A DNA stretch of 64,000 nt from assembly GCF_020405225.1 (NCBI RefSeq), contig NZ_CP084473.1:124001-188000 (forward strand), written 5' to 3'. The DNA is from Natrinema sp. DC36. Its GTDB lineage: Archaea > Halobacteriota > Halobacteria > Halobacteriales > Natrialbaceae. The notes under the pieces were generated by a model. The model made no database searches. It had not been told where the DNA came from and was given only the letters and a program-made list of their open reading frames with translations. The position numbers were made by a program, and so were the translations under genes. Of this stretch, positions 1-64,000 are shown piece after piece. How positions within the stretch are numbered: position 1 is the stretch's first letter; the number at the start of each line of letters is the position of its first letter.

Positions 1-2
1 TG

Positions 3-332
3 ACCGGTGACGATGGAAGCACCATCAGTCCCCAGTCCACCGTCGACTTTGACGCCGATACGGTCACGCTGACTATCGATCGTGCCGCCTTCGACGGGAC
101 CGACCCCGCCGACTTAGAGGTGGTCGCAGGCGTCGGTTCGGCAGAGTACAGCGCCTTCCGCCCGGTACAGGAGACGGCAAGTGGCCACAGGTTCGGCGGT
201 GCAAAAGCCGGTGCAGTAGATAATGCACCGCGACTCATCGACGTAACGACGCCCACGGACGTTTCCCAGAAGACAGCGCTCGGCTATTCCGCCGAGGAAC
301 GGGCAACCTTGCCATTCGTTTCCCTCGACTAG
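3..332 (+). CDS. C-terminal part of a glucodextranase-like (DOMON-like) protein, cut by window edge
   Basis: Frame 3 is open from the window edge to the TAG at 330-332, so only the last 109 residues are visible. The pattern of beta-strands, then an Arg-Pro-Val, a Gly-Gly run, a Pro-Arg-Leu-Ile-Asp-Val segment, a Gln and a Leu-Gly-Tyr followed by a terminal Leu-Pro-Phe-Val resembles the C-terminal binding module of glucodextranase found at the end of secreted archaeal amylase/pullulanase-like proteins. The catalytic part, if any, lies to the left. The internal GTG at 120 is probably not a real start, because homologous-looking sequence continues upstream. The family call is from memory of the motif. 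Confidence 0.55.
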   Translation, partial: TGDDGSTISPQSTVDFDADTVTLTIDRAAFDGTDPADLEVVAGVGSAEYSAFRPVQETASGHRFGGAKAGAVDNAPRLIDVTTPTDVSQKTALGYSAEERATLPFVSLD

Positions 333-808
333 GGGTAGCTGAGTCATTCCCCTTTCACGGGATTTGACTACGGGCGAGCATAGGCTATTGAAGTCGAACG
401 TCGCCGAGTGCTGTGGATGGAACCGTACCTGCAGTAAGGTTTATTCTCGGGCCGAGAAGGGTGGCCCGTCCCGATAGGGCCAGATTCACAGATGAGTCTG
501 GAAGTCATCGACCGGCACAGTGAAGCACTGTTCGAGTTCCTCTGGTGTCCCGAGCCTGTCGGAGACAGTTCGGTCTCAGTCCGTAAAGTAGGATTATTAA
601 TGCTCGACCTTATTAGGACAAATCCGAATGCTGTATTTCGATAGGCTCAGATACTCAACCTACGGGCAGCAGCTGAAAGCGGACAGCGACGACGGGTCGC
701 AAGCGTCGCTCGCCGGCGTGAACTCTACCAGACTGGACAACCAGCCCACCTAGAGTGTACATCGAAGACCGTCGCGCAGAAGCCATATAGCGGCTGAGGC
801 ACTACGAC
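333..808. other. intergenic region, no convincing gene
   Basis: About 475 bases separate the partial gene from pirin. An open frame of 50 codons (492-644, plus strand) exists, but it has no recognisable motif and no clear promoter. The segment contains AT-rich patches near 590-620 that could be promoter elements. Nothing else could be supported. Confidence 0.4.
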
Positions 809-814
809 GTGGTA

Positions 815-1579
815 ATGGATGATTCGCCCTCGGCACAGACTCAACGTTGTATCCACACGGCGCCGCGAACGGATGTCTCGCAGGATCAGGGCAAGTTCCG
901 GATACACCTCAACTTCCCCGGTCGGGCCGTCCCCGACCACGACGATCACGGCTATGGGCCGCTGGCAACCGTCGTCGAGTCATTCATGGATCCGGGGACG
1001 CTGATCCGAATGCACCAGCACCGCAACGAAGATATCATCTCCTGGGTCCCCAACGGCGTAATGCGCCACGACGACCGCCAGGGCAATAACCTCGTTACTG
1101 ACGCCGAACACCTGATGGTCATGAACGCCGGCAGCGGCTTCTGGCACGCCGAGGAGACGCTAGCAAACGACCCGCCGCTTCGAATGCTCCAGATCTTCGT
1201 CCGACCACACAGCCTCGATCTCGAGCCGGACATCCAACACGAGCCAATTCCCGATCCCGTCACGAACGAATGGCGGCACCTGTTCGGCCCCGAAGGGACC
1301 GACGCCCCGCTGTTTGTCCGCAACGATGTCGACTTCTACGATTGCCGCCTCACCGCCGGCGCCACGACTACGCTGCCGTCCCGGTCGGATTGGGATACCT
1401 ATCTATACGTCTTTGATGGCGTCATCGACGTTGGCGAGGAGTCCCTCGGGTACACCGAGAGCGCACTCGTGACTGGCGATAGCGACGTAACCGTCACCGC
1501 AACCGAGGACTCCACCATCGTCGCGTTTACCATCAACCCTGACGCCCCGATCACGCGCCAAGGCACGATTGGCCGCTGA
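815..1579 (+). CDS. pirin family bicupin protein
   Basis: Iron-binding bicupin of the pirin family. Bacterial and plant members include quercetinase-type dioxygenases and redox-sensing regulators. The N-terminal cupin shows the expected metal ligands: an HxH pair in RMHQHRNED and the HAE triplet in GFWHAEET. The intervening pattern (leucine-rich strand, then RPHSLDLEP) matches pirins, and the length of about 254 residues is typical. ATG 815 is preferred over the GTG at 809. The gene stands alone, and a T-rich stretch (1607-1613) directly after it may act as terminator. Its substrate cannot be deduced. Confidence 0.85.
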   Translation: MDDSPSAQTQRCIHTAPRTDVSQDQGKFRIHLNFPGRAVPDHDDHGYGPLATVVESFMDPGTLIRMHQHRNEDIISWVPNGVMRHDDRQGNNLVTDAEHLMVMNAGSGFWHAEETLANDPPLRMLQIFVRPHSLDLEPDIQHEPIPDPVTNEWRHLFGPEGTDAPLFVRNDVDFYDCRLTAGATTTLPSRSDWDTYLYVFDGVIDVGEESLGYTESALVTGDSDVTVTATEDSTIVAFTINPDAPITRQGTIGR

Positions 1580-1604
1580 GACACCGGCAAGCGAGCCCCG
1601 GTGA

Positions 1605-1616
1605 TGTTTTTTTGTC
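1605..1616 (+). terminator. T-rich putative terminator after pirin gene
   Basis: A run of seven T residues about 28 bases behind the pirin stop codon. Archaeal transcription commonly ends at such T tracts without a hairpin. This is inferred from position only. Confidence 0.4.
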
Positions 1617-1831
1617 CACCTGAGAAGGTGAGGGCTTCATCAAGCACTCTCACAGTTAGATGATTTCCGTGAACCAACAGCAGACAACGGGCGATGTATC
1701 GATCGACGATATTCTAGTCAATCACCCGTTGGCTTGCCTGCGAGCATCCGCCGACGAAACCACTAGTCGTGTTGAAAGCGGCTCACTGGTGGCGGTATCT
1801 ATTGAGGGTCTTCTCCTCGATATAAGACTGC

Positions 1832-2044
1832 TCACTGGCCTTCAGCAGTCGCCTTAATTTCCACCTCGCAGTTCCAACCAAGATCTCCGTGTTTTTCATC
1901 CTTTGAGCCAGAGATATGACCTTTGATGCTTCTGATAGAGTCTGATGAATAGTTGTGACATATCGGACAGGGGTATTTCCCGCTGTTAACAGTCGAATCG
2001 CTCATGACTTCTTCAAAGTCAGGCCGTGAATCTTGTGAGATCAT
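1832..2044 (-). CDS. small zinc-finger protein
   Basis: 70-residue protein with CPICHNYSSDSIRSIKGHIS followed by a second histidine (DEKH), giving a C2H2-like finger of the kind common in small haloarchaeal DNA-binding proteins. A second in-frame ATG (2003-2005) would shorten it by 13 residues and still keep the finger. It lies alone in an AT-rich stretch between pirin and the broken EEP gene. DNA or protein binding is inferred from the fold only. Confidence 0.55.
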   Translation of the reverse strand: MISQDSRPDFEEVMSDSTVNSGKYPCPICHNYSSDSIRSIKGHISGSKDEKHGDLGWNCEVEIKATAEGQ

Positions 2045-2188
2045 ACACGTTGTGTTGTGATCGAGATTGCTAATAACCCTCTGCCAATTCCATAGAGGCC
2101 TCTAGACGGCTATCTCCTAGGTAATCTTCTAGTGCTCAACTCGCAGAGCCACCGTGGTTCGCCTGAAGATTTCACTCGGACTGAGCCA

Positions 2189-3112
2189 TCAGGGTGTCGA
2201 CGACTTCGGTCTAAGCTTATCTGAGGTGAACTCTGCGATGATCGGTGCGTGATCGCTATACTCGAGTCCTGTCTCATCGTAGAAGCAATCGTTTGGGTTG
2301 AGAATTTCTGACGCGATGACGTGGTCAAACCGCTTCCCAGAAAGAGGCCCCTTTTCGCCAGTTGGATGGCTGATATCTAATATGTCAAGTGTACCATAGC
2401 CGTGGATTGCTCGAAAGACATCGACCATCCCGACCGTGTCCAGTTCTGTCAGAATGTTGCGTTCGGCGTTTTTCCAACGTTCCGAGAGAGCATCGTTTCG
2501 TTCATCTCGCCAGGGAATAACCTCTCCATCGGCCGTTTCGTCCTGAGGCGCATTGAAATCGCCGGCCAAGATTCGAGGCCTATCACCTTGCGCGAGAATC
2601 CGGTTATAAATGTTCTCGAGAATTTTTATTTTCTCCTCGCCGTACATGCTCCCAGGTACCGTCCGAATGTTCCAGAGATCGAGAGTAAAATCACCGTGGT
2701 CAACTTCCGCGTTGAGAATCTTCTCGGGGAAGTTGGTGTCCCAGTGCTTCAAATCTGAATCTCCAAATGGGGCATCTCGGATACTGGGTGATTGCCGCTG
2801 TAGATTCTGGAGGTCGCTTTCCGAATGGACTGCGATGAGATTTCCATTCACCCCATTAAAGTCTTGAAATGGCGGAACATCTATTTCGTCCAGTTGTCGC
2901 GACCAATCTAACGTGTCCACAATCTCCGTGTATCCTCCAGTGTCTCTCAGCTCTTCATGCCAGAGTTCCCGACGATCGGTCGTGACTTCGTTCAGCATTA
3001 CCAAGTCAGGGCAGTCAGCAGTCTCAACGAGATACCCAATCTGACCGGAGATTCGGTCTGTTGATCCTTATGGTGGAAATGCTCCTTGTACGTTCCAAGA
3101 TAGTACATCCAT
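2189..3112 (-). pseudogene. endonuclease/exonuclease/phosphatase (EEP) family gene with in-frame stop
   Basis: The reading frame from ATG 3110-3112 begins MDVLSWNVQG, the classic EEP N-terminus, and is preceded by a GAGGAG ribosome-binding site. A TAA at 3068-3070 stops it after 14 codons. The same frame then continues through LVMLNEV, GDFNAP (magnesium-binding Asp/Asn) and the catalytic SDHAP to the stop at 2189. Without the stop the protein would be about 307 residues, a normal EEP length. Initiation at the TTG of codon 3004 would lose the first strand with the SWN motif, so the gene is probably inactive. Either a real nonsense mutation or a base error is possible. Confidence 0.75.
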
Positions 3113-3436
3113 ACTTGATGCTCCTCGAACATGCTAATAAGTATCAACCCCACATAGTAGTTTTATATCTTTCAGAAGATGCTGTCGACGAGTACTCGAC
3201 AGACAGAATCTGATCGCTCTAAACGGTATCTATGGCAAAATTGAGTAGTAAGTAGTACGCAAACGAACCTCCAACACCAGCGCTACTTGGAAAGTTCTAC
3301 AGGCCATCGTCGTTCTTTAGCACGGCACGATCGTATATCTGCAGGCGCGGTATTGAGCACATGAATTGTTTTCTAAAATTGACAACTACTCAGCCTCTTT
3401 TACATTTATATATGCAGAGCTATCTGTGCACCCAAC
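3113..3436. other. AT-rich intergenic region
   Basis: Roughly 320 bases of AT-rich DNA between two broken genes. A TATA-like run (TTTATATA, 3405-3412) sits about 25-30 bases before the start of the Mre11-like frame. No ORF or repeat stands out. Confidence 0.5.
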
Positions 3437-4375
3437 ATGGCTGAAATTCGACTATTTCGTATCAGTGACATTCACCTCGGAAAGCGTCAATACGGCTCAG
3501 ATATTCGCCGTGACGGCTTTGTAGACACATTCGAGCGAACGATTGAACTCGCGGTCGAACGTGACGTCGATGCCGTAATCCACACCCGTGACCTGTTCGA
3601 TGATCCTGTGCCACCACTTCCGACGGTCATGCGTTGCGCTGATGCACTCGAGCCGCTCAAGGAGCGCAACATTCCGTTCTACGGGATCGTAGGGAACCAC
3701 GGAGACGACCAGTGGCTCGATCTCCTCTGTCGTACGAACGCCGTGACCCGACTTAACTGAGAGCCGACAGTCGTCGGTGATGTGGCGCTCTACGGTATCG
3801 ATGCGGTCCGTCCAAGCGTCTGGGATACGGCAGACTTCGAACTCGAAGCACGACCGGAGGACACAGAATATTCGATTCTCTGTATGCACGAATTGCTCGA
3901 GCCCCTGCAGAAGGTATCGTCGCCAACTACCCCGTCGAGGATGTCCTCGAGCGGGTAAACGTTGACCTCGATGGCCTCGCACTCGGCGATCTCCACCAGC
4001 CAAAGAGCGCACACGTCGATGGTACAGATATCTGGTACGCGAGTGCGACAGAGCGCTATGCCAAGAATCAAGAAGAGATGGGATTCGTCCAGTTACTTGA
4101 AATCGACGACGGTGACCTCACTCGCCGCCAACTCGAACTCGAGACGCGCCCGTGGTCGGTGTTTCATATCGCGTTCGGCGAGGATGATAGTGTAGGCTAT
4201 GTCCAAGACGTGATCGACCGACGCGACCTTGACGATGCTGTCGCAAAGATTGAACTCACTGGTGAGCGCTTGCGACGACGTTCCGAAGTTTGTCCAGACC
4301 GCCCGCCGCGTCCTCAAGCGCGACGACCTCACCCTCAAGCACGCCGGGAGATCGCCGAGACGCTCTCGACTTGAG
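3437..4375 (+). pseudogene. Mre11/SbcD-like nuclease gene, multiply disrupted
   Basis: Starts as a calcineurin-type metallophosphoesterase of the Mre11 family: SDIHLGKRQYG (metal ligands Asp and His), HTRDLFDDP, then GNHG in place of the usual GNHD. A TGA at 3758-3760 interrupts the frame, which then continues as EPTVVGDVALYGID. A frameshift near 3905 moves the reading to a +1 frame (GIVANYPVEDVLERVNVDLDG and on to the GDLHQPKSAH motif). A second shift near 4270 moves the tail (KFVQTARRVLKRDD) into yet another frame. At least three lesions make this a decayed double-strand-break repair nuclease paralogue, a common passenger on haloarchaeal plasmids. Confidence 0.8.
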
Positions 4376-4432
4376 CGATGCCGTTCGAGGTTGAATCCGA
4401 GATTATTGTCGATACCGATTAGAAGATACGAA

Positions 4433-4792
4433 TCACTCCATGTCGTGAGGCCAGTTTTCACCTTGGTCCGGGTGATTTGGAGACCGATATCGGAACCCAG
4501 AGAGATCATTCGAATATGTTACCCAATCACCGTTCCTAACATGTTCCATAGCACAGCGGTCGCTCCCGCAGTCAACTACTATCCGGTATTCTTTCCCTTG
4601 TTTTGAGGAAAGGTAGACCTCCACTCTGTTTTGTGAACGATCCGGATCCGTTTTGTCACTTCGAGAAATTCGTTCAATATACCCAATAGAGAACGGTTCC
4701 ACTCGCCTAAGTGTATAGAGACTTCCACCCTCTTCGATACCTGCGAGATCATCATACATTTCCTGAGGGATCTTCGGATGATTGGCTTTCAT
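4433..4792 (-). CDS. hypothetical protein, 119 residues
   Basis: Not recognised. The protein is mixed-charge, with two cysteines (DCGSDRCAMEH) that could form a small metal site, and a beta-rich middle segment (RVEVYLSSKQGKEYRIVVDC). Codon use is plausible for a gene of AT-richer plasmid DNA. It overlaps the end of the antisense frame at 4789-5004 by four bases, which could indicate translational coupling if that frame is real. Confidence 0.5.
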   Translation of the reverse strand: MKANHPKIPQEMYDDLAGIEEGGSLYTLRRVEPFSIGYIERISRSDKTDPDRSQNRVEVYLSSKQGKEYRIVVDCGSDRCAMEHVRNGDWVTYSNDLSGFRYRSPNHPDQGENWPHDME

Positions 4793-5004
4793 TGTGCACT
4801 AGTCGCATTCGACTTATTATACTTAAACAGCAGTCCTGATTCTGGGTTGTTATTCCAGTGAGAGGGGTCAGAAAACGGAATCAAGAGCAATTTTCGACTG
4901 TTTGGTCCCGCGGTGATCGCCACCGCCGTGCCACCGGAGCAGCGGGAGATCTCTCGAGTTGTCGTATTGTTCTCGTCTGCTGTCTTTGCTTCGTGGGAGT
5001 ACAT
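4789..5004 (-). CDS. doubtful 71-residue ORF upstream of the 119-residue gene
   Basis: Open frame with an Asn/Ser/Thr-rich product that lacks any motif and is less acidic than typical haloarchaeal proteins. The only argument for it is the ATGA-type overlap with the following gene. It could equally be chance or a decayed fragment. Confidence 0.25.
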   Translation of the reverse strand: MYSHEAKTADENNTTTREISRCSGGTAVAITAGPNSRKLLLIPFSDPSHWNNNPESGLLFKYNKSNATSAQ

Positions 5005-5031
5005 ACACAGCGGCTAGAGACTCGACTCCTC

Positions 5032-5219
5032 AAGTGGGTAACCACCGTCTGCGATCAACCTCCGCAAGTAGCAAACGCCGGTGGCCGAGTTCCTCAATCT
5101 TGACATCGGCCGGGCGCTGGGAGATACCATAGATCTCAAGTCCGTGTTTCCGGCTGCGCTTGCTGATCTTGATCAGCATCTGGCCCGTCTCGTTCAACCT
5201 GCCGCCCTCAGGAATGTAC
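5032..5219 (-). pseudogene. fragment of a HerA/DUF87-type ATPase
   Basis: An open frame without start codon reads YIPEGGRLNETGQMLIKISK followed by SRKHGLEIYGISQRPADVK on the minus strand and ends at a TGA near 5032. This is the stretch just behind Walker B (with the sensor-like SQRP) in HerA/VirB4-like P-loop ATPases used by haloarchaeal plasmids and viruses for DNA pumping. Only about 60 residues remain and neither Walker A nor Walker B is present. It points to a former conjugation or mobilisation gene here. Confidence 0.6.
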
Positions 5220-5457
5220 TTAGATGCTAAACTCAGTCAGTGTGACAGCGATGAGACGGTCATCTCTGTATTCGAATATCAGTCAGCCCCGGCACTGACC
5301 GCTTGAGCACATATAATTGTAGTATGACGGCCAGAACACTAACGAGAAATTACCGAGCAAGATTGGTGTCCCGCTATTTCTAACAGGAATATCTCCCAAT
5401 ACTATAAGTGACTAGCCATACACAATCAAAATGGAAGCTGCGCTCCACGTCGCCGCG

Positions 5458-5567
5458 GGGGTATGCGTTGAAATGCCCCGGGTGCTGAGACACCCGAAGC
5501 GTGGCTTCCAGCCGAGAGGCTCGAAAGCCATGTTTCGCTTACTTCTGGCGGGATATAAACGTCCCGC
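5458..5567 (+). ncRNA. candidate structured RNA: four consecutive stem-loops
   Basis: Four hairpins follow each other: 5458-5464/5473-5479 (GGGGTAT with ATGCCCC, one G-T pair); 5479-5484/5491-5496 (CGGGTG with CACCCG); a nested pair 5503-5507/5525-5529 (GGCTT with AAGCC) enclosing 5510-5513/5518-5521 (AGCC with GGCT, a GAGA loop of GNRA type); and 5548-5553/5562-5567 (GCGGGA with TCCCGC). The density of perfect stems and the GNRA loop suggest a folded RNA. An AT-rich promoter-like stretch lies just before, at 5385-5430. It could be a plasmid control RNA or the relic of a TnpB-associated right-end RNA; no TnpB gene is visible. Confidence 0.4.
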
Positions 5568-5627
5568 ACGAGAGTCGTATCGCACTCGAGTAGCCGTCGA
5601 CTCCAACAGTCACCGCTCGAGGTGGCT

Positions 5628-5780
5628 ATGAGAGAGAAGCGACAGTCAGAAGAGGACGGAGAGTGGTCGCTGCCGTCGTGTCCGCATTGTGGGAAAGCGG
5701 TGATGCTAGTCTACACACGCGGTCCGATGGACCATATCGCGTCGCCGTGTGGCTGTCGAGTAGCATCACCAGATCTCTGA
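5628..5780 (+). CDS. small zinc-ribbon protein, 50 residues
   Basis: ATG 5628 to TGA 5778-5780 encodes a short protein with CPHC and, 23 residues later, CGC. Between them lies the stretch VMLVYTRGPMDHIASP. Two CxxC-like knuckles in a 50-residue acidic protein are typical of the many small haloarchaeal zinc-ribbon proteins. It sits between the structured-RNA candidate and the origin repeats, about 1 kb before orc1 and on the same strand. A role in plasmid maintenance is only suggested by position. Confidence 0.6.
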   Translation: MREKRQSEEDGEWSLPSCPHCGKAVMLVYTRGPMDHIASPCGCRVASPDL

Positions 5781-5942
5781 GGAAGACTCGACCATCGACG
5801 CGGTTGAGACTGCCATTCCGCATATTTTGGATCGGCGGGACGAAGGCAAGCAGCATCGAGGACTATCTCTAATTGGACTCAACAATCAATTGGCTGGTTG
5901 CATCGTTCTTGCAAAGGAGGGCTTCTAACAGAGGGGGTTCGG

Positions 5943-5962
5943 ACACCCCTCTATCGATGTGT
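5943..5962 (+). repeat. origin repeat copy 1
   Basis: ACACCCCTCTATCGATGTGT, identical to copy 3. The outer ACAC/GTGT ends form a short dyad. One of eight copies around orc1. Confidence 0.7.
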
Positions 5963-6080
5963 TCCTGCGAGATTGTCTCTTACATGTCGAAGCGGCTCTT
6001 CGAGAAGATTGGATCAAACAGTGGAATTGATGTCAGATGGAGGTTGATTCTCAAGAGTAAGCGAAACTAGCTGCCAGGAC

Positions 6081-6100
6081 ACACACCATTATCGAAGTGT
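6081..6100 (+). repeat. origin repeat copy 2 (degenerate)
   Basis: ACACACCATTATCGAAGTGT, differing from the consensus in the CTC core, but with the TATCGAAGTGT half intact. Confidence 0.55.
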
Positions 6101-6185
6101 GTCTTGACAGTTGCTTTGGATGGTATTCTCTCCGAAAGGGGAGGAACAATCTGACTGAAACCTACTCAAGAGTAGGACGGCACAG

Positions 6186-6205
6186 ACACCCCTCTATCGA
6201 TGTGT
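6186..6205 (+). repeat. origin repeat copy 3
   Basis: ACACCCCTCTATCGATGTGT, a perfect copy of repeat 1, followed by a T-run leading into the AT-rich centre of the region. Confidence 0.7.
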
Positions 6206-6387
6206 TTTCACTGTGGGTGTGGAGCCGATAAAACGACGAATGACTGGAAGACTCGAGGCTTCTGACCAAGAATTGAGGCCGGTAACCGATGAGAATTACA
6301 TAAAGACAGCCTGAGAGGGATCATTTGCTGTTCGCTGTTTTCGAAGGGGATTCAGGAAGGTCACGATCAAGGTGCAGAACATATCGA

Positions 6388-6407
6388 ACACTTCGATAGG
6401 GGTGTGT
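6388..6407 (-). repeat. origin repeat copy 4, inverted
   Basis: Plus strand reads ACACTTCGATAGGGGTGTGT, which is the repeat in reverse orientation with the AAGTGT end variant. Confidence 0.6.
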
Positions 6408-6567
6408 GTGAGTGTTGTTCTAGAAAGCTAGAAGAAGAGAAAGAGAAATACTGGAATGAATTACACCGATTTCCTAACCAATCGGCTCTCTTCTGCGAGA
6501 TCTTGCGTTACCATCGCTCTCGCATATTCGATCCCGTCGATTGACCCCCTCCCCTTCGAGGCTTCGA

Positions 6568-6587
6568 ACACATCGATAGAGGGGTGT
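6568..6587 (-). repeat. origin repeat copy 5, inverted
   Basis: Plus strand reads ACACATCGATAGAGGGGTGT, the exact reverse complement of copies 1 and 3. It lies 169 bases before the chosen orc1 start. Confidence 0.7.
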
Positions 6588-6755
6588 CTGTCTCAACACC
6601 CACCTCTCTCATAACACATCGTCGGCCGCCTTTACTACCTCGAGGGATCGCCGTCTCAACCGGGTTAAATCGTCGGATATCATCCGTCTAATCGGAGAAA
6701 TACACATCGACAAAGGTGGGGAACACTTTTGGTCCCACCCTGTATGGGTCACCGT

Positions 6756-8183
6756 ATGGATGACTTCGAGGATCCTCGAGATGAGGCGGGGACATCGAAG
6801 GACGAAACGATAGAGGAGGACATTTCCTCATTCGAGTCTTCTGCGCCCGAGACATCTTCATCCTCGAGTAACCCGTCGTCGACCACTGATTCACAGTCAA
6901 TCGAGGATATGTTGCTGGAGTTCGACCAGCAAGAGGGACTCATTCGTGATCGGTCGCTCCTCGATCCGAATCACATCGTCGAAGAGGATCGAATCGTCGG
7001 TCGCGATGAACAACTCCAAGAGGTTACGAAGATGCTCCGCGTCGCTCTCGGTGACAACCGTCCGCCGAATCTCTTTCTCTATGGTCCCTCGGGGACCGGT
7101 AAATCCCTCATCACCAAAGCCGTCTGCAAGAACATTAGCGCTATCTGCGAATCGCGTGACATCCGGTTCGGGACGATCGAAGTCAACTGCCAGGATCTCG
7201 ACACCCTCGGCGTTGCAGTCTACGAACTAGCGAGTCGCGCTGCGGACGAAGCTCTCGTCGAGGTCGAGGTTCCGAAACACGGTGTCGCGACGAAAGAAAA
7301 GTGGGACGAGCTCTATCGGATCGTTAACGAGAACTTCGATTCTGCAGTATTCGTCCTTGATGAACTCGATATGCTTGTGGGTCGACGAGACAAACAGGAG
7401 CCGGCGTTCTCCCGCCTCCTCTATCAACTGTCTCGAGCCGGCGCAAATAACGAACTCACTGCGCACGTCTCAGTCGTCGCGATCTCTAACGATACGAAGA
7501 TGATGGAGTCCGTGGGGAGTCGGGCCCTGAGCTCCTTCACCCCCGAAGACGTCCACTTCGACGATTACGATGCAAATCAGTTGCAGTCGATTCTTCGTCG
7601 TCGCCAAGACGCCTTTTACGACGACGTTCTCGACGAGGACGTCATTCCGCTGGCGGCTGCTTTCGCAGCGCAGACCCACGGCGATGCTCGCAAAGCGATC
7701 GATCTCATGCGCGTCGCCGGTGAGCTCGCTGAACGCGAAGGCGACGAAGACGTTCGTGAAGCGCACGTCCGTGAGGCGCAGGACAAAGTCGAGAAAAACC
7801 GCGTCCTCGAGGTCGTTCGAGGCATCAGCACACAGAAGAAGCTTTGTCTCTATGCGACGGCAGCTGTCGCTGCCGAAACGGACGATGAATCCGCCCGTAG
7901 CACGACCGGCTACAGGGTGTATCAGTTCCTCACTGACGCAATCGAGGCCGACCAATATCACCAGGAGACCTACGTTAACAAGATGAAGGAGATGACGACG
8001 TACTCCCTCGTCGACTTCGAACGACGAAGCCACGGTCCGAGCTCTGGGATGTTCCTCGAGTTCCAGTTCGGCGAGCGTCCCGAGACCATCCTCGAAACAC
8101 TTCGCGAGGACTCGCGCATCGACATGGTCTCCGGGAACGAAGTATCGACCGTCGTCAAAGCACAGGTTCGAAACGAGAACTGA
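6756..8183 (+). CDS. orc: Orc1/Cdc6 family replication initiation protein
   Basis: AAA+ initiator that binds origin repeats and loads the MCM helicase. An acidic, Ser/Thr-rich N-terminal tail (residues 1-55) precedes the AAA+ core with Walker A GPSGTGKS (110-117), Walker B VFVLDELD (198-205), the sensor-type SNDTKM and the arginine-bearing lid (RALSSF). A winged-helix domain fills the last 90 residues. ATG 6756 is chosen; ATG 6744 is possible and the TTG at 6729 unlikely. The total of about 475 residues is slightly longer than the family norm because of the tail. Repeats flank it on both sides, so it is very likely the initiator of this replicon and probably binds them. Confidence 0.93.
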   Translation: MDDFEDPRDEAGTSKDETIEEDISSFESSAPETSSSSSNPSSTTDSQSIEDMLLEFDQQEGLIRDRSLLDPNHIVEEDRIVGRDEQLQEVTKMLRVALGDNRPPNLFLYGPSGTGKSLITKAVCKNISAICESRDIRFGTIEVNCQDLDTLGVAVYELASRAADEALVEVEVPKHGVATKEKWDELYRIVNENFDSAVFVLDELDMLVGRRDKQEPAFSRLLYQLSRAGANNELTAHVSVVAISNDTKMMESVGSRALSSFTPEDVHFDDYDANQLQSILRRRQDAFYDDVLDEDVIPLAAAFAAQTHGDARKAIDLMRVAGELAEREGDEDVREAHVREAQDKVEKNRVLEVVRGISTQKKLCLYATAAVAAETDDESARSTTGYRVYQFLTDAIEADQYHQETYVNKMKEMTTYSLVDFERRSHGPSSGMFLEFQFGERPETILETLREDSRIDMVSGNEVSTVVKAQVRNEN

Positions 8184-8225
8184 GCTTCCCGTACTCTCGA
8201 AAGTCACCCGTTTGGATGATACACC

Positions 8226-8245
8226 ACACACCTCTATCGATGTGT
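8226..8245 (+). repeat. origin repeat copy 6
   Basis: ACACACCTCTATCGATGTGT, 43 bases behind the orc1 stop codon. Confidence 0.7.
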
Positions 8246-8380
8246 AATCGATCGAGAGCAGGTGTGTAGATTGGAATTTCTGGCGCTGTATTCGTATCGA
8301 CGTTTGGAGGACTTCTTCACCTATCACTCCATATATAACCTACTGACTCTCTCAGGTGCTGCAATACTACACGGTGATCA

Positions 8381-8400
8381 CCACACCTCTATCGAAGTGT
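8381..8400 (+). repeat. origin repeat copy 7
   Basis: CCACACCTCTATCGAAGTGT. It is separated from copy 8 by only two bases, giving a tandem pair with 22-bp periodicity (two helical turns). Confidence 0.7.
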
Positions 8401-8402
8401 CC

Positions 8403-8422
8403 ACACACCTCTATCGAAGTGT
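8403..8422 (+). repeat. origin repeat copy 8
   Basis: ACACACCTCTATCGAAGTGT, in tandem with copy 7, and followed by a T-run. The decayed IS6-like element begins about 45 bases later. Confidence 0.7.
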
Positions 8423-8466
8423 TTTCAGTCGTCTCTAGTGGGATACTCTACAACATCGGAAGGATG

Positions 8467-9056
8467 GGATTTTTCGCTTGTTCGGAGTTGAACGGTCTCA
8501 TCAAGCAATCTAGTACTGGGTACGTCGGCTAGCTGACACCGTTCCAGACTCGCCGACATCCACGAGAGCGAAACTCTCGTGCTACTCATCAGAATGCAAA
8601 GCGTTCTGAGGACGGCGAAGCCGGCATGGGTCGACAATGATAAAACTACTGTCAATATCAATAACAACTGGTCTTGGGCATATACTGCAATCAACCTAAA
8701 CTCGCGGTTGGTTCTTGATGTCGAAGTATTCGGACGATGAGGCACCGATCTAGCTGCTGCGTTCCTGTATAAGTTGACGGAAAAATACGATCTCTTCGAG
8801 ACGGTGTTTCTCGTCGATAGATACGATTATTTGACTGTCCTCTCTCGACTGGGAGTGAGCGTTCAGTTCAATTACGTTGATCGAAGCCTGATCGAACAGT
8901 GGTTTCATACCTTCCAGATGCGCGTTGACCGCTTCCGTAATTCGTGGGTAGGCAGTCGGGCGAACGTGAGAGAATAACTTGAACAGTTTGTACACTACTA
9001 CAACCCACAACGATCGTACCAATCACTTAACAGACAGATAGACAGACAGACGCCAG
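8467..9056 (+). mobile_element. decayed IS6-like element, copy 1 (both ends lost)
   Basis: Scattered frames encode pieces of an IS6-family transposase: INNNWSWAYTAINLNSRLVL (first catalytic region), AAAFLYKLTEKYDLFETVFLVD and SLIEQWFHTFQMRVDRFRNSW. Stops and shifts break it everywhere, for example TGA near 8740 in the stretch EVFGR-stop-GTD. The terminal inverted repeats seen in copies 2 and 3 are absent. It shares with copy 2 an inserted triple-hairpin segment (8561-8623). Confidence 0.75.
8561..8623. repeat. triple stem-loop insert inside IS copy 1
   Basis: Three adjacent palindromes: CACGAGAG/CTCTCGTG (8561-8568/8574-8581, loop CGAAA), AGAATGC/GCGTTCT (8591-8597/8601-8607, loop AAA) and CGGC/GCCG (8613-8616/8620-8623, loop GAA). 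The canonical transposase frame (copy 3) lacks this segment. The same three hairpins occur at the same site in copy 2. Confidence 0.6.
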
Positions 9057-9690
9057 CGATGGTGCACGGTACGCGAAACGGTACGCGAGTTTGAAAATCG
9101 ACGAGGGACGAGGATCGTCCCGCAACTCGCTGAGGCTAATTCCAACTTTTCGAATACTCCATTTCGGAACGCCTGAATCCGAGCCGAGAGGGGCATTCCT
9201 CTGAGGAGAGGACATCAGCTACCCTTCTCTTTACACCCATATGTATGTATAGTATAGCGATAAATCGCAAATTCGAGCAACAGCGAAGAATCGTCTCAGT
9301 TCTCTCGAAACGAGGGATGGGGGTGAAATCGGGACCGGGAAACTAGCTGTGAGAGCAACGACCTCGTTTTCGTGGGAGTGTCTTTCGGCACCGCTGAATG
9401 CGCTGTTTTCACCGAACAGCCCTTTGTTAATTCATAATTCTCTCCCGAAATCGCTGAAATAGCGCCAAATGTATTTCGACTGGTTCAAAAACCGAGGCTG
9501 CCATCGCTTTGAAGAAGTCCGACACTACGCTCTCGTCGAATCTGTTGTTTGTTTTCTATTCGGTGGTGCGGGGGATTTGACCGTGTTCTGATCCAGTTGT
9601 TCGAATTGGTTGGTCACGATCGTTCGTTTGCAGTAGTCTTCCATACCCGAATTTTTATTCGGCAGAGCCGAAAGACTTCTATACTATCCG
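9057..9690. other. intergenic region, no gene seen
   Basis: About 630 bases between the IS remnant and the IclR gene, with short AT-rich stretches (9236-9260). No convincing ORF, RNA or repeat was found, except for the operator-like palindrome at its right end, listed separately. Confidence 0.5.
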
Positions 9691-9704
9691 TGGAATCATT
9701 TCCA
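9691..9704. promoter_or_regulatory. palindrome overlapping the IclR start codon
   Basis: TGGAATCATTTCCA, a perfect inverted repeat (TGGAA-TCAT-TTCCA), ends on the A of the ATG at 9704. A TATA-like TTCTATACTAT (9676-9686) lies about 25 bases upstream, suggesting a leaderless transcript whose start point is covered by the palindrome. This is the expected position for autorepression by the IclR protein it precedes. Confidence 0.5.
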
Positions 9705-10459
9705 TGATGACGGGCACATCAAACCGGTCGGTCGAACGGGCATTCAAGATCGTCGACGAACTTGCGGAAAACGGATCCGGGGGGGTTTCGGATCTCGCCG
9801 GACGGCTCGATATGCCCGTCAGTACCGTCCATAACTATCTCCAGGCGCTCGTTGCGACGGGATACGTCGAAGTCGAAGAGAAAGAGTACTCGACTACAAC
9901 CCGGTTTCTCGAGGTGGGCAACCAACAGCGCCACCGACTGGAAATATTCAAAGTCGTCAGCGACAAACTCCAGGATATAGCGGCGGAGACGGGCGAGCAC
10001 GTCACGTTGATGATCGAAGAAAACGATCAGTGCGTGATCGTCGCGGTGCAAGAAGGGCCCGACGCCGTCAATCTGTTCGCGTATCCCGGTGCACGAATGC
10101 CACTTCACGCAGCAGCTCCCGGGAAAGCGATCCTCGCGCACATGCCGGATGACCGCGTGCAGGAGATCATTGACCGGCAGGGACTCATCGAGATGACGAA
10201 CCGAACCATCACGGATCCCGACGTTCTCTTCGAACAACTCGAGCAGATCAGGGACCAGGGGTACGCCATCGACGAGGGCGAACGCATCGCGGGAATGGTC
10301 TGTATTTCCGCTCCGGTGCTCGACAAGAGCGATCACATCCGTGGCGCGATCTGCGTCTGTGGCCCGCAGAGCCGAATCGACGAGGGACGACGCGAGGAAA
10401 TCGCGGATATCGTCAAACGCTCGGCGAACGTGACGCAGGTCAATCTCGACTACGTGTGA
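9704..10459 (+). CDS. IclR family transcriptional regulator (acyl-CoA island)
   Basis: 251 residues. An N-terminal winged helix-turn-helix (VERAFKIVDELAENGSGGVSD through MPVSTVHNYLQALVATGYVE) is followed by the IclR effector-binding domain, with the typical PLHAAAPGKAILAHMPDDRV, DEGERIAGMVCISAPV and GAICVCGP segments. The family binds small acids or acyl compounds and usually regulates adjacent catabolic genes. It heads the acyl-CoA island, and its stop lies 27 bases from the convergent stop of the LLM oxidoreductase gene. Autoregulation through the palindrome at 9691-9704 is likely. The effector is not visible, though an acyl-CoA or short branched acid would fit the context. Confidence 0.9.
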   Translation: MMTGTSNRSVERAFKIVDELAENGSGGVSDLAGRLDMPVSTVHNYLQALVATGYVEVEEKEYSTTTRFLEVGNQQRHRLEIFKVVSDKLQDIAAETGEHVTLMIEENDQCVIVAVQEGPDAVNLFAYPGARMPLHAAAPGKAILAHMPDDRVQEIIDRQGLIEMTNRTITDPDVLFEQLEQIRDQGYAIDEGERIAGMVCISAPVLDKSDHIRGAICVCGPQSRIDEGRREEIADIVKRSANVTQVNLDYV

Positions 10460-10486
10460 CCGATGTTCTACGTGTTGAGGCGTTCA

Positions 10487-11470
10487 TCAGGCGTCAGAAA
10501 CGGCTGCCAACGCCTCGATGGTCGCTTCGGCTATTCCGTCGGCGGCCTGCTCCGGAATCGTCACGAGCGGCCGATCGATGGCCGTTTCGCTCACGATTTC
10601 GCGAAGCCGATCGCGAGCTGCTGACGGCGTCCCGGCCACACCAAGGTCGTGGACCATTTCGTCCGTGACCAAGGTTGCCGCGTCTGCCCGGTCGCCCGCC
10701 TGCCAGGCCTCGGCAACGCGATCGACCTGCTCCGGGAACTTGGTGGCGATCGCGTTCCGATATCCGTCGGCACTGCCCGCGTAATACGCGACGTGACCGC
10801 GTACGGCGTCGTAGGCCTCGTCGCAATCTTCGCTCACGGCTGCCGGCACGTACGGAGCGATCGTAATTTCGTCGGGGTCGCGGTCGCGTTCTCGAGCACT
10901 CGTTGCAACGATCTCGAACGCGTCGTCTAACCCAGAAAACGGGATGTTGTGTGGCATCCAGCCATCACAGAGCCGGCCGACGACGCGCCGGTTCGCCGGC
11001 CCGAGCGCCGCGTGGTAGACCGGAACGTCCCTGTCCAGTGGCGGAACGCCCGAGACGCTGACTCGTTCCCCATCGTACGTGACTGGGTCGTCGTCGCTCA
11101 GGATGCGTTGAATCACTTCGATAGTTTCGTGGGACCGACGGACCGGTCGGTCGAACGGCATTCCGTGGACGTTCTCGACGGCGGTCGGTGTACTCGTCCC
11201 GACCCCGAGGGACGCACGACCGTCGGAGACTCGGTCGAGGGTCACGGCGGTCATCGCGAGGACGGCGGGCGTTCGCGAAAAGACGTTGACGATGGCGGTT
11301 CCGAGCTCGACTTCATCGGTCTTCGCGGCGATTTCGCTGAGTTTTACGACCGAACTCGAGCCCCATAGCTCCCCCATCCAGACGGAGTCGTATCCCAGTT
11401 TTTCCGCGCTGACCGCGAGGTCGGTTGGATCGTGCGTTCCGGTCCGCGGAATGACTACTCCGAGATGCAT
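10487..11470 (-). CDS. LLM-class (probably F420-dependent) oxidoreductase
   Basis: 327 residues of the luciferase-like monooxygenase/F420-dependent dehydrogenase superfamily: MHLGVVIPRTG, LGYDSVWMGELW, ELGTAIVNVFSRTPAVLAMTA and DRVSDGRASLGVGTSTP follow the (beta/alpha)8 pattern of methylenetetrahydromethanopterin-reductase-like proteins. Haloarchaea make F420, so that cofactor is more likely than FMN. It lies at the left border of the acyl-CoA island, transcribed in the same direction as the crotonase and CoA-transferase genes behind it. Substrate unknown; a dehydrogenation or reduction of an acyl or aldehyde intermediate is possible. Confidence 0.8.
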   Translation of the reverse strand: MHLGVVIPRTGTHDPTDLAVSAEKLGYDSVWMGELWGSSSVVKLSEIAAKTDEVELGTAIVNVFSRTPAVLAMTAVTLDRVSDGRASLGVGTSTPTAVENVHGMPFDRPVRRSHETIEVIQRILSDDDPVTYDGERVSVSGVPPLDRDVPVYHAALGPANRRVVGRLCDGWMPHNIPFSGLDDAFEIVATSARERDRDPDEITIAPYVPAAVSEDCDEAYDAVRGHVAYYAGSADGYRNAIATKFPEQVDRVAEAWQAGDRADAATLVTDEMVHDLGVAGTPSAARDRLREIVSETAIDRPLVTIPEQAADGIAEATIEALAAVSDA

Positions 11471-11585
11471 GCCGCTCGATTGGACGCATACTGTGATAAA
11501 TTACCGTGATTACTGTCCACGGCCGGCGGGTCCAGTCGCGATCCGGCCGCGGCGTCGATCGGTTCTCACTAGGAGCTGGGCAACG

Positions 11586-12374
11586 CTACCGGCCGACGAA
11601 GTCGGGATCGTCGTCGCCAAAGAACGCGTCGAGTCCGCGCTCGTAGTCTTCCGTTCGCGTTGCACCTGCGATGCCATCTGTCTCCGCCGCGAGCTGTCGC
11701 TCGAGCGAGCGATCGTAGCTGTCGGTCAGCAGTCGGGTCGTCGTCCCGAACGCGCGAGTCGGCCCGGCAGCCAGATCGGCGGCGACTGTGGCCAGCCGGT
11801 CGTCGAAGTCGTCGGTGGGAACGACCTCGTTGGCCAGTCCCAGCTCCCGGGCTTCGTCGGGGTCGATCGGCTCGTCCCGGAGGGCGATCTCCTTGGCGGT
11901 CCGGAGGCCGACCAGTCGCGGCAGGAAGAACGTCGCACCGCCGTCACCGGTCAGCCCGATCCCCGGATACGCAAATTTGAGCGTCGCGTCCTCGCCGAGG
12001 ACGAGCAGGTCCGGAAACAGCGTGAGGCTGAATCCGATTCCGGCCGCGATACCGTTGACACCGCCGACGACCGGCGTTTCCGCCCGATGGAACTGGACGA
12101 TCGCTTCGTGGGCCCGTCCGGCCAACTCCCGGATGTGGGCCGCGTCGGAGCCGTCACCGGACAGGGCACTGAGATCGGCCCCGGACCCGAAGAAATCGCC
12201 CGCGTGCGTGAGTACGATACAGCGAGTATCCGGATTTTCGCCGAGGGTCGTCGCCACCGACACCAGTTCGTTCGCCATCTCGAGGGTGAGCGCGTTTCGA
12301 CCGGCCGCGCTATCGAGTGTGACCGTTGCAACGCCGTCGTCGTGGTCAACCGAGAGGTTATCGTACGCAACCAT
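11586..12374 (-). CDS. crotonase-fold protein, isomerase-like rather than canonical hydratase
   Basis: 262 residues of the enoyl-CoA hydratase/isomerase superfamily. Oxyanion-hole motifs are present (FGSGADL around 63-68 and VNGIAAGIG around 106-114). The two glutamates needed by hydratases are replaced: the first aligns with Ser116 (GIGFSL) and the second with Gly138 (AYPGIG). Asp144 in LTGDGGATFFLPR is the residue position used by PaaG-type isomerases. It therefore probably isomerises an enoyl-CoA or performs another crotonase reaction. It lies between the LLM oxidoreductase and CoA-transferase genes, all on the minus strand. Confidence 0.85.
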   Translation of the reverse strand: MVAYDNLSVDHDDGVATVTLDSAAGRNALTLEMANELVSVATTLGENPDTRCIVLTHAGDFFGSGADLSALSGDGSDAAHIRELAGRAHEAIVQFHRAETPVVGGVNGIAAGIGFSLTLFPDLLVLGEDATLKFAYPGIGLTGDGGATFFLPRLVGLRTAKEIALRDEPIDPDEARELGLANEVVPTDDFDDRLATVAADLAAGPTRAFGTTTRLLTDSYDRSLERQLAAETDGIAGATRTEDYERGLDAFFGDDDPDFVGR

Positions 12375-12462
12375 CGGAGACGAGTTTGCAGCGGTCCCGC
12401 TTAACGGTTCGTGCTTCGTCGCTCCGGGTGCCGGCGAATCCCCGTTCAGCCTCGAGTGCCAA

Positions 12463-14019
12463 CTAGAGCACGTCGGTCAGATCAAACCGTTCGTCGACGA
12501 ACAGTCGCGAATCCATCTCGTCGAGGTCGCCAGCCACGAGCGGCTCGAAGCCCATCTCGTCGATGACGTCGGTTTCCACGTCGATACCCGGCGCGACCTC
12601 CGTGAGCTCGAGTCCGGCCTCGGTGAGTTCGAAGACCGCACGCTCGGTTACGTAGACGATCGGCTGATCGATGTCGGTGGCGTACTCGCCGCTGAAGGTG
12701 ATCTGTTCGACCGAGTCGATGAACTTGGGACTCGTCCCCTCGCGTTCGATCGAGAGCGCTCCGTTTCCGGTCTCTATCTCGAGTCCATTGGTCGTCAGCG
12801 TGCCACAGAACACGACTTTCTCGGCGTTCTGGGTGATGTTGATGAAGCCGCCACAACCGGGGAGCTGTGACCCGAACCGGCTGACGTTGATGTTGCCCGC
12901 GGCGTCCGCCTGTGCCATTCCCAGAAAGCCCATGTCGAGACCGCCGCCGTCGTAGAAGTCGAACTGTTGTGGCGAGGACACGAGCGCGTGATGGTTGCTC
13001 GCGGTCCCGAAGCTAATCCCACCGGAGGCGGCGCCGCCGACCGGCCCCGACTCGACGGTCTGCGTGATCTCGTCGTCGATTCCGCCTTCGGCCGCGACGA
13101 CTGGCACGAGTTCCGGGACGCCCACGCCGAGATTGATGACCGAATTCGGCTCGAGTTCCATCGCAGCGCGACGAGCGATAATCGTCCGGATGTCGAGCGG
13201 AATACCGTCACTCCCGTCGTCGGTCGGCCGTTTGATTTCGCCGCTGTAGGCGGGGTTGTAGTCCTCCGCGTACGTCTGCTGGTGGTGGCTCGGCGGTGCC
13301 TCAACGACGGTGTCGACCAGGACGCCGGGGACCGTGACGTCGCGAGCGGTGAGCGTTCCCGACTCCGTGATTCGCTCGACCTGTGCGATCACCGTGCCAC
13401 CGGAGTTGTGTGCGGCCTGAGCCATCGCCAACGTATTCGAATCGAGCGCCTCTCGCTCCGTGGTTATGTTGCCGTCTTCGTCAGCCGTTGTTCCCCGGAT
13501 AATAGCGACGTCGATCGGGACCGAGCGATAGTAGAGGTACTCCTCGCCGTCGAAGGTCACGAGTTCGACGATGTCGTCTTCGGTGACGTCGTTCGCCTTC
13601 GCGCCGTCCTGACGCGGATCCACGAACGTCCCCAGGCCGACGTGGGTGATCGTGCCGGGCTTCCCCGCGGCGGTATCGCGAAGCATGTGATCCATCACGC
13701 CGAACGGAAGGTTGTATGCCTCGATCTCGTTCGAGACGATCTTCTCCATCAGATCGGGCGTAAAGCCCCAGTGGCTCGCGATAGTGCGCTCGAGCATACC
13801 GTCCCGAACGAGATGCGAGAGCCCACGACCCTGTCGGTCGCCCTCCGCAGCGGGATGATAGAGGGTGAGGTCGCGGGGTGTCCCGGTTTCAGCGTATCGC
13901 TCACCGAGTGCCTCGAGGACGTACTCGGGAATACCGACGGCGACGAAGCCGCCGACTCCGATCGTATCGCCGTCGTCGATGCACTCGATAGCAGCCTCTC
14001 TGGACTGGCGGACTGTCAT
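12463..14019 (-). CDS. acyl-CoA:carboxylate CoA-transferase (fused alpha-beta, family I)
   Basis: 518 residues combining both halves of family I CoA-transferases, as in propionate CoA-transferase and YdiF. The alpha half starts GDTIGVGGFVAVGIPEYVLEAL. The beta half carries the catalytic glutamate Glu323 in TQTVESGPVGG, and GTASNHHALV and LPGCGGFINI follow as expected. It transfers CoA from acetyl-CoA or a similar donor to a short-chain acid. In this island it would provide ATP-independent activation of isobutyrate, butyrate or a related acid. It is transcribed away from the acyl-CoA dehydrogenase gene; the divergent promoters share about 140 bases. Confidence 0.88.
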   Translation of the reverse strand: MTVRQSREAAIECIDDGDTIGVGGFVAVGIPEYVLEALGERYAETGTPRDLTLYHPAAEGDRQGRGLSHLVRDGMLERTIASHWGFTPDLMEKIVSNEIEAYNLPFGVMDHMLRDTAAGKPGTITHVGLGTFVDPRQDGAKANDVTEDDIVELVTFDGEEYLYYRSVPIDVAIIRGTTADEDGNITTEREALDSNTLAMAQAAHNSGGTVIAQVERITESGTLTARDVTVPGVLVDTVVEAPPSHHQQTYAEDYNPAYSGEIKRPTDDGSDGIPLDIRTIIARRAAMELEPNSVINLGVGVPELVPVVAAEGGIDDEITQTVESGPVGGAASGGISFGTASNHHALVSSPQQFDFYDGGGLDMGFLGMAQADAAGNINVSRFGSQLPGCGGFINITQNAEKVVFCGTLTTNGLEIETGNGALSIEREGTSPKFIDSVEQITFSGEYATDIDQPIVYVTERAVFELTEAGLELTEVAPGIDVETDVIDEMGFEPLVAGDLDEMDSRLFVDERFDLTDVL

Positions 14020-14161
14020 ACGTATGCCTCGAGAGACGCGCTATTTTTAGTTACCTATCTTCGAATGGCCGTCCGCTGTGTCGACCGAGCGGCCGAATTT
14101 GGACTGCCTGTTGGAACGATGGAATCGTACGCTTTACTATCCCGCTCACGAATCACCGCGT

Positions 14162-15286
14162 ATGGAGCCGACAAACGAGCAGCAGCTGATACAGGAGACA
14201 GTCCGAGAATTCGTCGAGGAGGAAGTCGTCGATGCGGTCGACGAGTACGACGAGGCGCAGACGTTTCCGGAAGACGTCTGGGACGGGCTCGCGGAGCTCG
14301 ATCTAACCGGGCTGACGGTCCCGGAAGGGTACGGCGGGTTCGACGCCGACGAAGTGACCTACAGCATCGTCAACGAGGAAGTAGCGCGCGGACATCTGGC
14401 GGTGGCAACGGCGCTGTCGGTTCACTGTCTGGCGACATCGTGTATCCGCCAGTTCGGCACCGACGAGCACAGAGAGCAGTGGCTGCCGGATATGGTCGAC
14501 GGCCGGCCGGTCGGAGCGTTCGCGCTCTCGGAGCCGGACGCCGGGTCGAACCCGGCGGAGATGAGCACCGAGGCTCGTCTCGAGGACGGTGAGTACGTGA
14601 TCAACGGGAAGAAACAGTGGATCACGAACGGAAAGCGTGCGGGCGTCGTCGTTCTGTTCGCGAAAACCGACCGCGACGATCCGGACAGCGTGACGCAGTT
14701 CTTGGTTCCCAAAGACACGCCGGGACTGGAAGTCGGCAAGAAAGAGGACAAACTCGGACTGCGCGCGAGCGATACGACGACGCTGCTCTTCGATGACGCG
14801 CGAATTCCAGAGGAGAACCGCTTGACTGAGGTCGGTGAAGGGCTGAAAGCCGCGTTTTCGATCCTGACCGGCGGTCGGATCGCGATCGCCAGCCAGGCTG
14901 TCGGAGTTGCCCAGGCAGCCCTCGACGCTGCTGTGAGTTACGCCAACGAACGCGAGCAGTTCGGGGAGCCGATCATCAACCACCAGGCGATCGCACACAA
15001 GCTCGCGGATATGCAGACGGATGTCCAGGCCGCACGCCTGCTGACGCGCGACGCCGCCCGGAAGAACGACGACGGTCTCGACGCGCAAGCGGCGAGCATG
15101 GCGAAGTACTTCGCGAGCGAAACGGCCGTTGACGTCGCGAACGAAGCGGTCCAGGTTCACGGCGGCTACGGGTACACCAAGGACTTCGATGTCGAACGCT
15201 ACTACCGGGACGCCAAGATCACCACGATCTACGAAGGGACCTCGGAAATACAGAAAGAGGTTATCTCACGGCACCTGACGGAGTGA
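14162..15286 (+). CDS. short-chain acyl-CoA dehydrogenase
   Basis: FAD enzyme that makes the 2,3-double bond of an acyl-CoA and passes electrons to ETF. ATG 14162 (MEPTNEQQL) gives 374 residues, the usual size; the longer upstream frame lacks homology-like sequence. Signatures: AFALSEPDAGSNPAEMSTEA, the WITNGKRAG strand, REQFGEPIINHQA, and the catalytic glutamate in TTIYEGTSEIQKEVI. The YEGTSEIQ position of the base is that of butyryl/short-chain enzymes rather than isovaleryl types. In the island it would oxidise butyryl-CoA. Its stop faces the end of the 3-hydroxyacyl-CoA dehydrogenase gene one base away. Confidence 0.92.
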   Translation: MEPTNEQQLIQETVREFVEEEVVDAVDEYDEAQTFPEDVWDGLAELDLTGLTVPEGYGGFDADEVTYSIVNEEVARGHLAVATALSVHCLATSCIRQFGTDEHREQWLPDMVDGRPVGAFALSEPDAGSNPAEMSTEARLEDGEYVINGKKQWITNGKRAGVVVLFAKTDRDDPDSVTQFLVPKDTPGLEVGKKEDKLGLRASDTTTLLFDDARIPEENRLTEVGEGLKAAFSILTGGRIAIASQAVGVAQAALDAAVSYANEREQFGEPIINHQAIAHKLADMQTDVQAARLLTRDAARKNDDGLDAQAASMAKYFASETAVDVANEAVQVHGGYGYTKDFDVERYYRDAKITTIYEGTSEIQKEVISRHLTE

Positions 15287-15287
15287 C

Positions 15288-16154
15288 TTACTCGTACTCA
15301 TAGAACCCGTTGCCCGTCTTTTTCCCGAGGTCACCCGCCTCGACCTTTCGCTTGAGGAGGTAGGCGGGTTTGTACCGATCGCCCAGCTCCTCGTGGAGCG
15401 TCTCGGAGGCGTGAAGGCAGACGTCGAGTCCGATATGGTCGGCCAGCGTCAGTGGCCCCATCGGGACGTTCGTCCCGAGTTCCATCCCCGTATCGATGTC
15501 CTCCTTCGTGGCGACATCTTCGTCGTAGGCCCGGATCCCCTCGTTGATCCAGGGCATCAGGATGCGATTCGTGACGAACCCCGGCTTGTCGTCGGATTCC
15601 CACGTCGTCTTCTCGAGGTCTTCGGCGAAGGTATGAGCCAGTTCGGTGGCATCGTTGGCCGTCTTCTCACCGACGACGATCTCGACGCCCTCCATGATCG
15701 GGACGGGGTTCATGAAGTGCAACCCGACTACGCGCTCGGGGTGTTCGAGGTCGGACGCGATCGAGGTGATCGAGAGCGTGCTCGTGTTCGTCGCGAGGAT
15801 GGCGTCGTCACGACAGACCGAATCGAGATCAGCAAAGATGTCGCGTTTGACCCCGAGATCCTCGAGGGCCGCCTCGATGACGATATCACAGTCCGCGAGA
15901 TCCTCGAGGTCGGTTGTGCCGGTGATTCGGTCACGGGTGTCGCCGGCCTCGTCCTCGGTCAAGCGGTCTCTGGAGACGAGCCGACCGAGGCTGTCGTCGA
16001 TAGTCTCGAAGCCGCTTTCGACGTACTCTCGTTCGATGTCGCGCATCACGACATCGTAGTCCGCAGTTGCGGCGACTTGTGCGATGCCACTGCCCATCGT
16101 GCCCGCGCCGACGACGCCGACACGGTCGATCGTCTCTAGGTGCAAAGCCATCAC
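15288..16154 (-). CDS. hbd: 3-hydroxyacyl-CoA dehydrogenase
   Basis: 288 residues, the size of stand-alone 3-hydroxybutyryl-CoA dehydrogenases (Hbd/PaaH). The N-terminal Rossmann fold has VGVVGAGTMGSGIAQVAA. Catalytic features are NTSTLSIT and LHFMNPVPIMEGVEIV (the histidine and the Asn-Pro). C-terminal dimerisation helices contain GFVTNRILMPWINEG and ending GNGFYEYE. It oxidises 3-hydroxybutyryl-CoA to acetoacetyl-CoA with NAD. The second Met (MALHLE) could also be the start. It is transcribed opposite to its neighbours on both sides, so it has its own promoter facing the thiolase gene. Confidence 0.92.
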   Translation of the reverse strand: MMALHLETIDRVGVVGAGTMGSGIAQVAATADYDVVMRDIEREYVESGFETIDDSLGRLVSRDRLTEDEAGDTRDRITGTTDLEDLADCDIVIEAALEDLGVKRDIFADLDSVCRDDAILATNTSTLSITSIASDLEHPERVVGLHFMNPVPIMEGVEIVVGEKTANDATELAHTFAEDLEKTTWESDDKPGFVTNRILMPWINEGIRAYDEDVATKEDIDTGMELGTNVPMGPLTLADHIGLDVCLHASETLHEELGDRYKPAYLLKRKVEAGDLGKKTGNGFYEYE

Positions 16155-16282
16155 TCGTTGGTGGTTGGACGGTCGTAGTAAATGTCTCGACTCACGTTGG
16201 TGTCGGCGACGCCGATCGGCTGTTGCTGGTCATCGTTCGACACAGCTATACCGGACGAGTCAATACGGACGTGTGGTAGCTA

Positions 16283-17455
16283 ATGTCGCAGGTACGCCTC
16301 GCAGGAACAGGCATGACTTCGTTTGGATCGCATCCCGATCGGACGGGCAGGGACATGTTCGCGAGCGCCGGGCTCGAGGCCCTCGAAGACGCCGGCGTTC
16401 CGGCTGCGGACGTCGACGAACTCTTCTACGGCAACTTCATCGGCACCCTCTCGGAACGACAGGGACACCAGGGCCCGCTCATGGCGGAGGCCCTCGGAAC
16501 GACCGTCCCGTCACGCCGAATCGAAAGCGCGTGTGCCTCGAGCGGGCTCGCGGTCCACGACGCCGTTCGGGCGATCGGAAGCGGCGACGCCGACGTCGTC
16601 GTCGCCGGCGGCATGGAGCGGATGACGAACATGGGAACCGCCGGTGCGACCGACGGGCTGGCCAGGGCAGCCGACGACCTCTACGAGGTCCAGTCCGGCG
16701 TCACCTTCCCGGGTGCGTACGCGTTGATGGCGCGAGCGTACTTCGACGAGTACGGCGGCACGCACGAGGACCTCGCCCACATCGCGGTCAAAAATCACGA
16801 CAACGCGCTCGTCAACGATCACGCCCACCTCCAACAGGAGATTACGGTCGCGGAGGCGCTCGAAGCGCCCGAGATCGCGGCCCCGTTCGGCCTGTACGAC
16901 GCCTGTCCGATCAGCGACGGTGCAGCCGCGCTCGTGTTGATGTCCCCAACGTACGCCGCGGAGCACGATCTCGAAGCCGGCGTCGCGATCAGCGGTGCTG
17001 GACACGGCGGAGATACGATGGCGCTGCACGATCGGCCGACGCTCTCGCGGACACCCGCTACTCGGGAGGCCGCCAAGGTGGCTTACGACGAGGCCAGTAT
17101 CGATCCGAACGACGTCGCCATCGCCGAAGTCCACGACTGCTTTACGATCGCGGAGGTCTTCGCCCTCGAGGCGCTCGGGATGTATAGGGACGGCGAGGCG
17201 ATCGGGGCGGCTCGCCGCGGTGAGACGCGCCGTGACGGGGAGTTGCCGGTCAATCTCTCCGGCGGACTGAAAGCGAAGGGTCACCCCGTTGGCGCGACCG
17301 GGGCCGCACAGGTGGCAGCCGTGGCCACGCTGCTCGACGGAAGCCATCCGCGCGCCGAGGCTGTCGCCGATGACGCGACGATCGGCGTCGCCCAGAACGC
17401 CGGCGGTACGGTTGCCAGTGCGACCGTTCACGTCCTGGAGGTGATAGACGAATGA
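16283..17455 (+). CDS. SCP2-type thiolase (acetyl-CoA C-acyltransferase)
   Basis: 390 residues. The nucleophile is Cys84 in RIESACASSG. The SCP2/archaeal type is shown by VHDCFTIAEVFALEALGMY and the C-terminal GGLKAKGHPVGATGAAQ with its catalytic His. The last four bases overlap the start of the DUF35 gene, the standard archaeal arrangement, in which the DUF35 protein bridges thiolase and partner enzymes. Here it most likely cleaves acetoacetyl-CoA to two acetyl-CoA, the final step of the proposed route. The first gene of a three-gene plus-strand operon. Confidence 0.92.
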   Translation: MSQVRLAGTGMTSFGSHPDRTGRDMFASAGLEALEDAGVPAADVDELFYGNFIGTLSERQGHQGPLMAEALGTTVPSRRIESACASSGLAVHDAVRAIGSGDADVVVAGGMERMTNMGTAGATDGLARAADDLYEVQSGVTFPGAYALMARAYFDEYGGTHEDLAHIAVKNHDNALVNDHAHLQQEITVAEALEAPEIAAPFGLYDACPISDGAAALVLMSPTYAAEHDLEAGVAISGAGHGGDTMALHDRPTLSRTPATREAAKVAYDEASIDPNDVAIAEVHDCFTIAEVFALEALGMYRDGEAIGAARRGETRRDGELPVNLSGGLKAKGHPVGATGAAQVAAVATLLDGSHPRAEAVADDATIGVAQNAGGTVASATVHVLEVIDE

Positions 17456-17838
17456 CTGCTGCCACCGACGGTGGGTACGACGAGTTCCTCGACGCACTCG
17501 CGGATGGGGACGGATACTTCTACGCCTGCTCGAACGAGCACGGCCTGCTTCCGCCGCGGCAGGCCTGTCCGCATTGCGGCGACCGTGAGTTAGCACGCCG
17601 GGAACTACCACGGACGGGAGAGATCGTTACCCACACGACGGTCTCCGTTCCGACGCCGCAGTTCGACGACAATGCACCCTACGTCACTGCTATCGTCGAC
17701 TTCGGACAGGTACGGCTCACGGGGATCGTCCGCGGAGTCGACCGTGACGACGTCGCGATCGAACAGCGGGTCACTGCGACCGTCGAACCGAGCGAGACGA
17801 CGGACGATCGGACGATCACGTTTCGTCCAGCGCAGTAA
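17452..17838 (+). CDS. DUF35 zinc-ribbon/OB-fold protein, thiolase partner
   Basis: 128 residues. A helical N-terminus is followed by a zinc ribbon with CSNEHGLLPPRQACPHCGDREL (Cys-x..-CPHC), then an OB fold (GEIVTHTTVSVPTPQFDDN and YVTAIVDFGQVRLTGIV). Such proteins form acyl-CoA-binding complexes with SCP2-type thiolases and with the HMG-CoA synthase of archaea. Translationally coupled to the thiolase by an ATGA overlap, so the two are surely co-expressed. Confidence 0.9.
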   Translation: MTAATDGGYDEFLDALADGDGYFYACSNEHGLLPPRQACPHCGDRELARRELPRTGEIVTHTTVSVPTPQFDDNAPYVTAIVDFGQVRLTGIVRGVDRDDVAIEQRVTATVEPSETTDDRTITFRPAQ

Positions 17839-17848
17839 CACCAATTAA

Positions 17849-18271
17849 ATGGCTCACACTACCGATATCACCGTCGACTGGGGAGATACCGACGCTGGCG
17901 GGCTCATTTACTACCCCCGATTCTTCCACTTCGTGGTCGTCGGGCTGAACCACTACTTCACTCCGGCCGTCGACGGCGGCCATCCGATGGAGGCCTACCG
18001 ATCGGACGGGTATCTCCTCCCCGCAGTCGAGGCGTCGGCATCGTTTCACTCGCCGCTTCGAGCCGGCGACGACGCGACCATCGAGACGACCGTCGTCCGG
18101 ATCGGCGACACCTCGCTCACGGTCGCGTTTTCGGTCACGCACCGCTCGAGCGGCGAAGCGGCCGCCGACGGCGAGGTATCGTTCGTCTTCGTCGATTCTG
18201 ACTTCGAGCCGGCGTCGTTGCCCGAATCGTTTCACGACTGCGTCCGCAAACGCGGCGACGCGACTGAGTGA
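17849..18271 (+). CDS. 4HBT-type acyl-CoA thioesterase (YbgC-like)
   Basis: 140 residues with the hot-dog fold signature DWGDTDAGGLIYYPRFFHFVVVGLN, in which the Asp and the Gly-Gly pair mark the 4-hydroxybenzoyl-CoA thioesterase/YbgC active site. It follows the DUF35 gene after 10 bases and ends the operon thiolase-DUF35-thioesterase. Likely role: hydrolysis of stalled or surplus short acyl-CoA, freeing CoA. It could be a dedicated product-release step if the island runs in the biosynthetic direction. Confidence 0.85.
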   Translation: MAHTTDITVDWGDTDAGGLIYYPRFFHFVVVGLNHYFTPAVDGGHPMEAYRSDGYLLPAVEASASFHSPLRAGDDATIETTVVRIGDTSLTVAFSVTHRSSGEAAADGEVSFVFVDSDFEPASLPESFHDCVRKRGDATE

Positions 18272-18371
18272 GCTGGCCTCGAAAAGTGACGAAACACTAT
18301 CTCCACGGAACGGGTGTCAAATACTGCGACAGAGAATCGGTGGCTCGCTCGAGTGAGTCCTCGGAATCCGA

Positions 18372-20009
18372 CTACAGGTCGTGTTTTGCCTGTTCTTTCT
18401 CCCGGAGTTCGACGCGGCGGATCTTCCCGCTCGAGGTCTTCGGGAGTTCGTCCGTGAACTCGATCCGACGCGGATACTTGTAGGGAGCCGTCTCCTCTTT
18501 CATGAACGCCTGAATCTCGTCTTTCAGCTCGTCGCTGCTCTCGTAGTCCTCGGCGAGGATTACGTAGGCCTTGACGACGTTGCCGCGTTCTTCGTGCGGG
18601 CTGTCGACCACGGCGGCTTCGGCGACGGCATCGTGGGTAACGAGCGCGTCCTCGACCTCGAACGGACCGATCCGGTAGCCAGAGGAGATGATGATATCGT
18701 CGGCCCTCCCCTCGAAAAAGAAGTAGCCGTCCTCGTCCCGGGAGGCGAGGTCACCCGTGCGGTAGTACTCCCCGGAAAGCTTCTGCTCGTCGAGTTCCGG
18801 CTTCTCGTAGTAGCCGTCGAAGATCGCCGGCGAATCGACCGGGACGGCGATCTCACCGATCTCGCCGGTTTCGACTTCTTCCTCGTCGTCGACGTCGATG
18901 ATCGTCGCGCCGACGCCCGGCGTCGGCTTGCCCATACTTCCGGACTTGATATCGATACCGGGGTAGTTCGTCACGAGCGCGACGGTTTCGGTCTGGCCGT
19001 AGCCGTCGCGCGGAGTGACGCCCCACGCGTCCCGGATACGCTCGATCGGCTCGCGGTTGAGCGGTTCGCCGGCCGAGAGCGTGTCGTTCAGCTGGACGTC
19101 GTACGCCTCGAGGTCGGCGTTCGCGAACATCCGGTACTGGGTCGGGACGGAACAGAGCTTGGTAACGCCCTCTTCCTCGAGGATTTCGAGGAACGTTTCG
19201 GGCTCGAACCCGCCATCGTAGATGAGCTGGGTCGCACCGGTCGTCAGACCGACACCGACCGGGCTCCAGAACCACTTCGCCCAGCCGGTCCCGGTCGTCG
19301 CCCACAGCAGTTCGTCCTCGAGGTCGGTCTCTTCGTCGACACCCCACCAGTACGGCGCGTTGATGCGATTGAAGCAGTACTGCCAGCGGTGTTTGTGTAA
19401 GACCGGCTTCGGCTGACCGGTCGTCCCGCTGGTATAGTTGATCGTCATCGGATCGTCAGCCGTCAGCTCCGGGCCGTCGTAGTCGGTCGATTCATCGGCC
19501 ATAACGTCCGTAGCTGTCGTCCAATTCTCGCCGTGCAGATCCGCCTCGGTGCCATCGAGAACGATTACGCGCTCAAGGGGCGTTTCGTCGAGGACCGGTT
19601 CGACCATATCAGTCAGCGACTCGTGAACGACGATACTCGTTGCGTTACAGTCGTTCGCCCGGAATTCGATATCTTTCGAGCGAAGCATCGACGAGCAGGG
19701 GACTAACAGCGAACCGGTCGCCAGCGCACCGAGCTGCACGGCAAAGGCGTCGGGATGGCGGGGGAAGAGGTGCATGATTCGGTCGCCTTTGCCAACGCCG
19801 CTCGCCTCGAGCCCGTTCGCGAACCGATTCGTGTCGTCCCGGATGTCGGCGTACGTCCGTTCCTCGCGATCGCCGTCCTCGTTCAGAAACCGAACGGCGA
19901 CTCGATCGCCGAACTCCTCGGCGTGGTCGGCGACGACCGACGTGATCGTGTATGTGTCCGGGATGGTCCACTCGAAGCTCTCCACTTCTGCGTCGTAATT
20001 TACACCCAT
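18372..20009 (-). CDS. acyl-CoA synthetase, medium/short-chain (ACSM-like)
   Basis: 545 residues of the ANL superfamily. Motifs: INYTSGTTGQPKPVLHKH (P-loop), DGYGQTETVALVTNYPG (A5), EYYRTGDLASRDEDGYFFFEGR (A7/A8), DDIIISSGYRIGPFEVEDAL (hinge) and the C-terminal lysine in TSSGKIRRVEL. The layout with TGTGWAKWFWSPVGVGL resembles medium-chain acyl-CoA synthetases that prefer C4 and branched C4-C6 acids. It would activate isobutyrate or butyrate using ATP, alongside the CoA-transferase. Divergent from the mutase gene across a 313-base promoter region. Confidence 0.9.
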   Translation of the reverse strand: MGVNYDAEVESFEWTIPDTYTITSVVADHAEEFGDRVAVRFLNEDGDREERTYADIRDDTNRFANGLEASGVGKGDRIMHLFPRHPDAFAVQLGALATGSLLVPCSSMLRSKDIEFRANDCNATSIVVHESLTDMVEPVLDETPLERVIVLDGTEADLHGENWTTATDVMADESTDYDGPELTADDPMTINYTSGTTGQPKPVLHKHRWQYCFNRINAPYWWGVDEETDLEDELLWATTGTGWAKWFWSPVGVGLTTGATQLIYDGGFEPETFLEILEEEGVTKLCSVPTQYRMFANADLEAYDVQLNDTLSAGEPLNREPIERIRDAWGVTPRDGYGQTETVALVTNYPGIDIKSGSMGKPTPGVGATIIDVDDEEEVETGEIGEIAVPVDSPAIFDGYYEKPELDEQKLSGEYYRTGDLASRDEDGYFFFEGRADDIIISSGYRIGPFEVEDALVTHDAVAEAAVVDSPHEERGNVVKAYVILAEDYESSDELKDEIQAFMKEETAPYKYPRRIEFTDELPKTSSGKIRRVELREKEQAKHDL

Positions 20010-20302
20010 ACTCGGCTAATCATAGCTCGCCGGCTTGAATCTTTTGTTGTTCGTGGCATTGCGTATCATAGAACGTGGAACTGGTCCGTCCTGAGAGCGA
20101 CCCCTGGGTTGACAGTCAGACTGAGACGACATGCGACACTGTTCCTCCCGGCCGGCCGTAGCGTGCCGTCTCGAGACAGGTGACCGCTCGCTCGAGGGTT
20201 GCCGTCACGGCGTCTCCGGAGACGTACCATCAAGTCCAGCGCCGCTCGGTAGACCCTGTTGTGACCGGTCAGATACTGGACTAGGGCAAGACTTTAGAAT
20301 AG
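20010..20302. other. divergent promoter region between acyl-CoA synthetase and mutase genes
   Basis: No ORF is supported. It must hold both promoters: a TATA-like TTTAGAATA (20293-20301) lies about 25 bases before the mutase start, and an AT-rich stretch (20015-20050) serves the synthetase side. Confidence 0.55.
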
Positions 20303-20323
20303 TTGTCTGTATACAGTAGACAA
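20303..20323. promoter_or_regulatory. inverted repeat at the mutase start codon
   Basis: TTGTCT-N9-AGACAA, with a GTATAC palindrome inside the spacer. The last A is the first base of the ATG at 20323. For a leaderless gene this covers the transcription start, so a bound protein would block initiation. It is different in sequence from the palindrome at the IclR start. Confidence 0.45.
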
Positions 20324-22020
20324 TGTTCGACGAGCAAGAACTGGCGGATATTTCCCAGCAACGGGAGTCGTGGGAGGAAGACACGCTCGAGCCGTTTCTG
20401 GAGCGTGGCGAGCGGAAAGAGCGGTTCGCGACGGTTTCAAACCACGAAGTCGATCGTCTCTACACGGCGAACGACATCGCCGACCTCGATTTCGACGATG
20501 ACCTCGGCTTCCCCGGCGAGCCGCCGTACACTCGGGGACCGTATCCGACCATGTATCGCGGACGCACGTGGACGATGCGACAGTTCGCGGGTTTCGGGAC
20601 CGCCGAGGAGACCAACGAGCGGTTTCACTACCTCATCGACGAGGGGCAAACGGGGCTCTCGACTGCCTTCGACATGCCGTCGCTAATGGGCCTCGACTCG
20701 GACCATCCGATGAGCGAGGGCGAGGTGGGCAAGGAAGGCGTCGCCGTCGATACCCTTCGTGACATGGAAATCCTCTTCGACGGGATCGACATTAGCGACG
20801 TGTCGACCTCGTTCACGATCAACCCTTCGGCGGCCGTCATCTACGCGATGTACATTGCGCTGGCCGACCAGCAGGACATCCCCCGCGACGAAGTCAAGGG
20901 GACCCTTCAGAACGACATGCTCAAAGAGTTCATCGCCCAAAAGGAATGGGTGATCCCCCCCGATCCCTCCCTCAAGATCGTCACGGACACGATCGAGTTC
21001 GCCGTCGACGAAACGCCGAACTTTCACCCGGTTTCCATCTCCGGCTATCACATCCGCGAAGCCGGATCGACCGCTGCTCAGGAGGCCGCCTTCACGCTCG
21101 CGGACGGGTTCGCATACGTGGAGGATTGCCTCGAGCGTGGACTCGATGTCGACGAGTTTGCGCCGCTCCTCTCGTTTTTCTTCAACTCCCACAACTCCAT
21201 CTTCGAAGAGGTCGCAAAATTTCGGGCCTCACGTCGCATCTATGCCCGCATGATGGACGAACGGTACGACGCAGAACAACCCGAATCGAAGCGGCTGAAG
21301 TTTCACACGCAGACAGCAGGCCAGTCGCTGACCGCCCAGCAGCCCCTGAACAATATCGTCCGCGTTACCATTCAGGCGCTAGCCGGCGTCCTCGGCGGGA
21401 CCCAGTCGCTGCACACCAACAGCTTCGATGAGGCCCTGGCGCTTCCGAGCGAGAAGGCGGTCCGCGTCGCCCTGCGCACGCAGCAGATCATCGCCGACGA
21501 ATCCGGCGCAGCCGACATCGTCGATCCGATGGGCGGCAGTTTCGCGATCGAGAAACTCACGAACGAGATGGAAGCCGAAATACTGTCCTACATCGAGGAG
21601 ATCGAGGAGATCGGCAACGGCTCGATCCGTGACGGAGTCCTCGCCGGCATCGACCAGGGATACTTCCAGCGCGAAATTGGTGAGGCGAGCTACGAGTACC
21701 AACAGCGCGTCGAACACGGCGAGGAAGTCGTCGTCGGCGTCAACAAGTTCACCATCGAGGAGGACACCTCGCCGGACACCCTCACAATCGACGAGACGAC
21801 TCGCGAGCGTCAACTCGACCGACTCGAGCGTGTCAGAGACGAACGAAACGACGAGGAAGTCGACACGACGCTGTTGGCGCTGTCCGACGCCATCGAGAAC
21901 GAGGAAAACGTCATGCCGTACATCGTTGACGCGGTGAAAGCGTACGCCTCGATGGGCGAAATCATGCAGGTGTTCGAGGACCACCACGGCGCGTATCAAG
22001 AGGAACTCTCACCCGTCTGA
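20323..22020 (+). CDS. icmA: B12-dependent acyl-CoA mutase large subunit, isobutyryl-CoA-mutase-like
   Basis: 565 residues forming the substrate-binding TIM barrel of the methylmalonyl/isobutyryl-CoA mutase family (GEPPYTRGPYPTMYRGRTWT, DEGQTGLSTAFDMPS, SISGYHIREAGST, HTQTAGQSLTAQ, TQSLHTNSFDEALALP). The general acid His in GYH is kept. The two residues that choose the substrate differ from methylmalonyl-CoA mutase: Tyr89 of that enzyme aligns with Phe88 (TMRQFAGFG) and Arg207 with Gln206 (KEFIAQKEW), the residue spacing of 118 being exactly conserved. Phe/Gln is the known signature of isobutyryl-CoA mutase. Length and the separate small subunit also fit IcmA/IcmB. It would normally be annotated mcmA1. 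Confidence 0.85.
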   Translation: MFDEQELADISQQRESWEEDTLEPFLERGERKERFATVSNHEVDRLYTANDIADLDFDDDLGFPGEPPYTRGPYPTMYRGRTWTMRQFAGFGTAEETNERFHYLIDEGQTGLSTAFDMPSLMGLDSDHPMSEGEVGKEGVAVDTLRDMEILFDGIDISDVSTSFTINPSAAVIYAMYIALADQQDIPRDEVKGTLQNDMLKEFIAQKEWVIPPDPSLKIVTDTIEFAVDETPNFHPVSISGYHIREAGSTAAQEAAFTLADGFAYVEDCLERGLDVDEFAPLLSFFFNSHNSIFEEVAKFRASRRIYARMMDERYDAEQPESKRLKFHTQTAGQSLTAQQPLNNIVRVTIQALAGVLGGTQSLHTNSFDEALALPSEKAVRVALRTQQIIADESGAADIVDPMGGSFAIEKLTNEMEAEILSYIEEIEEIGNGSIRDGVLAGIDQGYFQREIGEASYEYQQRVEHGEEVVVGVNKFTIEEDTSPDTLTIDETTRERQLDRLERVRDERNDEEVDTTLLALSDAIENEENVMPYIVDAVKAYASMGEIMQVFEDHHGAYQEELSPV

Positions 22021-22318
22021 GTGAGGCGACCCCGCTCATTCGTTGATCCCTTCTGTGTACGACTCGCGTTCTTCTCGTAGTTGGAGAAGGCCCTATTCGG
22101 TCGTTCGCGTCGAGACCCGTTCCGATCTACGCCCCGCTCAAAGATAGCGTAATCCGTCTCCTCGTCTACCACCACTGAGAGCAGCGGAAGTAACCGTTTC
22201 ACCAGATTTAGAGAAGGTATCGCCGAGACGGTCTAACTCCACTTTCCTTCGTGAATGGCTACTGGGTTTCATCGGGCATTCCGATAGTATCATACGGGAA
22301 TACGTGAAACACGGACCT
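22021..22318. other. spacer between mutase large and small subunit genes
   Basis: About 300 bases, AT-richer than the genes, with no supported ORF. Such a gap means the small subunit gene probably has its own promoter (AT-rich stretch around 22285-22300). Confidence 0.45.
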
Positions 22319-22735
22319 ATGAGTGCTGGCAGCGATCAGCGAAGTATTCGGTGTATGGTTGCGAAAGTCGGGCTCGACGGTCACGACCGCGGGGCTCACG
22401 TCATCGCACGCGCCTTTCGTGACGCCGGGTTCGAAGTGATCTACTCCGGACTGCACAAAGCACCCGAAGAGATCGTCCAGGCTACCGTCCAAGAAGACGT
22501 CGATGTCCTCGGCGTCTCTATTCTCTCGGGCGCTCACGACACGCTCGTTCCAAAGATCATGGACGGCCTCGAGGAGTATGGGGCGACGGAGGATACGCTC
22601 GTCCTCGTTGGCGGCGTGATCCCCGAAGAGGATCGCGCCGAACTCGAGGCAGAAGGCATTTCGGCTATCTTCGGCCCCGGGACATCGATCGAGGAGACGA
22701 TTGAGTTCGTTCGCGAGAACACATCCGGGCGATGA
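22319..22735 (+). CDS. icmB: B12-binding small subunit of acyl-CoA mutase
   Basis: 138 residues from ATG 22319 (the GTG at 22304 adds five residues). The cobalamin domain carries DGHDRG (residues 20-25), with His22 as the lower axial cobalt ligand, followed by VSILSGAHDTLVP and VGGVIPEED, which cradle the nucleotide tail. It pairs with the large subunit 300 bases upstream; the size matches the separate small subunits of Icm and of archaeal Mcm. Its stop overlaps the start of the truncated meaB by ATGA, so the chaperone was once co-translated. Confidence 0.92.
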   Translation: MSAGSDQRSIRCMVAKVGLDGHDRGAHVIARAFRDAGFEVIYSGLHKAPEEIVQATVQEDVDVLGVSILSGAHDTLVPKIMDGLEEYGATEDTLVLVGGVIPEEDRAELEAEGISAIFGPGTSIEETIEFVRENTSGR

Positions 22736-22893
22736 GTCCCGATAAGGCGCTCCTCGAGGCGCTGTTCGCGGACGAATATCGCGCACTGGCTCGAGTCGTT
22801 TCGAAGATCAAAGACTGCTCGCTAAACTACCGGGACCTCGTCTCAGAGCTATCTACCCACACGGGCGGCGCCGTCGCGAGGTTCCATTGGTGA
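22732..22893 (+). pseudogene. truncated meaB (mutase GTPase chaperone)
   Basis: 53 codons: MSPDKALLEALFADEYRALA then RVVSKI and YRDLVSELSTHTGGAV. This is the N-terminal helix region of MeaB/ArgK-family GTPases, which protect and load B12 mutases. The sequence leaves the family pattern just before the P-loop, continues for a few codons and hits TGA at 22891-22893. A decayed IS6-like element begins 25 bases later. The remainder of the gene was not found downstream, so the insertion or an associated deletion removed it. The mutase would need a chaperone from elsewhere. Confidence 0.8.
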
Positions 22894-22917
22894 AACGGTT
22901 GCCACAATTGTGGGGAG

Positions 22918-23664
22918 GGCAGTGTCTAGGTAGGTCAGTTTGAGGAATGAGCAGGTCGGAGAGTTAGTTTGGCTATGTCACTCGCAGACCTGCTCAGCGA
23001 GTGCTACGCTGCGGAATTTGATGAATCGTGGGAGCGGACGGTTGTTCGCTTCGAGAGACACAAGCAATTTTTCGCTTGCTCGGCGTTGAACGCTCTCATC
23101 AAGTAATCTGTCAATAGGTTCTTCGGCTGGCTGACACCGTTCCAGACCGCCGACATCCACGAGAGCGAAGTTCTCGTGTGGCCCATCAGAACGCTTTGCG
23201 TTATGAGGGCGGCGAAGCCGGCGCGGCTCGCCATTGATGTGACCGCTGTCAAGATCAATGGCGACTGGTCTTGGGTATATGATGCAATCGGTCTCGACTC
23301 GTGGTTGATTCTTGATGTCGAAATTATCGGACAACAAGGCACTGATCTAGGCGCTGCGTTCCTGCATAAGTTGACCGAGAAACACGATCTCTCCGAGACG
23401 ATATTTCTCGTCGGTGGCTACGGCTATCTGACTTTCCTCTACCGATTAGGATTGAGCGGTCACTCACCAATGTTGATCGAAACCTGATCGCACAGTGGTT
23501 TCATACCTTCAAGATGCGCGTTGACCGCTTCCATAATTCGTGGGTGGGCAGTTGGGAGAGCGTTAGAGGATAACTTGAACAGTTTGTACACTACTACAAC
23601 ACACAACGACCGCACCAATCACTTTACTGTCAGACGTCAGCGGAGGTGCTAAACTAGACTGTGC
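22918..23664 (+). mobile_element. decayed IS6-like element, copy 2
   Basis: About 747 bp bounded by imperfect terminal repeats: GGCAGTGTCTAGG at the left and CTAAACTAGACTGTGC at the right, matching the ends of copy 3. It contains pieces of the transposase (MSLADLLSECYAAEFDESWE, INGDWSWVYDAIGLDSWLIL, AAAFLHKLTEKHDLSETIFL-like), a TAA at 23104-23106, frameshifts, a deletion of the region after the N-terminal helix and the same triple-hairpin insert as copy 1. It breaks meaB. Confidence 0.8.
23158..23220. repeat. triple stem-loop insert inside IS copy 2
   Basis: CACGAGA/TCTCGTG (23158-23164/23172-23178), AGAACGC/GCGTTAT (imperfect, about 23189-23205) and CGGC/GCCG with loop GAA (23210-23220). 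Position and order equal those in copy 1, at the point where copy 3 reads straight through. Confidence 0.6.
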
Positions 23665-23842
23665 TTGTTGAATTGATGCCTGTCTCATCGTCTGAACGTA
23701 CGAACATGTAGTCGTCAACTACTGTGGTGATGAGAGCAGCGATCAGAGCAGTATCAGATTTCGTCGATCTGTTCGTCCATCTCTAACTTGACGACCACTC
23801 GTGAGGCCTTTTCCAAAGTGGATAGGGAACGCTATCACTGTC

Positions 23843-23883
23843 TTAACCAACAAAACTATGGGTTGGTCTTCCGTGTTGGTTAA
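23843..23883. promoter_or_regulatory. inverted repeat upstream of the 107-residue gene
   Basis: TTAACCAACA (23843-23852) and TGTTGGTTAA (23874-23883) are perfect 10-base inverted arms with a third GGTTGGT motif between them (23861-23867). The right arm ends 15 bases before the ATG at 23898. An operator for this small gene is the simplest reading. Confidence 0.45.
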
Positions 23884-23897
23884 CACGAGAACAGCCG

Positions 23898-24221
23898 ATG
23901 TCCTACGAATCACCGACTCCACCGACGAACCTTCCGACGGAGATAGTCACCGCGCTTAATGAGTTCACTCCGGACCGTCTCCAGGACGTTGCTATGTACG
24001 CTGAGGAGTTAGCCGAACACAAGGAACGCGAAGTTCGTCTTGAGGAGGAGCCAGACCAAGACGAGGGGGAGGAGCGACCAGACGACTTACCGGACGACGT
24101 CCCCGCAAAAGCGACGATCACAATCAAGGAAATCAACGACAACCGTTACTACTACTGGCAGTGGAGGGAAGGCGAAAAAGTGACCTCCAAATACAAAGGC
24201 CCGGTCAATGCAGACGAGTGA
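23898..24221 (+). CDS. hypothetical protein, 107 residues (plasmid-type)
   Basis: Acidic N-terminal helix (PTEIVTALNEFTPDRLQDVA and MYAEELAEHKERE), an Asp/Glu-rich linker (residues 50-70), and a basic, aromatic C-terminus (KATITIKEINDNRYYYWQWREG and KVTSKYKGP). This layout is found in small haloarchaeal plasmid proteins of unknown role; the C-terminal strand pair may bind nucleic acid. A strong inverted repeat stands right in front of it. It lies convergent to the par genes. Confidence 0.6.
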   Translation: MSYESPTPPTNLPTEIVTALNEFTPDRLQDVAMYAEELAEHKEREVRLEEEPDQDEGEERPDDLPDDVPAKATITIKEINDNRYYYWQWREGEKVTSKYKGPVNADE

Positions 24222-24449
24222 ACTCGAACAGGTAGACATTCACATTTCCGTCGTAACTGGGGGTCGGTGGAAGGGTGAGACTGAAATCGAGGAGACCACA
24301 CCCCGCGTTTCCGTCGTTTCTCCATGATGTCCTCATCATTAGTGGCACTAACAACGTCGCATTTCGCAAGCTAGATCTCCGAACTGCGAATCCTCACGGA
24401 CCGTCTTCATAACCGTTTCTGGATCCCATAGCTATCCCACGACTAGTGG

Positions 24450-24851
24450 CTACTCTTCGAAGGTCAGTCCATACCCCCACTCTTCGAGATGCGCTTCGAC
24501 CTCATCGAGATGATCCAGCCCTGCCTTCATCAGAGCTTCCCGAAGGTCGGTAAGCGAGACATCGTCGTCGAAGCGGTCCTCGAGCTCTCGCTGGGCGTCA
24601 CGTTCACTGTTCTTGGTTTCACTCTGCAGGAACAGCGGGACGCGTTCACGGCCATCCTGTACGCCATCACGCCGAAATTTGTACGGGATCTGCATCGATC
24701 GTCTCTGTCGAGACGATTGTGTTGACTCAGTCTCCACAGTTTCGGACTCGGATGTGGCCGTCTCAGTCGTTGTCGTTTCTTCAGTTGTATCCGTACTTTC
24801 GTCGCTCGAGGCGAAAGGATCCTCGCCAGCTCCCTCTTTCATGCCAGTCAT
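24450..24851 (-). CDS. ParA partner protein, putative centromere-binding
   Basis: 133 residues: a Thr/Glu-rich disordered N-terminus (1-45), then RRSMQIPYKFRRDGVQDGRERVPLF with QSETKNSERDAQRELEDRFD, and a C-terminal helical part SLTDLREALMKAGLDHLDEVEAHLEEWGY. No classical ParB motif is present. Its ATG overlaps the parA stop (ATGA-type), so the two proteins are made together, as with non-ParB adaptors in type Ib/III partition systems. I infer that it binds the 13-bp array upstream of parA; the low-complexity N-terminus may stimulate the ATPase. Confidence 0.65.
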   Translation of the reverse strand: MTGMKEGAGEDPFASSDESTDTTEETTTTETATSESETVETESTQSSRQRRSMQIPYKFRRDGVQDGRERVPLFLQSETKNSERDAQRELEDRFDDDVSLTDLREALMKAGLDHLDEVEAHLEEWGYGLTFEE

Positions 24852-25747
24852 GCGGATAGCACCTTGTGGTCAAGGTCACCGGGCTCCGGCGGATTCGGCG
24901 CTTCAATCCCCACTTGCTGCTCTAAGTGACGTGCAATCCGGTCGAACTGTGCGAGTGTCTCGATTTCGTAGTCCCGCTGCCGGTCTCGGTGTTCTCGGAC
25001 GTACTCGAACGCCGAACACTGTTGCATCCAACAGCCTTCCATGAGCGACGCACGTTCCCCGATAATTTCGGGAATTGGGTATTCGATTTCGTCGAGAATC
25101 GTCCGCTGGTCTCGTGTGTTTTTGAACCCGACCGGGACCGCAGCAAGAACGCCAACTTCGACGTCCAGTTGGTCCTCGAGACCGGCGACAAGCGATTCGA
25201 GACCCTCGACGGCAGCCCGCCCCTTCGCGCTCGGTTCGACGGGGATGACGAGCGACCGCGTGGCGTGGATGGCGTTGTAGAGATGGGGGCCCTCGGTCGC
25301 TGGCGGGTCACAGATGAGCACGTCGTACTCGTCTGGTACGCCGGCTTCGCGAAGGACACGGAGTAACTGCGCGTGCATCCCGAACGCTTCCCCCATCGCT
25401 TCTGCTTGGTCTTTCTCGCGCTGGAGGTACTCGGCGAGGTCCGAGAGCATGTTGTGTTCCGGGATGATGTCGACGCCTTCGACGGTCCGGACGAGGTCGT
25501 CGAACTCGCCACTTGGCCGCCGAATCATATGTCGGACGAGATTATCGACGGACTCGGTGCGGTCCGTGTCGACGCCGAAGAGTCGGGAGAGATCGCCGTC
25601 CTGTGGATCGAGTGGGACGACGAGCGGTTTCAGGCCAGCTCGTGCGTGTGCGACTGCCAAGTTTGCGGCTGTCGTCGTTTTGCCCACCCCACCTGCCTCA
25701 CTGTACGTCGAGTACGCTAACATACTCTCGTCATGAACACCATCCAT
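24848..25747 (-). CDS. parA: ParA family partition ATPase
   Basis: 299 residues. The deviant Walker A reads SEAGGVGKTTTAAN (residues 16-29), keeping the P-loop Lys but with Ala18 where most ParA proteins have the signature Lys of KGGVGKT; this variation occurs among haloarchaeal ParA-like proteins. Walker A' VVPLDPQDGDLSRLFG and Walker B YDVLICDPPATEG follow, then the IPVEPSAKGRAAVEGLESLV region. ParA forms a dynamic gradient on the nucleoid that positions plasmid copies. First gene of the par operon; its 5' region carries a phased 13-bp repeat array and one inverted copy of the repeat core at 25762-25768. Confidence 0.9.
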   Translation of the reverse strand: MDGVHDESMLAYSTYSEAGGVGKTTTAANLAVAHARAGLKPLVVPLDPQDGDLSRLFGVDTDRTESVDNLVRHMIRRPSGEFDDLVRTVEGVDIIPEHNMLSDLAEYLQREKDQAEAMGEAFGMHAQLLRVLREAGVPDEYDVLICDPPATEGPHLYNAIHATRSLVIPVEPSAKGRAAVEGLESLVAGLEDQLDVEVGVLAAVPVGFKNTRDQRTILDEIEYPIPEIIGERASLMEGCWMQQCSAFEYVREHRDRQRDYEIETLAQFDRIARHLEQQVGIEAPNPPEPGDLDHKVLSA

Positions 25748-25811
25748 CTTGAAAGTTCGGTGTGTTCATTCATTCTTGTAGTTCGTTATGTGTTGTGGTG
25801 GGGTTCACTGA

Positions 25812-25980
25812 TGAACACCATCAGTGAACATAGTGAATGAACACAGTGGTTGAACACAGGTAATGAATACATGTAATGGAAACACTCACTGAAGTGGCTT
25901 AATGAATGCATGGGGGGAACACACCCACTGAAGCGTCTTAATGACTGTATTTGGTAGAAGTCATTAATGAATCCGGAGAC
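25812..25980 (+). repeat. phased 13-bp tandem array, candidate partition site (centromere)
   Basis: Thirteen units begin exactly every 13 bases (25812, 25825, 25838, 25851, 25864, 25877, 25890, 25903, 25916, 25929, 25942, 25955, 25968). The best units read TGAACACAGTGGT, TGAACACAGGTAA, TGAATACATGTAA and TGAAGTGGCTTAA; the core is TGAAYAC with AT-rich ends. Weaker units still keep the TGA or GAA in phase. It lies 65 bases upstream of parA and runs into the remains of the TRAM gene. Direct phased repeats are typical of partition sites bound by ribbon-helix-helix-like adaptors. Confidence 0.7.
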
Positions 25981-25998
25981 GGCGTTGGGGAGATGTCG

Positions 25999-26569
25999 TT
26001 ATCTAACTTCAGGATCGGTCACTGGCTCGGCGAAGGCAACCGACTCCCGCACATCCGTGATCTCAACGTCGGCCTTATCACCGGGTTGGGTCCCGGGAAC
26101 GACCACGACGAACCCTCGTTCCACCTTCGCAATTCCGTCACCTTGGTCGCCCCTTCCCGAACGCGGGAGCGTGGCCTGCCTGGTGGACGCGCAGCATCCG
26201 CGGCGCGTTCGGGCACACGAACACCTCGTTTTCGATCGTGTAGCCTCGGAGACAACGCGTTTTCAACCACACGCGCAGCCCGCGGACGAACGCCCCTGAA
26301 TCGATAGCTCGGTCGGGCCCCCCGCCGGGGCCGTGGTGGGCGTCGAAGGCCTTGATGTACTGGTACCAGTCGAGTTCGTACTCAATGAGTGCGGGGTCGT
26401 CGCGCTCTTTTGTTCCGGGTCCGTCTCTAGCTACCTGGATCGACGAGATGGCCCGGTGCCACAGCGACAGCACGGCGATGGCGAGGCCACCGGCGAGGAG
26501 GACACCGATAGCCCGACACACGTCACTGAACACCGCGCGGAGGGCGTTGCTCTTGGAGGGTGGGGACAT
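25999..26569 (-). pseudogene. frameshifted gene: membrane N-part plus TRAM domain
   Basis: From ATG 26569 a frame of 143 residues encodes a hydrophobic segment (CRAIGVLLAGGLAIAVLSLW, residues 18-37) and ends at 26138 shortly after GHAPAFGKG. In the neighbouring frame, without a start codon, the sequence continues GDQGDGIAKVERGFVVVVPG, GDKADVEITDVRESVAFAEP and stops at 25999: an unmistakable TRAM domain (RNA-binding beta-barrel). A single frameshift near 26140-26150 would join them. Alternatively the upstream ORF is an independent small membrane protein and the TRAM part a relic. Confidence 0.55.
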
Positions 26570-26611
26570 GGTTGCGCATTCCAGGCAGATGGAATAGGCT
26601 TTGTGCCAACT

Positions 26612-27353
26612 GGCACTGTCTAGTTTAGCACCTCTGCTGGCGTTTGTCCGTTGAGTGATTGGTGCGGTCGTTGTGTGTTATAATAATGTACAAACTGTTC
26701 AAGCCACTCTCTGACGCTCTCCCGACTGCCCACCTACGAGTTATGGAAGCGGTCGACCCGCATCTTGAGGGTCTGAAACCACTTTTCGATCAGGTTTCTC
26801 TCGACGTAGTCGAGCTGACCACTCAAACCTAATCGAGAGAGGGCAGTCAGATAAACGTAGCCAGCGACGAGAAATACTGTCTCGTCGAGATCGTGTTTCT
26901 CGGTTAATCGATGCAGGAATGCAGCGGCTGGATCAGTGCCTCGTCGTCCGAACACTGCGACATCGAGAATGAGCCGCGAGTCTAGGTCTATTGCAGCGTA
27001 GACCCAAGACCAGTCGTCATTAATTTTGACAGCAGTTTCATCAATGACGACCCGCGACGGCTTTACCGTCGGCGGGTCTGGAACACTGTCTGCCAGCCGA
27101 TGTACCCAGTGACAGATTGCTTGATGAGAGCGTTTAACGCCGATCAAGCGAAGAATTGCTTGTGTCTCTCGAAGTGAACAGCCGGTCGCGTGAAGCCGGA
27201 CGCGAACACCCTGACGGGCGTCGCCGTCCGCTCGCGCTCCCAAGCTTCATCAAATTCCACCGCGTAGCACTCGCTGAGCAGGTCTGCAAGCTGCATGATC
27301 AAACCAACTCTACGACCTGCTCGCTTCTCAAATCGCGCTAACTAGACGGTGCC
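26612..27353 (-). mobile_element. decayed IS6-like element, copy 3
   Basis: 742 bp with recognisable terminal inverted repeats: GGCACTGTCTAGTTTAGC at 26612 and its counterpart GCTAACTAGACGGTGCC ending at 27353. The transposase is nearly complete: MQLADLLSECYAVEFDEAWE, a frameshift near 27245, then CSLRETQAILRLIGVKRSHQ, VIDETAVKINDDWSWVYAAI, AAAFLHRLTEKHDLDETVF and LIEKWFQTLKMRVDRFHNS. A TAG at 26734-26736 replaces the Trp codon expected next (homologous Ser-Trp-Val in copy 1). It lies in inverted orientation to copy 2, with the par module between them. Confidence 0.85.
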
Positions 27354-27389
27354 TGTTTGATGAAACAACCACACGTCACATAGGTCGGT

Positions 27390-27721
27390 TGGTAAGTTAT
27401 AGTCCGGAATCTCGACAAATTGACCGCTATCACTGCCGATAAGGGCTACGACTGGGAGGCAATCCGTACGAAACTGCGATCAAAAGGTATCACACCGCTG
27501 ATTCCAACGAGAGTGATGGACCTGCGGGGCTACGTGAGAAATCTCCTAATCGATGGTCGCACGTATAATCAGTGCTCGAACGCTGGCTCGGTGTTTTTCG
27601 GTCTCCAGCGTAGATACGGCGATATGCTCTGGTCGAGAACCTGGTTCGGTTAATTCCGCAAACTTGCCATAAAATCCGTGGTCCGAAACATCGAACGCGC
27701 CATCGAAGACCCCACTCCATG
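27390..27721 (+). mobile_element. IS5-family transposase C-terminal remnant
   Basis: TAITADKGYDWEAIRTKLRS, GITPLIPTR, then LLIDGRTYNQCSNAGSVFFG, LQRRYGDMLWSRTWFG form the third catalytic region (with the glutamate region altered) of an IS5-type DDE transposase. A TAA at 27651-27653 stands where Gln is expected before FRKLAIKSVVRNIERAIEDP; the frame ends at 27719-27721. Only the last third of the element is present and no terminal repeats could be assigned. Confidence 0.75.
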
Positions 27722-27772
27722 AAATCACGTGTTTAAACAGGCCCAGAGCAAGTATTCGGCAGAGTACATATG

Positions 27773-28159
27773 TTACCGGTCATCTTCTGTGAAGGGCTTA
27801 AGTGGGGCTGGCTGGGTGGAGAGATGTGTATCCGTGAACCCGGATTCAAACTTGAGACCATAGCCGAATGCTCGATCAACGCCGATATGCCCTGCCCAAA
27901 TCAGTGCGATAAAAAGCGCTAGTCGGCTATCTGCCCAGAATCCGAAGGCACCGAGTGCGAGCGGTAGTGTGTACGTATGTACGATATTGTAGCTCAGGCT
28001 TCCGAGTCGTGGGCCTGCAAGATACCCGATCATGGACAAGTCAGGAGACAGCGCCAGAACGACCAGCATCCAAATTGGTCCGTCAAGCGTGAAATAGCTC
28101 CCCAACGCGATTCCCAGCGCGGCCAATCCCTCGATACGTAAGAGTGACTGTGGCTCCAT
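27773..28159 (-). CDS. DUF4260 family membrane protein
   Basis: 128 residues with three to four hydrophobic segments and the family landmarks LLRIEGLAALGIALG, LALSPDLSMIGYLAG, YNIVHTYTLPLALG, WAGHIGVDRAFGYGLKFESG and the end THLSTQP. The Asp/His residues (PDL, NIVH, HIGVDR) suggest a metal or substrate site in the membrane, but the family has no known function. It is an intact gene surviving between two IS remnants, with the typical start MEPQSLLRIE. Confidence 0.85.
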   Translation of the reverse strand: MEPQSLLRIEGLAALGIALGSYFTLDGPIWMLVVLALSPDLSMIGYLAGPRLGSLSYNIVHTYTLPLALGAFGFWADSRLALFIALIWAGHIGVDRAFGYGLKFESGFTDTHLSTQPAPLKPFTEDDR

Positions 28160-28233
28160 ATGGGGCCTATCCTATCAGAGACGTGAAAAAGATTTAGTAG
28201 ACGTTAAAATTTCTACCCGGAAGTTGTTGCTGA

Positions 28234-28976
28234 CTGTAGTGGATCATCTCGACGAGATCTCTGTCGGGGAATTGCAAAACTCCCTCGACAAGTGGACGGA
28301 AAGAAGCTGACGCAACGGCTCTTAGCCGCAATCCCGTACAAAAACGGCGTCACGCAGACTGAACTCGCCGAGTGGTACGACGTTCAACGACGGACGATCT
28401 ATAGCTGGCTCAATCGACTTGACACCGACGAGTCGCTCGAGCAGGCTGTTACTAATACTAAGTTATCTGGGGTAAAGTAAAAAACCATCAGAAAAAATTA
28501 ACAGAGTTCGAAGGAACTGTCCACGAATTTTTCGGAAGTTGGTATCGGCGCGCCAGCGTGGATGCCGGCGCTCGTCCAGCAGTATCTTGACGAAACAGAT
28601 ACTGTCGAATACGTGATCCCGGGTTGCCGGCGGTTGCTCAAAGAAACGGGAATGTAATATCAAATACCACGCTGTACAGCCGCCGAAGCTGATGCTGACG
28701 AGCAAGAGACGTTCCGGACGAACTCAAACAAAGCGGCGGGAAATGGACGCCACAGTAGTCTGCATCGATCAAATCAGGAAACCTGTCCAAGTTGAGTCGC
28801 GCGTCGCGTGGTTTCCGCGCGGCACGCGGCCGTCCGTCGAGTTCTCGGGGCAACGCGACTGGACCTTCGCAACCCGGTTCTCTGACTTACTTACTGAACT
28901 CACAACAGCGATCGATGCTGCTCTTACTCAACTCTCCATACCAACGGTGGGCAATCAGTTCTACTGTCTCATATAG
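28234..28976 (+). mobile_element. IS630-family transposase remnant with internal deletion
   Basis: The N-terminal helix-turn-helix is legible across two frames (VDHLDEISVGELQNSLDK, then DGKKLTQRLLAAIPYKNGVT and QTELAEWYDVQRRTIYSWLN). The middle is shifted several times (VQQYLDETDTVEYVIPGCRR, RRLLKETG), followed by REMDATVVCIDQIRKPVQVE, WFPRGTRPSVEFSGQRDWT. It then jumps straight to the C-terminus (FSDLLTELTTAIDAALTQLS), so most of the DDE catalytic core is deleted. Clearly dead. Confidence 0.8.
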
Positions 28977-28984
28977 ATCCTTCT

Positions 28985-29072
28985 CATAGCTCTCGCTGCA
29001 CAGGTCTGCAAGCAGCAATCCGATTCGATTTCACGACCTGTTCGCTGCTCCAACTGCGCTAACTAGACGGTG
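28985..29072 (-). mobile_element. solitary end of an IS6-like element
   Basis: The stretch resembles the right-hand end of copy 3: AGGTCTGCAAGC, CGACCTGTTCGCT and the terminal GCGCTAACTAGACGGTG are shared in the same order and spacing. No transposase body is attached. It marks a fourth insertion of the same family. Confidence 0.6.
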
Positions 29073-29074
29073 TC

Positions 29075-29260
29075 CCAACACCGAATGTATCGATAATACG
29101 AACAGTATTTGAAAGCGAGAGTCCGGCAAGATGGAGCTGAATACTGAGTTCCATCAACAGTTGCAGTGTTGCGTCGCGCTCCACAAGATTCGAGTCGAAC
29201 CGGCCGATGATATGACTGAGGTGTACGTTTTCGGAATAAATCACGTTGAAAACGTCACGC
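29075..29260 (-). mobile_element. fragment of a second type of IS6-family transposase
   Basis: On the minus strand the frame reads YSENVHLSHIIGRFDSNLVE, RDATLQLLMELSIQLHLAGL and SLSNTVRIIDTFGVG. This is the N-terminal part of a haloarchaeal IS6 transposase of a subtype different from copies 1-3. It stops abruptly at the neighbouring IS end, indicating nested insertions. Confidence 0.65.
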
Positions 29261-29299
29261 TTCACTCCGTCAACCTTCGTTGAACATAAGTGAACCGCC

Positions 29300-29660
29300 G
29301 ATCTCGGCGTCGGTACCGACGCCGGTATCGACGGAGGCGCGCTCGGCGGCCATTGAGAACTCGGACTCGCCTTCGGCGTATCGATCGCTGGTAAGTCCGC
29401 TACAGTCGGCTTTCTCCAAGTCGGTCTGGGGATGGTTCCGGCCTGGGGCGACGCGCAGCGACTCCCCCGGGTCGTCGGTGAGAGCGCCGGCACGGACCTG
29501 CTGGTGACGGGCCACCACATCGACCCCGACGAAGCCGTTGAGCTCGGACTCTTCAAGCGAGTCGTGGACGACGACGCCCTCGGACGCGGTGTTCGACGAC
29601 GCCGAAACGCTTGCAGAGAAGCCCACCACGTTCTGTCGTCCCGTCTCGACGGCGTCGAAA
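29300..29660 (+). pseudogene. enoyl-CoA hydratase/isomerase remnant
   Basis: Reading DAGIDGGALGGH, a TGA (about 29353-29355), then ELGLAFGVSIAGKSATVGFL, QVGLGMVPAWGDAQRLPRVV, GESAGTDLLVTGHHIDPDEA and VELGLFKRVVDDDAL gives the second half of a crotonase. Beyond a shift near 29580 the next frame reads DAVFDDAETLAEKP. The N-terminal half is missing. It is a decayed paralogue of the kind of enzyme found in the acyl-CoA island 18 kb to the left. Confidence 0.65.
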
Positions 29661-29883
29661 CGGGGGCGGAGACAGAACTAGACAGTGACTCGTCCGTATT
29701 CCTCTCGAATCCTTTTATTCTCCCCTCCCGAATGTTTACAGTGGTACCTTTGTAATGGAGGAGCGTTATATATTACTTTCCTATGGTTGTAATTCAATCG
29801 AGTACTGTCCAGTGAATCGGTCGGCCGGTTCCGGATTACCCGTCCCCATACCCGATACGACCCGGAAACGAGCGGTATGATGT

Positions 29884-29900
29884 GTTCCCGAAAAGGGAAC
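29884..29900. promoter_or_regulatory. operator-like palindrome GTTCCC-N5-GGGAAC, copy 1
   Basis: GTTCCCGAAAAGGGAAC: six-base arms with a five-base spacer. The same arms and spacer length recur 198 bases downstream, right at the promoter of the IclR gene. Confidence 0.55.
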
Positions 29901-30081
29901 AATGATCTGTTCTGTATCGGCCTAAAATGAATTCGTGAGAACAGTATGGCGAGTCGCGGGAGGAAGAGGACCACAACGTGATTGGATATCATTCCCACGG
30001 ACTCTGATGGAGACTCTGTGTTAGCGGTTCCGAACGAATAGTCGTGATCATTCGCGTTCGAATTCCGTCGCTTCGATTGAG

Positions 30082-30098
30082 GTTCCCTTCTGGGGAAC
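30082..30098. promoter_or_regulatory. operator-like palindrome GTTCCC-N5-GGGAAC, copy 2
   Basis: GTTCCCTTCTGGGGAAC directly abuts the TATA-like element of the IclR gene at 30133, where a repressor would compete with TFB/TBP. With copy 1 it may allow cooperative binding or looping. Binding by the adjacent IclR protein is inferred from position. Confidence 0.6.
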
Positions 30099-30132
30099 AA
30101 ATTTATGTGGTTGAAACACGGTACACTCCAGT

Positions 30133-30906
30133 ATGACAAAAACATCAAACGAATCGACGGGGCGCAGGATACGGTCGGTAGAGATCGCATTCAAAATCCT
30201 CGATACCGTTCGGAAGAACGATCAGATCAGCGTGACCGAACTGGCAGAAACGCTCGGTCACTCGAAAAGTACGATCCACAGTCACCTCCGGACGCTCGAG
30301 AGCCAGGAAATCATCGTCCGCTCGGGGAACGGCTACCGGCTGAGTCTTCAGGTGCTGGACATGGCGAACGATGTCCGTGACCAGGTCGCGAACTACGACG
30401 TGATCGTCAACGAGGTCGACGAGCTGGCGAACGAGACCAAGGAAATCTCCCAGTTCGGGCTCGAAGAGCACATGAAAGTATCGTATCTCTACAAGGCGAG
30501 GGGGAATCAGGCGGTCGAAACGGCGTCGCGCGCCGGTGGGAAACAGCCGATGTACTCGACGTCCCTCGGCAAGGCGATCCTCGCGTTTCTCCCGGCCGAC
30601 CGTCGGGAAGCGATCGTCGACAACACGACCTTCACGCGGAAAACGGCGACGACGATCACGGACCCCGGCGGCCTCTACGAGGAACTCGACAGGATCACCG
30701 AGCGGGGGTACGCCATCGACGACGAGGAAAACATCGAGGGGCTCCGCTGCGTTGCCGCGCCGGTCAAAAGCGAGAAAACGGTGCTCGGTGCGATCAGCGT
30801 CACCGGTCCGGCCAGTCGGATCACGGACGACTACCTCCACGGTGAACTCGCCGAGAGCGTCCAGCGAGCCGCGAACGTCATCGAACTCAACACCAAGTTC
30901 TCGTAA
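30133..30906 (+). CDS. IclR family regulator (pectin/uronate island)
   Basis: 257 residues: an N-terminal winged helix (SVEIAFKILDTVRKNDQISV, HSKSTIHSHLRTLESQEIIV) and the effector domain (KQPMYSTSLGKAILAFLPAD, DDEENIEGLRCVAAPVKSEK, LGAISVTGPASRITDDYL). IclR proteins such as KdgR control pectin and uronate genes in bacteria, so this protein at the left border of the island is the natural candidate regulator. Two perfect palindromes lie in front of it. It is only moderately similar to the IclR protein at 9704, so they are not recent duplicates. Confidence 0.9.
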   Translation: MTKTSNESTGRRIRSVEIAFKILDTVRKNDQISVTELAETLGHSKSTIHSHLRTLESQEIIVRSGNGYRLSLQVLDMANDVRDQVANYDVIVNEVDELANETKEISQFGLEEHMKVSYLYKARGNQAVETASRAGGKQPMYSTSLGKAILAFLPADRREAIVDNTTFTRKTATTITDPGGLYEELDRITERGYAIDDEENIEGLRCVAAPVKSEKTVLGAISVTGPASRITDDYLHGELAESVQRAANVIELNTKFS

Positions 30907-31232
30907 GCCGAATCCGCCCGCATCAAATCTGTGCCTGTTACGTCTCAGCCCAGAAGGCGCGCGCCGGAGAACTTGGCTCCGTTGGCGGGTGGTTCGCTCC
31001 TGATAGATTCCATAACTCGCACCGAGGATCGCGTCTGCTCGAGCGGGATAACCTACGGCGTCTGATTCACTCGGTTCCCGCGCTGTCCTCGCAGTGGTAT
31101 CTCTCGGCTTTTCAGCCGTCTCCGGTGATCGAACCCCGGAATCGGACGACCGCCTCGGAAGCGCCGAAAGGGATCGACGCGGGAGAGCACATCATTTATG
31201 CCCGCGTGACCGATGCGTTCAGGTAACACACC
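30907..31232. other. intergenic region, no gene seen
   Basis: GC-rich spacer of 326 bases between the IclR gene and a small hypothetical gene. No motif-bearing ORF, repeat or RNA recognised. Confidence 0.45.
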
Positions 31233-31598
31233 ATGACTGACCACCCGCGATACGAGCCCCAAATCGAAGCCGAGACGCTCTACTTGGAGCGCGATCAGCA
31301 CCGCCTCGAGGTCGGACCGATGGAAAGCATCGTCGAACTAGCCGGCGGAGAAACGTACACCGTCGAATACACGGATAGACAGAGCGCGGCCGCGTGGCTA
31401 TCGACGGACGACGACAATACGATCACGTTCGACGTCCGCGAAGTCGTCGGGGAGATGCCCCACACGCAGGACCTCGTTTCGAACCTCGAGAACTGTCCGA
31501 TCGACGAGACGACCGATGCCGGGATTCCGAAGCGAACAGCGCTGTTCGTCGATCTCGTCACCGAAATCTGGGAGTCGAAGGGGAACCTCGAGGGGTAG
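31233..31598 (+). CDS. hypothetical protein, 121 residues
   Basis: Not recognised. An acidic, all-soluble protein with alternating strand-like segments (RYEPQIEAETLYLERDQHRL, GGETYTVEYTDRQSAAAWLS) and a C-terminal helix (RTALFVDLVTEIWESKG). Codon usage is typical of the GC-rich island. It lies between the IclR regulator and the large unknown protein. Confidence 0.55.
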   Translation: MTDHPRYEPQIEAETLYLERDQHRLEVGPMESIVELAGGETYTVEYTDRQSAAAWLSTDDDNTITFDVREVVGEMPHTQDLVSNLENCPIDETTDAGIPKRTALFVDLVTEIWESKGNLEG

Positions 31599-31713
31599 GC
31601 GGGATGGCCTGAATATCGACCATCGTCTCGATCGACGAGAGATCGAACGCTGCGACGCCGTCGGCTCTGCCACCACCCAAATATTAATCCGTGTGACCCA
31701 CTCCGCATACTGT

Positions 31714-33627
31714 ATGTTCGAAATCGAGGCGAGCGACTCGCTTCTGCGTCCTCCCGACTGGGCGACGTTACAACGGGAGTTGTTCGGGACGATGGCAGAC
31801 GCCGTCGACCGATTCGTCGACGAGTACGTCGGCGAGAACGGAGAGCCGTACTGGCCGCCCGGAGAGCACGTCGGCGTCGACGGCTTCGACGATCTGATCG
31901 AGGGCTTCTACAACTGGCCGCTGGTGTACGCGATGGGCGGCGATGAACGCTTCCTCGACCACGCCCGAACTACCTACGAGGGCTCACTACGACGGGGTGG
32001 CGCCACCGAGACGCCCTTCAGCCATCCGATGGTCGTCGACGAGTTCGAGCAGTGTCGCGACTGGTTCCACATGGGCGAGGGAAACCTCTTCACCTACAAT
32101 ATGGGCCTTGCGGCACCGGACGACGAGACCGTCGTCGATCGGGCCGAGACGTTCGCTCGCCTGTACTTCGACGACGCGGACGCGAACAACTACGACGGCG
32201 AGAAGCGGCTCGTCCGGGGACCGATGAACGGGAGCATGGGTCCCGACTTCTGCGATTTCGCCGCGTACGAACACCACCCCTACGGCGCCGACTACCGCTG
32301 GGCGAGCCACGGGCTCCCGTGGCGGGACCTCGAGTTCGACGAGGCCACCGATCTGCTCGACCCGGCGAACGAGGAGCGACTGTTCGAGGTACTCGACCAG
32401 CGGTGCGCGAAGGGAGATATCCCGCTGAACCTCAACGTGACGAGCCTGATGACTAACGCCTACCTCCACACCGGTGACGACCGATACCGGGAGTGGGTCA
32501 CCGACTACCTCGAGGCCTGGCGCGAGCGGACGGCCGAGAACGGCGGGATCGTTCCCGATAACGTCGGTCGATCGGGCGAGATCGGCGAGTACACCGACGG
32601 CGCGTGGTACGGCGGCTACTACGGCTGGTCGTGGGGCGGCTGGCATTACGTCGGGATCGGGCCGACGGTCGCCGCGGAGAACGCCGTCCTTCTGGACGGT
32701 GACCGAGAGTATCTGGAATTCCCGCGCTCGCAACTCGACGTTCTCATCGAGAACGGTATCGAAGTGAGCGAGGACCCCGTCCACGACACGCTGTACGTTC
32801 CGCACAAGTACGGCGACCCCGGTGACTACCACTACGACGCTTCGGGTGTCCTCACGGAGGACGACGGTGAGGTCCTGTGGCGCGACGGCTGGTACGAGTT
32901 CAAGCCCCACGGGGACGATCCGTACGCGTTCCACCTCTGGTACATGTCCCTCTCCGAGGGCGATCGCGAGCGCGTCGATCGGCTTCGCGACTGGGGGGCC
33001 CAGGAGTGGAAGCAGGTGGATTACCGGCCGTCGAACAAACACGACGCCGGTCACGAGTACGCCTGGATGGCATATCTCGACGGTGAGTTCCCCGACTATC
33101 CCGAGCGGATCATGGAAGCCAACCACGGCCACGTTCGGGACCGGCTCGCGCTCATGCGCGAGGAAGGCAGCGTTCCCGACGACGTCGACGAGGACTACCT
33201 CCGCGATCGGAACCCCGTCTTCCATCGCGGACTGCTCCAGCTCACGATGGGCGCGCCCCAACCCGTCTACTACGGCGGCATCGTGATGGCGCAGGTGCGA
33301 CACTTCGATCCCGAGCGCGAGCGTCCAGGCCTCCCGCCGGGCGTCTCCGCGCTCGTCGGGGACGTCTCTCGCGAGGGCGTTTCCCTCACGATAGTCAATG
33401 GCGGTGGTACGGACCGCGAGCTACTCGTTCAGGCCGGTGCCTACGGCGAACACGAGTTCACGTCGCTCGAGTGGGGCACCGACTCCGGGCAACCGGAATC
33501 GAACGCGATCCGCATCTCGCTCCCGGCTGACTCTCGAGTGTCGCTGTCGGCGGCGCTCGATCGCTTCGCGAACGATCCGACCTACGAACTCCCCTGGAAC
33601 GATTCACACGATGCAAGACACAACTGA
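31714..33627 (+). CDS. unrecognised 637-residue protein, toroid-like, in pectin island
   Basis: ATG 31714 is chosen because a TATA-like AATATTAAT lies about 30 bases upstream and the preceding frame lacks gene-like sequence. The body is rich in aromatic and acidic residues in repeating helix pairs (DDLIEGFYNWPLVYAMGGDE, YTDGAWYGGYYGWSWGGWHY, NKHDAGHEYAWMAYLDGEFP), a pattern resembling (alpha/alpha)6 six-hairpin glycosidases or lyases. A beta-rich C-terminal domain of about 100 residues follows (SALVGDVSREGVSLTIVNGG). There is no signal peptide, so it should act in the cytoplasm, perhaps on imported oligouronides. I cannot assign it to a family. Confidence 0.7.
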   Translation: MFEIEASDSLLRPPDWATLQRELFGTMADAVDRFVDEYVGENGEPYWPPGEHVGVDGFDDLIEGFYNWPLVYAMGGDERFLDHARTTYEGSLRRGGATETPFSHPMVVDEFEQCRDWFHMGEGNLFTYNMGLAAPDDETVVDRAETFARLYFDDADANNYDGEKRLVRGPMNGSMGPDFCDFAAYEHHPYGADYRWASHGLPWRDLEFDEATDLLDPANEERLFEVLDQRCAKGDIPLNLNVTSLMTNAYLHTGDDRYREWVTDYLEAWRERTAENGGIVPDNVGRSGEIGEYTDGAWYGGYYGWSWGGWHYVGIGPTVAAENAVLLDGDREYLEFPRSQLDVLIENGIEVSEDPVHDTLYVPHKYGDPGDYHYDASGVLTEDDGEVLWRDGWYEFKPHGDDPYAFHLWYMSLSEGDRERVDRLRDWGAQEWKQVDYRPSNKHDAGHEYAWMAYLDGEFPDYPERIMEANHGHVRDRLALMREEGSVPDDVDEDYLRDRNPVFHRGLLQLTMGAPQPVYYGGIVMAQVRHFDPERERPGLPPGVSALVGDVSREGVSLTIVNGGGTDRELLVQAGAYGEHEFTSLEWGTDSGQPESNAIRISLPADSRVSLSAALDRFANDPTYELPWNDSHDARHN

Positions 33628-33772
33628 AACCGTCGTCGCAACGATCGAACGAGATTTGAAACGGTGTCGGCCCGCCACGGCTATCGGTACGGGGGGCACG
33701 TCGCTGGTCGACAGTGAGCCGACGAACGTTCTCTCAGGAGGTGACCGACCGGTATGTCGGGACTCGAGATGA
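33611..33772 (+). CDS. doubtful 53-residue ORF between the large protein and the CorC-like gene
   Basis: MQDTTETVVATIERDLKRCR with a short tail, ending at 33770-33772. It overlaps the end of the preceding gene and the start of the following one. The first 33 residues look like the genuine beginning of a protein, and the rest does not, so it may be the stump of a deleted gene. No family recognised. Confidence 0.25.
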   Translation: MQDTTETVVATIERDLKRCRPATAIGTGGTSLVDSEPTNVLSGGDRPVCRDSR

Positions 33773-35106
33773 CCCTCGTCTTCGGAGCCGTTTTGGGTGG
33801 TATGGTCACGCCGGACCTCGTGGCTGCCGCGGGAGTCGTCGTCCTGCTCGTGTTGCTGGTGCTATCGGCGTTCTTCTCCTCGGCGGAGATCGCGATGTTC
33901 TCGCTAGCCCAACACCGGATCGAGGCGCTCGTCGAGGACGGCTCGCCCGGTGCCGATACCGTGCAGGCGCTAAAATCCGACCCCCATCGGCTGCTGGTGA
34001 CGATCCTCGTCGGGAACAATCTGGTGAACATCGCGATGTCGTCGATCGCGACGGGGCTGCTCGCGATGTATATCGGACAGGGACAGGCGGTACTGGCGGC
34101 GACGTTCGGCGTGACAGCCATCGTCTTGTTATTCGGTGAGAGCGCCCCGAAGTCTTACGCCATCGAAAACACGGAGTCGTGGGCCCTCTCCGTTGCTCGC
34201 CCGCTGCAACTCTCGAAGTACGTGCTCTACCCGCTAGTTGTCACGTTCGACAGGCTCACCCGCATCGTCAACAGCCTGAGCGGCGGTGGGACCGCCGTCG
34301 AATCCTCGTACGTGACCCGCGAGGAGATACGGAACCTGATACGGACCGGGGAAAACGAGGGGATCATCGAGGCCGACGAGCGCGAGATGCTCCAGCGAGT
34401 GTTCCGGTTCAACGACACCATCGCGAAGGAGGTGATGACGCCGCGGCTGGACGTCACCGCCGTCTCCCGAACGGCGACGGTCACCGAGGCCATCGCGAAG
34501 TGCGTCGAAAGCGGCCACACCCGTCTACCGGTGTACGAGGGCGACCTCGACACGATCCTCGGAGTCGTGGAACTTCGCGATCTCGTTCGCGATCACCAGT
34601 ACGGCGAGACGGTGGACGACACGCTCGAGACCTATCTCGAGGAGACGCTGCACGTCCCTGAGAGCAAGCAGATCGACGAACTGTTCCGCGAAATGCGTCA
34701 CGAGCGCGTGGAGCAAGTCGTCGTCATCGACGAGTTCGGAACGGCCGAAGGCATCGTCACTACCGAGGACATCGTCGAGGCGGTCGTCGGCGAGATACTC
34801 GACACGCAGGAAGACGAGCCCATCGAGGTCGTCGACGACCGGACCATCCGGGTCAACGGCGAGGTAAACATCGAGGACGTCAACGACGTCATCGGCATCG
34901 AATTCCCGGAGGGAGAAGAGTTCGAGACGATCGCCGGCTTCGTGTTCAACCGCGCCGGACGACTGGTCGAATCCGGCGAAACGTTCACGTACGACGGCGT
35001 CGATCTGACCGTCGAAACCGTCGACACGACGCGCATCAAACGCGTGCGCATCATCGAACCGGAGCCGTCGCCCGCTGATGACTCCGGCGCGACCGCCCCC
35101 AGTTGA
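33754..35106 (+). CDS. CNNM/CorC/HlyC-type membrane protein with CBS domains
   Basis: 450 residues. The N-terminal DUF21/CNNM domain has about four hydrophobic segments (DLVAAAGVVVLLVLLVLSAF, FSSAEIAMFSLAQHR, LVTILVGNNLVNIAMSSIAT). A CBS pair follows (MTPRLDVTAVSRTATVTEAI to the second module around HERVEQVVVIDEFGTAEGIV), and the C-terminal CorC_HlyC domain (RTIRVNGEVNIEDVNDVIGI). The family is linked to magnesium/cobalt or sodium transport. Not obviously connected with pectin; likely a housekeeping passenger in the island. Confidence 0.9.
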   Translation: MSGLEMTLVFGAVLGGMVTPDLVAAAGVVVLLVLLVLSAFFSSAEIAMFSLAQHRIEALVEDGSPGADTVQALKSDPHRLLVTILVGNNLVNIAMSSIATGLLAMYIGQGQAVLAATFGVTAIVLLFGESAPKSYAIENTESWALSVARPLQLSKYVLYPLVVTFDRLTRIVNSLSGGGTAVESSYVTREEIRNLIRTGENEGIIEADEREMLQRVFRFNDTIAKEVMTPRLDVTAVSRTATVTEAIAKCVESGHTRLPVYEGDLDTILGVVELRDLVRDHQYGETVDDTLETYLEETLHVPESKQIDELFREMRHERVEQVVVIDEFGTAEGIVTTEDIVEAVVGEILDTQEDEPIEVVDDRTIRVNGEVNIEDVNDVIGIEFPEGEEFETIAGFVFNRAGRLVESGETFTYDGVDLTVETVDTTRIKRVRIIEPEPSPADDSGATAPS

Positions 35107-35316
35107 GCGTCCGATTCGCCGCCCTGATACGGACTGCTGTACGTCGGTTTCGTCGTCGATATCTCGGTCTCGCTCGACGGATCCGTCCGGTGATACTCGA
35201 GCGCGTCTTCGTCCATGGGTGTCTCCGAGCCCCGTCGAACCGATAAACGTCTAGCGACTCTCAATCGTCCGTGCTGACCGCTGTCATATCACAGTCCGAA
35301 GCGACGAACGACGCGA

Positions 35317-35445
35317 TCAGTCGGCCGCGTGACGCGGGACGTGGCCGCAGTCAACGCATTCCCACGTCTGTCGTTCGAGGACGAGGTCGCCCTCACAATC
35401 CGGACATTGATACCGCTGCACGACTACGTTCCCTTGCGCGGTCAT
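35317..35445 (-). CDS. small CPxC zinc-ribbon protein, 42 residues
   Basis: ATG at 35443-35445 gives MTAQGNVVVQRYQCPDCEGD followed by a second knuckle (CVDC). Two CPxC-like pairs in a 42-residue protein place it among the tiny zinc-finger proteins abundant in haloarchaea. The longer upstream frame on this strand lacks coding character. Function unknown. Confidence 0.65.
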   Translation of the reverse strand: MTAQGNVVVQRYQCPDCEGDLVLERQTWECVDCGHVPRHAAD

Positions 35446-35639
35446 CACTCGCCTTTCGAGGGACCCCGTGTTAAGTTTTCTTGCTGTGGGTCCGCTTCCG
35501 GGTCTTGATCGGGTCGTCCGAGAAGAGCGCTGGGAGAGCCTTACCGCTGTCGCCGGTACCTGTTCTCGTTCGCCTGCTGCAGCCCGTTCGAACCATATGA
35601 TACTCGTATGATAGAAAGTGTGATATCGGATACCAATCA

Positions 35640-36578
35640 ATGGATAGATGTCAAATGACGACGAGCGCATCTCTCCCGGCAGGAGTTGATCATCCGCCGA
35701 CCGGCGGTAATTCCACTCGAAACGTGGTCGTTCTCGGCCTCGCTGCAGCGGCCTTACTCGCGATCGCGGGCGGTGTGATTCCAACCGGTCGATCGTGGGC
35801 AGCGAGTCCCGGAACTGGGGCCGTTCTTAGTACGGTCATCGTCGGACACATTCCGGCGGCGATAACGGCGATCGAGCGGGAGGTCGAGCAGTTAGAACGT
35901 GAATGCGACGCGTTCGATCGATTCGCGACCGAAGTCAAATCGATCACCGTCTCGGCCGGCGGTACGGAGCGCGTCTCTCCTCTTCTCGCCAGTACGGCGA
36001 CTGCAAACCGGAGCGAGCTCGGTGAGGTTCGGACCGCCTACCGGAACACCGTCATGGAAGTAGACCACTTCGAACTCGAGTACGGAGAAGGGCTCCGCGA
36101 AAACATGCATCTGGAGCTGACTGGAAACGTCGCAGCGGCAGTCGTAGACGGATACCAGTTCTCGGAACCGCTCAAACAGGCGGTGATACAGCAATCGATA
36201 CTCGCTCGCTCCCGCCGCGAGTCGCTCATCCAGACGATCGACATCGAGCGCGATTCGCTCGAGCGGAACCGCGACCGAATACGAGAGATCGAGGACGGCC
36301 TCGAGACCGAACCGGCCCCGTCGACGCTCTCCATCACTGAACTGTTCGGTCGCGATCGCCTCCTCCGACGACGTCTGGCGCGATACGAGCAACTGATTCG
36401 CGAACGACAGCGGTGTATTCACTCGAACGACGACTCGCGTGCGGATCCGACACAGCCGTTCTTACAGGCCTACCTGTACGACTCACTCGAGTTCGACTTT
36501 CCGGTATTAGCGACCGTTACGGAGCGATACGAACGGCTTCGAGAGCGGCAACGAGCAGTTCACCGAAAAATTCTGTAG
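35640..36578 (+). CDS. DUF7260-like haloarchaeal membrane-associated protein
   Basis: 312 residues. A hydrophobic segment near the N-terminus (NVVVLGLAAAALLAIAGGVI, residues 28-47) is followed by long amphipathic helices of likely coiled-coil type (ITAIEREVEQLERECDAFDR, SLIQTIDIERDSLERNRDRI). The middle motif RTAYRNTVMEVDHFELEYGE and the end YLYDSLEFDFPVLATVTERY match a family confined to haloarchaea (DUF7260, recalled from memory). ATG 35655 is an alternative start. Role unknown. Confidence 0.7.
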   Translation: MDRCQMTTSASLPAGVDHPPTGGNSTRNVVVLGLAAAALLAIAGGVIPTGRSWAASPGTGAVLSTVIVGHIPAAITAIEREVEQLERECDAFDRFATEVKSITVSAGGTERVSPLLASTATANRSELGEVRTAYRNTVMEVDHFELEYGEGLRENMHLELTGNVAAAVVDGYQFSEPLKQAVIQQSILARSRRESLIQTIDIERDSLERNRDRIREIEDGLETEPAPSTLSITELFGRDRLLRRRLARYEQLIRERQRCIHSNDDSRADPTQPFLQAYLYDSLEFDFPVLATVTERYERLRERQRAVHRKIL

Positions 36579-36720
36579 TTCGGAACGCGTCCCGGCGAGC
36601 GAATTCCGACGGTCGAGTGCCGTGTCGGAGCGTCCGTCGGTAGCGAGGATTCACATGGCGGCGATTTGGACTGCACATACCGCTGTCTCTCGCTTCGAGT
36701 CGTCGCTGTGAGGCCCGATC

Positions 36721-38085
36721 TCAGAAATTCCAGAGCTCCTGCGGGCGATCGTAGGCGACCCGTTCGACGAGGTCGGACGCGGCGTCGTCGGGCATCTGGC
36801 CGCGCTCGACCATCCGACCCACCGTGTTGGCGAGCGAGCGGCGGAACATCTCGAAGCGGGAGCCGAAGGAGATGAGTTTCCGCGAGTCGCTCACCATCCC
36901 GCCGTAGTTCGCCAACAGGTCGACGTTGCTAACGCGTTCCAACTGAGCTTCCATCCCGGCGGGGCTGTCGTTGAACCACCATGCCGCACCGACGCTCACG
37001 TCGGGATACGCCCGGGCGAGAGTCGCGAGCGTCGGATAGTGGGTCGGATCGACGGTGTAGAGAACGGTCTCGAGGTCGCCGTCGAATCGGTTGAGGAAGT
37101 ATCGCAGGTTCTCCGTGAGTTCGATGGACTGCGTGGACACGTCGCCACCGGAGTCGAGGCCGAGCTTCTCGTATAGCGACCGGCGGTAGTCCCGGACGGC
37201 ACCCATGTGGAGCTGGGTGATCCATCCCGTCTCGCTGTTCAGTTCGCCGATGCGCTCGAGGACGAACGCCTTGAAGTCGGTCACGGCTTCCGCGGAGATC
37301 GTCTCGCCGGCGTACACGCGTCGGTACACGTCGGCGGCGCGGCGCTCGCTGACCGGTCTGGAGATCACCTCGCGGAGCCCGTGGTCGCTGGCGCCACAGC
37401 CGTGCTCGTTGAAGTACTCGTGGCTGACTTCGAGGGCTCTGAGAAAGCCGGCAAAGTCGTCGACGCTCGTCCCGGTGGCCGCGCCGAGGTCCGCGACGTA
37501 CTCCGGCCAGCCGGCGGCCTCGATTTTCATTGCCGCGTCGGGACGCCACGTCGGCCGGACCGTGACGTCGTCCATCTCTACGGCGAGTCGCCGGTGGTGT
37601 TCGAGCGTCGAAGTCGGGTCGTCCGTACTGGAGACGACTTCGACGTTCATCTCCCGGAGGAGCGTCCGCGGGCGCATCGAGGGATCCTCGAGTCGGACCT
37701 TCGTCTCCGCCCAGATGTCCTCGGCCGTCTCGGCCGAAATCGCTCGCTCGATACCGAAGCGCCGCTTCAGGTCGAGGTGGACCCATTCGTAGGTCGGATT
37801 ACCGGCGAACTCGGGAAACACCTCGGCGAGCGCCAGCCACTTCTCCCGGTTGCTCGCCGAGCCGGTGATGTTCTCCTCGTCGACACCGCGCTTGCGCATC
37901 AGCTCCCAGACGTAGTGGTCGGTCGCACCCTCGACCTCCCAGATGTCGTTCCACCCCTCGTTGGCGGCGACCGCTTCGACGTCGACGTGGCTGTGTGGAT
38001 CGAGTATCGGCAGGTCGCGTATCTCGTCGTACAGTCGCTTCGCCGGTTCCGACTCGAGGAGGTACTCCTCGTCGAGAAAGGACAT
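36721..38085 (-). CDS. uxaC: uronate isomerase
   Basis: 454 residues of the amidohydrolase-fold uronate isomerase family, which converts glucuronate and galacturonate to fructuronate and tagaturonate. The N-terminus LPILDPHSHVDVEAVAANEG carries the metal-binding HxH; TDHYVWELMRKRGVDEENIT, VSSTDDPTSTLEHHR and AAWWFNDSPAGMEAQLERVS follow the family order, and the typical length is about 450-470. A TATA-like TATTAAA (38109-38115) lies 25-30 bases before the start, indicating its own leaderless promoter. No reductase, kinase or KDPG aldolase of the isomerase route is visible here, so it may feed genes elsewhere or act on a different sugar acid. Confidence 0.9.
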   Translation of the reverse strand: MSFLDEEYLLESEPAKRLYDEIRDLPILDPHSHVDVEAVAANEGWNDIWEVEGATDHYVWELMRKRGVDEENITGSASNREKWLALAEVFPEFAGNPTYEWVHLDLKRRFGIERAISAETAEDIWAETKVRLEDPSMRPRTLLREMNVEVVSSTDDPTSTLEHHRRLAVEMDDVTVRPTWRPDAAMKIEAAGWPEYVADLGAATGTSVDDFAGFLRALEVSHEYFNEHGCGASDHGLREVISRPVSERRAADVYRRVYAGETISAEAVTDFKAFVLERIGELNSETGWITQLHMGAVRDYRRSLYEKLGLDSGGDVSTQSIELTENLRYFLNRFDGDLETVLYTVDPTHYPTLATLARAYPDVSVGAAWWFNDSPAGMEAQLERVSNVDLLANYGGMVSDSRKLISFGSRFEMFRRSLANTVGRMVERGQMPDDAASDLVERVAYDRPQELWNF

Positions 38086-38150
38086 ACGAGTATTCGGCGG
38101 AGGCGGCTATTAAACGTGGGGAAACGTTAGCTGACAGCGGTCGTCCGCCG

Positions 38151-38609
38151 TCAGTCCATCGTGATGGTCACGCGACCGTCGAAGTTGAGGATGACCTTCT
38201 GTGCCACGTTCCCGAACAGTACCTTTCCGGTCGGCGAGCGGCGGCGGCCGACGAGGAAGATGTGGTCGCAGTCGGTCTCAGCCGCGGCGTTCAGGATCTT
38301 GTCGGCGAGTTCGCTGTCCTCGACGACCGCGGAGGAAACGCCGTACTCGGGGGCGTCGTCGCCGACGACGTCGTCGACGAACTCGTCGACGAAGTTCGTC
38401 ACGATATCGTTGGCGCTGGCGGTCGAGTACGTCGCGCCCTCTGCCTGTTCAGCGGCCTCCAGAGTCTCTACGTCGGCTTCGAACTCGTCGGGCGTCACCC
38501 ACGAGAAGAGTTCGAGGTCGGCACCGGTCCCGCGGACGATCTCCACCGCTTCGGCCAGCAGTTCTCTGTGCGAGTCGGTTTCGTCGACGACGACAAGCGC
38601 TCGTTCCAT
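38151..38609 (-). CDS. universal stress protein family (UspA-like)
   Basis: ATG 38607-38609 (MERALVVVDETDSHRELLAE) gives 152 residues; the longer frame upstream is not supported because a TATA-like element lies at 38635-38645. The nucleotide-binding signature is altered-looking but present: DHIFLVGRRRSPTGKVLFGN followed by VAQKVILNFDGRVTITMD, close to the G-2x-G-9x-G(S/T) pattern of ATP-binding Usp proteins. It lies between uxaC and the enolase-superfamily gene, on the same strand. Confidence 0.85.
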   Translation of the reverse strand: MERALVVVDETDSHRELLAEAVEIVRGTGADLELFSWVTPDEFEADVETLEAAEQAEGATYSTASANDIVTNFVDEFVDDVVGDDAPEYGVSSAVVEDSELADKILNAAAETDCDHIFLVGRRRSPTGKVLFGNVAQKVILNFDGRVTITMD

Positions 38610-38679
38610 ACTAGTAGAGTAACACGCCGATGGAACCATAAAGATACCTCCCAGACGGAACGTCGATCGGAATCGTCGC

Positions 38680-39816
38680 TCAGCGGTCAGTTCGATACGT
38701 CGCGAGCGCCTCCACGTCGATTTCGATACCAAGTCCGGGAGTCTGTGGGACGTCGAGGGAGCCGTTCGAAGGATCGAACGGCGACTCGAGGAGGTCGTCG
38801 CGGAGCGGATTGGGACTCCGATCGAACTCGACCATCATCGGGTCGGGGACGTTTCGCGTGTGGGGATAGTCGGAGACGCTGGCCGCGAACTGGACGGCGG
38901 CGGCCAACCCGACGGCGCTGTTCCAGATGTGGGGCCGGACGGCGACGTTCTCCGTGGTCGCCATATCGGCGATCGTTCGCGCCTCCGAGAGGCCGCCACA
39001 GCGCGCGAGGTTGGGCTGGACGACATCGACGGTGCGATCGTCGATGAGCCGCTTGAACTCGAAGCGGCCGTAGTGGGCCTCGCCGGCCGCCAGCGGCGTG
39101 TCGATGCGTTGTTTGATCTCTCGGTAGCCGGAGAGGTTCTCCGGGGGCACTGGTTCCTCGATCCACGTGATGTCGTACTCTGCGATCGCCTTCGCCGTCT
39201 CGATGGCCTGTCGAGGGCGGTAGTTCCCGTTCATGTCCACCATCAGGCGAGCGTCGTCGCCGAGGATTTCCCGAGCGGTCCGAACCCGTTCGACGTCCTC
39301 TTCGGTGCCGGTTCCGATCTTTATCTTCGCGGCGGTGAACCCCTCCGCGACGGCCGCCTCCATCGGTTCCTCGATGGGGCGGTCCCGTTCGGTGTAGTAC
39401 ATTGTCGAGGCGTAGGGTAGGAGCGACGTTCGCTCGGTGCCGCCGAGCAACCGGTAGACGGGCCGGCCGACGGTCTGTCCGATGATGTCCCAGCAGGCGA
39501 CATCGATCGCGCTCAGCGCGCTCTGGACGAACACGCTCCCGCCGAAGTGGTACGGGTCGGTATAGGAGCGCTCCGCGAGCGATTCCACGTCGAAGGGGTC
39601 CATGCCGACGATGTCTTCGCGGAACAACTCGTCCACCGTCGACTCGACGATGGAGCCGGGCGCGAACGCCTCGCCCCAGCCGACGGTTCCCTCGTCGGTT
39701 TCGACGCGGACGAGCGTCGTCTCGCGCTCGTGGCCGAAGCCGCGGGCGTCGCCCAGTCCTTCGCCGTCCGGGAGCGCGTACGCGATGGGAATCACGCTCA
39801 GTTCGGTAATCTCCAT
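38680..39816 (-). CDS. enolase-superfamily sugar-acid dehydratase, MR subgroup
   Basis: 378 residues from ATG 39814-39816. Catalytic residues of the mandelate racemase subgroup are in place: Lys164-Ile-Lys166 (AAKIKIG), metal ligands Asp194, Glu220 and Glu246 (MVDMNGN, WIEEPV, AGEAHYG), and His296 (RPHIWNS). The family dehydrates aldarates and aldonates; with the uronate dehydrogenase in this island, galactarate or glucarate is the most likely substrate. The gene is divergent from the first DapA-like gene with 135 bases between them, a pairing that supports dehydratase followed by keto-acid processing. Exact substrate not provable from sequence. Confidence 0.88.
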   Translation of the reverse strand: MEITELSVIPIAYALPDGEGLGDARGFGHERETTLVRVETDEGTVGWGEAFAPGSIVESTVDELFREDIVGMDPFDVESLAERSYTDPYHFGGSVFVQSALSAIDVACWDIIGQTVGRPVYRLLGGTERTSLLPYASTMYYTERDRPIEEPMEAAVAEGFTAAKIKIGTGTEEDVERVRTAREILGDDARLMVDMNGNYRPRQAIETAKAIAEYDITWIEEPVPPENLSGYREIKQRIDTPLAAGEAHYGRFEFKRLIDDRTVDVVQPNLARCGGLSEARTIADMATTENVAVRPHIWNSAVGLAAAVQFAASVSDYPHTRNVPDPMMVEFDRSPNPLRDDLLESPFDPSNGSLDVPQTPGLGIEIDVEALATYRTDR

Positions 39817-39951
39817 GGAATGTGAAGCGGTTGGCCACCGGAAATATCTTGCGCTGGGGACGTACGCCACCGCTTTCCGCGGGAACTGCGGCCGAACGCG
39901 TCCTCGATCGTACGATACCGTTTTGAATCCGGGTCGTGTGGGAAACGGACG

Positions 39952-40881
39952 ATGGAGCCTGCAATCCTCCGCGATCGTTTCGAGGATGTCGCGTTCACGA
40001 CCGCCGTTCCGTTCAGCGAGGACACCGACGACGTGCGCCGCGACGCGCTCGCTAAGAACCTCGCCGACCTGTACGACGCCGGCGCACGGCTGTTCGTCCC
40101 CTGTGGCAACACCGGTGAATACTACGCGCTCACCGACGAAGAGCGGATCTCGATCGTCGAGACTCACGTCGAGGCGACGGGCGACGACGCAGTCGTCGTC
40201 GCCGGCGCGGGAGGGAGCGTCCGCGAAGTGACGGGGTTGGCGGCGGCCTACGAGGACGCCGGCGCGGACGCGGTGATGGTGATGCACCCGACTCACACGT
40301 ACATCAACGAGTCGGCGCTCGCCGACTACTACCACGAGATCTGCGACGGGACCGACCTCGGCATCGTCATCTACAAGCGCGGCCCCGAGATCAGCCGCGA
40401 GGTAGTAATCGAACTCGCCGGTCGCGAGGAGGTCGTGGCCGTGAAGTTCGCCGTCAACGATATCCGGGAGTTCGCTCAGACCGTCGAGGACGCGCCCGAG
40501 GACGTGACGTGGGTGAACGGTATCGCCGAGCGATACGCGCTGTCCTTCGCAATCGAGGGTGCGACGGGGTACACCACCGGGATCGGAAACTTCATCCCGG
40601 AGGCGACGCTCGCGCTGTTTGACGCCCTCGAGACCGGCGAGTTCGAGCGCGCCCGCGAAATCCGGCGGCTCCTTCGGCCCCTGGAGGACCTTCGGGAGGA
40701 GCCCGGGCCAGCGAACACGTTGCCGGCCGGGAACAACGTCCCGGTCATCAAGTACGGACAGGAACTGGCGGGCGCGGTCGGCGGCCCGGTACGCACGCCG
40801 CTTCGCTCGCTCTCGGCGGCCGACGAGCGTCGCGTCGAGGAGTGCTACGAGCGCATCGACGGGGCGACGCTCGAGCGGTAG
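39952..40881 (+). CDS. DapA-family aldolase/dehydratase 1
   Basis: 309 residues of the dihydrodipicolinate synthase/N-acetylneuraminate lyase superfamily. The Schiff-base lysine is Lys165 (VVAVKFAVND) and the catalytic tyrosine Tyr141 (GIVIYKRGP). The substrate loop FVPCGNTGEYYALTDEER has GNTGE in the position of the DapA GTTGE. In oxidative uronate pathways a member of this family (5-dehydro-4-deoxyglucarate dehydratase) decarboxylates and dehydrates the keto-acid to 2-oxoglutarate semialdehyde. Adjacent to the MR dehydratase (divergent) and 90 bases before a paralogue. Confidence 0.85.
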   Translation: MEPAILRDRFEDVAFTTAVPFSEDTDDVRRDALAKNLADLYDAGARLFVPCGNTGEYYALTDEERISIVETHVEATGDDAVVVAGAGGSVREVTGLAAAYEDAGADAVMVMHPTHTYINESALADYYHEICDGTDLGIVIYKRGPEISREVVIELAGREEVVAVKFAVNDIREFAQTVEDAPEDVTWVNGIAERYALSFAIEGATGYTTGIGNFIPEATLALFDALETGEFERAREIRRLLRPLEDLREEPGPANTLPAGNNVPVIKYGQELAGAVGGPVRTPLRSLSAADERRVEECYERIDGATLER

Positions 40882-40897
40882 CAGTCACGCGGACTCG

Positions 40898-40914
40898 ATA
40901 CATTATACAATATA
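40898..40914. promoter_or_regulatory. 17-bp promoter motif shared with the ricin-type lyase gene
   Basis: ATACATTATACAATATA, identical to 48279-48295 in front of the pectate-lyase-like gene. It includes the likely TATA box of the second DapA-like gene, 59 bases before ATG 40973. Confidence 0.5.
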
Positions 40915-40972
40915 TACAGTCGCAATGGTGGCAGACGGAGGATTTATCAACATTGCAGCGGATCGTATCTCT

Positions 40973-41911
40973 ATGTCGCACACTGCTGGCCAGGTGAAGG
41001 ACCACCTGCGCGGCGTCGCGGTCGGTCTACTGACGCCGTTCGACGACGACGGTGCAATCGAACACCCGAAAATCGCAGAGAACGCCGAGGACCTCTACGG
41101 GTCGGGTATCCGTACGTTCCTCGCCACGGCGAACATCAGCGAGTATCACTCGCTCTCCCAACGGGAGCGGATCGACGTAGCCGCGACGAGCGTCGAGGCG
41201 CTTCCGGACGATGCCTGCGTGCTCGCGGGGGTCGGCGGTTCCACGAAGGACTCGATCGAACTCATCGAGGCCTACGACGACATCGACGTCGACGCGATGA
41301 TGATTATGCCGCCGGACCACACGTATATCCACGAACGGGCGCTCCTCGATTACTACCGGGAACTCGACGCGGCCACGGAGACGCCGCTCGTGCCCTACGT
41401 CCGCGGGTTCGACCCCTCCGTCGAATACCTGAAGGACCTGACGTATATCGACGGCATCGTCGGCATCAAGTACGCGTTGAAGGACCCGATCAAACTCGGC
41501 GAGGGCGTGGCCGCCGGCGCCGACGACGTGGTGTGGGTCGACGGTCTCGCCGAGCCGTTCGCCGTGTCCTACTGGGCGGAGGGGATCGAGGGCTTTTCTG
41601 CGGGCGTCTCGAACTTCCGACCCGAAATCGGCCTCGAACTGTTCGACGCGCTCACGGAGGAAAACTGGCAGCGGGCCCGCGAACTTCGAAACATCTGTAT
41701 GCCCTACCAGAAACTGCGCGATGAGACCGGGCAGGACAACACCATCCCCGGCGCCGTCAGCGTCTCCGTGGTAAAGAAGGGCCTCGAACTGGCGGGTCTC
41801 CACGGCGGTAACGTCCGGTCTCCGATCCGACCGCTCGAACCCGAGGAGGAGGAGCGCGCAGAGGAAATCTACGCCACGCTCGACGACAACATCGAGCGCC
41901 TCATCAACTGA
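40973..41911 (+). CDS. DapA-family aldolase/dehydratase 2
   Basis: 312 residues from ATG 40973; the ATG at 40925 is too close to the TATA-like run (40905-40917) to lie on the transcript. Schiff-base Lys166 (IVGIKYALKD) and Tyr142 (LVPYVRGFD). The loop FLATANISEYHSLSQRERID has NISE where the first paralogue has GNTGE, so substrate preference should differ. It lies in tandem with DapA-like genes 1 and 3. A role on a different keto-deoxy acid (from glucuronate or galactonate) is possible. Confidence 0.85.
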   Translation: MSHTAGQVKDHLRGVAVGLLTPFDDDGAIEHPKIAENAEDLYGSGIRTFLATANISEYHSLSQRERIDVAATSVEALPDDACVLAGVGGSTKDSIELIEAYDDIDVDAMMIMPPDHTYIHERALLDYYRELDAATETPLVPYVRGFDPSVEYLKDLTYIDGIVGIKYALKDPIKLGEGVAAGADDVVWVDGLAEPFAVSYWAEGIEGFSAGVSNFRPEIGLELFDALTEENWQRARELRNICMPYQKLRDETGQDNTIPGAVSVSVVKKGLELAGLHGGNVRSPIRPLEPEEEERAEEIYATLDDNIERLIN

Positions 41912-42096
41912 CGCGGCCGCTCGATTTTTCGGCCAGAGACATCGCTCCGCCAGCGTGCGCTCTCCGTTGTCACTGGCACGCATCAAGAGACGAGATCGTT
42001 GAACTCCCGCGCAGCGAGACGCGGGCGCGGAATCGTTCGCTGGCGGAGACGGGGATCGATGGCTCTTATGTTCTGTGATGTGGAATCTACTATCAC

Positions 42097-43035
42097 ATGC
42101 TCAAAGACGAGTTTCGGGACCTAAAGGAGCACATCTCCGGCGGAATTATCACGGCAACGGCCAACCCGTGGACGCCTGACGACTACGAGTTAGTCACAGA
42201 CGACCTGCGCACTCACGTCGAAGATCTCGTCGCGGTCGACGGTATCAAGGCCGTCGTCGCCAACGCTCACACCGGCGAGACGAAGATGCAAGACGACGAC
42301 ACGTATAAGTAAATCGTCAAAAACCACGTCGAAGCTTCGGGTGATACCCCGGTGTTCGCGGGCGTGTACGGTGAGAGTTCCACCGAAGCCGCCAAATTGG
42401 CCCAGATGGCGAAAGTCGCCGGCGCTGACGGTGTGATGTTGCTCCCGTTGGATGTCTACTCCCACCAAATTCCCCAGGAGCCGATCAACCACTTCAAGCA
42501 CGTCGGTGAGACGGTCGACATTCCGCTCATCAACTTCCAGTTCCCGACGTGGGGGAGCCCCGGGCTGCCCATCAGTGCTCACGTCGAGATCTGCCAGTTG
42601 CCCCACGTCATCGGGTTCAAGGAGGCCTCCTTCGATCCGATTCGGTACGACCGCACTATTCGGGCGGTCGACGATCTCCGCGACGACTGTACCATCATGA
42701 CGGGCAACGACACCTTCCTGATGCACGCGTACCAGCTCGGCGCCGAGACGGGGCTCATCGGCTACGCGAACGTCGTGCCAGACCTCCACGTCGAGAAGAT
42801 CCGCGCCGTCCACGACGGCGACCTCGAGCGCGCCCGCGAAATCCGGGAGCGGCTGCTTCCGCTCACCAACCACATCTTCGGCGAACCCGAGGGCTGCTAC
42901 CGCGCCCGCGTGAAGGCCGCACTGAAGATGCAGGGCGTCTTCGAGCACGAGACGGTGCTCCCGCCCCAGGAGCAGATCAGCCCCGAGGAGTGCACGGAAC
43001 TCCGCGAGATTCTCAGCGACCTCGATCGCCTCTAA
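42097..43035 (+). pseudogene. DapA-family gene 3, interrupted by one in-frame TAA
   Basis: The frame from ATG 42097 (MLKDEFRDLKEHISGGIITA) stops at TAA 42310-42312 after DDDTYK. Without any shift the same frame continues IVKNHVEASGDTPVFAGVYG to the proper end at 43035, giving a normal family length of about 312. The Schiff-base lysine (VIGFKEASFD) is present, and the Tyr position reads Phe (LINFQFP). The promoter (TATA-like TCTTATGTT near 42064) and all downstream sequence look intact, so the mutation is recent, or is a sequencing error. Confidence 0.8.
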
Positions 43036-43153
43036 TCCGTTTTCCGCCGTTTATCGTCGGTCCGTCGGTTGTGCCGATCGCGGCCAGTGCGGACGGGTTC
43101 GCGAGCGCCGAGGGACAGAGGACTTATTTCGGATCACGGGGAACGCATCGGAT

Positions 43154-43876
43154 ATGACGCTCCAGGTCACGGTGTGGAACGAGAACGTCCACGAGCGCGA
43201 GGAACCGGAGATCGGCGAACTGTATCCCGACGGCATTCACGGCGCGATCGCGGAGGCCATCGAGGAAGACGGCCACGACGTGCGGACCGCGACGCTCGGC
43301 GAGCCGGAACACGGGCTCACCGAGGCGGTACTGGCGAACACCGACGTGCTCGTCTGGTGGTCTCACTGCGCGAACGACGAAGTCGACGACGAGGTCGCGA
43401 GCCGGGTCGTCGACCGAGTCCACGAGGGAATGGGCTTCGTTCCGCTCCACTCCGGGAAGAACTCCAAGCCGTTCACGCGGCTGATGGGGACGACCTGTAA
43501 CATCAAGTACCGCCACGGCGGCGAAACCGAGCGGGTGTGGGCCGCCGACCCCGGCCACCCCATCGCCGACGGCCTCGAGGAGTCATTCGAGATCCCCGCC
43601 ACCGAGATGTACGGCGAACCCTACGACGTTCCCGAACCCGACCGGACCGTGTTCATCTCGTGGTTTGAGGGCGGCGAAGTGTTCCGCTCGGGCGTTTGCT
43701 ACCGGCGCGGCCGCGGACGGATCTTCGCGTTCCGGCCCGGCCACGAGGAGTACCCGATCTTCTATCAGGACGAGGTGCGAACGGTCGTTCGGAACGCCGT
43801 CGAGTGGGCCGCGCCCGTCGAGGGCGCCGACGCCGTGTACGGCGAGGTCGAACCGATCGAATCGATCGACGAGTAG
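43154..43876 (+). CDS. ThuA-like (trehalose utilisation) family protein
   Basis: 240 residues of the class I glutamine-amidotransferase-like ThuA family: [60 protein letters not shown] (His and Ser in the active-site region) and the end [20 protein letters not shown]. In rhizobia ThuA works with ThuB in 3-keto-sugar metabolism, and homologues occur in many sugar-acid clusters. A TATA-like CTTATTT (43122-43128) supports a separate leaderless transcript. Confidence 0.85.
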
Positions 43877-43986
43877 CGCCGCTCGTCGTTCGTCGCGAGG
43901 TGCATCCGATCGGTTTCGGCGGGCGAGACCGCTGCCGTCGAACGCGAGTCAATCGCGCGCCGGAAAACGGAGACGTTGTGGTTGCC

Positions 43987-44973
43987 TTACTCGAACGCGG
44001 GGATGACCTCTTCGCCGAACAGCCGAATCTGGTCCTCGACGAGGTCCTTGGGCATTCCGGAGTGGTGGAAGCGCAGGGTGAGTTCGTTCAGGGGGAACCG
44101 CTCCCGAATGGCCTCGATCTGCTCGATGATCTGTTCGGGCGTCCCGTAGATGAAGCGGTCGTCCGCGAGCTCCTCGAAGTCCTCGACGCTGTCGGCGTTC
44201 ATCAGCGGGTGGGAGAACTCGCCGCCGTACTCGTCGAGGTAGGTGGTGTGGAGGTACTCCTTGCGCTCCATGACCTCCGCTTCGGTCTCGGCGATGACGG
44301 CCTCGCGCATCAGCGGATGGGACAGCTCCTCCCAGTCCTGGTCGGTCTCCGCGACGCGTTCCTGCTGGAGTTCCTTCCGGTCCTCGACGGTGGCGAGGTC
44401 GGCGACGACGCCGGGCACCCACGCGTCGGAGAACTTCACGGAGCGGCCGATCTGTTTGTCGCCCCAGCCGCCGATCCAGACCTCCGGTCGGGGCTGCTGG
44501 ATCGTGTCGGGGAGCGGCTGCCAGTCCTCGACGGAGAAGAACGGACAGTCGTAGGAGATCGGTCCGTCGGACTCGAAGAACTCCTTGATGAACTGGATGC
44601 CTTCGATCATCCGGCCCGCTCGCTCGTCCATCGGGACGTCGAAGGCGTCGAACTCCTTCTCGACGTAGCCGAGGCCGACGCCCAGGGTCAGGCGGCCGCC
44701 GGAGATATTGTCGAGCATCGCCGCGCGTTGGGCGACCTCAACGGGCTTGTACAGCGGCAGGATCAGGACGCTCGTCACGAGCTCGAGATCCTCGGTTCCC
44801 TGCGCGATGCTGGTCAGGCGCGTCAGCGGCGCGGGCCAGTAGTTGTCGCCCTCCGTCGCCTGGTGATCGTTGACCCAGCAGGTCTCGAATCCGACGCCCT
44901 CGGCGACCTGACACTGCTCGACGACGCCTTCCCACGTCTCTCCACCCTCGATGGGGAATATTCCGAATTTCAT
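43987..44973 (-). CDS. LLM-class (F420/FMN) oxidoreductase of the pectin island
   Basis: 328 residues from MKFGIFPIEGGETWEGVVEQ (ATG at 44971-44973). LLM signatures: VGFETCWVNDHQATEGDNYW, ELVTSVLILPLYKPVEVAQR, NISGGRLTLGVGLGYVEKEF and PEVWIGGWGDKQIGRSVKFS. The closest well-known relatives are F420-dependent glucose-6-phosphate dehydrogenase-like and nitrilotriacetate monooxygenase-like proteins. It is only distantly related to the LLM gene at 10487. Possible dehydrogenase for a sugar or sugar acid; substrate unknown. Confidence 0.8.
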   Translation of the reverse strand: MKFGIFPIEGGETWEGVVEQCQVAEGVGFETCWVNDHQATEGDNYWPAPLTRLTSIAQGTEDLELVTSVLILPLYKPVEVAQRAAMLDNISGGRLTLGVGLGYVEKEFDAFDVPMDERAGRMIEGIQFIKEFFESDGPISYDCPFFSVEDWQPLPDTIQQPRPEVWIGGWGDKQIGRSVKFSDAWVPGVVADLATVEDRKELQQERVAETDQDWEELSHPLMREAVIAETEAEVMERKEYLHTTYLDEYGGEFSHPLMNADSVEDFEELADDRFIYGTPEQIIEQIEAIRERFPLNELTLRFHHSGMPKDLVEDQIRLFGEEVIPAFE

Positions 44974-45120
44974 CGTTTCTGACCAGCGATTGGGACGCAC
45001 TTACCTCTTGTGCTATTCCGCCTCGAGTCCGCCAGCGCTCGCCCGCGGGGTTCTTGCCGTCCGGGGGATCGAGGCCGGCGGTCGTCACGTTAATTGGCCA
45101 CCTTCGAGTAGGTGAGTCGA

Positions 45121-46296
45121 ATGCGAATCACCGACTACGAGCTGTACGAGGTACCCCCTCGCTGGCAGTTCTTAAAACTCGAAACGAGCGACGGACGCGT
45201 CGGCTGGGGAGAGGTATACACGAAGTGGCACTTCGCGGGCGACAGCGATCCGGCGACGCGGAGCGCGGTCGACCAGTTGATGCACCAGTACGTCCTCGGC
45301 GAGGACCCGAGCCGCATCGAGTACCTCTGGCAGGCGATGTACCGCAGCAGCTTCTACCGTGGCGGTCCGGTCCACATGAGCGCCATCGCTGGCATCGACG
45401 AGGCGCTGTGGGACCTGAAAGGGAAGGCGGCCGGTATGCCGGTCTACGAACTGCTTGGCGGGCCCGCGCGCGACCGCGTTCGGCTCTACAAGCACGTTCG
45501 GGCACACGATGTCGACGACGTCTCGGACCCGGCAGCCGCGGCGGCCGCGGAGGCGCGCGAGCACGTCGAGGCGGGATACACCGCCGTGAAGCTCGTTCCG
45601 ACGGGCGGCCTCGAGATCGTCGATACGCCGGCGGCAGTCGACCGGGCGCGCGAAATCGTCGGCGCCGTTCGCGATGCCGTCGGCCCCGACATCGATGTCG
45701 CACTCGACTTCCACGGGCGCGCCTCGAAGGCGATGGCCCGCCGGCTGGCGTCCGCCCTCGAGGAGTTCGAACCGATGTTCGTCGAGGAGCCCGTGACGCC
45801 GGAGCACGATCACGCGCTGCCCCGGATCGCCGAGGGGACGACGATCCCGATCGCAACCGGCGAGCGCCTCTATTCCCGTGGGGATTTCCGGCCGATCCTC
45901 GAGGCGGACGCAGTCGATATCGTCCAGCCGGACGTCTCGAGCGCCGGCGGAATCACCGAGACGAAGAAGATCGCGGACGTGGCGGAGACGTACGACGTCT
46001 CGATCGCTCCTCACTGCCCCATCGGACCGTTGGCGCTGGCGTCATCGCTGCACGTCGATGCGGCGGCGCCGAACGCCGTGATCCAGGAGCAGGTGATCGT
46101 TGGCGACGAGGCGGCGATGCGGTACGTCGAGAACGACGCCGTTTTCCAGCCGTCCGATGGCTCCCTCGAACTCCCAGACGGCCCCGGACTCGGACTCGAG
46201 ATCGACGAGGACCGCGTCCGAGAACTCGCGGGAACGGACCTCGGATTCGACCGGTCGCCGGCCCACCGCGCCGACGGGAGCGTCGGCGAGCGCTGA
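45121..46296 (+). CDS. D-galactonate dehydratase-like enolase-superfamily enzyme
   Basis: 391 residues from ATG 45121 (MRITDYELYEVPPRWQFLKL). The residues follow DgoD: Asp196 and His198 (ALDFHGR), Glu222 (FVEEPV), Glu248 (IATGERLYSR) and His298 (SIAPHCPIGPLALASSLHVD). This Asp-x-His and HCP pattern distinguishes it from the other MR-type enzyme at 38680. It should dehydrate an aldonate such as galactonate or a related acid to the 2-keto-3-deoxy acid for a DapA-like aldolase. The TATA-like GTTAATT lies 28-33 bases before this start. Confidence 0.88.
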   Translation: MRITDYELYEVPPRWQFLKLETSDGRVGWGEVYTKWHFAGDSDPATRSAVDQLMHQYVLGEDPSRIEYLWQAMYRSSFYRGGPVHMSAIAGIDEALWDLKGKAAGMPVYELLGGPARDRVRLYKHVRAHDVDDVSDPAAAAAAEAREHVEAGYTAVKLVPTGGLEIVDTPAAVDRAREIVGAVRDAVGPDIDVALDFHGRASKAMARRLASALEEFEPMFVEEPVTPEHDHALPRIAEGTTIPIATGERLYSRGDFRPILEADAVDIVQPDVSSAGGITETKKIADVAETYDVSIAPHCPIGPLALASSLHVDAAAPNAVIQEQVIVGDEAAMRYVENDAVFQPSDGSLELPDGPGLGLEIDEDRVRELAGTDLGFDRSPAHRADGSVGER

Positions 46297-46528
46297 CCGG
46301 CACGGCGACGAACTCGGCGGCGGTCAGCGCTACGGTGTCGCCCCCGCCGAGTCCTCCGAGCAGGAGGTCCACCAGCCGCTGGCGGCCGTCCCCTCGCCGC
46401 ACGCCGACTCGAGGGCGTCGATCGGCTGTCGTTCCGGCGGTGTCATCGGCGCTGCGGCGGTGACCTCGACGCTGAACGGACGGCTGTTACCGGGGTCTAC
46501 CGACGGAACGGCGGGAAGGGAGCGTCGG

Positions 46529-48256
46529 TCAGGGCGGGCTGGCGTTCGGATCTTCGACGGCCAGCGCCCACTGATCGACCCACTCGCGCAGGCCGTTGCT
46601 CGGCGGGTTCAGCGAGCGGGTGTTCTCCGAGAGGCTCGGGTAGCCGCCGACATCGTCCGGGTGTGCCACCCAGTAATCGTACGGCGAGTCCGTGTACGCG
46701 TCGCCTGCTCTGCGTTCGATCTCGTCGACGACCCTCGAGTCGTTGGCGGTCCGGTCGGCCGGTCGCGCACCGGCGGCGGAGAGGTTGTGGCTTTCCACGC
46801 TGCTCGATCCCATCGCGTCGAGCCCGCTCGGCCAGAGCGGACGACTCGACAGTTCGGCGGTCCCGCCGGTCAGCGGCGTCGAACTCGGGTCCGTGACGTT
46901 GTCCTCGAGGTAGGCGTTGCCGTCCTCGATGACCGTGTCGCCGAGGTCCTGAGGGATGAAGTAATTCCCGACGAGCGAGGCCTCCGTGTCCCCGTCCATG
47001 TTGACCGACTCGTTGAAGAAGTACATCACGTTGTTGGCGAGGACGCTGCGCGTTTCGCTCTTCAGTCGGGGGACGCGTCCCCGGACCTTCGCCCAGACGT
47101 TGCCCGCCAGCGTGACGTTGTCGGCGCCGTCGCCGATCAGCGAGCCGTAGTTGTGGTCCGAGCCGTCGCCGTAGGGGTCGTACAGCCCCTCGTATATCAG
47201 GCAGTTCGTGACGGTGGTGTCGTTCGTGTCGTATCCTACCGAGAGACACTCGTCGACGCCCCACGAGGCGCTGACGTGGTCGACGACGTTGTTCGTCGTG
47301 CCGTCGGCGGTGTTGAACGAGTCGTTGCTCTGAATGTCGCCGTCGGAGCCGGGACCGACGCGCGATCTGATATGCTGGACGACGCAGTCGTCGGCGTCGA
47401 CCTGAACCTGCCCCTTGACGAAGGTGATCCCCGGCGAGGGAGCGGTCTGGCCGGCGACCCAGCAGTTGTCCTCGGTGATCGCGAGCGAGTCGCCCCCCAG
47501 ATCGATCGTCCCTGAGGTCTCGAAGACGATCAGTCGCGGACCGCTGGTCTGGAACGCGTCCTCGACGGCGCTGCGAGTCGGTTCGGTTACCGTGATCACC
47601 TGGACCCCGTCGTCGAACCACGACGTGTCTGCGAAGCCGGCGTCGAGGCCGAACGCCGAGGTGGTGTCGCCGCCCCCGCCGTCGCCGTCGTCACCGCCGT
47701 TTCCACCGTCGCCGCCGGAGAGGTTCTCGAGGTCGAAACGCTGGTTGTCGTTGCCGTAGTCCTCCCAGGTGAGAACGTCCGCGCCGTCCCCGGTCGACCG
47801 GCCTTCGACGTCCACGACGAGCCCGGTCTGAACGTTCTCGATCCTGTAGTGGCCGTCGCTGTCCCGGACGACTTCCCAGCGCTGCCGGTCGGTGTCCGAC
47901 CACCCGTGCTGGACGCAGGAAGCGCCGTTATCGCCGCCAGTTCCCTCGACGTCCAGTACTTTGTCGCTGTTGACGTTACCGATCCGGTAGACGTTGCCCG
48001 AGAGGTGTTCGAACCGCCAGCGCTGGTTGTCGTCCCCGTCCCAGCTCTGTTGCTGGACGTTCGCACCGTCAGCGGTTGAACCGCCTGCCAGGTCCAGCGA
48101 CTTCCCGCTGTGAACCGGCGTGATGCGGTAGACGGCGCCGTCTTCGACGCCGGACGCCTCGGCCGCTCCTGTCCCGGAGAAGCCGGCCAATGCGCCGAGT
48201 GCTATTCCTGTCGATCCGACTGCCTTCTTCAAATATGATCTCCGATAGTGTGTCAT
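46529..48256 (-). CDS. secreted pectate-lyase-like protein with ricin-type lectin domain
   Basis: 575 residues. A Tat signal (YRRSYLKKAVGSTGIALGAL) is followed by three ricin-B beta-trefoil units, each with the QxW motif (DDNQRWRFEHL, TDRQRWEVVRD, NDNQRFDLENL), a Gly/Asp-rich linker (about 182-198), and a right-handed beta-helix domain. The helix domain carries PL1-like landmarks TSGTIDLGGDSLAITEDNCW, VAGQTAPSPGITFVKGQVQV, NNVVDHVSASWGVDECLS and the terminal SRPLWPSGL and ARPADRT, which recur in the second lyase at 61309. It presumably binds and cleaves pectate outside the cell. Divergent from the uronate dehydrogenase gene. Confidence 0.88.
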   Translation of the reverse strand: MTHYRRSYLKKAVGSTGIALGALAGFSGTGAAEASGVEDGAVYRITPVHSGKSLDLAGGSTADGANVQQQSWDGDDNQRWRFEHLSGNVYRIGNVNSDKVLDVEGTGGDNGASCVQHGWSDTDRQRWEVVRDSDGHYRIENVQTGLVVDVEGRSTGDGADVLTWEDYGNDNQRFDLENLSGGDGGNGGDDGDGGGGDTTSAFGLDAGFADTSWFDDGVQVITVTEPTRSAVEDAFQTSGPRLIVFETSGTIDLGGDSLAITEDNCWVAGQTAPSPGITFVKGQVQVDADDCVVQHIRSRVGPGSDGDIQSNDSFNTADGTTNNVVDHVSASWGVDECLSVGYDTNDTTVTNCLIYEGLYDPYGDGSDHNYGSLIGDGADNVTLAGNVWAKVRGRVPRLKSETRSVLANNVMYFFNESVNMDGDTEASLVGNYFIPQDLGDTVIEDGNAYLEDNVTDPSSTPLTGGTAELSSRPLWPSGLDAMGSSSVESHNLSAAGARPADRTANDSRVVDEIERRAGDAYTDSPYDYWVAHPDDVGGYPSLSENTRSLNPPSNGLREWVDQWALAVEDPNASPP

Positions 48257-48266
48257 TAATAGACAC
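48250..48266. promoter_or_regulatory. inverted repeat at the start of the ricin-type lyase gene
   Basis: GTGTC-N7-GACAC covering the ATG (48254-48256 on the minus strand). As the gene is probably leaderless (TATA-like run 25 bases upstream), the repeat overlaps the transcription start. Confidence 0.4.
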
Positions 48267-48278
48267 CAGTTCTAGAGC

Positions 48279-48295
48279 ATACATTATACAATATA
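48279..48295. promoter_or_regulatory. 17-bp promoter motif shared with DapA-like gene 2
   Basis: ATACATTATACAATATA, identical over 17 bases to 40898-40914. On the minus strand it supplies the TATA box about 25 bases before the lyase start. Confidence 0.5.
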
Positions 48296-48487
48296 AATCT
48301 TTGTCACACAAGTACTGTTACAAACTGGCGGACGAAACTCCCGTTTCGGCGACATCGCACAGCGCATCCAGATGGATTCTGACGATCCGTTGATCGTACC
48401 GCTGACGGCTCCCGTCGGCGCAGTCGACCCGATGCGACCGGACTACGGGACCGATATTTTGATGGTGTCCCCGAAAGGGCTAGACGT

Positions 48488-49327
48488 ATGGACGTACTGA
48501 TGACCGGCGTGTACGGCCGGTGTGGAACCGCAGTTATCGACCGCCTTCACGAGGACCCAGAGTACGACTTCACGTACTTCAATCGCTCCGACCGTTCCGA
48601 GGGCGAACCTTACGGCGAACTGGACACCGTCGTCGCGGACATCTCGGACAAGGAAGCGCTCGAGTCCGCCGCCGAGGGACAGGACGCGATGGTTCACATG
48701 GCGGCCTACCCCTACACGGACGGCGAGTGGTCCGATATTTTCGAGCCGAACATTATCGGGATGTACAACGCGCTCGAGGCGGCTCGCGAGCAGGAACTGG
48801 AGTCGTTCGTGTTCATCTCCTCGAATCACGTGATGGGGCTGTACGAACTCGACAACGCCCCCGAGATCTACTACCCGGACCACGACCTCGTCGTGGACCA
48901 CACGGACCCGGTCCGGCCGGACTCCTACTACGGCGCGTCCAAGGCCTTCGGCGAGGACCTCGGTCGCTACTACGTCGAGCAACACGAGTACCCCAAACAG
49001 TTCTACGCGCTCCGCGTGTGTAGCGTCCGGATGCCCGAATACGACCACCCCTACGGCGACGCCGAGAAGGGCGTCGATGACGGGGAGTTCGAGCGCGGGA
49101 GCGAGGAGTACGAGCACACCGTCGCCCGCATGAAGGCCATGTGGCAGTCCCGCCGGGACTTCGCCCATCAGGTCGAGTGCTGTCTGGACGACGACGACGT
49201 TGAGTTCGGCATCTTCAGCGGCGTCAGCGACAACCACCGCCGGTGGTACGACCTCGAACACGCGCGCTCACGAATCGGCTACGATCCACAGGACGACGGC
49301 GAAGAGTGGGACGCGCCGCCGGAGTAA
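48488..49327 (+). CDS. udh: uronate dehydrogenase-like SDR (NAD-dependent epimerase/dehydratase family)
   Basis: 279 residues, extended SDR. The Rossmann motif is GVYGRCG (7-13), the acidic residue binding the adenine ribose follows (FNRSDRS), with the catalytic Tyr148-x3-Lys152 (DSYYGASKAFG) and active-site Ser111/112 (FISSNHV). The motif VHMAAYP and the end with YDLEHARSRIGYDPQDDGEE match bacterial and archaeal uronate dehydrogenases, which oxidise galacturonate or glucuronate to the aldarolactone. This is the entry step of the oxidative pathway encoded here. TATA-like ATATTTT lies about 33 bases upstream. Confidence 0.85.
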   Translation: MDVLMTGVYGRCGTAVIDRLHEDPEYDFTYFNRSDRSEGEPYGELDTVVADISDKEALESAAEGQDAMVHMAAYPYTDGEWSDIFEPNIIGMYNALEAAREQELESFVFISSNHVMGLYELDNAPEIYYPDHDLVVDHTDPVRPDSYYGASKAFGEDLGRYYVEQHEYPKQFYALRVCSVRMPEYDHPYGDAEKGVDDGEFERGSEEYEHTVARMKAMWQSRRDFAHQVECCLDDDDVEFGIFSGVSDNHRRWYDLEHARSRIGYDPQDDGEEWDAPPE

Positions 49328-49465
49328 CGACGGTCTCCGGTGTCCCCCTCCGTTCGACGGAGGACGGGGCGTCGTCTGCACGGCCCTCGAGACGGGAGTT
49401 CCGGTTCGGAAGCCGCGCGCCATTGCGTCGAAAGGTTTAGACCCTCTCGAGCGGATCGATTCCAC

Positions 49466-49516
49466 ATGGACTGCATCGGCGAGACCGGCAGTGTACGCTC
49501 TCGGGTGACTCGATGA
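49466..49516 (+). CDS. possible 16-residue leader ORF before the MBL gene
   Basis: ATG 49466 encodes 16 residues (MDCIGETGSVRSRVTR) and its TGA (49514-49516) overlaps the ATG of the following gene. A TATA-like GGTTTAG lies about 30 bases before this ATG, while none lies at the right distance for 49513. So the leader is probably translated first, from a leaderless mRNA, and the main gene reinitiates behind it. Confidence 0.35.
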   Translation: MDCIGETGSVRSRVTR

Positions 49517-50361
49517 CGATCAACAGCGACTGGGGCGAGTGGTGGGCCCGCGAGGAACTCTACGAACCGTCGATAACAGGCGTTTCGCTGTGGTTCCTCG
49601 GCGTGACCGGCTGGGCGATCAGGACGCCCGAGACGACGATTTTCATCGATCCCTACTTCAGCACCGAACGGGACCGCGAGTACGTCGCCCGGATGCCGCC
49701 GGTGCCGATGGAACCCCAGTGGGCCGAAGCCTGCGACGCCGTGTTCTGTACGCACGACCACCGCGACCACTTCTGGCCCCCCTCGTTCGGTCCACTGCTG
49801 GACCACGGGGGATCGGTCCACGCGCCGCCAGAGTGTTACGATAATCACGACGTCAGCGAGATTCCGGCAGAGCAGCGGGAGGTCGCCGAACCCGGCGACA
49901 CCTACGTGATCGGCGATCTGACGATCCGCGTTCGGGACGGCCGCGACCCCGACGCCGACGGGAGCGTCACCTACGTGCTCGAACACGAGGAGGGAACCAT
50001 CTTCCACGGCGGCGACAACCGGCCTTGCGAGGCGTTCCGCGACGTCGGCGAGGAGTTCGACATCGACATGGGCATGCTCTCCTACGGGACCAGCGGTCGC
50101 ATCGTGATGGACGGCGAAGTCAAGCGTCGGAAACTGTACAACGACGCTCAGGACGTCGTCGAGGCCGCCAACGCCCTCGAGATCGATCGGCTAGTCCCAA
50201 CCCACTGGCGGCGCTGGCGGTCGATCCAGGCCGATCCCGGCGCGCTCTCGAAGGCCGCGACGACCTTCGAGTACCCCCGCGTGATCGAGGAGATCGAGGT
50301 CGGCGACCGCCTCCGACTCGACCGACCCGGGATCGTCCCGCCGGCCCGTCTCGACGGGTAG
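49513..50361 (+). CDS. metallo-beta-lactamase-fold hydrolase, candidate aldarolactonase
   Basis: 282 residues of the UlaG-like MBL family: TTIFIDPYF, the zinc motif THDHRDH (around residue 80), GTIFHGGDNRPC and VPTHWRRWRS as later metal-ligand region. UlaG opens a sugar-acid lactone; directly behind uronate dehydrogenase, which produces an aldarolactone, hydrolysis of that lactone is the most economical function. This is inference from context. The start overlaps a 16-codon leader ORF by ATGA. Confidence 0.8.
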   Translation: MTINSDWGEWWAREELYEPSITGVSLWFLGVTGWAIRTPETTIFIDPYFSTERDREYVARMPPVPMEPQWAEACDAVFCTHDHRDHFWPPSFGPLLDHGGSVHAPPECYDNHDVSEIPAEQREVAEPGDTYVIGDLTIRVRDGRDPDADGSVTYVLEHEEGTIFHGGDNRPCEAFRDVGEEFDIDMGMLSYGTSGRIVMDGEVKRRKLYNDAQDVVEAANALEIDRLVPTHWRRWRSIQADPGALSKAATTFEYPRVIEEIEVGDRLRLDRPGIVPPARLDG

Positions 50362-50676
50362 TGAGCGGTCGCCTCTCGCGAAGTCAGCGGTTTCGCGGCG
50401 ATTCAGCCTCGAGACCGCTTCGTTTCAGAGTTATCGAAGCGACTACCGGTAGCGTAGCTTCGGGAGAGTAGTCGGAGTCCCGGCGATCGCTGCGAGGCCC
50501 TTCTGACGAGATCGATTTGCGTCACTGACCGCCATCGATCACACGAGAGCCGTTCGATCAGCGCTCACGCGCTGGTCGCTACTGCGAGACTATCATCTCA
50601 CACCGTGACGGACGAGTCGAAGCAGCGATCGACGAAAAACGGAACGAGTGCTATGGGACGGGTCGACGGTGATCGG
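50362..50676. other. intergenic region, no gene seen
   Basis: GC-rich spacer of 315 bases between convergent genes; contains some short inverted repeats but no distinct terminator, ORF or RNA. Confidence 0.45.
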
Positions 50677-52137
50677 CTAGTAGTTCCGGTACACCGTCTT
50701 CGTCGACGTGAAGAAGTCGAGACCGGCGTCGCCCTGCTCTCGGTAGGTGTTCGTCGAGGACTGCTTGTAGCCGCCGAAGGGAACGTGGAGTTCCAGCCCC
50801 GTCGTCTTCTCGTTGACTTTCGCCACGCCCGCCTCGATGCGGTCGACGAACTCGCCGGCCTCGTTGAGGTCCTCCGTGACGATCGAGGCGGAGAGACCGT
50901 AGTCGACGTCGTTGGCCACCGCGAGCCCCTCCTCGAAGTCGCTCACCTTACTGACGGCGAGCACCGGACCGAACACCTCTTCCTGTGCGATTCGCATGTC
51001 GTTTTCCACGTCGGCGAAGACGGTCGGATCGACGAAGTAGCCGTCGGCGTACTCGCCGTCAGTGAGCTCCTCGCCGCCGGTGACCAGCTTCGCACCCTCG
51101 TCCTTCGCGATGTCGATGTACTCGAGAGTGCCATCGAGTTCGCTCTCCGAAACGTGAGGGCCCATATCGGGGTCGTCCATACCCGACCCGATCTCGATTG
51201 ACTCGGCGTACTCGACGATGGCTCCGACGAACTCGTCGTAGACGTCCTCGTGGACGATGGCTCGAGAGGCCGCGGTACACGACTGGCCGGTCGTCCCGAA
51301 CGCGCCGACGCCGAGAATCTCCGCCGCTTCCTCGATGTCCGCACTCGGCATCACGACCGTCGGGTTCTTCCCGCCCATTTCGGCCTGAACGCGCGTGAGG
51401 TCCTCCGCTGCGGTCTGGGCGACGGACGTCCCAACAGCAGTGCTACCGGTGAAGGAGACGCCGTCGATGTCCTCGTGGCCGGCGATCGGGCCGCCGACCT
51501 CTGAACCGGATCCAGTGACGAGGTTCGCTGCGCCGTCGGGGAGTCCCGCTTCGTCGAGGCATTCGAAGACGATGCGCACGACGTTGGGTGCCGCGGAGGC
51601 GGGCTTGAGAACTGCAGTGTTTCCGGCCGCGAGCGCCGGTGCGAGTTTCCACGCCGGAATGGCGATGGGGTAGTTCCACGGCGTGATGAGCCCCACCGTT
51701 CCGAGGGGTTCGCGTTTGGTGTACAGGTCCTTGTCCTGGCCGCTCGGGGATTTCACCGTACCGCCGATGTCGCGGGTCTTCTGTGCGTAGTAGTAGAAGA
51801 TATCGATGGCGCGCTGGACCTCGCCGCTCGCTTCGGAGTAGGTCTTCCCCTCCTCCCGGACCAGCGTCTCCGTCGCCTCCTCCTTGCGCGCTTCGAGGCG
51901 CTTCGCGGTGCTGTTGAGAACCGCGCCGCGTTCCGGGCTCGGCATGTTCGCCCACTCATCCTGTGCCGCGACGGCCGCGTCGATGGCCTCCTCGGCGTCA
52001 GCCGTCGTCGAGGCCTGGAAGTGCCCGACTATTTCGTCGCTATCGGCCGGGTTCCGTACTGCGAACGTCTCCCCAGCCGTTGATTCGATCCACTCTCCGC
52101 CAACGTAGTTGTTGTACGTCTCCGTCATCGTACCCAT
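50677..52137 (-). CDS. aldehyde dehydrogenase, likely 2-oxoglutarate semialdehyde dehydrogenase
   Basis: 486 residues from ATG 52135-52137 (MTET at 52128 is an alternative). NAD(P) enzyme with PWNYPIAIPAWKLAPALAAG, the glutamate in VQAEMGGKNPTVV and the catalytic cysteine in FGTTGQSCTAASR; the C-terminus VPFGGYKQSSTNTYREQG is typical of the semialdehyde group. In oxidative pentose and uronate pathways this enzyme turns 2-oxoglutarate semialdehyde into 2-oxoglutarate, which fits the DapA-like genes upstream. A TATA-like AATATTT (52158-52164) supports a leaderless transcript from this start. Confidence 0.9.
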   Translation of the reverse strand: MGTMTETYNNYVGGEWIESTAGETFAVRNPADSDEIVGHFQASTTADAEEAIDAAVAAQDEWANMPSPERGAVLNSTAKRLEARKEEATETLVREEGKTYSEASGEVQRAIDIFYYYAQKTRDIGGTVKSPSGQDKDLYTKREPLGTVGLITPWNYPIAIPAWKLAPALAAGNTAVLKPASAAPNVVRIVFECLDEAGLPDGAANLVTGSGSEVGGPIAGHEDIDGVSFTGSTAVGTSVAQTAAEDLTRVQAEMGGKNPTVVMPSADIEEAAEILGVGAFGTTGQSCTAASRAIVHEDVYDEFVGAIVEYAESIEIGSGMDDPDMGPHVSESELDGTLEYIDIAKDEGAKLVTGGEELTDGEYADGYFVDPTVFADVENDMRIAQEEVFGPVLAVSKVSDFEEGLAVANDVDYGLSASIVTEDLNEAGEFVDRIEAGVAKVNEKTTGLELHVPFGGYKQSSTNTYREQGDAGLDFFTSTKTVYRNY

Positions 52138-52232
52138 TGTTGACTCTCCTGGGTAGTAATATTTGGGAAACCGTTTTCGCTGTCGAGCCGACAGCCCAAC
52201 TGATTTATACTGGTATTCTGTAACAGGTGATA

Positions 52233-52526
52233 ATGGGAACCACACAATCGGACACCGAGACCGACGTGGATACTAGAACAGACCCGACCGACTCCGCATA
52301 CGAGCCGCCGAAGGGAATCGGCGGCGCCGTTCGCAATTCGGTGCTGCTCAAGATCGCGATCGGCGGCGTGCTGTTCGTCCTCATTGGTGCCTTTCTCGAT
52401 TCCGGCATCCTCGTCCCCACGGGCGAGCTCTGGAGCATTTGGGCGGCGATCTTCGCCACGTGGGGCGCCGGACTCATCCTCGCCGGACTCGTCGGGTACG
52501 GCTTCCTCTGGTGGAAGCGTTCCTGA
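52233..52526 (+). CDS. small membrane protein with two transmembrane segments
   Basis: ATG 52233 gives a 97-residue protein. An acidic, Asp/Thr-rich N-terminus (1-30) is followed by two hydrophobic helices (LLKIAIGGVLFVLIGAFL and WAAIFATWGAGLILAGLVGY) and a short basic tail (WWKRS), so the N-terminus is probably outside. Not recognised beyond this. TATA-like GATTTATAC lies about 27 bases upstream. Confidence 0.65.
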   Translation: MGTTQSDTETDVDTRTDPTDSAYEPPKGIGGAVRNSVLLKIAIGGVLFVLIGAFLDSGILVPTGELWSIWAAIFATWGAGLILAGLVGYGFLWWKRS

Positions 52527-52559
52527 ACCATCGGCTCTTTTTCCGATTCCACGTCGCAT

Positions 52560-52994
52560 TCACCGTCGGACGAGCTGGGAAACGCCGTTCTCGTTCGACT
52601 CCCGCGTCAGCGACACCCCCTCGAACTTTCGGAGGGTGAACTCTCCGAGGACGTTCACCTCGCACCCCTCTTCGAGGTGGCCGCCGACGGTCCGCTCGCC
52701 GTCGAACCCGGTGACGTGGAGATGCGGTTCGCCGTTCGCGATGACGCCTCCAACGTCGGTTATCTCCCAGGCCCCCTCGAGCTCGAGATCGACGTTCCGC
52801 TGCGAGCGGTCCTCGGGCAGGTCCGTCCGGTCGACGTAGTGAATGTTCAGGGTGCTGAACGTACCGATACCCGACACGACCGCGCCGGTGTCGACGTCGT
52901 GTTCGTCGCAGGCGGCCTCGATCGATTCGAGAGCGAGATCGCCGCGGTCCAGTCGAACGATGACGTGTCCGTCGTCGCTTTCGAACGTCTCCAT
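52560..52994 (-). CDS. PPC/DUF296 domain protein
   Basis: 144 residues of the PPC fold (plants and prokaryotes conserved, DUF296): GHVIVRLDRGDLALESIEAA, TGAVVSGIGTFSTLNIHYVD and the histidine motif GEPHLHVTGFDGERTVGGHL. The GEPHLHV...GGHL histidines can bind a metal. In prokaryotes it is a stand-alone trimeric protein of unclear role, sometimes considered DNA-binding. Convergent with the small membrane protein gene. Confidence 0.88.
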   Translation of the reverse strand: METFESDDGHVIVRLDRGDLALESIEAACDEHDVDTGAVVSGIGTFSTLNIHYVDRTDLPEDRSQRNVDLELEGAWEITDVGGVIANGEPHLHVTGFDGERTVGGHLEEGCEVNVLGEFTLRKFEGVSLTRESNENGVSQLVRR

Positions 52995-53165
52995 ACGGTG
53001 TCTCTACGGGCGACAGGCATAAATTGACGCCCCTGTCTGGAGTCAGTCGGTGAACAGCGGGCAGTCTCGATGTCGGTCAGTGAACACGGGGTTGTCCCTG
53101 TCGCGTCTCCCGGTCGGACAGTCGTCCCCAAAAGACTATTGAGCGGGTATGCGAACTACTACCGT

Positions 53166-53993
53166 ATGGATCGACGTGCATTTCTCGTCGCGGCAGGCGT
53201 CGCTATCGCGGGCTGTACCGGCGGGTCGGAAACCGAGAGTCCGTCCGACGAGACGGGAACCGGTTCGGCGAGCGAAACGGGGGAACTGGCCGTCACCGAC
53301 GTGTCGGTGCCCGGCACTGTCGGTATCGGCTCCACCGTCTCCCTCTCCGTGACGGTACGGAACGACGCGGACGCCGAGGAGAGCTACGAGTCGTCCGTCT
53401 CCCGTCGGATTCGCAACGGGGAGTGGACGGAACTTGACACGACGGTCGAGATTTCCGTCCCGGCCGGCGAGACGGTCACCGAAGACGTCGCGGTGCCTGC
53501 CTACGAGTATCTGGCGGCCGGAACGTATCGGCTCGACGACGGCGAGCATCTCGCTCGCACCGCATTCGTGAAACGCGAACTCGAGCTCGGCGAGTCGTAC
53601 ACGACGCCGAACGGCGTTCGGCTCACCGTCTCGGATGTCACGTTCCCCGACTCGTACACGTACGACACCGGCGACGGAACGGAGACCATCGATGCCGCCG
53701 AGGGCGAAAAACTCGCGGTCACGCATCTCTCCGCGGAGAACACGACGGACTCGACGGTCCGGACGCCGGGCACCGAGGAAGCGGTACTTCGTCGTGACGA
53801 ACACGAGTTCGGCGACATGAGCTTCGACTCGAACGTGGACAAGTACACCGGTGGCGAACTCGAGGCCGGCGCGCGCATCGAAGGGAACATCGCCTCCGAC
53901 GTCCCGGTCGACGAACGGCGCGAGGACCTTCGGGTCGGCTACGAGCAATCCTTCGAGGAGGGAGAAGCGATCGCCAATTGGTCGCTGACGTAA
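53166..53993 (+). CDS. secreted lipoprotein, beta-rich, unknown function
   Basis: ATG 53166 (MDRRAFLVAAGVAIAGCTGG) gives 275 residues with a Tat signal and a lipobox (AIAGC). A Ser/Glu-rich linker is followed by an Ig-like CARDB-type segment (VTDVSVPGTVGIGSTVSLSV, EISVPAGETVTEDVAVPAYE) and a second beta domain (YTTPNGVRLTVSDVTFPDSY). The protein should be anchored outside the membrane by lipid. No enzyme motif seen. It is convergent with the ABC transporter operon. Confidence 0.75.
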   Translation: MDRRAFLVAAGVAIAGCTGGSETESPSDETGTGSASETGELAVTDVSVPGTVGIGSTVSLSVTVRNDADAEESYESSVSRRIRNGEWTELDTTVEISVPAGETVTEDVAVPAYEYLAAGTYRLDDGEHLARTAFVKRELELGESYTTPNGVRLTVSDVTFPDSYTYDTGDGTETIDAAEGEKLAVTHLSAENTTDSTVRTPGTEEAVLRRDEHEFGDMSFDSNVDKYTGGELEAGARIEGNIASDVPVDERREDLRVGYEQSFEEGEAIANWSLT

Positions 53994-54004
53994 AGACAGC
54001 GCCG

Positions 54005-56230
54005 TTACCTGTTCTCGACGGCCGCCTCCTCGCCTTCTGCTTCTTCCGCCTCGAGTTCGGGGATGGGATCGCTGTCCCAGTACTCGTGGTCATCGACCGC
54101 TCGGAAGCACATCGCTTCGTGCGATTCGGCTTCCGAGGCGCCGACCGAGGACGGCGACTCTCGCGTACAGATCTCGCGGGCCTCCGGACAACGGGTGTGG
54201 TAGCGACAGCCGCTCGGCGGGTCCGTCGGATCCGGGATGTCGATTTCGCGGATCGGTGACTCCGTGCGCTCACCCTCCGTGTGTAGTTGCGGCGTCGCCC
54301 ATCGGAGCGCCTGCGTGTAGGGGTGTTGCGGGTTGTGGATGATCTGTTCGGGCGGGCCGACCTCGACGAGTTTGCCCAGATACACGACGCCGATTCGACC
54401 GCCGGTCTTCTCGGCCATGTAGCGGGCGTTCGAGAGGTCGTGGCTGATGAACAGGTAGGACGTGTCGAACTCGTCTTGCAGCTGGATCATCAGGTCCATC
54501 ATCTCGACGCGCAGCGACACGTCGAGCGCGCTCACCGGCTCGTCGGCGAGGATGAGGTCCGGGTTCATCAACATCGCTCGGATGAGCGCGACGCGCTGTT
54601 GTTCGCCGCCGCTGAGCTGGTGGGGATAGCGTTCGATGTAGTCCTCCGGCGGCGCCATTCCGACGTGTTCGAGCAGGCCGAGGATACGCTGTTTCCGGTC
54701 GTTCCCGTCGAGCTCGTTATTCCAGCGTTTCAGCGGCGCCTCGAGGATGGCTTTGACGCGCCGGTGGGGATTCAGCGCGCCGCCGGGGTCCTGATGGACG
54801 ATCTGGAGTGATTTGCGTATCTCTCCCCACGACATCCCGTCACCGCCGTTGGCCTTGACGTCCCAGATGTCGTGTCCGCGGTACTGCACGGACCCGCCGG
54901 TCACCTCCTGGAGACCGACGCCGGCCTTCCCGAGCGTCGTCTTCCCGCAGCCGGACTCGCCGACGAGAACGACCACGTCCTGCTCGTAGATATCGAGGTC
55001 GACGCCGTCGACCGCCTTGACGGCGTCCGGATCGGAGAAGAAGTCGAAGAAGCCATTTTCCTGTTCGAAGTGAACCTCAACGTCCTCCATCGAGACGACG
55101 GGTTCCGCGTTGGGGTCCGTTACGGACCGGTCTGCGTGCTTGTCGTCGAAGCCCGGAATGTCCGGCGAACCGTACTCGGCCTCGTCGTACTCGTCGGTCA
55201 TCGGAATCTCGTCCTCGGCCTGCTCCCAGTGGTGACAGTGGACGTAATGAGTCTCGTTGACCTCGTATGGACCGGGGTCCCGATCGCGACACTCCTCGGT
55301 AGCCAGCGGGCACCGGGGGTGGAACGAACAACCCTGCGGGACGTTAACCGGATCGGGAGCGCTTCCCTCGACCGGTCGCATGGCCTCGATCGGGGAGTCG
55401 AGGTTCGGGGTCGACTTCAACAGTAATCGCGTGTAGGGGTGGGTGGCGTGCTCGAGGATCTCCTCGGTGTCGCCGAGTTCCGCGAACTCGAAGGCGTACA
55501 GGACCCCGATCCGGTCGGCGATGTCGGCAACGAGCGGCAGGTCGTGCGTGATGAAGACGATGGAGAGGGCGTACTCCTCTTTGATCTCCTCGATGAGAGA
55601 GATGATCGAGCGCTGCATCAGGAGGTCGAGCGCCGCCGTCGGCTCGTCCATCACGAGCACCTCGGGTTCCAGGATGAGCGAGAGCGCGATGAGCGCTCGC
55701 TGTTTCATGCCGCCGGAGAGCTCGTGGGCGTAGGCGTCGAGCACCCGTTCGGGATCCATATACAGATCGCGGAGAATGTCGTGGGCGCGCTCCATCCCCT
55801 CCTCGATGTCGTGGTCGTGGGCATCGAGCGTCTCCACGAAGTGCGTCCGGATGGGGCGAACGGGGTTGAACGAACTCATCGCCCCCTGGAACACCATCGA
55901 GATTTCCTCCCACCGGAGCTGCCGCAGTTCCTCCTTGTTCAGATCGAGGATGTCGACGTCTTCGCCGGGCGTCGGATGGTACGTGATATCGCCCTGTAAC
56001 AGGCCGGGATCGACGACGGCGTCGAGGAGGGCGGACGCGAGCATCGATTTGCCGCTCCCGCTCTCGCCGACGACGCCGAATATCTCATCTCGTTGGATGT
56101 CCAGACTCACGTCGTCGAGGACCTGTGACGTGCCACGGTCCATGTCGAACGTGACCGACGCGTTCCGGATTTCCAGAATCGGGTCCGCTTGTTTTAGTCC
56201 GCTTTCGTAGTTGTCTTTGGAAACAGTCAT
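54005..56230 (-). CDS. dppDF: Dpp/Opp-type ABC transporter, fused double ATPase
   Basis: 741 residues from ATG 56228-56230, combining DppD and DppF in one chain. ATPase 1: Walker A GVVGESGSGKSM, signature ELSGGMKQR, Walker B VLVMDEPTAALD. ATPase 2: VLVGESGCGKTTLGK, QLSGGEQQR, LILADEPVSALD. Each is followed by the oligopeptide/dipeptide C-terminal cysteine motif (CSFHPRCPLATEECRDRDPG; CRYHTRCPEAREICTRES). It starts one base behind the stop of the permease gene, hence the same operon. In this island the cargo is more likely oligogalacturonides than peptides. Confidence 0.93.
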   Translation of the reverse strand: MTVSKDNYESGLKQADPILEIRNASVTFDMDRGTSQVLDDVSLDIQRDEIFGVVGESGSGKSMLASALLDAVVDPGLLQGDITYHPTPGEDVDILDLNKEELRQLRWEEISMVFQGAMSSFNPVRPIRTHFVETLDAHDHDIEEGMERAHDILRDLYMDPERVLDAYAHELSGGMKQRALIALSLILEPEVLVMDEPTAALDLLMQRSIISLIEEIKEEYALSIVFITHDLPLVADIADRIGVLYAFEFAELGDTEEILEHATHPYTRLLLKSTPNLDSPIEAMRPVEGSAPDPVNVPQGCSFHPRCPLATEECRDRDPGPYEVNETHYVHCHHWEQAEDEIPMTDEYDEAEYGSPDIPGFDDKHADRSVTDPNAEPVVSMEDVEVHFEQENGFFDFFSDPDAVKAVDGVDLDIYEQDVVVLVGESGCGKTTLGKAGVGLQEVTGGSVQYRGHDIWDVKANGGDGMSWGEIRKSLQIVHQDPGGALNPHRRVKAILEAPLKRWNNELDGNDRKQRILGLLEHVGMAPPEDYIERYPHQLSGGEQQRVALIRAMLMNPDLILADEPVSALDVSLRVEMMDLMIQLQDEFDTSYLFISHDLSNARYMAEKTGGRIGVVYLGKLVEVGPPEQIIHNPQHPYTQALRWATPQLHTEGERTESPIREIDIPDPTDPPSGCRYHTRCPEAREICTRESPSSVGASEAESHEAMCFRAVDDHEYWDSDPIPELEAEEAEGEEAAVENR

Positions 56231-56231
56231 G

Positions 56232-57290
56232 TTAGAGACCTCCAGTCTGACCGCCGGCACCGGGTGCTTCTTCGACTTCTTCGTCGACCTCGCCGGTCGT
56301 CTTCTCGTGGCGTGCCCGGACGCGCGGGTTGAACACCCGGTCGAGGGACTGTCCGAGCAGGATGAGGCCGATAGAGATGACGACGATCGAGATCATCGGC
56401 ACGAGGAACCAGTGAATCGCCGCCATTCGTGTGTGAGCGTTGGCACCGTACGCGAGGTTGAGAATACTCCCCCAGTTGAGGTTCTGGAAGGGGAGAATCC
56501 CGAGGTAGTACAGTGCGACGGCCTCGAAGATGACTCGACGCCCCGCGTTGGTGAGGTTGATGACGACGAACGGCATCAGGTGCGGGATGATGTCCTTGAA
56601 CACGATGGTGCGCGTCGGGAGTCCCAGCGAGCGGGAGGCCTCGACGAACTCCTCCTGTCGGAGGGTGAGCACCTGCGAGCGAATCGAGCGGGCGAGGCCG
56701 CCCCACGCCGCGACGCTCAACAACAGCCCGACGGCCCACGGGTTACCGAGGAGGGAGTCGGAGAACATCAGCCCCAGCACCATCACGAGCGGGAAGCCGG
56801 GAATGTTGATGAACACGTCGGTTATCGAACTGAGTACCGTGTCGGTCATGCCGCCCTTGTAGCCGGCGACGGAACCGACGACGGTTCCGATCGTGACGGT
56901 CGAAACCGCGCCAGCGGCGACCATCTTCAGAATCGTCGACGTGGAATAGATCGTCTGTGCCAGCAGGTCACGGCCCATGTCGTCGGTCCCGAGCGGGTAC
57001 TCCCACGACTGGAAGGGTAATACGAGGGCCTCTCCCTCGAGGGGCTCAGTCTGCTCGATGAAGACCGGGCCGAGAACGCCCATCAGGAGATACGTGAGTA
57101 CGATGGTGAACCCGATCCGCGCCCGCCAGTCCGTCCAGATAATGGCGATGGGTGTGTAGACGTACGCATCGTAGAGTTTCCGGAGTTTATCCTTCCGCGT
57201 CTCCTCGTACTCGGAGACGACGTCGAACGGTGACGCGTCGTCGATCGCACTTCCGCCGTCGGTCATGGGTTCGTCGGTGTTATCTGTCAT
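56232..57290 (-). CDS. dppC: ABC transporter permease, DppC-like
   Basis: 352 residues with a soluble N-terminus, one helix near residues 45-65 (IGFTIVLTYLLMGVLGPVFI), then the binding-protein-dependent transport domain with five further helices. The EAA loop that contacts the ATPase reads FVEASRSLGLPTRTIVFKDI (with the trailing IPHLMPFVVINLTNAG). The C-terminal Arg/Glu-rich tail extends beyond the family norm. Second permease of the operon, 93 bases behind dppB. Confidence 0.92.
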   Translation of the reverse strand: MTDNTDEPMTDGGSAIDDASPFDVVSEYEETRKDKLRKLYDAYVYTPIAIIWTDWRARIGFTIVLTYLLMGVLGPVFIEQTEPLEGEALVLPFQSWEYPLGTDDMGRDLLAQTIYSTSTILKMVAAGAVSTVTIGTVVGSVAGYKGGMTDTVLSSITDVFINIPGFPLVMVLGLMFSDSLLGNPWAVGLLLSVAAWGGLARSIRSQVLTLRQEEFVEASRSLGLPTRTIVFKDIIPHLMPFVVINLTNAGRRVIFEAVALYYLGILPFQNLNWGSILNLAYGANAHTRMAAIHWFLVPMISIVVISIGLILLGQSLDRVFNPRVRARHEKTTGEVDEEVEEAPGAGGQTGGL

Positions 57291-57383
57291 CGGTCCGTTC
57301 CATCGTGTCGGCTGTTGTTCGAACTGCGTCCCATTGCTATCGCATCCGTGTTCGGTCTTGCCGCTCGGACCGGTGATGTGGTC

Positions 57384-58385
57384 TCAGTACGATTCATTGT
57401 TCTGTCCTCCGGCGCGCGGATCGACGAACGAGTACGTCAGGTCGGCGATCAGCAGGGCGAGCACGATCGCGACCGTGATGACGACGAAGCCGCCCATCAT
57501 CAGCGGGTAGTCGCGCTGTTTGAGCGCGCTGAACAGGTAGAATCCCAGTCCGCGGTACTGGAACACCCGCTCGAGGACGACGGAGCCGCCGAACATCTCG
57601 CCGATGCTGATGAGGAACGTCGTGTACATCGGAAGGACGGCGTTTCGGGCGACGTACTGCGTCGAGATCCGGATATCGGAGAGGCCGCGGAGGCGAGCGA
57701 CTCGGAGGTAGTCCTCACCGAGGACACGGATACTGTTCCCGCGCATTCCGAGCGAAGCGACCCCCGACGCGACGAGCATCGAGATAATCGGCAACGCGGC
57801 GTGGTTGATGATGCCGGTTATGTACGCCCACGTGAATCCGGGATCGACACTGGCCGGCTGCCGACCGCCCGACGGGAAGGGGCCGTGGTAAGCGAGAAAG
57901 ATCAACAGGAGAATCGCCATCACGTAGTACGGAATCGAACCGATGACGACGGCGTAGGACGTGAGCCCGACGTCCAGTTTTCCGCCCTCCCAGTACGCCA
58001 TTAACGCGCCGATGGCGATACCGAGGAAGAAGCTGATGAACACGGCCCAGCTCAGCACGAACAGCGTCCACGGGAGCGCCTCGGCGAGAACGTCCGTCAC
58101 GGGTTTCGCGTAGTAGATCGACTCTCCGAGATTCCCCTGCAGCATGTTGATGCTGTACTCGACGTACGCCTCGTGGATTGGTTGGTCCGGATCGATGGTG
58201 AGCCGGGCGTCGATGAGGTTCTGTATCTGTGTGGGGTTGTACCCCTGTTGTGCCAGTCGGGTGACCATCGATCCCATTATACTCCCCGGCATCAGCCGAA
58301 CGAGGGCGAAAGAGAGCGTGATGACCGCCCACACCGTAAATACTGTCTGGCCTAATCGCCTTATACGCCAGTCAATGGATACCAT
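57384..58385 (-). CDS. dppB: ABC transporter permease, DppB-like
   Basis: 333 residues from ATG 58383-58385 (MVSIDWRIRRLGQTVFTVWA); upstream starts at 58415 and 58469 add residues without family character. The N-terminal helix and large loop (GYNPTQIQNLIDARLTIDPD through GNLGESIYYAKPV) and the EAA loop (EDYLRVARLRGLSDIRISTQ with YVARNAVLPMYTTFL) are typical. First permease of the operon, preceded by a strong palindrome (58435-58452) and an unusually long spacer. Confidence 0.92.
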   Translation of the reverse strand: MVSIDWRIRRLGQTVFTVWAVITLSFALVRLMPGSIMGSMVTRLAQQGYNPTQIQNLIDARLTIDPDQPIHEAYVEYSINMLQGNLGESIYYAKPVTDVLAEALPWTLFVLSWAVFISFFLGIAIGALMAYWEGGKLDVGLTSYAVVIGSIPYYVMAILLLIFLAYHGPFPSGGRQPASVDPGFTWAYITGIINHAALPIISMLVASGVASLGMRGNSIRVLGEDYLRVARLRGLSDIRISTQYVARNAVLPMYTTFLISIGEMFGGSVVLERVFQYRGLGFYLFSALKQRDYPLMMGGFVVITVAIVLALLIADLTYSFVDPRAGGQNNESY

Positions 58386-58874
58386 AGTTCGATGTAGCAC
58401 ATATTTCCGGGTCATTCCTAATGAACGTTCCCATCCGCTTCCGGGGAAGCGGACCGGCGATCGACTCATTTCAGCGGCCGGCGGGCACAGTGGGAGACAT
58501 GGCGGGACGCGTCACTCGACGCGCAGTCCGCTCGAGCCGTTGTCTCGGAGCGTCTTCCCTCGCTTTGCTCCACTCGGTCCGCACGGAGAGGCTGTGCACG
58601 TGTGTGAAACGTATCGCGAGGGCGAGCCGCCTGCGTGTCGGGCTGACCGCGGCAGCGATGACTGCTCCGTTCGACCGGCGAAAGCCGCCGTCGAATCGAC
58701 GATCGAGGCTCCCGCTGGCCACGTCGACTCGCCGCTCCTTCCAGTGACGCCGCCGCGACCACGCGAACCCTCACGGAAGCGCTCGGAACCCCGCTCTCTT
58801 CGGAATCATCGGCCGCGAAATCGGTCTCCGGTATCGAATGACTCCGCGCGGGCCGATCCGCTTCGAGCCGGCTC
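58386..58874. other. long spacer within the transporter operon
   Basis: 489 GC-rich bases between the small membrane protein gene and dppB. No ORF with gene character on either strand. It contains one strong palindrome near dppB. A separate promoter for dppBC-DF or a processed mRNA site is plausible. Confidence 0.5.
58435..58452. promoter_or_regulatory. 18-bp perfect palindrome upstream of dppB
   Basis: CCGCTTCC-GG-GGAAGCGG, 50-67 bases before the dppB start. Either an operator or the stem of an RNA hairpin; its GC-rich arms would also form a stable stem that could stabilise the 3' end of the upstream dppA message. Confidence 0.45.
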
Positions 58875-59069
58875 TCAGAACGGATCCCAACCGGTATAAA
58901 TCACGATGACGCTCGCGATGAAGCTGAGGACGACCGGGATGAGCGTTAACTGTGCGACGATGTACGAGCCAGTCCCCGGCTCGCCCGCGAGCAGCGAGAA
59001 GGCGAGCAACAGGAAGAACACGACGGCCAGTGCCAGAACGACCTGCGATATCGATTGGAGGAAGCCCAT
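58875..59069 (-). CDS. small membrane protein, 64 residues, next to dppA
   Basis: Two hydrophobic helices (VVLALAVVFFLLLAFSLLAG and YIVAQLTLIPVVLSFIASVI) separated by a short polar loop (EPGTGS), and a tail YTGWDPF. Same strand as the transporter genes and 66 bases behind dppA, so probably co-transcribed. No family recognised; it may be an accessory transporter subunit. Confidence 0.6.
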   Translation of the reverse strand: MGFLQSISQVVLALAVVFFLLLAFSLLAGEPGTGSYIVAQLTLIPVVLSFIASVIVIYTGWDPF

Positions 59070-59135
59070 ACGCCCACATGCGGCTACACACTAATCAAAC
59101 CACGATAAAAAGTACGGCTGGGGTATCGTATCGAC

Positions 59136-60950
59136 TTACTCGCCGCCGACGTATCGAATCGTCCCGTCTTCCATCTTCGGTGCGATGTACAGCGCGTCGT
59201 CCACGCCGTTGATGATCGAATCCTGTGCGTCGATTTCCCAGTTGCCGCCGTCGTACGCACCGGCGTCGGGCTGGAACATCGCCTCCATCTCGGGGAGCGT
59301 CTGGTTCCACCACCACATGAGTTCCTTGTGGTACTGCTCGTCGCCCGTAATCTGCCACTGGCGGATGTGGTTTTCGACGTTGATGGTCTTGGTCCCGTCG
59401 CCGCCATCGGGGTCGCCGACCGGCATCGGGATGTCGCGTTCGGGCTGGTAGTGGGTGATCGATTGGATCCAGTTCGGCACGAGATCGAGCGTCCACATCG
59501 CAGTGATACCGTTCGCGGACGAGCCGTCGGGCATGACGTGGTAGTCGCCCGCCGACCGACGCTCGTCGAGGGTCGCGCTGTCGACCTGCTCCTGTTTGAT
59601 GGCGACACCGAAGTCCTTCAGGTTCTGTATGAGGATTTGGTGATCCGGACGTTCGATACCGCTCATCCAGTTGATTTCGAACCGATCGCCGTTCGGACGG
59701 TACCAGTTACCGTCGTCTCGCTGGTAGCCCGCGTCGGTGAGCAGTTCGGTTGCGCGCTCGGTGTCGTTCTGTCCGTAGAGGGTAAAGTCCTTGACCCACT
59801 CGGCTGCGGGGTGGTCTCCCTCGGCGAGAATGTTCCCGGGAACCCGACACGGTCCCCACTCGAAGGGTCGGTTCACGCCCTGGAGAAGGCGCGGTAGTTC
59901 CTCGCGGTCGAACACGTGACAGACCGCCTTTCGGACCCGAACGTCTTCGAACGGCGTGTCGTAATTGTGGCCGTGGCCGCAGTTGAACGCGAACAGTTTG
60001 TTTGAGGAGAGCGTCTCGCGGAACAGGGTGTGTCCCTCCGGCATACGCCCCTGGAGGTCCTCCTGAACGGGGAAACCAGTGTGTGCGGCGTCGACTTCCT
60101 GGGCGGAGTACGGCTGGGTCGGTTTCCCGCTCTCGTAGAGGTCGAGCCTGTACTCTTTCAGGTCGATGTTGCCGGAGTGGGGGTGGTCCTCGTACACCTC
60201 CATGACGACGGTGGCGTCTCCGATTTCCGAGACCTGAAACGCACCGTTACCGACTGTGTCCTCGCTGAGCGCCGGTTCGCTACTCGTCGTGATCTCCTGG
60301 AGGACGCTGTTGTCCTCCTCGTCGAGGCGCGTCTTCCATCCCTCCCACGGCTCCTCGCCGCTCTTCGTGAAGATACCGCGTCCCTCGCGGCCGGCGAGGT
60401 CGGCGGTGGCGTTCTGGAGCGCCCAACTCTCGTCGAGCGCGTCGTGGAAGTTCACGTGAAGCGTCGTCTCGTCGACCGCTTCCGCGGACTCGACGAGCGG
60501 GTGGGGACGACCGCCGTCCTCCGCTTGCATCGCGAGAATGCCGAGCGCGATGTCGAACTGGAGCGCCCAGTCCTGTGCGGTAACCTGATCGCCGTTGTGC
60601 CACGTGAACTCATCGCTGAGGCGGAACTCCATCGTCGTGTCCTCCACCATCTCCCACTCCTGAGCGATGATGGAATACCCCTCGTTCGACGCGGGGCTGT
60701 GGACGACCGCCCGATCGAAGATGTTCGCACCGGGGTGCCAGCAGCCGCTCTGCGTGGGGTTCCACGGGTTCAAGTGGCGGTTCGCGGGCGCGGTTCCGCC
60801 AGTCGTTGGGTCGAATACGTTGAATGTTCGGCCGGTACTTTCCGAACCGCCCCCCATACAGCCGGCAGCGAGGGCGACGCCACCTGCGGCGCCGTATCGG
60901 AGAACGTCTCGTCTACTCGTGTCATCGAGCCAGTTGTTAGACTCTGGCAT
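59136..60950 (-). CDS. dppA: ABC transporter substrate-binding lipoprotein, DppA-like (SBP family 5)
   Basis: 604 residues. Tat signal with lipobox (TSRRDVLRYGAAGGVALAAG followed by Cys). Family 5 features: EWEMVEDTTMEFRLSDEFTW, HNGDQVTAQDW, AVCHVFDREELPRLLQGVNR and the long C-terminal lobe with DLVPNWIQSITHYQPER. Membrane-anchored receptor that hands its ligand to DppBC. In bacteria some family 5 proteins bind plant oligosaccharides, so unsaturated galacturonides are the expected ligand here. Leaderless promoter: TATATAATT (60975-60983) about 28 bases upstream, with an inverted repeat between it and the ATG. Confidence 0.92.
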   Translation of the reverse strand: MPESNNWLDDTSRRDVLRYGAAGGVALAAGCMGGGSESTGRTFNVFDPTTGGTAPANRHLNPWNPTQSGCWHPGANIFDRAVVHSPASNEGYSIIAQEWEMVEDTTMEFRLSDEFTWHNGDQVTAQDWALQFDIALGILAMQAEDGGRPHPLVESAEAVDETTLHVNFHDALDESWALQNATADLAGREGRGIFTKSGEEPWEGWKTRLDEEDNSVLQEITTSSEPALSEDTVGNGAFQVSEIGDATVVMEVYEDHPHSGNIDLKEYRLDLYESGKPTQPYSAQEVDAAHTGFPVQEDLQGRMPEGHTLFRETLSSNKLFAFNCGHGHNYDTPFEDVRVRKAVCHVFDREELPRLLQGVNRPFEWGPCRVPGNILAEGDHPAAEWVKDFTLYGQNDTERATELLTDAGYQRDDGNWYRPNGDRFEINWMSGIERPDHQILIQNLKDFGVAIKQEQVDSATLDERRSAGDYHVMPDGSSANGITAMWTLDLVPNWIQSITHYQPERDIPMPVGDPDGGDGTKTINVENHIRQWQITGDEQYHKELMWWWNQTLPEMEAMFQPDAGAYDGGNWEIDAQDSIINGVDDALYIAPKMEDGTIRYVGGE

Positions 60951-60956
60951 AGTCCA

Positions 60957-60969
60957 TTGTCAGAGACAA
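60957..60969. promoter_or_regulatory. inverted repeat in the dppA promoter
   Basis: TTGTC-AGA-GACAA, lying between the TATA-like element (60975-60983) and the dppA start codon at 60950. A repressor here would block the transcription start. Confidence 0.45.
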
Positions 60970-60983
60970 CCACATATATAATT

Positions 60984-61308
60984 AAGGATTATTCGCGGCG
61001 ATCTGTTCTTCACCGGCACCCTGCTCACCAAAATTCTGCTGCGATGTCGAAACGAGTTGCTGCGGCGCGCGTCTCCATCCGCGGTCATCGCGCGGTCCGC
61101 CCGTACTACTCGAAGATGCGTGCGTCGTCGAGGTTCCACGCGGTGAGATACGCCCGCTCGAGTTCGACGAGTTCGACGAACAGGTCGCTCGAGACGGAGC
61201 CCCCCTAAAATAGTTCGTCTCCCTGTCACGGCCGCCGGTTACGCGCCGTCGTCGCCGTCGTCGACGGTTCCTGAAAGGTTTAACATGAAGAGTCTCATCT
61301 TGCGTGGC
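60984..61308. other. divergent spacer between dppA and second pectate lyase gene, with a coding relic
   Basis: On the minus strand 61114-61203 reads SVSSDLFVELVELERAYLTA, WNLDDARIFE and a stop (61114-61116), which looks like the last 30 residues of a lost protein; a stop precedes it shortly upstream. The right end holds TTTAA (61278-61282), the probable TATA element of the lyase gene. Nothing else recognised. Confidence 0.4.
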
Positions 61309-62682
61309 ATGGCATCAGGTGACAGTATCAACCGTACCGACGAGAGGGGACCGCTCTCCCGGCGCCGACTGCTCGCGCTCTCCGGGGTCGGCCTCGCGGG
61401 CGGTCTCGCCGGCTGTAGCTCGAGCGAGTCCGACAGCGATCCGACGGATTCGAGCGATTCGACGGACTCCGGACCGAGCGGAACCGAGACCGAAACCGGC
61501 TTCGACGCCGTTCTCGCCGAGTCCCCGGGCTCGAGCATCGCGCCCGCCGACGGGTTCGCGGACACCTCGTGGCTCGACGGCGACGCGGCGGTCGTGAAAG
61601 TGACGAATCTCGAGGCGTCGGGAGAGGGCTCGCTTCGCTGGGCGCTCACCCGGCCCGGCTCGACGATCGTCATCTTCGAAGTCGGCGGCGTCATCGACCT
61701 CGAGCGAGAGCACCTCGAACTGTCGCAGTCCGAGACGTTCGTCGCAGGGCAGACCGCACCGTCGCCCGGAATCACGCTCATCCGCGGGGCCGTGGACGTA
61801 AACGCCGACAACGTAATTCTCCAGCACCTCCGGGTCCGGCCGGGCGACGACTTCGATGGACCGACGCAGTTCGACGGCATCAACAACGGGGGCGGGTCGA
61901 ACGTCGTCGTCGACCACTGTTCGGTGACGTGGGCCACTGACGAGAACCTCTCGACGTCCGCCGGTCCCGCCAACTCGAATATCTCCTATACGAACAACCT
62001 CGTCGCGGAGTGTCTCGCCGACTCGCTTCACCCGAAAGGCGTCCACCCATACGGATCGCTCGTCAACGACGAGAGCAAGCGCGTGTTACTGGGGGGAAAC
62101 TGCTGGGCGAACAACCTCGCTCGCACTCCCCGCCTGAAGGGGGGAACCACCTCCGTCGTCGCCAGCAACGTGATGTACAACTTCGAACGAGCGACGAACC
62201 TCGGCGGCGGCACCGAGGAGGAGACGCTCGCCACTATCACGGGGAACTACTACCGCGCGGGTCCGAACACTCCGCAGAACGATCCGATGATTGGCGCGAC
62301 GTTCACCGACGCGGAGGGCTCGATCGAGGCGTACATCGCGTTCAACACGACCGATCCGTCGAGTATGTCCGTCATCGACGCCGGGGCACAACTCACTCGC
62401 GTCTCGAGTCGTCCGCTCTGGCCTGAGAACCTCTCGGCCGGAACGAGCGGCGTGTACGACTCGGTTCTGGAAACCGTCGGCGCGCGCCCGGCCGACCGGA
62501 CCGAACACGACGAGCGCGTGCTGACCGACGTTCGCGAACGGACCGGCGACTACATCGACAGTCAGTCGGAAGTGGGCGGCTACCCCGACCTCGAGGCGAC
62601 CGAACGCACGCTCGACGTGCCCGACACCGGGCGCGCCGAGTGGCTCGCCGAGTTCACCGCCGCCGTCGAAGTCGCTTCGTGA
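61309..62682 (+). CDS. secreted pectate-lyase-like lipoprotein
   Basis: 457 residues from ATG 61309, which is 27-30 bases behind the TATA-like TTTAA and therefore preferred over ATG 61285. Tat signal and lipobox (LSRRRLLALSGVGLAGGLAG then Cys), Ser/Asp-rich linker (residues 40-65), then the same beta-helix as the ricin-type lyase: VGGVIDLEREHLELSQSETF, VAGQTAPSPGITLIRGAVDV, NVVVDHCSVTWATDENLS, RVSSRPLWPENLSAG, ARPADRTEHDERVL. It lacks the lectin repeats. Expected to cut pectate at the cell surface next to the importer. Confidence 0.88.
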   Translation: MASGDSINRTDERGPLSRRRLLALSGVGLAGGLAGCSSSESDSDPTDSSDSTDSGPSGTETETGFDAVLAESPGSSIAPADGFADTSWLDGDAAVVKVTNLEASGEGSLRWALTRPGSTIVIFEVGGVIDLEREHLELSQSETFVAGQTAPSPGITLIRGAVDVNADNVILQHLRVRPGDDFDGPTQFDGINNGGGSNVVVDHCSVTWATDENLSTSAGPANSNISYTNNLVAECLADSLHPKGVHPYGSLVNDESKRVLLGGNCWANNLARTPRLKGGTTSVVASNVMYNFERATNLGGGTEEETLATITGNYYRAGPNTPQNDPMIGATFTDAEGSIEAYIAFNTTDPSSMSVIDAGAQLTRVSSRPLWPENLSAGTSGVYDSVLETVGARPADRTEHDERVLTDVRERTGDYIDSQSEVGGYPDLEATERTLDVPDTGRAEWLAEFTAAVEVAS

Positions 62683-62683
62683 C

Positions 62684-63649
62684 TCAGGACGCGTCCTCGA
62701 GTCGCGTCGTCGGATCCCACCCGTCGAACACCGTCTCCAGTGAGGTGTGCTCGGCGGCCTCGGCGTCCGTGAGTCGGTCGGCCCACTCGACGCGCTCCTC
62801 GGGGACGTAGCCGGGGCCGCTATTCTCGTATTCGGCGTACGTGGCCGTCTCCTCGTTGTCCGGGTCGCGCCAGTTGTGCCATCCCGCCGGTTTGATGTGG
62901 TCGTCGAGAGAGCAGTTCACGAAGACGGTCTTCGCGTACGGTCGCCACGGACGGCCTAGATAGAAGGCGTTCGACGGTGCGTCACCGGTTACCTTGCAGT
63001 CCGTGAACACGTAGCCGTAGTCGGATTCCTCGGGCGTCGAGGCGGCCGTGACGTATCCCTTGTCGCCCACGCAGAATATCTCGCAGTCCTCGAAGACGGC
63101 CGTCGCCCAGCCGAAGACGAAGTCGACGCGCCCCTCGATGTAGCACTCGCGGTAGTACTGCCGGGTATCCTCGCCGTACGTGTAGAGGGTGTCCTGCCAG
63201 CCGACGAAGCGACAGTTCTCGAAGACCGCCCGGTCGGCGTCTACCCGGACCGCGACCGCCTGTGCGACGTGGTCGGCGTCGTTCTCGAAGGTGACGTTCC
63301 GCGCAGTGAACCCGTCGCCGTTGACGAAGAAACTCGACGATCCCGTCGTCCCGATCTCATCGCCGTTCACGTCGGTTACGTCGGCGTGATCGTCGTAGGT
63401 GAGCACCGTTTCCTCGGCACCGGCCCCGACGAACGTGACGTTCGTCTTCTCCGCCGGTAGAACGAGTTTCTCCTCGTACCGTCCCGCTTCGATTCGGACG
63501 ACGGTCTCCGACGGGTCCCGGTCGGTAACCGCGTCGATGGCGGCCTGTACTGTCTTGTAGTCGCCGCTCCCGTCGTCCGCGACCACGATGTCGTACTCCG
63601 TCGCTGCTCGCCGCTCCGATTCGTCGTTCGTTTCTGGGTTCCGTGTCAT
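62684..63649 (-). CDS. pectinesterase
   Basis: Carbohydrate esterase family 8, demethylating pectin. From ATG 63647-63649 it has 321 residues; a GTG at 63679 would add ten. Catalytic landmarks in order: SGDYKTVQAAIDAV, HVAQAVAVRV (Gln), FVGWQDTLYTYGEDTRQYY (Gln-Asp), GRVDFVFGWATAVFEDCEIF (catalytic Asp) and FYLGRPWRPYAKTVF (Arg and Trp). Unlike both lyases it has no signal peptide or lipobox in either start version, so it may act on imported methylated oligomers inside the cell. Convergent with the lyase gene, one base apart. Confidence 0.9.
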   Translation of the reverse strand: MTRNPETNDESERRAATEYDIVVADDGSGDYKTVQAAIDAVTDRDPSETVVRIEAGRYEEKLVLPAEKTNVTFVGAGAEETVLTYDDHADVTDVNGDEIGTTGSSSFFVNGDGFTARNVTFENDADHVAQAVAVRVDADRAVFENCRFVGWQDTLYTYGEDTRQYYRECYIEGRVDFVFGWATAVFEDCEIFCVGDKGYVTAASTPEESDYGYVFTDCKVTGDAPSNAFYLGRPWRPYAKTVFVNCSLDDHIKPAGWHNWRDPDNEETATYAEYENSGPGYVPEERVEWADRLTDAEAAEHTSLETVFDGWDPTTRLEDAS

Positions 63650-63730
63650 GTTCTCCGCGCCGCTGGACGGCGTTGTCACGTCCCAGATCGGGCACCGATA
63701 AAAAGGAATCGACGGAATGATCCGTCGTCG

Positions 63731-64000
63731 TCAGTCGCGGCGGTACAGCAGGAAGCCGGCGGCGAGCAGTGCCGTCAGCGCGACGGAAATGCCGAAGCCG
63801 GGCGTGCCATCGGAATTCTCTCCATCGTTGCTGGAGTCGTTCCCATCGTCATCGCCGCTGGTATCCCCGCCGTCCGAGCTCTCGACGGTGTAGTCGAAGC
63901 TAGCGGACAGGTGGTCGCTGTCCTCCGCCGGGTACGGATCGTCGGAGATCGGGAAGTCGTACTGTTCGTTGTCGTTGCTGTCGGTGTGGACCAACACGTA
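63731..64000 (-). CDS. C-terminal part of a PGF-CTERM surface protein, cut by window edge
   Basis: The last 89 residues of a protein whose start lies beyond the window. Residues run through an acidic Ser/Asp/Gly linker (SSDGGDTSGDDDGNDSSNDG) to the sorting signal GTPGFGISVALTALLAAGFL followed by LYRRD. PGF-CTERM signals are cut by the archaeosortase ArtA and the protein becomes lipid-anchored at the S-layer. The visible part before the linker (FDYTVESS) is beta-like. Given its neighbours it may be another surface polysaccharide-active protein. Confidence 0.8.
   Translation of the reverse strand, partial: YVLVHTDSNDNEQYDFPISDDPYPAEDSDHLSASFDYTVESSDGGDTSGDDDGNDSSNDGENSDGTPGFGISVALTALLAAGFLLYRRD

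Follow-up and report, generated by a model that had tools for sequence, protein, structure and literature searches.

An array of thirteen 13-bp units upstream of a parA gene in the haloarchaeon Natrinema sp. DC36 is, in our assessment, very probably the centromere (a parS-like site) of a plasmid partition operon composed of parA and a small partner gene, and the end of the array nearest the promoter is probably the operon's operator too. The same spacing, five site sequences and the same two-gene operon recur across the haloarchaea, and the array is thus probably a plasmid centromere; a role as the operon's operator is likely as well, because the array ends at the promoter. The DNA analyzed, hereafter the window, is a 64-kb stretch (positions 124001-188000) of a 320-kb replicon, in a genome of seven contigs and 5.1 Mb. 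The original prediction had called the array a partition site of a type not described for haloarchaea, and no counterpart, nor any described haloarchaeal partition site, was found in the open-access literature, which cannot prove absence. The form of archaeal plasmid centromeres and the segregation of multiple replicons in halophiles are listed as outstanding questions (PMC5120986). With the array, many haloarchaeal megaplasmids, among them those of Halobacterium salinarum NRC-1, Haloferax mediterranei and Haloquadratum walsbyi, gain a specific centromere candidate that can be put to the test.

The phased array and the par operon

The main array occupies positions 25812-25980 on the minus strand, its 13 units starting every 13 bases from 25812 to 25968 (25812 + 13n). 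Given as plus-strand 13-mers from 25812, units 1-4 are TGAACACCATCAG, TGAACATAGTGAA, TGAACACAGTGGT and TGAACACAGGTAA, units 5-8 are TGAATACATGTAA, TGGAAACACTCAC, TGAAGTGGCTTAA and TGAATGCATGGGG, and units 9-13 are GGAACACACCCAC, TGAAGCGTCTTAA, TGACTGTATTTGG, TAGAAGTCATTAA and TGAATCCGGAGAC. The core is of the TGTTCA type when read toward parA and is TGAACA on the plus strand. Autocorrelation, which had been proposed as a check of the phase, is dominated by lag 13 and its multiples (z 4.5-8.4): across 25812-25980 the lag-13 identity is 0.50, with a z of 6.5 over the shuffle mean, and z is 5.3 at lag 26, 8.4 at lag 39 and 4.5 at lag 52, while 0 of 2000 dinucleotide-preserving shuffles matched the lag-13 z at any lag. 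The top 169-bp stretch for lag 13 in the whole window begins at 25738. A 39-bp block of three units is repeated within 25861-25944, and because lag 39 is so strong, we take this block to have been duplicated in part of the distal half.

Independent evidence came from a 13-column weight matrix built from 42 other subfamily-A loci (ParA of at least 78% identity) with the window excluded, the training positions lying one or two periods away from the cores in these loci. Ten of the 13 register positions exceeded the 99% background level, all on the minus strand and in one register (25808, 25821, 25834, 25847, 25860, 25873, 25899, 25912, 25938 and 25964), and nine of these ten were at or near the 99.9% background level or better. 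Autocorrelation and matrix agree with the coordinates and with the count of 13 units in exact 13-base phase from 25812 that the original prediction gave. Its extent of 25812-25980 was right as far as it went but too short, as two further units belong to the array. The inverted unit TGGGGTTCACTGA (25799-25811, plus strand) adjoins the first array unit and has a matrix score of 9.1 (background p ~1e-4), and the unit TGGTGTTCATGAC (25730-25742, minus strand) lies in the interval between the promoter and the ParA start, six periods off the main array and in register with it, overlaps the upstream ParA start and scores above all background. The inverted GTGTTCA core that had been reported at 25762-25768 is real; its unit, GTGTGTTCATTCA (25760-25772, plus strand), stands next to the parA promoter and also scores above all background. 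Elsewhere in the window, a two-copy 30-bp tandem repeat with a TCAGTCAGTGAACAG stretch is present at 53035-53090.

The array lies directly upstream of a promoter-like element, CCGAACTTTCAAGAT (25746-25760, minus strand, ~22-37 nt before the ParA start), which we read as BRE/TATA. In aligned upstream regions this element is kept across ParA subfamilies A, B, D, E and F (TCTGACGNANTTTCA / ...TATTATAT), whose arrays are completely different. The parA gene (24848-25723, minus strand) encodes 291 aa from its MLAYSTYSEAGGVGKTT start and matches Pfam AAA_31/CbiA and PHROG ParA-like; an alternative upstream start at 25747 is also open, and orthologues begin at MLAYS in RefSeq. The protein has no N-terminal DNA-binding domain, with Walker A at residues 8-16 and AAA_31/CbiA-type domains only. 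Where the ParA family has KGGxGK it has SEAGGxGK, the signature lysine being replaced by alanine, and the deviant Walker A motif with the signature lysine (KGGxGKT) is therefore absent from this ParA. The substitution is common to all ParA subfamilies of this haloarchaeal family, and a ParA-family member that likewise lacks the lysine is known in beta-McdA type 1 (PMC8262871).

The partner gene (24450-24851, minus strand, 133 aa) has a start that overlaps the parA stop (ATGA), and its product consists of a conserved N-terminal MTGMKEGAGEDPF peptide (consensus across relatives MTGMKxGxGxDPF), an acidic linker that varies and a C-terminal domain that is conserved. Relatives of the partner are ~125-245 aa long, and the subfamily A protein is one residue short in the V-PLFL stretch, which is VHQLFV or TVQLHL elsewhere. 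The partner matched no Pfam, NCBIfam or PHROG family, and these scans showed no ParB or HTH domain such as the HTH/CTPase ParB partner of type Ia ParABS would have; nor did the partner have a PDB relative by sequence or a detectable relationship to any known centromere-binding protein. In AlphaFold monomer models an extended stretch leads into three helices of high confidence, and the N-terminal half is modeled with low confidence. The strand-helix-helix order in these models resembles, and would suit, a ribbon-helix-helix (RHH) domain, though profile comparison gives no support: the profile-profile probability against 30 haloarchaeal RHH domains was 0.5%, a match as poor as that of the winged-helix HTH control (0.2%), so that sequence gives no basis for an RHH assignment. 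Fold searches with the partner models returned no PDB match above noise, and UBA-like three-helix bundles were rejected with Z ~6-7, within the tool's stated noise level.

Constant phase and changing core across Halobacteria

Relatives of ParA were compared in 74 genomes of the same family and at 45 further loci. The operon of parA and a small partner gene with an ATGA overlap is found throughout Halobacteria, on plasmids or secondary replicons; its two genes are constant, their 4-base overlap is nearly always kept, and the other neighbors vary. The partner is present in 116 plasmid-collection records, with all genera haloarchaeal among the matches listed, and no partner relatives were found in viral contigs. 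The best upstream period is 13 bp in 126 of 154 loci and 26 bp in nine more, while the usual best lags in 2137 control windows are 9, 21 and 12 (codon multiples), with 13 outside the eight commonest. The 13-bp period is shared by every one of the larger ParA clusters (at 42-100% identity to the ParA of the window), with a Stouffer z at lag 13 of 37.8 in subfamily A, 26.4 in B, 15.7 in D, 14.9 in E and 13.3 in F. The loci that fall under the control 99% level all have a ParA of <54% identity (E, F and nearby singletons), and arrays are shorter there; in F, the most distant subfamily, they are short and often not significant singly.

In subfamily A, 513 of 711 same-strand GTTCA pairs (counted when within 130 bp of each other and no more than 600 bp upstream of parA) are spaced at multiples of 13, and such pairs are almost absent further upstream and in genes. 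Phase and core are kept across 43 distinct subfamily-A loci, the cores being conserved far above the spacers. Within 600 bp the median number of sites per array is 14 and the maximum 39, and distinct clusters are often found 250-450 bp upstream. The array is likewise seen in Halobacterium salinarum pNRC200, Haloferax mediterranei pHME132 and Haloquadratum walsbyi PL100. The arrays upstream of parA at loci L039, L040 (13 units that share a register, plus an inverted half) and L093 of Halocatena marina (32 matches in one register) are very regular or long and would be good substrates for structural work.

The core varies with the ParA subfamily and the phase is invariant, the five subfamilies having unrelated cores: TGTTCA in A, TCTTAGA in B, TTGTAAC/GTTTGT in D, GGTTAGNCTAACC in E and CAGTNNNACTG in F. 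Because the period survives a complete change of core, we suggest that protein-protein geometry, and not sequence, determines it. In a nearest-neighbor comparison, the ParA subfamily was recovered from array 6-mers alone in 103 of 118 loci (chance 25%). Units of B, D, E and F show dyad symmetry (correlation 0.75-0.95), which those of A do not (0.31); such palindromes would be expected if each unit held one dimer. In A, B, D and F there are secondary autocorrelation peaks, at 13k+4 and 13k-4 (lags 4, 9, 17, 22, 30 and 35), which suggest that there is an inner half-site shifted by 4 or 9 bases. A comparison with other haloarchaeal parA upstream regions had been suggested at the outset; these regions have the same period and operon with co-varying cores, and as judged from sequence the comparison supports a partition site of an operon of parA and a non-ParB partner as the best explanation. 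Of 45 pairs of operons that share a genome, 3 fall within one subfamily, where 9.8 would be expected (P ~0.004, with genome kinship outside the statistic), which fits incompatibility between like centromeres. With five or more recognition sequences set on the same geometric framework, these arrays form a natural set for the protein-DNA code and for incompatibility rules.

The 320-kb replicon itself has three parA loci of this family, one of them truncated, and the window operon may therefore be redundant on it. The second parA (50-916 of the replicon) has 48% identity. The truncated parA (~47 residues; C2:219193-219333, locus L021 at 219193-219430) has its own upstream array, which aligns with that of the window and is one 13-bp unit shorter, plus substitutions; a further, shorter length difference lies outside the array, beside the neighboring gene, and the duplicated segment at the truncated locus takes in the end of the neighboring upstream gene. 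The exact sequence TGTTCA-N7-TGTTCA occurs five times in the 5.1-Mb genome, all in the two par arrays of this one replicon.

Alternative readings of the array

The array could be an autoregulatory operator of parA and its partner only, with the centromere elsewhere. Its place directly upstream of the promoter-like element, with one unit overlapping the promoter-start interval, would suit such a role, as would the double function of type Ib partner proteins as repressors (PMC5016525). However, with a median of 14 sites and as many as 39 in 600 bp, and often with clusters 250-450 bp upstream, the arrays extend far beyond a promoter, and the genome has no second array of the same motif but that of the duplicated par locus, so we consider this reading unlikely.

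No replication gene adjoins the array in the window or in nine annotated plasmids examined, and in seven of the nine there is none within the stretch shown. Together with a motif that tracks ParA and the partner, and a position and phase fixed to the parA start, this leaves very little probability for an iteron-type replication origin standing beside parA by chance, even though tandem iterons are typical of plasmid origins and orc1/cdc6 lies no more than 4.5 kb away in the other two of the nine plasmids. Type Ia ParA proteins bind their own promoters, and ParA itself, not the partner, might be what reads the array. Since ParA and the partner are always inherited together, the motif co-varies with both, and co-variation therefore cannot tell which of them reads the DNA; nevertheless, this ParA begins at the P-loop with no N-terminal helix-turn-helix domain, and in known analogues it is the small partner that reads long centromere arrays, which leaves a DNA-reading ParA highly improbable. 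Slippage could account for the 39-bp duplication in part of the distal half and for single units gained or lost, but a functionless neutral satellite is scarcely credible given the cross-genome conservation that contradicts it, with phase and core kept in 43 subfamily-A loci, phase kept in five subfamilies with unrelated cores, and cores conserved far above spacers.

Known partition systems and a proposed mechanism

For the array as a plasmid centromere, the best reading by analogy is that the haloarchaeal par system works like type Ib partition, in which an upstream array of direct and inverted repeats is combined with a small partner with a flexible N-terminus and a promoter at the array edge (PMC5016525). 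Here we find a ParA without an N-terminal DNA-binding domain, an upstream array of direct and inverted repeats as candidate centromere, and a small partner gene with parA whose product is modeled with a flexible N-terminus and a folded C-terminus. We do not claim membership of type Ib, because this ParA is without the signature lysine and the RHH fold of the partner is putative.

Similar to the delta/omega/parS system of pSM19035, the operon combines a ParA-like ATPase and a small partner with short tandem non-palindromic repeats, direct and inverted, that overlap par promoters, and the arrangement of one dimer per repeat with a protein helix around straight DNA is proposed here by likeness to that system (PMC9499535; PMC5016525). 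At least four contiguous repeats are required for ParA activation in the best-studied type Ib case (PMC9499535). In contrast, the pSM19035 repeat is 7 bp and ours 13 bp. Omega has been proven to have a ribbon-helix-helix fold, but no RHH profile is matched by this partner; delta and omega have separate transcripts, whereas here there is one overlapping operon, and the ParA here is without the signature lysine. The ParF/ParG/parH system of TP228 also has a direct and inverted repeat centromere upstream of the operon and a small partner with a flexible N-terminus and a C-terminal DNA-binding domain, a role that is predicted for the domain here (PMC5016525), but its repeat unit and spacing are different and its partner is of the RHH family, to which no sequence relationship of this partner was detected.

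Among archaeal systems, SegAB of Thermoproteota and Euryarchaeota likewise has a ParA-like ATPase and a small partner with overlapping genes, an unstructured N-terminus and a C-terminal DNA-binding domain, and SegB wraps DNA (PMC9178275; PMC12284271). SegAB is chromosomal and SegB is RHH, whereas our operon is plasmid-borne, and a 13-bp-phased array upstream of the operon is absent from the description of SegAB in the accounts consulted. The AspA-ParB-ParA system of Sulfolobus pNOB8 is another archaeal plasmid partition system with a non-ParB centromere-binding protein (PMC9178275), but it has three proteins including a ParB adaptor, and here there are two conserved genes.

We propose that one partner dimer would bind each 13-bp unit through its C-terminal domain, and that dimers would load cooperatively on the units by analogy with type Ib. 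Adjacent dimers would be rotated by ~86 degrees around the helix to give a spiral nucleoprotein filament over a run of units; the winding of protein around the DNA that the original prediction had imagined is a plausible geometry, with 13 bp making ~1.24 turns and four units ~5 turns. The N-terminal MTGMKxGxGxDPF peptides of the partner would face outward from the spiral, where they would touch nucleoid-bound ParA-ATP and stimulate its ATPase, so that plasmid copies would be moved apart, and filled promoter-proximal units would repress the operon. More tentatively, and as a possibility that we rate somewhat below even, haloarchaeal plasmids may widely carry a separate class of partition machine, in which a lysine-less ParA and a centromere-binding protein of undescribed fold reading a changeable-core array of strict 13-bp phase would allow several mutually compatible centromeres per cell.

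The phase may be diagnostic of the partner family. The same cell has two other plasmids (C3:1-230; C4, record ends/1-185; loci L028, L026 and L027) with a parA of the ordinary KGGxGKT type, and the genes that follow these parA genes are similar in layout to the partner. The array upstream of the C3 parA has a period of 8 bp (TGAATCA-like), and that of C4 has a period of 9 bp (AACGA).
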